A stretch of DNA of 14,886 bases, from assembly GCA_016840905.1 (NCBI GenBank), contig JAEORM010000070.1, positions 1 through 14,886 of the forward strand. Direction: 5' to 3'. This DNA comes from Candidatus Gerdarchaeota archaeon. Its GTDB lineage: Archaea; Asgardarchaeota; Heimdallarchaeia; JABLTI01. Below the pieces are notes generated by a model. The model was not told where the DNA came from. It saw only the letters and a list, made by a program, of their open reading frames with translations, and searched no databases. Both the position numbers and the translations under genes were made by a program. Numbering within the stretch: position 1 is the stretch's first letter; every line of letters starts with the position of its first letter. Below are positions 1 to 14,886 of this stretch, piece after piece.

Positions 1-4
1 AAAA

Positions 5-1315
5 TTGTATGAATTATACAATGAACATGCAAAACAAGGGGATAGACCTGCTGCCCATTTATGTCTCCAAACAGCACTTCTACTACCCCCTGATCTTGCT
101 CAAGCATGGTTCAATTTAGGACAAATTTATCAAGCAAAAGGCGACATCCCTGCGAGAAATGATGCTTTTAGAAAAGCAGTAGAATGTGATAGTGAACACG
201 TTGAAGCATTACATGCAGTGGCAATTCTAAGAAAACAAGAAAATGATCTAAAAGGGTCTGTAGAATATTTGGAAAAAGTAGTCAAGCTAAAAACTGATCA
301 CTATAAAGCTTGGTGTGACTTAGGAGTAACCTATGATTATCTCGATGAAATTGATAAGGCAATTGAGTGTTATAAAAAAACACTGGAAATAGAATCAAGA
401 TATTTTTATGCAAAATCTAATCTAAATTATGATTTAGATATAAAGCAAAAAAGGGATAAATATACTAAGGAATTGGAAAAAAATCCTGCTAGTTTTGAAG
501 CATTAACTTTAATGGGCTTAACTTATACTAAAATAAGAAATGAATCAAAAAAAGCAGTTGATTATTTTGAGAAAGCATTACAAATAAATCCTGATTATTA
601 TCAAGCTCTTTTTAATGCAGGTTTACACTATTACTTTTTAAATGAAATTGAAAAATCAGAGAGCTACTTGAAAAAAAGTATTGAATTAAAACCTGATGAT
701 TGGGGTACATTTAATGCCTATGTTCATCTTTATGTGCAATTAAAAGATTACACTAGAGCAAAAGAACTCTGTTACCAAGAAATCAAAAAGAATCCTAAAT
801 CAATTAATGGTTGGCGTACCTTAGCAGGTATTCTTATGGAATTAAAGGAAGATAAAGAAGCAATTAATGCTTATGAAAAATTACTGAAGATTGATAAAAA
901 CTTCTACAAAGCTTGGCTAGAGATAGGTCGATCTTATTTACGAGTTAATAATAATTCGAAAGCAATTCAATATCTTGAAAAGGCATTAAAAATTAAGCAA
1001 GATGATTATGAAACTTTATGCCTTCTAGGTTCAACATATATTAATTTACGTATTCCGAATAAAGCATTAACCTACCTTGAAAAAGCTGTTAAAGTGGAAC
1101 CTGAAATAATGGATGGTTGGTTTTTCCTAGGGACACTATATGTTCTAATTAATCGTATTCGGAATGGCATTCAATGTTTTGAAAAAGCAGCAGAAATTGC
1201 TCCTACTAACATACAAATTTGGAAGAATTTAGCAAAACTTAATTCGACAATTGGTGTAGGTGATACCCAAAGGGTACCAGAGTATAATGAAATTATTAGA
1301 ATTTTAAGTCAATAA
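5..1315 (+). CDS. TPR-repeat protein, 5'-truncated by the window edge
   Basis: A run of about eleven tetratricopeptide repeats at a 34-residue period fills nearly the whole frame. The TPR signature (small/aromatic-x-x-LG-x-x-Y ... A-x-x-x-aromatic-x-K-A-x-x-hydrophobic-x-P) is clear, for example AWFNLGQIY near residue 34, KAWCDLGVTY near 101, KAWLEIGRSY near 302 and DGWFFLGTLY near 370. One unit around residues 131-165 is degenerate. Such superhelical solenoids act as protein-interaction scaffolds; nothing here names the partner or shows an enzymatic domain. No signal peptide or membrane segment is seen. The TTG at 5 has no ribosome-binding site, and the frame stays open to base 2, so the real start probably lies outside the window and the N-terminus is missing. 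A short tail after residue 412 ends the protein, followed by a T-rich tract. TPR identity is nearly certain; the cellular role is unknown. Confidence 0.92.
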   Translation: MYELYNEHAKQGDRPAAHLCLQTALLLPPDLAQAWFNLGQIYQAKGDIPARNDAFRKAVECDSEHVEALHAVAILRKQENDLKGSVEYLEKVVKLKTDHYKAWCDLGVTYDYLDEIDKAIECYKKTLEIESRYFYAKSNLNYDLDIKQKRDKYTKELEKNPASFEALTLMGLTYTKIRNESKKAVDYFEKALQINPDYYQALFNAGLHYYFLNEIEKSESYLKKSIELKPDDWGTFNAYVHLYVQLKDYTRAKELCYQEIKKNPKSINGWRTLAGILMELKEDKEAINAYEKLLKIDKNFYKAWLEIGRSYLRVNNNSKAIQYLEKALKIKQDDYETLCLLGSTYINLRIPNKALTYLEKAVKVEPEIMDGWFFLGTLYVLINRIRNGIQCFEKAAEIAPTNIQIWKNLAKLNSTIGVGDTQRVPEYNEIIRILSQ

Positions 1316-1340
1316 AAACACTACAAACAGATTTCTGCTA

Positions 1341-1362
1341 TTTTTTTCTTTTTTCTTTCTTT
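1341..1362 (+). terminator. T-rich tract after the TPR gene
   Basis: A pyrimidine tract dominated by T starts about 25 bases after the TAA of the TPR gene. Archaeal RNA polymerase commonly terminates at such oligo-T runs without a stem-loop, and no hairpin precedes this one. The function is inferred from position and composition. Confidence 0.45.
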
Positions 1363-1524
1363 ACTCTTCATTTGAAAATAATTACTGGAAAAGGATTAAA
1401 ACGCTTAGGAGTGTGTATTCAGTTGCATAATTATTGGTGCAATTTATATTTTCTTCAAGTTTAAGTCTCTCTTTTAACAAGATTTATAGTAATTAAAAAA
1501 TACTGAGCAATTGATTTTTACTAT

Positions 1525-2679
1525 ATGCAGTATAGAATTCTTGGTGATACAGGTCTAAAAGTTTCGATTTTAGGCTATGGTTGTATGCGTTTACCAATTA
1601 AAGATTCCTCTAAAACAGATGTTGATGAGGAAGAAGCTATCAGATTAATTAGATTGGGTATAGATGGAGGAATCAATATTGTTGATACTGCTTATAGATA
1701 CCATGGTTCTAAAAGTGAAATTATTCTTGGCAAGGCTTTAAAAGATGGTTATCGCGAAAAAGTTTTAGTTGAAACAAAACTCTTTACCCCTAAGCTAAAA
1801 ATTTCTAATGACTTTGATATTTTATTGGATGAACAATTGAAAAAACTAGATGTAGATTATATTGATATTTACCTTGTTCATAGCTTGACTTTTCAAAGAT
1901 ACATAAATATCATTGAAAAATTAAACATCGCGGAAAAAGTACAAAATGCAAAAAAAGTTGGTAAGATAAAACATTTTGGTTTTTCATCTCATGATAGTCC
2001 AGAGAACATCCGAAAATTAATTGAAACTGGAATTTTTGAAATAATGTTAGTTCAATATAATCTCTTATCTAAAGACAATGATGAGATAATCAAATATGCT
2101 GCAGAGAAAGGACTAGGAGTTGTTCTAATGGGCCCTAATGCTGGTGGTAGGCTTGGTTTAGAACCTCCAGAAAATATGAAAGATTTGTTAACAAAAGGTA
2201 GGAATAATTTCATAGATTTAAGCTTGAAATTTGTATGGAGCAATCCTGGAGTAACAGTTGCTCTCTCAGGAATGAATTCTGAAGAGATGGTCAAGGATAA
2301 TTTGGCATTAGCATCGCAAAAAGAAGTAATATTACATTCTGAAGAACAGCAAAGAGTGGATAAGATTGCTCTAGGATATAAAGAATTAGCAGAAATAGGT
2401 TGCACTCAATGTGGTTATTGTGAACCTTGTGATGAAGGAGTGAGCATCAAATTAATCATGGCTTTGCTTATGATTTCAGTGGGAAACGCTGGTGATTGGG
2501 AAGATGCAAAAGCAAAATACAAAGCAATTGGTTCCAGCACAAGATATCCTGGAAAAAGAGCTGATGCTTGCATTGAATGTGGTAATTGTGAAGAAAGATG
2601 TCCTGAAGAGATCCCTATTATCTCTCGACTAAAACAGGCAAATAAATTACTCACGAATCTTGATTCCTATAATGCCTAG
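1525..2679 (+). CDS. Aldo/keto reductase with C-terminal 4Fe-4S ferredoxin-like module
   Basis: The first 280 residues form an AKR TIM barrel. It opens with an RxLGxTGLKVSxLGYGCMRLP-type start and carries the catalytic tetrad Asp54, Tyr59 (in DTAYRYHGS), Lys85 and His119. The C-terminus has two cysteine clusters: CTQCGYCEPC (Cys293, 296, 299, 302) and CIECGNCEERCP (Cys349, 352, 355, 359). This is the layout of the predicted oxidoreductases of COG1453 (384 aa is normal for that group), which are thought to couple NAD(P)H-dependent carbonyl chemistry to Fe-S electron transfer. The substrate is unknown. The second cluster follows the classical CxxCxxCxxxCP pattern, the first is CxxCxxCxxC, and all eight cysteines are present, so the module looks functional. 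The protein is cytosolic, without signal or TM. It ends with TAG, showing that TAG is an ordinary stop codon in this genome. The ATG lacks a clear Shine-Dalgarno, so a short or absent leader is likely. Confidence 0.93.
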   Translation: MQYRILGDTGLKVSILGYGCMRLPIKDSSKTDVDEEEAIRLIRLGIDGGINIVDTAYRYHGSKSEIILGKALKDGYREKVLVETKLFTPKLKISNDFDILLDEQLKKLDVDYIDIYLVHSLTFQRYINIIEKLNIAEKVQNAKKVGKIKHFGFSSHDSPENIRKLIETGIFEIMLVQYNLLSKDNDEIIKYAAEKGLGVVLMGPNAGGRLGLEPPENMKDLLTKGRNNFIDLSLKFVWSNPGVTVALSGMNSEEMVKDNLALASQKEVILHSEEQQRVDKIALGYKELAEIGCTQCGYCEPCDEGVSIKLIMALLMISVGNAGDWEDAKAKYKAIGSSTRYPGKRADACIECGNCEERCPEEIPIISRLKQANKLLTNLDSYNA

Positions 2680-2880
2680 TTTTATCGTTCTTGGTCACAT
2701 TTTGAGCCTACAAATTTAGACTTCTTTTTATGTGTTTACTATTTAAATCAGAAAATTTTCGGTAGATTAAGGAAAAACTCAAAGAGAATTCAAATGATAG
2801 CATCAAATAACTCTTAGTAGTAACCCATATTCCTATTGGTTTGGTTATATATTTTCTTTTGGTAGTAGTGGCGGTGGATG

Positions 2881-2897
2881 ATCAATATAATATTGAT
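2881..2897. repeat. Short perfect palindrome (ATCAATA-TAA-TATTGAT)
   Basis: Seven-base perfect arms are separated by TAA. It lies 200 bp downstream of the AKR stop and about 30 bp before the next hairpin. It could be an operator-like site or a chance palindrome in AT-rich DNA; no adjacent regulator supports a choice. Confidence 0.35.
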
Positions 2898-2925
2898 TGT
2901 TTCAAAAATTAATGTCGTTTGATTT

Positions 2926-2946
2926 AGGTGATTATCTCAATCACCT
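2926..2946 (+). terminator. Hairpin AGGTGATT-ATCTC-AATCACCT followed by T-rich run
   Basis: A perfect 8-bp stem with a 5-nt loop is followed by TCATTCTTCTTTT, which resembles an intrinsic terminator. It is 247 bp past the AKR stop, so it would end either a long 3' UTR or an unannotated short transcript. The left arm also contains AGGTGAT, complementary to the 3' end of archaeal 16S rRNA, sequestered in the stem. Terminator function is an inference. Confidence 0.35.
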
Positions 2947-3103
2947 TCATTCTTCTTTTAAAATATTGATGCATTAATAGGTACATATTATCTAATCTTG
3001 TTCTTATTGAATTGGATTTCTTAACTTTTAAGATGAGGTGGTAGAAGTATTTTCTATATGAATATCTACTACAAATAGTATTTTAGTTTATAAAAATAAA
3101 GAA

Positions 3104-3127
3104 TAGAAAAATACTTTTATTTTTCTA
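3104..3127. repeat. Perfect 10-bp-stem hairpin upstream of GNAT gene
   Basis: Arms TAGAAAAATA and TATTTTTCTA are exactly complementary around a CTTT loop. A related imperfect arm (GTAGAAGTATTTTCTA, about 3042-3057) lies upstream and could pair alternatively with the same segment. The site is 88 bp before the ATG of the acetyltransferase. It could be an operator, a terminator for something upstream, or AT-rich chance structure. Confidence 0.4.
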
Positions 3128-3214
3128 CTAATAGCTAATAAAGAATAAATTCTCGAAGTAGTAAAATCATAAAAATAGTAATTCTTTTTTAATTAAAAAT
3201 AGGATTTGATTTTT

Positions 3215-3997
3215 ATGAATATCATTAAAGTAACAGAAGAATACAGGGACTTTTTAGGAGAGTTTATTTTTAATAAAAAAGCTGAGTATTTTTCTCATAT
3301 CAGAGAATTTCAAAATAACTATTCTAACAGTCAATTCTGGTTGGCTATGGACGATAATGAAATACAAGGAACTATGTTTTATAACAAAGCTGGAACAGTA
3401 AAAATGAGAGGTTCAAATGTTATTATTGATGCTTTTTTCAAGCAGTTAAAATCCACACCAAAATATATTGATATTCCAACAAGTGCTCTTGAAATCGCAC
3501 AAAAATACATTAAATCAGAAAAAAAACGTTTGAATATGATTCGGTTGATTATGGATAAAACTGATTTTACTTTTGATGAAATTCCAGAAATACTGGTCTT
3601 AGAAAAACAAGATTTGAAAAGAGCATTAGTTGTATTTCAAGCAGCTGAACCTGATGATTGGCAAGATATGGACGTAGATAAATTGCCATTTGATAATAAG
3701 AATCAATGGTATGCGATTGAAAGTAACGATCAACTTGTTTCAGTCTGTTGGAATCAGATTTACAATCATGCAGGTCATATTGCTTTTATTGCAACCCACC
3801 CAGACCATCAGAGAAAAGGTTATGCAAGTGCATTAATTAAATACACTTTAAATGAAACTTTTAAACAAACTGATTTTGCAGTAATTCATGTTATGAAAGA
3901 AAATGTCGTTGCAGTAAATACTTATAGAAAATTAGGTTATTTGGACCATGTTAACTATATCGTTTTCTGCGAACCTGAATTACAAAAATTACTCTGA
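3215..3997 (+). CDS. GNAT-family N-acetyltransferase, probable tandem GNAT fold
   Basis: The C-terminal 100 residues form a GCN5-related acetyltransferase domain that uses acetyl-CoA. Motif A is seen at about residues 188-208 (HIAFIATHPDHQRKGYASAL, with the pyrophosphate-binding Q-R-K-G-Y-A at 199-204). Motif B is at 230-242 (N-x-x-A-x-x-x-Y-x-K-LGY). The N-terminal 130 residues (EFxxNKKAEYFSHIREF...) do not carry a CoA loop. Together with the 260-aa length this suggests the two-lobed architecture of FR47/glycine N-acyltransferase-like enzymes, where the N-terminal lobe is a degenerate GNAT fold. The acceptor substrate cannot be read from sequence. I chose the ATG at 3215 rather than the in-frame TTG at 3206, because AGGAT lies 10 bases before the ATG and TTG has nothing upstream. 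It is a single gene with no operon partner. Family assignment is strong; the substrate is unknown. Confidence 0.88.
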   Translation: MNIIKVTEEYRDFLGEFIFNKKAEYFSHIREFQNNYSNSQFWLAMDDNEIQGTMFYNKAGTVKMRGSNVIIDAFFKQLKSTPKYIDIPTSALEIAQKYIKSEKKRLNMIRLIMDKTDFTFDEIPEILVLEKQDLKRALVVFQAAEPDDWQDMDVDKLPFDNKNQWYAIESNDQLVSVCWNQIYNHAGHIAFIATHPDHQRKGYASALIKYTLNETFKQTDFAVIHVMKENVVAVNTYRKLGYLDHVNYIVFCEPELQKLL

Positions 3998-4462
3998 ATG
4001 AATATCTCTAAAATAAATACTGATATTTCATCCTATTTTTTTATAATTTAGAATAAAATAATAATGAATTATAGATATACAAACGATTATAATAACATCC
4101 TAGACATGTCATTTTCGAATCAGTTTTTTGTATCATTACGAAGAAGTCTGTGTTCTATTGCATCTGATTATTTCAAATTATTTAAACATGACAATAAGAA
4201 TTATTTTATTAGTAACAATAAATTATTAAAAAAAGATAACCTGAAAAATAAATCTTGAAAGTAACAATGATAATAAATCCTTGAGGAATTACTTAATTAT
4301 CCTATGAAATGGGAAGTTGCTCAAAGGAAAGGTACACTTTCGGAAATGATAGTACAAAAAGAGCTGATTTTTGGAATATCTGCCAGAGAATAAGATTATC
4401 GATTAGTATTACTTGATTATTTCTTTCTACGACATGGTTTTTATAATTCTAAGATAATCTAT
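3998..4462. other. Gene-poor stretch between GNAT and aldo/keto reductase genes
   Basis: Nothing convincing is encoded here. An oligo-T run at 4036-4042 may terminate the GNAT transcript. A 64-codon AT-rich frame at 4064-4258 (low-complexity Asn/Lys/Phe/Ser) has no family features or ribosome-binding site and is not called. From 4277 the composition becomes more gene-like, described as a possible remnant. Confidence 0.5.
4277..4460 (+). pseudogene. Possible decayed coding fragment
   Basis: After three consecutive stop codons the frame reads ILEELLNYP-MKWEVAQRKG..., a mixed-composition, protein-like sequence. It then hits a TAA at 4391 and continues in the same frame with DYRLVLLDYFFLRHGFY before running into the oppositely oriented reductase. 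A 29-codon ORF from the ATG at 4304 is the only intact piece. I do not recognise a family. This may be a gene tail left by deletion or simply chance; amino-acid composition is the only support. Confidence 0.22.
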
Positions 4463-5308
4463 TTATTGATAAGAATCAAGGTATTTCTCAGCTAATTTAA
4501 TATGTTTTGTACTACCTGGAACTCTTAACTGTATGTTAAATGTATCTAGCACATTCATATCGTGCTGTGAAATAGTAAAGTCAAAAATTTCTATATTTTC
4601 TAGTATTCTTGTTTTATTGCTGGATGTAGGAATGGCTATGGTACCTTTTTGTACATTCCATCGTAATAAAATTTGAGCTGTGGTTTTATTATATTTAGCT
4701 GCTATTTCCACTAATTTTGGATCCATTAATTTTATTCCTCTCGTTAATGGACTGTAAGATTCAATTTTGATCTCATTTTCATTACAATACTCATATAGTT
4801 CTAAATTGAAATTATATGGTGAAAATTCTATTTGATTGATTGCTGGTTGTATTTCTGCTCTTTTTTTTAATTTTTCTAAATGATGGATCATAAAATTACT
4901 AACACCAATAGCTCTGGCTTTTCCTTCCCTTACAATGTGTTCCATAGGCTTCCAGATGTCTAAATATCCTTCAGCTGGCCAGTGAACAAGATATAAATCA
5001 ACATATTTTAATCCCAATTTTTTAAGGCTAACATCAATAGCATGTGGCACTTTTTCTGGACTAAAATCCTGAATCCATAATTTGGTAGTAATGAATAATT
5101 CATCTCGAGGGATTTTTGAGTTCCTAATTACAGTACCAATTGCTTTTTCATTTTTGTAAACCATTGCTGTATCAATGTGTCTATATCCTGCTTCTAAAGC
5201 CCAAGCAATTGATTGTATTACGTTCTCACCTTTCAGCTGCCAAGTCCCGTAACCTATTAATGGAATTTTAACGCCATTATTTAATAGCGTAGAGGCTGAT
5301 AAAACCAT
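4463..5308 (-). CDS. Aldo/keto reductase (classical single-domain, AKR3/AKR5-like)
   Basis: This is an NAD(P)H-dependent carbonyl reductase of the TIM-barrel AKR superfamily, 281 aa, the normal length for microbial AKR5-type enzymes such as 2,5-diketo-gluconate reductases. The start has NNGVKIPLIGYGTWQL. The tetrad is Asp46, Tyr51 (HIDTAMVYKNE), Lys76 (ITTKLW) and His109 (LYLVHWP). GVSNF at 135-139 and NQIEFSPY at 158-165 are family signatures. In the cofactor loop the usual IPKS reads IPTS (226-229), followed by NKTRILEN, so the lysine that often contacts the NADPH 2'-phosphate is replaced by threonine. No Fe-S module is present, unlike the reductase at 1525. GGAG lies 8 bases before the ATG and a TATA-like box lies upstream at 5341-5350. 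It is a single gene on the minus strand and ends with TAA. The substrate is unknown. Confidence 0.94.
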   Translation of the reverse strand: MVLSASTLLNNGVKIPLIGYGTWQLKGENVIQSIAWALEAGYRHIDTAMVYKNEKAIGTVIRNSKIPRDELFITTKLWIQDFSPEKVPHAIDVSLKKLGLKYVDLYLVHWPAEGYLDIWKPMEHIVREGKARAIGVSNFMIHHLEKLKKRAEIQPAINQIEFSPYNFNLELYEYCNENEIKIESYSPLTRGIKLMDPKLVEIAAKYNKTTAQILLRWNVQKGTIAIPTSSNKTRILENIEIFDFTISQHDMNVLDTFNIQLRVPGSTKHIKLAEKYLDSYQ

Positions 5309-5340
5309 TACTCTAACTCCAAATAAATTAACTTGTTTTA

Positions 5341-5350
5341 GTTATAAAGT
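5341..5350 (-). promoter_or_regulatory. TATA-like box for the aldo/keto reductase
   Basis: On the minus strand this reads ACTTTATAAC, about 35-40 bases before the ATG at 5308. A start of transcription some 25 bases downstream would leave a short leader holding the GGAG ribosome-binding site. Assigned by sequence and position only. Confidence 0.35.
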
Positions 5351-5607
5351 CTAGATTTATAAAATATGGAATAAATCTGGATAAAATTAATAATTGTCTT
5401 CTTCTTTCAAAGAATCCTTTTGAGTAGGAATCAAATTGTAAAATTATTTTTTCGTTTCGATTTTCCCGACTTAAGTATTCTATATCGTAATGCTGTTTGT
5501 AATATCACATTCAGATTTTTTACCATTTTATCTTGGCAATTAAGATTTGCATCAGTTTTTATAATAAACAAACAAGATAGTGTTATCTGGGTTTTATTTT
5601 TGGTTGA

Positions 5608-5685
5608 AAGGAACAATTATTTGATCTCAAAAGAAAAGTAATTGATAGCAGAATTGGAACAGAAATTGGTCGATTTATACCATAA
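5608..5685 (+). pseudogene. Possible coding scrap upstream of the MBL remnant
   Basis: A 25-codon stretch after a TGA reads EQLFDLKRKVIDSRIGTEIG before its TAA, with a composition unlike the AT-rich frames around it. It has no start codon and no recognised family. It lies directly upstream of the clear decayed MBL copy, so it may belong to the same decaying segment. The support is weak. Confidence 0.2.
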
Positions 5686-5707
5686 TTTATGAAAACATTA
5701 GTTCTTA

Positions 5708-5823
5708 ATGCAAACAAAAACACGATCATCTGTTCTTGGAGCAATAGCTCTGGAGAAGAACTCAATTACTATCGACAGTAGTAATCATATAACAATATTA
5801 CTCTAACCAAATTTAATTTCTAG
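5708..5823 (+). pseudogene. Internally deleted remnant of an MBL-fold hydrolase gene
   Basis: This is a decayed second copy of the gene at 9474. Bases 5708-5785 match 9522-9599 at 67 of 78 positions and translate to MQTKTRSSVLGAIAL..., equal to residues 17 onward of the intact protein. Bases 5782-5823 match the 3' end of the intact gene (10307-10349) with one base missing and about seven substitutions, ending ITLTKFNF-stop against TTLTKLDF-stop. Relative to the intact gene, 711 bases (9600-10310) are absent. The two break points share TAAT, as expected for a microhomology deletion. The first 16 codons of the intact gene are not recognisable upstream. All metal-binding motifs fall in the deleted part, and the one-base loss shifts the tail out of frame, so no enzyme can be made. 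Confidence 0.88.
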
Positions 5824-5868
5824 ACTTTAAAGAAGTGTGTGACCTAAGTATCAGTAGTGTTATTTATC

Positions 5869-6306
5869 TTATTTGCCAAAATAATTCACTAATTTTTCGG
5901 TAATAGTAATTAATTGCTTCTTTTCTTCTTCAGTCAAAATTTTCAATAATCCTTTCATTTCTTTTTGAACTGCTTTATCCCTTTCTTCAATAACCTCCCT
6001 TCCTTGCTCTGTTGCTTGTATGATGAATTTCCTTCTATCTTGTTTGTTTATTTGTCGAATAACATATTCTCTATCTTCTAGTTTATTCAAAATGCCAGTA
6101 GCAGTACTTGGTGGTATTGAAAAATGTTTTACTATTTTATTTACTGCACAATTTTCTGTAAGGGCAATAAATCGTAGGATCCTATAATCAGGAATCGATA
6201 GATTTGTTTCACCAAAATAGATTTTATTTTTAGTTACATTTTTCATAAGATCATCAATCATGAATAGGATTTTTGTTGTCATATCAAGATTGTTTTCAGA
6301 ATTCAT
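5869..6306 (-). CDS. MarR-family winged-helix transcriptional regulator
   Basis: 145 aa, the usual MarR length. Helices at each end would form the dimer interface. The winged helix-turn-helix spans about residues 37-100: LSIPDYRILRFIAL, then AVNKIVKHFSIPPSTATGIL (54-73, with the recognition helix from Pro65), and the wing RQINKQDRRKFIIQATEQG (84-102) with the conserved D-x-R-R at 89-92. The protein binds DNA as a dimer and usually responds to small phenolic or oxidative ligands; the ligand cannot be read here. It is divergent from the TauE permease, with 148 bp between the starts holding a perfect 9-bp-arm palindrome, so autoregulation and control of the permease are likely. GGTGG lies about 10 bases before the ATG. 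It overlaps nothing, and the region on its other side is decayed DNA. Confidence 0.93.
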   Translation of the reverse strand: MNSENNLDMTTKILFMIDDLMKNVTKNKIYFGETNLSIPDYRILRFIALTENCAVNKIVKHFSIPPSTATGILNKLEDREYVIRQINKQDRRKFIIQATEQGREVIEERDKAVQKEMKGLLKILTEEEKKQLITITEKLVNYFGK

Positions 6307-6379
6307 TTTCTATGCCACCATTTTAGTATTGTTCTCTTCTCTATTTCTTTTTTATGGTCTTAAAATATTTCCATATGCG

Positions 6380-6402
6380 AATATTTCGTATATCGAAATA
6401 TT
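6380..6402. promoter_or_regulatory. Probable MarR operator palindrome between marR-like gene and TauE permease
   Basis: The perfect inverted repeat AATATTTCG - TATAT - CGAAATATT is 23 bp overall, the size typical for MarR dimers. It lies centrally in the divergent intergenic region. A third AATATTTC half-site starts 16 bp upstream at 6364, so two overlapping dimers could bind. The repeat abuts TATA-like sequences for both directions (about 6361-6370 on the minus strand and about 6400-6410 on the plus strand), which would let binding block both promoters. Operator identity is inferred from symmetry and context. Confidence 0.7.
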
Positions 6403-6442
6403 ATTATAGTCAATACAAACAAACAACATTGTAATAAAATTT

Positions 6443-6448
6443 AGAGGA
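6443..6448 (+). promoter_or_regulatory. Shine-Dalgarno AGAGGA of the TauE permease
   Basis: AGAGGA ends six bases before the ATG at 6455. It is among the better ribosome-binding sites in the window and confirms the permease start. Confidence 0.6.
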
Positions 6449-6454
6449 ATAAAT

Positions 6455-7336
6455 ATGCATATTGCTATAATATACACCTTATTGGTGTTAATGGGTTTAC
6501 TAACAGGTACGATAACTGGTATAGTTGGCGCATCGGGAGTAGTTGTTGTTGTGCCTGTTCTCCTATTACTCACTGGTGTTGATACACATACAGCTTTAGG
6601 CATTAGTTTAATGGTCGATTTTATTGCTTCAATTATTGTTGCTTTAACTTATTATCGAAAAGGTAATGTTCGTTTACTTTCAAGTTTGTGGATGATTATC
6701 GGTACTGTTGCTGGTTCACAAGTAGGGGTCTTATTTGCTCATAAGATCTCAGATAATAGTCTTAGTTATGGATTCAGTATTGGAATAATGGTTATTGGTG
6801 CGGGTATGGTCATTAAGGGTATTCTTGATTATAAGAAGAATAAGAAAGTCAAAGAATCCCTTGAGCCTATTGAAGAACCCACTACTCTAGAAGAAAAAAT
6901 CCTTAACGAGAGTCGTTTGGATGATTTAGAACCATCAAAGGATGCTGCTTTAAATCAAAACTCTAAAATTAAAAAGAAGTGGCTGGAAATTTTAGTGCTT
7001 ATAGTTTTGGGTTTTATTGTTGGTATACTTAGTGGTCTCTCAGGTGCTGGAGGTGGAATTTTGTTGATTTTTATTTGTACAGGTGTCTTGGGTCTTTCAT
7101 TACATGAAGCCATTGGTACATCAACGCTGGTTATGTGTATTACTGCCCTTAGTGGTTTTATCGGTTATTCTGTCCAGGGAAGTGTCAATTATATGTTTGG
7201 TCTATTCTTAGCTGTTGGTTCTGTTATTGGTGGTGCTGCTTCAGCAAAAATAGCGAATGCTGTTAATGAGGATATTTTACGAATACTGTTCGGCTGCATA
7301 AATGTTAGTTTGGGGATAGTGACGCTGATAATCTAA
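6455..7336 (+). CDS. TauE/SafE-family membrane permease
   Basis: Polytopic membrane protein of 293 aa with about eight hydrophobic segments in two homologous halves. Each half begins with the Gly-rich family motif: LLTGTITGIVGASGVVVVVP at 15-34, followed by HTALGISLMVDF, and LGFIVGILSGLSGAGGGILL at 185-204, followed by HEAIGTSTLVM. The halves are joined by a hydrophilic, charged loop at about 126-176, rich in Glu, Lys and Asn. TauE/SafE (DUF81) proteins transport sulfur-containing or organic anions such as sulfite, sulfoacetate or taurine-derived compounds; the substrate here is not evident. The divergent MarR gene and the shared operator suggest ligand-induced expression, perhaps for export of a toxic anion. 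A good ribosome-binding site precedes the ATG. A T-rich tract follows the TAA. Confidence 0.93.
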   Translation: MHIAIIYTLLVLMGLLTGTITGIVGASGVVVVVPVLLLLTGVDTHTALGISLMVDFIASIIVALTYYRKGNVRLLSSLWMIIGTVAGSQVGVLFAHKISDNSLSYGFSIGIMVIGAGMVIKGILDYKKNKKVKESLEPIEEPTTLEEKILNESRLDDLEPSKDAALNQNSKIKKKWLEILVLIVLGFIVGILSGLSGAGGGILLIFICTGVLGLSLHEAIGTSTLVMCITALSGFIGYSVQGSVNYMFGLFLAVGSVIGGAASAKIANAVNEDILRILFGCINVSLGIVTLII

Positions 7337-7359
7337 TAAAATTTGAACATTTATCATAG

Positions 7360-7377
7360 TTTTTCTTCTTTTTCTTT
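7360..7377 (+). terminator. T-rich tract after the TauE permease gene
   Basis: A T-dominated run begins about 23 bases after the permease stop, matching archaeal oligo-T termination. No stem-loop precedes it. Confidence 0.4.
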
Positions 7378-7557
7378 AAAATCATAATTTATTTAAATTA
7401 TTAAAATTATGTTTTTACAGAAAGGTGTGTTATTAATTCTGCTTTTTTTGTATTGAATAGGATCTACGAAGGTAGAAATCTAATAGTTGCATTTTTTTCG
7501 AGAATCTTATTGGTTAAATGAGAAATAAAATTGAATAAGAGATTATTTGACAAATAT

Positions 7558-7806
7558 ATGAATTATACATTATTCCTTTTTGTTGTTACTTTATTTTTAT
7601 CCTCATTTATACTGATTAATGTTTATTCTTTGACAGAAAATACTGATTAGATAGAACTGAATCTCAAAGATAATTATTATCCAAAAATAATTTATAAAAA
7701 AGAGGATACTTTCCAAGATGGAAATGTAATAGCTGTTGAGAATAGTGGGAATTATACTTATGTATTGACTTTATATAATGACTTCATTCATTGGTTTGTA
7801 GATTGA
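7558..7806 (+). pseudogene. Small exported-protein ORF interrupted by one in-frame TAG
   Basis: The frame opens at ATG 7558 with MNYTLFLFVVTLFLSSFILI, a signal-peptide or membrane-anchor sequence. It reaches TAG at codon 31 (7648-7650), then stays open for 51 more codons to TGA. The downstream part is protein-like and polar, including PKIIYKKEDTFQDGNVIAVE and a C-terminal GNYTYVLTLYNDFIHWFVD with an N-Y-T sequon. A hydrophobic leader followed in the same frame by a soluble domain is the arrangement of a secreted or anchored 82-residue protein. The TAG may be an inactivating mutation, a readthrough site or, less likely, a pyrrolysine codon: TAG is an ordinary stop for the reductase ending at 2679, and no Pyl genes are visible. 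No family is recognised. The surrounding 503-bp gap holds nothing else apart from the T-rich tract. Confidence 0.5.
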
Positions 7807-7839
7807 CTCCGTATAACAATTGATTGTAATTCTTTCCAT

Positions 7840-8382
7840 TCAACTAATTTTTTCCATTATTTTACTAATAAAATTTCTTGCTTTATTTAGATCCTCAACA
7901 TCAGGTTTCAATCTCAAAATTGGAAGGTATGTTTTCCATTCATCATCATCAGTAATGATCTTACGATGAATGAATTTCTCTATTGCTGGTGTTGCTGCAC
8001 CCATGCAGTTGAAAGAACCTAAGAATTCTATATTCTTATTAGCTGCTATTTCTGTGAATGATGGAATGCATCTACCAACCCATTCGTTGTATAATTTTTC
8101 ATTTTCTTCCTTGGTATAACACGAATGGGTAAAGAATCCCGCCATTTTAAATTTGCCATCCTCTGGAAGTTTACTGAGGAATTTCTTGATTGGTTTTGCT
8201 AAATCACTACTATGACATGGAGAACCAATAAACACTACATCATAATCAATTATAGTATTCATTTTTACTTCATTCAATTTTTTCAAGACACTTTCATGCT
8301 TTTTAGAAATTTCTTCATGAAAAATGTTGGCGATTTTCTCAGTTTGGCCACTTGCAGAATAATAAACTGTCAAGACTTTCAT
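7840..8382 (-). CDS. Flavodoxin-fold protein
   Basis: A 180-aa alpha/beta protein with the FMN phosphate-binding loop near the N-terminus (VYYSASGQTEKIA, 6-18) and a second flavodoxin-like strand-loop, VVFIGSPCHSSDLAKPIKKF (49-68). A GxFTHSCYTKEEN segment follows at about 82-94. Flavodoxin-like domains bind FMN and carry or use electrons from NAD(P)H. The length fits a stand-alone flavodoxin or small FMN-dependent reductase, and there is no fused Fe-S or oxygenase domain. Cysteines at 56, 88, 105 and 126 are more numerous than in standard flavodoxins. I start at the ATG at 8382; the frame also extends to a TTG five codons upstream. The gene is divergent from the RING protein, and its upstream region holds a nested palindrome and a TATA-like box. 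Partner and reaction are unknown. Confidence 0.85.
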   Translation of the reverse strand: MKVLTVYYSASGQTEKIANIFHEEISKKHESVLKKLNEVKMNTIIDYDVVFIGSPCHSSDLAKPIKKFLSKLPEDGKFKMAGFFTHSCYTKEENEKLYNEWVGRCIPSFTEIAANKNIEFLGSFNCMGAATPAIEKFIHRKIITDDDEWKTYLPILRLKPDVEDLNKARNFISKIMEKIS

Positions 8383-8400
8383 GATATCACAACACAAAAT

Positions 8401-8450
8401 GGTAACTTTCTATCTTATTTAAATGTTCTAAGATACAATCTTAAGTTACC
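8401..8450. repeat. Nested palindromes upstream of the flavodoxin-like gene
   Basis: The outer arms GGTAACTT (8401-8408) and AAGTTACC (8443-8450) enclose inner arms TATCTTA (8411-8417) and TAAGATA (8429-8435), all perfectly complementary. On the minus strand a TATA-like ATTTTATAGT (8451-8460) sits just upstream, so the structure covers the probable transcription start and leader of the flavodoxin-like gene. It could be two operators or a structured 5' leader RNA. Confidence 0.45.
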
Positions 8451-8550
8451 ACTATAAAATCGACAAAAAACAGTTAATTATTTTTTGCCAATTAATTATT
8501 TTTATAAGTGTAGAAGTTGGATATCATTGTGAAAGAGGTTTATAATACGA

Positions 8551-9390
8551 ATGAAGATAGCTAATTTTAAACAGATAAAGAGAAAAATAACTGTACTCAT
8601 TATTTTGTTTTGCTTCCTATTTTTAGTATTAAACCTTTTTTTTGCAATGGGCGCTAAATCAAAAATTGAAAGTTATCGATGTGAGGATGGGGGTTATAAA
8701 ACCTATTCAAGAAGTAATGATCGTTCATTTTACTGTTATAAAGTAACATTCGAATCGTTTTATGGGAGTGGGTGTAGTGAGCATATTACTGATCCCATGA
8801 ATATTCCTTGGAGTTCTTTTAGTTCAGCAACTATCAAAGTATATGATGAAAACAATACTGAGCTTGCATACACCTATGAAGGTAATACAAAAGTGTTTAT
8901 TTGTTATAGTCGAGATATGGCTATTGCTCTCACGGTACCTTATTATAGCTGGATTTATGAAGTCAATATTTACATCCAATATTATCGAATTTCTCTAGCT
9001 TCGCTTTACAGCTTTATAGGTTGTTTTGCAATGATCCTTTTAGGAACAATATTAATAGTCCGTTTTGAATCAAAAACCATTCTAGAGGGACCTGCATTGG
9101 AAGAGCTTACCTTAGAAGAGCAAAGAAATTCCCGGTTAAAGAATCAAAGATCTTTCAATAGTGAAGTAGGTTATGTTGAAACAATCTATGATGATTCCTT
9201 AAACAACCAAATAGCAATTTGTGCTATCTGCAAATTAGAAATACGTAACACTCAAGTAATTCTCATCTGTAATTATTGTCAATCGCTATTTCATAAAAAT
9301 CATTTAAAACAATGGTTACAAACAACTCGAGAATGTCCAGTTTGCAAAAGAATTATTGGGAAAGATAATGTTACTATCGAAGAATATTGA
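8551..9390 (+). CDS. Membrane-anchored RING-H2 finger protein (putative E3 ubiquitin ligase)
   Basis: 279 aa. The order is: a basic N-terminus (KQIKRK), TM1 at about 13-34, an extracytoplasmic domain of about 110 residues with Cys44, 62, 75 and 118, TM2 at about 149-170, a charged Glu/Arg-rich linker, and a C-terminal RING-H2 finger. Zinc ligands are Cys224, Cys227, Cys240, Cys243, His248, His251, Cys262 and Cys265, with the hallmark FHKNHLKQWL and CPVCKR segments. The positive-inside rule puts both termini in the cytosol, so the RING would face cytosolic E2 enzymes. RING-H2 fingers are E2-binding modules of ubiquitin ligases. Archaeal RING proteins are known chiefly from lineages with ubiquitin-like systems, notably Asgard archaea. 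No ubiquitin, E1 or E2 gene is in the window, so ligase activity is inferred. The four ectodomain cysteines could form two disulfides. The ATG is preceded by AGAGG at 13 bases. MBL follows after 83 bp on the same strand. Confidence 0.88.
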   Translation: MKIANFKQIKRKITVLIILFCFLFLVLNLFFAMGAKSKIESYRCEDGGYKTYSRSNDRSFYCYKVTFESFYGSGCSEHITDPMNIPWSSFSSATIKVYDENNTELAYTYEGNTKVFICYSRDMAIALTVPYYSWIYEVNIYIQYYRISLASLYSFIGCFAMILLGTILIVRFESKTILEGPALEELTLEEQRNSRLKNQRSFNSEVGYVETIYDDSLNNQIAICAICKLEIRNTQVILICNYCQSLFHKNHLKQWLQTTRECPVCKRIIGKDNVTIEEY

Positions 9391-9421
9391 GGAAACAGCG
9401 TTAGAAAGCATTTCTTTTCTA

Positions 9422-9431
9422 ATTATATAAT
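9422..9431 (+). promoter_or_regulatory. TATA-like box for the MBL-fold gene
   Basis: ATTATATAAT lies about 43 bases before the ATG at 9474. A start 25 bases downstream would give a roughly 20-base leader. This suggests the MBL gene has its own promoter rather than relying on the RING transcript. Assigned by sequence and position only. Confidence 0.4.
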
Positions 9432-9473
9432 AGTAGTCAGAATTTATTTAATGTTAAATGTTCAAGTAGTATT

Positions 9474-10349
9474 ATGTCTAATTTTGAACCAATCTCAGAA
9501 CATGTCTTTGTTGATTTAGAGATGCAAACAAAAACACGATCCTCTGTTCTTGGAGCAATAGCTTTGGGTGAGAACTTACTTGTTATTGACAGTGGTAATA
9601 CACTAGAAGACGGGCAAGAGATTCGTAAGTATTTAGAAGGTAATCTTAACCTGCCAGTGAAATATCTCTTTTTAACACATACTCATTCTGATCATCGAGG
9701 TGGAATGGATGCTTTCACGGATACAACAATTATCATGAGTCAGAAAACAAAAGAGAATCTACCTACAAATGTTCGAATCAGTAAATATACCTTCCAAACG
9801 TTTGATGAAACATTTTTATTAGAAAGTGAAGGTTTGCAAATAGAATTTCGTAAATTTGCTGGCCACACAATTGGTTCAAGTGTTGCTTACTGTGTACAGG
9901 ATAAAATCTTGTTCGGTGGCGATCTTTTCTTTGTAGGAAAAAAAGGTAATTTAGGTTTACCATTTTTAGGTTTTTATCAGAACAAACCAAGACAAACTGG
10001 TAATCCTGATGAATATCTTACTGCTTATAGAACACTCATGGAGTACGACCTTGCTATTATTATTCCTGGTCATGGTGAGTTAGTTCGTAATCCTCATGAC
10101 TATTTGAATGCTCAAATTCAATTCTTTCAAGCACTCAAAGATCATTTCATTACAGCAATAACTAATGGCTTAACATTTGAAGAAATTGATTTACCTGAAT
10201 TAGAACAAATCACTCAAGCTTATTCTTTAGCTGATAAAGAAGCATCCAGAGGTAAAGCTATCCGTTTTTTGGACAAATATATTTTTTATATAAAAAAAGC
10301 ATTTTATAATCACTATAGCAAAACTACTCTAACTAAACTTGATTTCTAA
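9474..10349 (+). CDS. MBL-fold metal-dependent hydrolase
   Basis: 291 aa of metallo-beta-lactamase fold. The zinc-binding HxHxDH is intact as THTHSDHRGG (His69, His71, Asp73, His74). Further ligands are His131 in FAGHTIGSS, Asp150 in LFGGDLFF, and His200 in IIPGHGE. This is the complete dinuclear-site set of glyoxalase II-like hydrolases that cleave thioesters, phosphoesters or related bonds. An alpha-helical C-terminal extension of about 80 residues follows the fold. The substrate is not identifiable, and there is no rubredoxin, flavodoxin or beta-CASP domain. No strong ribosome-binding site precedes the ATG. A decayed copy of this gene lies about 3.7 kb upstream (5708-5823), so the locus once carried two paralogues. 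It is downstream of the RING gene on the same strand, but a TATA-like box between them argues for separate transcription. Confidence 0.92.
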   Translation: MSNFEPISEHVFVDLEMQTKTRSSVLGAIALGENLLVIDSGNTLEDGQEIRKYLEGNLNLPVKYLFLTHTHSDHRGGMDAFTDTTIIMSQKTKENLPTNVRISKYTFQTFDETFLLESEGLQIEFRKFAGHTIGSSVAYCVQDKILFGGDLFFVGKKGNLGLPFLGFYQNKPRQTGNPDEYLTAYRTLMEYDLAIIIPGHGELVRNPHDYLNAQIQFFQALKDHFITAITNGLTFEEIDLPELEQITQAYSLADKEASRGKAIRFLDKYIFYIKKAFYNHYSKTTLTKLDF

Positions 10350-10471
10350 TATTCATTTCTTTCTTACTTGTCCTAGAAATTTGTTTTAAATTATTAAATC
10401 AAGGATTTTAATTCAGTAAGATTACTACTAAACACAATTGATCTTGATCGCGATGAAATTTATGAATTGTT

Positions 10472-11119
10472 CTATTGTTTTCGATAACCTATAGTTTGTG
10501 CAAATAGAATAATTTGGTCAGAAAGTAACTTCAATTCTTTAGAAATGGTGATTTTATCACAATTATGGAACCAAGCTGCCAATCCCTCTGATGCAGCATA
10601 GAGATAAATATTCTGAGCAATAAATCCAGTATCTGTATAGTAATAAGATTTCTGTACTTCTGTTTCACCAATGTAAGGATCAGGTTGATTTGGTCCGAGG
10701 TCATAACGAGAAAGGTCAGCAATAAAGATGATATTAACTGGAGCGTTCTCTATTATATGAGCTTGTGACCCTCTACCACACATCCTGCGATAATCTCCTG
10801 CTAAAATAGGTATCAGTTTGTGTGTAACATCATATAGGTAAACACCCTCTTTTAAAATTACATAAAGATCGATTTCCTGAGAGTTGCTCGCAGATGGTGC
10901 AGTCCTTCCATGTTTATTGAATGATGCCTTCTCACGGTTGACTCCAAAAGCCACAGAGAGAAGATTTGAGAGAATTTGCAAGGGAAGTTCTTTTGAGTTA
11001 ATATTTCGAGTTGTTTGCCTTAGTTGAAGTGCTTCCAATAAGGTTTTACCACCTTTTTTATCAGGTTTAGGTAGAACAATTTGTTCAAGTTCTTGTTTTT
11101 CCTTATTTTGATTTGGCAT
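10472..11119 (-). CDS. Nitroreductase-family (SagB-like) FMN oxidoreductase
   Basis: 215 aa of nitroreductase fold, which binds FMN as a homodimer and transfers hydride from NAD(P)H. Family features in order: VLPKPDKKGGKTLLEALQLR with RQTTR at 34-38 (the phosphate-binding Arg-rich motif), RTAPSASNSQEIDLYV at 72-87, GVYLYDVTHKLIPIL, APVNIIFIADL at 126-136, and TGFIAQNIYLYAASEGLAAW at 164-183 ahead of the C-terminal IILFAQTIGYRK. This arrangement matches the small nitroreductases related to SagB-type dehydrogenases. No YcaO-type cyclodehydratase or peptide precursor is nearby, so a role in azoline oxidation is not supported. No signal peptide is seen. GTGAT ends six or seven bases before the ATG and fits an archaeal ribosome-binding site. 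It converges with the MBL gene. The substrate is unknown. Confidence 0.9.
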   Translation of the reverse strand: MPNQNKEKQELEQIVLPKPDKKGGKTLLEALQLRQTTRNINSKELPLQILSNLLSVAFGVNREKASFNKHGRTAPSASNSQEIDLYVILKEGVYLYDVTHKLIPILAGDYRRMCGRGSQAHIIENAPVNIIFIADLSRYDLGPNQPDPYIGETEVQKSYYYTDTGFIAQNIYLYAASEGLAAWFHNCDKITISKELKLLSDQIILFAQTIGYRKQ

Positions 11120-11213
11120 AATTAATCACTTGGCAACTATTTTACCGTTCACCAACCATGATTAAAGAGTTTTTCTTCTCCAACCATTACAAATGATTGC
11201 TAAATAATACCAT

Positions 11214-12056
11214 TTAGATTGCAGTAAAAGTATCAGTTAGCTTTTTCCTTTTTTCTTCTTCTTCCTCTTTCTTTTTCTTTTGGCTCTCGAATTTTTCTAA
11301 CTCTTTCTTAGCAATTATTCTGACTAGTTCGTTATTATGTTCTAAAGCTGAAGTTAGAATAGAATAAATAATTTCATCTGAAAACCTATCAAGGTCTGAT
11401 AAAGTTTCCTGTATTATTTCTTCATTGTTGCTCTTGAAAATAATATCCAATGAATTCTTCATAGTTTCAGCTTTCATAACTGTTTGTCTTGCTAATTTCC
11501 GAATCTGTGGATTTTGACAGAGTAGGTAATTGAAAAAGAATAAATGATCTTCCTTTGCGATTTCAATTATTACCTTTATAGCAAACTCACAGCAAGAAGG
11601 ATCATTTAGTAATATTTCTAATTTTTTAACTCCCTCGCTGGTTATTTTCCTTTTTTTACCAAGAATTTCACAAGCCTTTTTTCTTGTTTCTTGGTTTTCA
11701 GAAACTAATGCTTCTTCCATGATTGCTAGAAATGGTTTTATTTGACAATTTACCTTTTCTTCGAAAAAATCCTCAAATATTGTTTCAATGGTTCCATTTT
11801 CTACTAAAATTTGTAAATCCCCTTTATTGATCTTACAATTACCATTTGTAAGTACCACTATTTCATTCTCATTGATCTTCTGAATGCCTTCATCATATAA
11901 CACTAAAGTAGTTTCTCCAGTTCCATCTTCTAATTCAAAAATACAAGCAGTTCTTGTTATATTGAGGAATTTTACTTCCTTTGGTGCTGATTTACTATTT
12001 ACCTTTGCAACTAGTTCATTAAAAGAATCGTTTACCTTTAGATCCCCTATCCTCAT
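11214..12056 (-). CDS. RPA/SSB-like OB-fold protein fused to HEAT-like repeats
   Basis: Residues 1-90 resemble an archaeal single-stranded DNA-binding OB fold of the RPA/SOSS-B type: MRIGDLKVND at the start, LVAKVNSKSAPKEV, ELEDGTGETTLVLYDE (41-56), NEIVVLTNGNCKINKGDLQI. Residues about 105-255 are paired amphipathic helices typical of HEAT/ARM repeats (for example NQETRKKACEIL, NPQIRKLARQTV, NNELVRIIAKKEL). A highly charged Lys/Glu segment (253-272, KKKKEEEEEKRKK) ends the protein. The OB part probably binds single-stranded nucleic acid, while the HEAT part would bind a protein. Stand-alone archaeal OB SSBs usually continue into a disordered tail or zinc ribbon, so this fusion is unusual. I chose the ATG at 12056, which fits the MRIGDL family start; an in-frame GTG lies three codons upstream at 12065. 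It is a single gene, divergent from the peptidase at 12270. Confidence 0.82.
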   Translation of the reverse strand: MRIGDLKVNDSFNELVAKVNSKSAPKEVKFLNITRTACIFELEDGTGETTLVLYDEGIQKINENEIVVLTNGNCKINKGDLQILVENGTIETIFEDFFEEKVNCQIKPFLAIMEEALVSENQETRKKACEILGKKRKITSEGVKKLEILLNDPSCCEFAIKVIIEIAKEDHLFFFNYLLCQNPQIRKLARQTVMKAETMKNSLDIIFKSNNEEIIQETLSDLDRFSDEIIYSILTSALEHNNELVRIIAKKELEKFESQKKKKEEEEEKRKKLTDTFTAI

Positions 12057-12198
12057 TTTTTCCACTATTAAATAAAAGGTAAAGAATATTAAAAAGATTA
12101 TTTTATCTAATTTTTATCCGATGTTTCCAATAAAGGTACTTTCATAGTAATTTTTGTCGTTTTTGTTTACATTTAGAAGTGTGTAACATATGAGTCAA

Positions 12199-12214
12199 AA
12201 AAATATTAAATAGT
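12199..12214 (+). promoter_or_regulatory. TATA-like sequence for the metallopeptidase gene
   Basis: AAAAAATATTAAATAG lies about 60 bases before the TTG at 12270. Transcription would begin near 12235 and include the AAGGTGA ribosome-binding site at 12251-12257. Assignment is tentative in such AT-rich DNA. Confidence 0.3.
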
Positions 12215-12250
12215 CAACTTACTCTTTCTAACTATAACAAGATTCTTCAC

Positions 12251-12257
12251 AAGGTGA
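12251..12257 (+). promoter_or_regulatory. Shine-Dalgarno AAGGTGA favouring a TTG start
   Basis: AAGGTGA is a strong match to the archaeal 16S 3' end. It is 12 bases before the in-frame TTG at 12270 and 27 before the ATG at 12285. The distance favours TTG, adding five residues, though either start is possible. Confidence 0.45.
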
Positions 12258-12269
12258 ATTACAAATTAT

Positions 12270-13766
12270 TTGGTTGTAGCAACTATGTCATATTGGGAAC
12301 AAATTAAAACAAAACTCAGTTTAAATCAATGTAAAACCAGCATAACAAAAATCGAGAAAATTTTCTCTAAAAACTCAATAGAATATATTATTTCTCAAAT
12401 AAATTATTTAGAAAAACCAAATGATATAGCAAAGTTACGAAAAATTCAACAAATCCAAGAGGAAAATGGTGGAGGATTCTTTGGTTTGGTTCCACCAGTT
12501 ATAGCGCAAGAAGACAGAATTCCTATACCATCAAATCCTGAACAAATAGTTTCTTTTCTAGAATTTTGTGCTACTAAACGTATGGCTGCTTATGAATTAT
12601 TGATCTCCGCAGATTATGAATCCAAATTTTATGGCAATGATTTTCCAAAATTAAATATCAAAAAACCTTCATCTGAAATTATGAATAGATTACAAATTAA
12701 TTTAAATCTTGATTTTTTTTGCCTAATTATAAATTACTTCCAGAAATCTGAAAAGGATAATTCTCTTCTTAATGAGATTAGTAATCACCCAATTTTGGAG
12801 GAATTGATAACACATAGAAATGGATTAGGTTTTGTTCCAGGTCCTAAATTTACTAAAGAATTCTACAAGAAATTTCTAGAAATGAGTCATTCACAAAATC
12901 CACTTGAAAATATTTGGAAAATGATCCATCCATGGAATTTCTTCGATTTTGCAGATATTTATCAAAATCTTGATGAATATACTAAATTATATGAGATTTT
13001 AAGTGCTAATAAAGAAACGATTGAATCTTTTATTATCTCTGAATTAATTGATTTTATTCCACAAAATAGAGAAATTACTGAGCAAATAGCTTTTAGTGTC
13101 GAATGGGCGATTAAAGGTTGGGCTTCAAAAAAATATGCGGGAGTAAATATTGAATTCTATAAAGATAATTTTGAAAAGCTTTTCAATGTAATCATCCACG
13201 AAGTTTTTCATCGCATACAACTGAAAATCCTACCAAAAGCTAAAAAGGTCGTTAAAAACGAACAAGAGCTAGATTTTGATATTTTGTTTGATTTTGATGA
13301 TTTAGATAGAAGAAATAGCTTGTTATATAAGGCTTTTAGCTACATATTTCTTGAAGGTTCTGCAACTGCATTAGGGAGAAAAAAAGAAAAACCATTTACA
13401 GAAGAAGAAATAAAAAAAATAGAAACTGGCTTATCATTACTAGGTCAAATAATAAAAGAAACAACTCAATTAACATCTAATGATCAACAAGAAGAGATTG
13501 TAAATAAGATAGAAAGTTTGCTAAATCAAGGATTGATATCAAATGGACCATTTTATTCTCTTGGTGAATATATCTCAATTCAATTAATTTCAAAATATGA
13601 TAGATTAGTTTTGGGAAAGATCTTAGAAGAAGGCATTTTTAAATTCTATAATTTATATTTGCATTTAACAGAAGAATTTGATAATTTAATAAAATTTCCA
13701 GATTCGATAAAAGAGACTATCATTTTAAATTCAAAAGCTGTAAATAGTTTTTTGAAAACACAGTAA
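12270..13766 (+). CDS. Putative zinc metallopeptidase (HExxH...E, gluzincin-like) of unknown family
   Basis: 498 aa from TTG (493 from the ATG at 12285). The only recognisable site is IIHEVFHRIQ, with zinc ligands His310 and His314 and catalytic Glu311. After 48 residues comes FLEGSATALG, where Glu362 fits the third ligand of gluzincins; the E-G-x-A context is seen in several putative zinc peptidase families of unknown function. The Asp-rich insert between them (ELDFDILFDFDDLDRRN) is unusual. The 300 residues before the site are mostly helical, with no known domain. They include a GGGFFGLVPPVIAQEDRIPI loop near 67-86 and a FCATKRMAAYELL helix. No signal peptide or TM is seen, so it is probably cytosolic. 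It has no operon partner; the OB-HEAT gene is divergent at 204 bp. The metallopeptidase motif is clear, but the substrate and family are not identified. Confidence 0.75.
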   Translation: MVVATMSYWEQIKTKLSLNQCKTSITKIEKIFSKNSIEYIISQINYLEKPNDIAKLRKIQQIQEENGGGFFGLVPPVIAQEDRIPIPSNPEQIVSFLEFCATKRMAAYELLISADYESKFYGNDFPKLNIKKPSSEIMNRLQINLNLDFFCLIINYFQKSEKDNSLLNEISNHPILEELITHRNGLGFVPGPKFTKEFYKKFLEMSHSQNPLENIWKMIHPWNFFDFADIYQNLDEYTKLYEILSANKETIESFIISELIDFIPQNREITEQIAFSVEWAIKGWASKKYAGVNIEFYKDNFEKLFNVIIHEVFHRIQLKILPKAKKVVKNEQELDFDILFDFDDLDRRNSLLYKAFSYIFLEGSATALGRKKEKPFTEEEIKKIETGLSLLGQIIKETTQLTSNDQQEEIVNKIESLLNQGLISNGPFYSLGEYISIQLISKYDRLVLGKILEEGIFKFYNLYLHLTEEFDNLIKFPDSIKETIILNSKAVNSFLKTQ

Positions 13767-14117
13767 AAATAATCTCTTATCTAATTTAATTTTGCATTCT
13801 TAAATTCGCTTTAAATTATTTTAGAATTTTTTAATAAAATTCATTAATCTATTTTTAACTAGCTTAATTGAACTTATTTTATGGAAGTAGTATATGATTA
13901 CTGTATTCTAGTTTTCTTTGCAATTTATTTTCGATTACAAATATTTTTAAAAAAATAGAAAAAAGTATTTAATGAGGTTTTATCTCGAGAAGTCGTTGCT
14001 AAGTATGCTCTTTCAATGATTGAGAGGTAATTCCTCACTAAAATTATCAATGAATTTTTTGTACTAATTTTTTATTTCCTGTTAAAACCTATTGAGACAT
14101 TATTTTTTCTAGGAATG
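13767..14117. other. Gene-free AT-rich stretch
   Basis: No gene is supported between the peptidase and the small minus-strand gene. A 23-codon open fragment at 13959-14030 is noted separately. The rest is AT-rich sequence with short oligo-T runs that could terminate the peptidase transcript. Confidence 0.55.
13959..14030 (+). pseudogene. Possible coding scrap
   Basis: Between a TAG and a TAA, 23 codons read FNEVLSREVVAKYALSMIER after two lysines and a valine, with protein-like composition in otherwise AT-rich DNA. It resembles a C-terminal helix pair of a lost gene, but it has no start codon and no recognised family. Weak support. Confidence 0.15.
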
Positions 14118-14528
14118 TTAGAAGCAAATAAATCCAACAGAAACAAGACAGAATATCCAAACGGAAACTAAACAGACGTTGACTAAACACCAACCTTCTT
14201 CTTTGAATCCAGGTTTGCCAGTTTTGTGTTTTCCCCATTGATGATGTTCTATTTTCACTCGTGCAGCTTCAGCAACTATTTCTCCATTGGATTCAGCATA
14301 ACCTTTCCATTCGCCGTTAACTTTTGCAACAAAGATATTATGTTTGCCTTTAGGAAGTTTTGTTTCTTCGCCTTCTAATTCATTTTCAAGAACGCCAATA
14401 ATTTGTCCTTCTTCTAGTTCTTCTTCAGAATTAAGTTGTGGTATTCTTGCGGGAACGAATTTAACTTTTTTACCTTTCTTTTCGCCATGGATTGCTCTAT
14501 CTTCATCTAATACAAGTCTTTTTCTCAT
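14118..14528 (-). CDS. Small hypothetical protein with a repetitive hydrophobic C-terminal tail
   Basis: 136 aa from the ATG. A basic N-terminus (RKRLVLDEDRAIHGEKKGKK) leads to a compact acidic middle, with EEELEEGQIIGVLENELEGE (35-54) and LPKGKHNIFVAKVNGEWKGY (58-77) followed by an ESNGEIVAEAARVKIE strand pattern. A hydrophilic HHQWGKHKTGKPGFKEEG linker follows, then 24 hydrophobic residues (113-136) containing CLVNV, CLVSVWIF and CLVSVGF in tandem. The tail could anchor the protein in the membrane as a tail-anchored protein. It may instead be a frame created by local repeat expansion. An ideal AAGGAGG ribosome-binding site sits 8 bases before an in-frame CTG at 14567, which would add 13 residues (LRKEKPTGQEIAN). 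The codon composition is richer in G+C than the surroundings, hinting at transfer. I do not recognise the family. Confidence 0.65.
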   Translation of the reverse strand: MRKRLVLDEDRAIHGEKKGKKVKFVPARIPQLNSEEELEEGQIIGVLENELEGEETKLPKGKHNIFVAKVNGEWKGYAESNGEIVAEAARVKIEHHQWGKHKTGKPGFKEEGWCLVNVCLVSVWIFCLVSVGFICF

Positions 14529-14575
14529 GTTGGCTATCTCTTGCCCAGTAGGTTTTTCTTTTCTCAGTTTTCTAC

Positions 14576-14582
14576 CCTCCTT
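14576..14582 (-). promoter_or_regulatory. Perfect Shine-Dalgarno pointing at a CTG start
   Basis: On the minus strand this reads AAGGAGG. No ATG, GTG or TTG lies in the following 20 bases, but an in-frame CTG begins 8 bases after it, at 14567. The annotated ATG is 47 bases away. This favours initiation at CTG. Confidence 0.55.
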
Positions 14583-14628
14583 TTAATTTAATTAATATAG
14601 AAATTCATTTTAAAGTAAGAGAATCAGT

Positions 14629-14772
14629 TTAATCCCTTATATTTCCGAGAATGGGCAATTTTTCATTTTTTTCCATATCATAGCTATTAATAATAGCTCT
14701 TGCCATTCTTGATATCATTATCTCAAAAATATCTTTAAATTTTTCTGATTTTTTATGGTAAAAATATGAAAA
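14629..14772 (-). pseudogene. Possible C-terminal gene fragment
   Basis: After a TAA the minus strand stays open for 47 codons. It reads KKSEKFKDIFEIMISRMARA then IINSYDMEKNEKLPILGNIR before TAA. The composition is protein-like (amphipathic helix, then LPILGN). An internal ATG at codon 19 would give only 29 residues, and there is no ribosome-binding site. It looks like the tail of a truncated gene. I do not recognise the family. Confidence 0.28.
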
Positions 14773-14862
14773 TTATTGGTAGATTACTTTCTTGCATAAT
14801 AATGAAAATATCTTTTCTAGTAGTACTCTTACAAAGATGATTGAATTAATAATCCCTTATAT
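14632..14862. repeat. 12-bp direct repeat AATCCCTTATAT (14631-14642 and 14851-14862)
   Basis: Two exact copies lie 220 bases apart near the right edge. The first overlaps the end of the possible gene fragment at 14629-14772. They may mark a small duplication or be chance. The stretch from 14590 to the window end contains no confident gene. Confidence 0.25.
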
Positions 14863-14886
14863 CCCACCCTATCCAAAATCAAGTGG

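Follow-up and report, generated by a model that had tools for sequence, protein, structure and literature searches.

Does the gene at positions 8551-9390 (+) of the 14,886-nucleotide stretch analysed here (the window) encode a membrane-anchored ubiquitin ligase in an archaeon? The gene is a single open frame running from an ATG at 8551 to a TGA at 9390, and its complete 279-aa product (8551..9390; this and the further features of the gene lie on the + strand) is arranged as TM-ectodomain-TM-linker-RING, as judged from the frame, Pfam, hydropathy and a structure model. The preliminary description placed it in an archaeal-looking genome, and this is upheld by a neighbouring aldo/keto reductase (4Fe-4S) with 83, 77 and 74% identity to Heimdallarchaeota 12R2_15, Asgard HMA_bin2.83 and Heimdallarchaeota CSMAG_879, respectively; by these identities the host is a Heimdallarchaeota-like archaeon, related to a group close to eukaryotes. 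Eukaryotic contamination was considered and ruled out, given this neighbour and the Heimdall ligand spacing of the RING. Loci matching the same reductase led to six related genomes (G001-G006).

In agreement with the earlier remark that no ubiquitin-cascade gene lies nearby, a Pfam scan of 12 other window ORFs, with short overlapping ORFs outside its scope, found no ubiquitin, E1 or E2 domain. An adjoining metallo-beta-lactamase-fold gene is also present in 4/6 of the related genomes, where the family RING profile scored at most 8.7 bits (best E 0.037) in the stretches around it, the G004 contig beginning at the gene itself; the RING gene thus has no conserved place beside it. Two further window genes were noted in passing: a 498-aa protein (12270-13766, +) with an HEVFH (HExxH) motif, whose best Pfam match is DUF5053 at E 0.05 with none over cut-off, is possibly a metallopeptidase, and a frame at 11214-12065 (-) appears to fuse an N-terminal OB-fold (archaeal SSB-like) to HEAT-like repeats, all under curated cut-offs.

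The RING finger (residues 224-265; 9220..9345) is matched by zf-RING_2 at 30.1 bits, against a curated cut-off of 27.3, and its candidate ligands are spaced C224-x2-C227-x12-C240-x2-C243-x4-H248-x2-H251-x10-C262-x2-C265. Shuffles of the protein reproduced this exact pattern in 0/200,000 trials and a loose RING pattern in 0/20,000, and the structure predicted for the protein contains the cross-brace RING fold whose absence the preliminary description had named as a refutation. When aligned with RNF38 and Arkadia, C243 corresponds to C3 and H248 to H5, while position 4 is taken by Ser245, two residues past C243, and position 6 by His251. C240 probably acts as the fourth site-II ligand, with His251 replacing C6, giving C4H2C2. 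The finger is a genuine RING, but by this ligand order C4H2C2 rather than RING-H2 (C3H2C3): of the complete eight-ligand RING-H2 finger announced earlier, the eight ligands and the zf-RING_2 match stand and the class does not. C4H2C2 is a non-standard ligand order for E3s.

The ligands would pair as C224, C227, H248 and H251 at site I and C240, C243, C262 and C265 at site II, and zinc binding is expected from their arrangement. Features of RING-type E3s are all present at the putative E2-contact surface, with a hydrophobic residue before C2 (I226), a Trp (W255) and a Pro after C7 (P263). K266 (9346..9348) supplies the Arg/Lys of the allosteric linchpin, falling on R454 of RNF38 by the ends of the aligned ranges (residue 271 on 459 in 4v3k_F, 270 on 458 in 9q8y_C) if the alignment is gap-free. 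An archaeal precedent is the srfp protein of Caldiarchaeum subterraneum, a reconstituted archaeal RING E3 in which a linchpin-type residue has a role (R69A); it shares the E2-contact Ile and Trp, a Lys/Arg linchpin and a shifted C3/H4 with an extra Cys, but is a small RING protein whose gene lies in an operon with Ub, E1 and E2, and its authors class it as RING-H2 (PMC5654768).

Searching the six related genomes with the window protein gave 11-21 matches in each, 100 in total at E <= 10 and 89 at E <= 0.001, several of the RING relatives standing in tandem (e.g. G001:C8, G003:C208 and G004:C237). Relatives of the whole protein were sought among 5.8 billion proteins, which returned the window protein alone, and with 8-residue patterns among the genome contigs, where 40 stretches matched with no relative among them; both methods need exact short words. 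We then collected the window and 52 loci (some overlapping) and searched them for the order C-C-C-C-H-[H/C]-C-C with free gap lengths. A RING of this order occurred in 40/53 loci, amounting to 41 distinct RINGs with the window's included, and all 41 had exactly the 42-residue spacing and a His at position 6, though the search prescribed neither.

An alignment of 19 such rows (A1) keeps all eight ligands, but that pattern was the criterion by which its rows were selected. Every frame in the 52 loci was therefore also aligned to the RING profile without this filter, yielding 62 distinct matches, of which 41 have all eight ligands, 12 lack site-I ligands, 3 lack C240 and 6 are partial. The idea of ligands invariant across relatives, which had come from sets picked by ligand pattern, was dropped on this evidence. 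In the 12 site-I losers, Ser/Thr replaces C2 and one of Ile, Leu, Gln or Lys replaces H248; H251 is also gone in 10/12, yet C240, C243, C262 and C265 are retained in 12/12; because site-I ligands are lost jointly and site-II cysteines kept, the proposed pairing is supported. Loss of zinc ligands in homologues, which the preliminary description had named as evidence against its reading, is thus found in these 12/62 while 41/62 keep all eight. For some paralogues such losses argue against function, yet they favour the C4H2C2 reading. They leave the odds for an E3 unchanged, because the window protein has its full ligand set and the way in which ligands are lost speaks for the pairing.

Apart from the zinc ligands, the E2-contact positions are conserved in almost all members, including the site-I losers. 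The linchpin position is K in 7/41 distinct RINGs, the window's being one of them, and R in 0/41, with Leu the commonest residue; given the scarcity of a basic linchpin and the site-I losses, many of the paralogues may have weak E3 activity or none. As a separate observation, the twelve distinct site-I-loss RINGs (L061, L062, L071-L074, L082, L084, L093, L094) retain the E2-contact Trp as well as all four cysteines of site II; it is possible that they are one-zinc RINGs, reminiscent of SP-RINGs.

By simple hydropathy, two predicted TMs precede 22 of the 41 distinct RINGs and no TM precedes 16. The two-TM members, among them rows of A1 and the database proteins P0002-P0010, resemble the window protein in C4H2C2 spacing, TM2-linker-RING order, a C-terminal RING and a mostly net-positive N-terminus, but the loop of their hairpin measures 1-23 residues in 20/22, against 120 in the window protein and 641 in a 1,006-aa protein. 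A1 matches 58/58 genomes of the class of G001 at E <= 1e-8, with a median of 17 matches in nine near-clade genomes (grouped by score) versus 7 in the other 49, TM-less RINGs included. Against 5.8 billion proteins it gave 12 hits: the window protein, crocodilian RNF128 (a PA-TM-RING protein, E 1.4e-4) and ten small RING proteins, of which two are named Heimdallarchaeota, three 'hypothetical protein' and five are nameless; P0002 is itself an A1 row. In P0010 Tyr stands in place of C240; P0011, a short frame, has H248 replaced by Tyr and lacks C7/C8. The small two-TM RING proteins P0002-P0010 also have a common cytosolic stretch around SPYxSVxxDSYxY between TM2 and the RING, perhaps a docking or phosphorylation site.

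What, then, does the long loop of the window protein contain, and on which side of the membrane does the RING lie? The two hydrophobic segments behind the two-TM architecture claimed at the outset are confirmed by hydropathy and by the structure model. The first hydrophobic segment (residues 13-31; 8587..8643) is a predicted signal anchor or signal peptide preceded by a K/R-rich stretch of net charge +5 and modelled as a helix over 3-32; the second TM (residues 152-170; 9004..9060) is modelled as a helix over 149-178. The 120-residue ectodomain between them (residues 32-151; 8644..9003) is predicted to form an eight-stranded beta-sandwich, and is followed, past TM2, by a predicted cytosolic linker of 53 residues (171-223; 9061..9219) that is modelled with low confidence in part. 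The ectodomain does contain cysteines, as first described (Cys 44, 62, 75 and 118), but C118 alone of the four is conserved among aligned relatives, and a conserved disulfide is therefore unsupported. An N-in/loop-out/RING-in topology would fit the +5 N-terminus; the 15 residues after TM2 carry a net charge of -2, unlike those of most relatives, so charge leaves the inside position of the RING unsecured.

Searching the 58 class genomes with the ectodomain and TM2 region gave five weak hits, the best at E 0.0015 in one genome; two of these places hold three ORFs (two at L099 and one at L101) for RING-less proteins of 183-189 aa with the TM-ectodomain-TM layout. A profile built from five RING-less proteins, with the window protein left out, scores the window protein at 33.7 bits, against 12.5 for the best of 3,000 segment-wise shuffles, the RING-less relatives themselves having been found with the window as query. 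Because TM1 and TM2 are shared in register and the window-free profile matches, we consider the ectodomain match convincing. These proteins (P0013-P0017, L099/L101/L112-L115) share the TM1-ectodomain-TM2 layout with the window protein, but stop soon past TM2. Profile A2 finds the RING-less type in 6/58 class genomes, one of them as a partial 85-aa frame and one as a short stretch with stops, and profile A3 retrieves five proteins from the database, each 183-189 aa long and none with a listed RING domain; one of these (P0016) has a record named Thorarchaeota. Four other weak ectodomain matches (L100, L102, L103, L117) were set aside because their frames contained stops, were tiny or, in one case, ran to 608 aa. 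Some of the RING-less genes (L099, L101, L112-L114 and L116, one partial) lie near a DRG/Obg-like GTPase gene, and in some loci near a small Lrp/AsnC-like gene, both named by eye.

The ectodomain region thus has RING-less Heimdall homologues; a PA domain (PF02225), sought with sequence profiles, was matched neither by the whole protein (E <= 1) nor by the ectodomain (E <= 5). The phmmer match to the ectodomain relative P0013 spans residues 8-167, and the match to the best two-TM RING relative spans 151-269. Since both ranges overlap TM2, the window protein can be described as a TM-ectodomain-TM module and a TM2-linker-RING module sharing one TM2, and judged by these matches it joins two Heimdall families, the small two-TM RING proteins and the RING-less TM-ectodomain-TM proteins. 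No second fused copy was found in the 58 class genomes or in the protein database searches.

The preliminary description had likened this layout to eukaryotic membrane E3 ligases. The order of ectodomain, TM and RING is indeed present by sequence and model, its sidedness resting on the +5 N-terminus with a net -2 stretch after TM2, and it is the order of the PA-TM-RING ligases (RNF13, RNF128/GRAIL and RMR1) with their cytosolic RING; among the hits of the family profile, RNF128 alone is named as a eukaryotic protein. The window protein is laid out like these ligases but, lacking a PA domain match and having C4H2C2 ligands where theirs are C3H2C3, is not a member by the profiles and alignments used. 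The ectodomain-TM-RING layout is usually discussed as eukaryotic.

A RING ligase would need a ubiquitin system to work with. PF00240 (ubiquitin) and PF00179 (the E2 fold) exceed their cut-offs in 6/6 related genomes and in 0/14 controls, and the six ubiquitin loci encode 77-aa proteins ending in GG. An E2 of about 155 aa with HPN...C occurs in 5/6 of these genomes, G002 having the longer divergent form only, and longer E2-fold frames of 229-267 aa occur in 6/6; by eye, the Heimdall E2 is without the loop-4 Phe that UbcH5 has. PF00899 is present in 6/6 but also in 12/14 controls, and so does not tell a true Ub E1 apart. The ubiquitin system on which the preliminary description made its reading depend is therefore seen for ubiquitin and E2, with E1 indistinct, and seen in relatives' genomes rather than in that of the window host.

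On balance we favour the reading that the window protein is a membrane-anchored, receptor-like RING-type ubiquitin ligase. Residues 1-31 would target or anchor the protein; the beta-sandwich of about 120 residues would lie outside, probably binding a ligand or a partner membrane protein; and TM2 would cross back to place the C-terminal C4H2C2 RING in the cytosol. There the RING would dock a ubiquitin-charged E2 via I226, W255 and P263, K266 serving as the linchpin. A membrane protein that is bound or lies nearby would then be ubiquitinated, and tagged membrane proteins might be handed over to the ESCRT system. The choice of E2, the ligase activity, the role of the ectodomain and the ESCRT hand-over are points that we infer. 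E3 function of the RING is likely, and the original ubiquitin-ligase interpretation is partly supported: the RING, its E2-contact residues, K266 and the Ub and E2-fold genes of relatives speak for it, the activity itself being deduced from them.

Some RING and PHD-like treble clefs are protein-binding modules, and the finger might likewise be a zinc-stabilised protein-binding or dimerisation module of a membrane scaffold, without ubiquitin-ligase activity. The unusual ligand order would suit such a module, as would the missing Lys/Arg at the linchpin in 34/41 distinct family RINGs, the site-I losses in 12/62 relatives' RINGs and the lack of a ubiquitin-cascade gene among the 12 other scanned ORFs. 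Yet the near-universal retention of non-ligand E2-contact positions, extending to the site-I losers, points the other way, as do K266 and the full set of ligands in the window protein itself and the Ub and E2-fold genes of related genomes, and we regard a scaffold as rather unlikely. We consider it improbable that the RING works with a divergent E2-fold protein to transfer some ubiquitin-like modifier in place of ubiquitin. The 229-267-aa E2-fold frames in all six related genomes would provide a partner, but these may be inactive, UEV-like proteins, and the modifier found, ubiquitin being the sole one searched for, is ubiquitin with a free GG end.

Because the fused form is a singleton with one copy known, its two halves, an ectodomain protein and a RING protein, might have been joined in assembly of the contig. 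We hold this to be very improbable: the frame is single and uninterrupted, both matched ranges fit one shared TM2, and GC3 of the gene parts (0.18-0.29) is close to that of nine window neighbours (0.18-0.27). The window protein is a real and well-supported variant of RING proteins, and a likely E3.

In Asgard archaea, ubiquitin, E2s and a ubiquitin-binding ESCRT-I are known, and a ubiquitin-to-ESCRT pathway was proposed from binding assays in which Heimdall ESCRT-I binds ubiquitin; the term 'E3 ligase' is absent from the main text of that paper, whose accessible portion leaves the initial ubiquitin marking of membrane proteins unaddressed (PMC9192718). For this tagging step, RING proteins that are anchored in the membrane and bear an outside domain suggest themselves as candidates, and the family gives genes to test. 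Asgard RINGs are already known in outline. The subterraneum RING E3 is referred to in PMC11354881, and in the main text of Eme et al. 2023 (PMC10307638) 'RING' and 'E3 ligase' are absent as whole words. Across the literature covered, with subscription papers and most preprints outside it and some sources available in part (PMC9192718, PMC5654768, PMC11354881, PMC10307638 and PMC13328587 among those covered), we found no description of membrane RING proteins of Asgard archaea, nor did the ectodomain fusion or the family of C4H2C2 membrane RINGs, with its tandem expansion, appear there. As a prokaryotic counterpart to ectodomain-TM-RING ligases, the family may help to show how ubiquitin tagging of membrane proteins arose.

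The wider point concerns the membrane-RING repertoire of Heimdallarchaeia. zf-RING_2 matches 170/227 Asgard genomes (168 over the curated cut-off) and 0/14 controls, with a median per genome, not corrected for completeness, of 8 in the 58 genomes of the class of G001 versus 2 in the other 169. Ligand order in these RINGs differs by lineage (L119-L158), with C4HC3, C-x3-H types and C-x-H-x2-H-x2-H (His for C6) all represented. The 20 top hits outside the class of G001 give 19 distinct strings (8 C4HC3, 3 C4H2C2 and 8 other, one locus being RING-less by patterns), and 20 hits inside it give 19 (1 C3H2C3, 2 C4H2C2, 2 C4HC3 and 14 other, two loci being RING-less by patterns), 11 of the 14 'other' strings being C-x-H-x2-H-x2-H when counted by eye.

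Five Heimdall genomes encode proteins of about 1,010 aa (L159, at 361-3381, and L160, L161, L162 and L163) that resemble the window protein in having an outside domain, a TM and a C4H2C2 RING behind a linker, but differ in an ectodomain of about 640 residues, without Pfam match in the one protein scanned, and in extra, zinc-ribbon-like Cys pairs ahead of the RING. A search with the region that precedes the RING finds this type in 8/58 class genomes, and an N-terminal hydrophobic segment is present in all four proteins whose frame was read from the start. The receptor-like RING layout thus appears to have more than one origin in Heimdallarchaeia. We entertain, as less likely than not, the broader idea that this lineage has expanded membrane-anchored or receptor-like RING ligases, combining outside domains with a lineage-specific C4H2C2 RING, which would choose membrane cargo for a ubiquitin-ESCRT pathway, the window gene being one such fusion; prokaryotic relatives of eukaryotes would then already have had signal-controlled ubiquitination of membrane proteins. 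Two proteins of about 815 aa (L164:889-3327 and L165:977-3427), hydrophobic near residues 5-26 and 564-584 and ending in a C-terminal RING, are a possible further ectodomain-TM-RING type.
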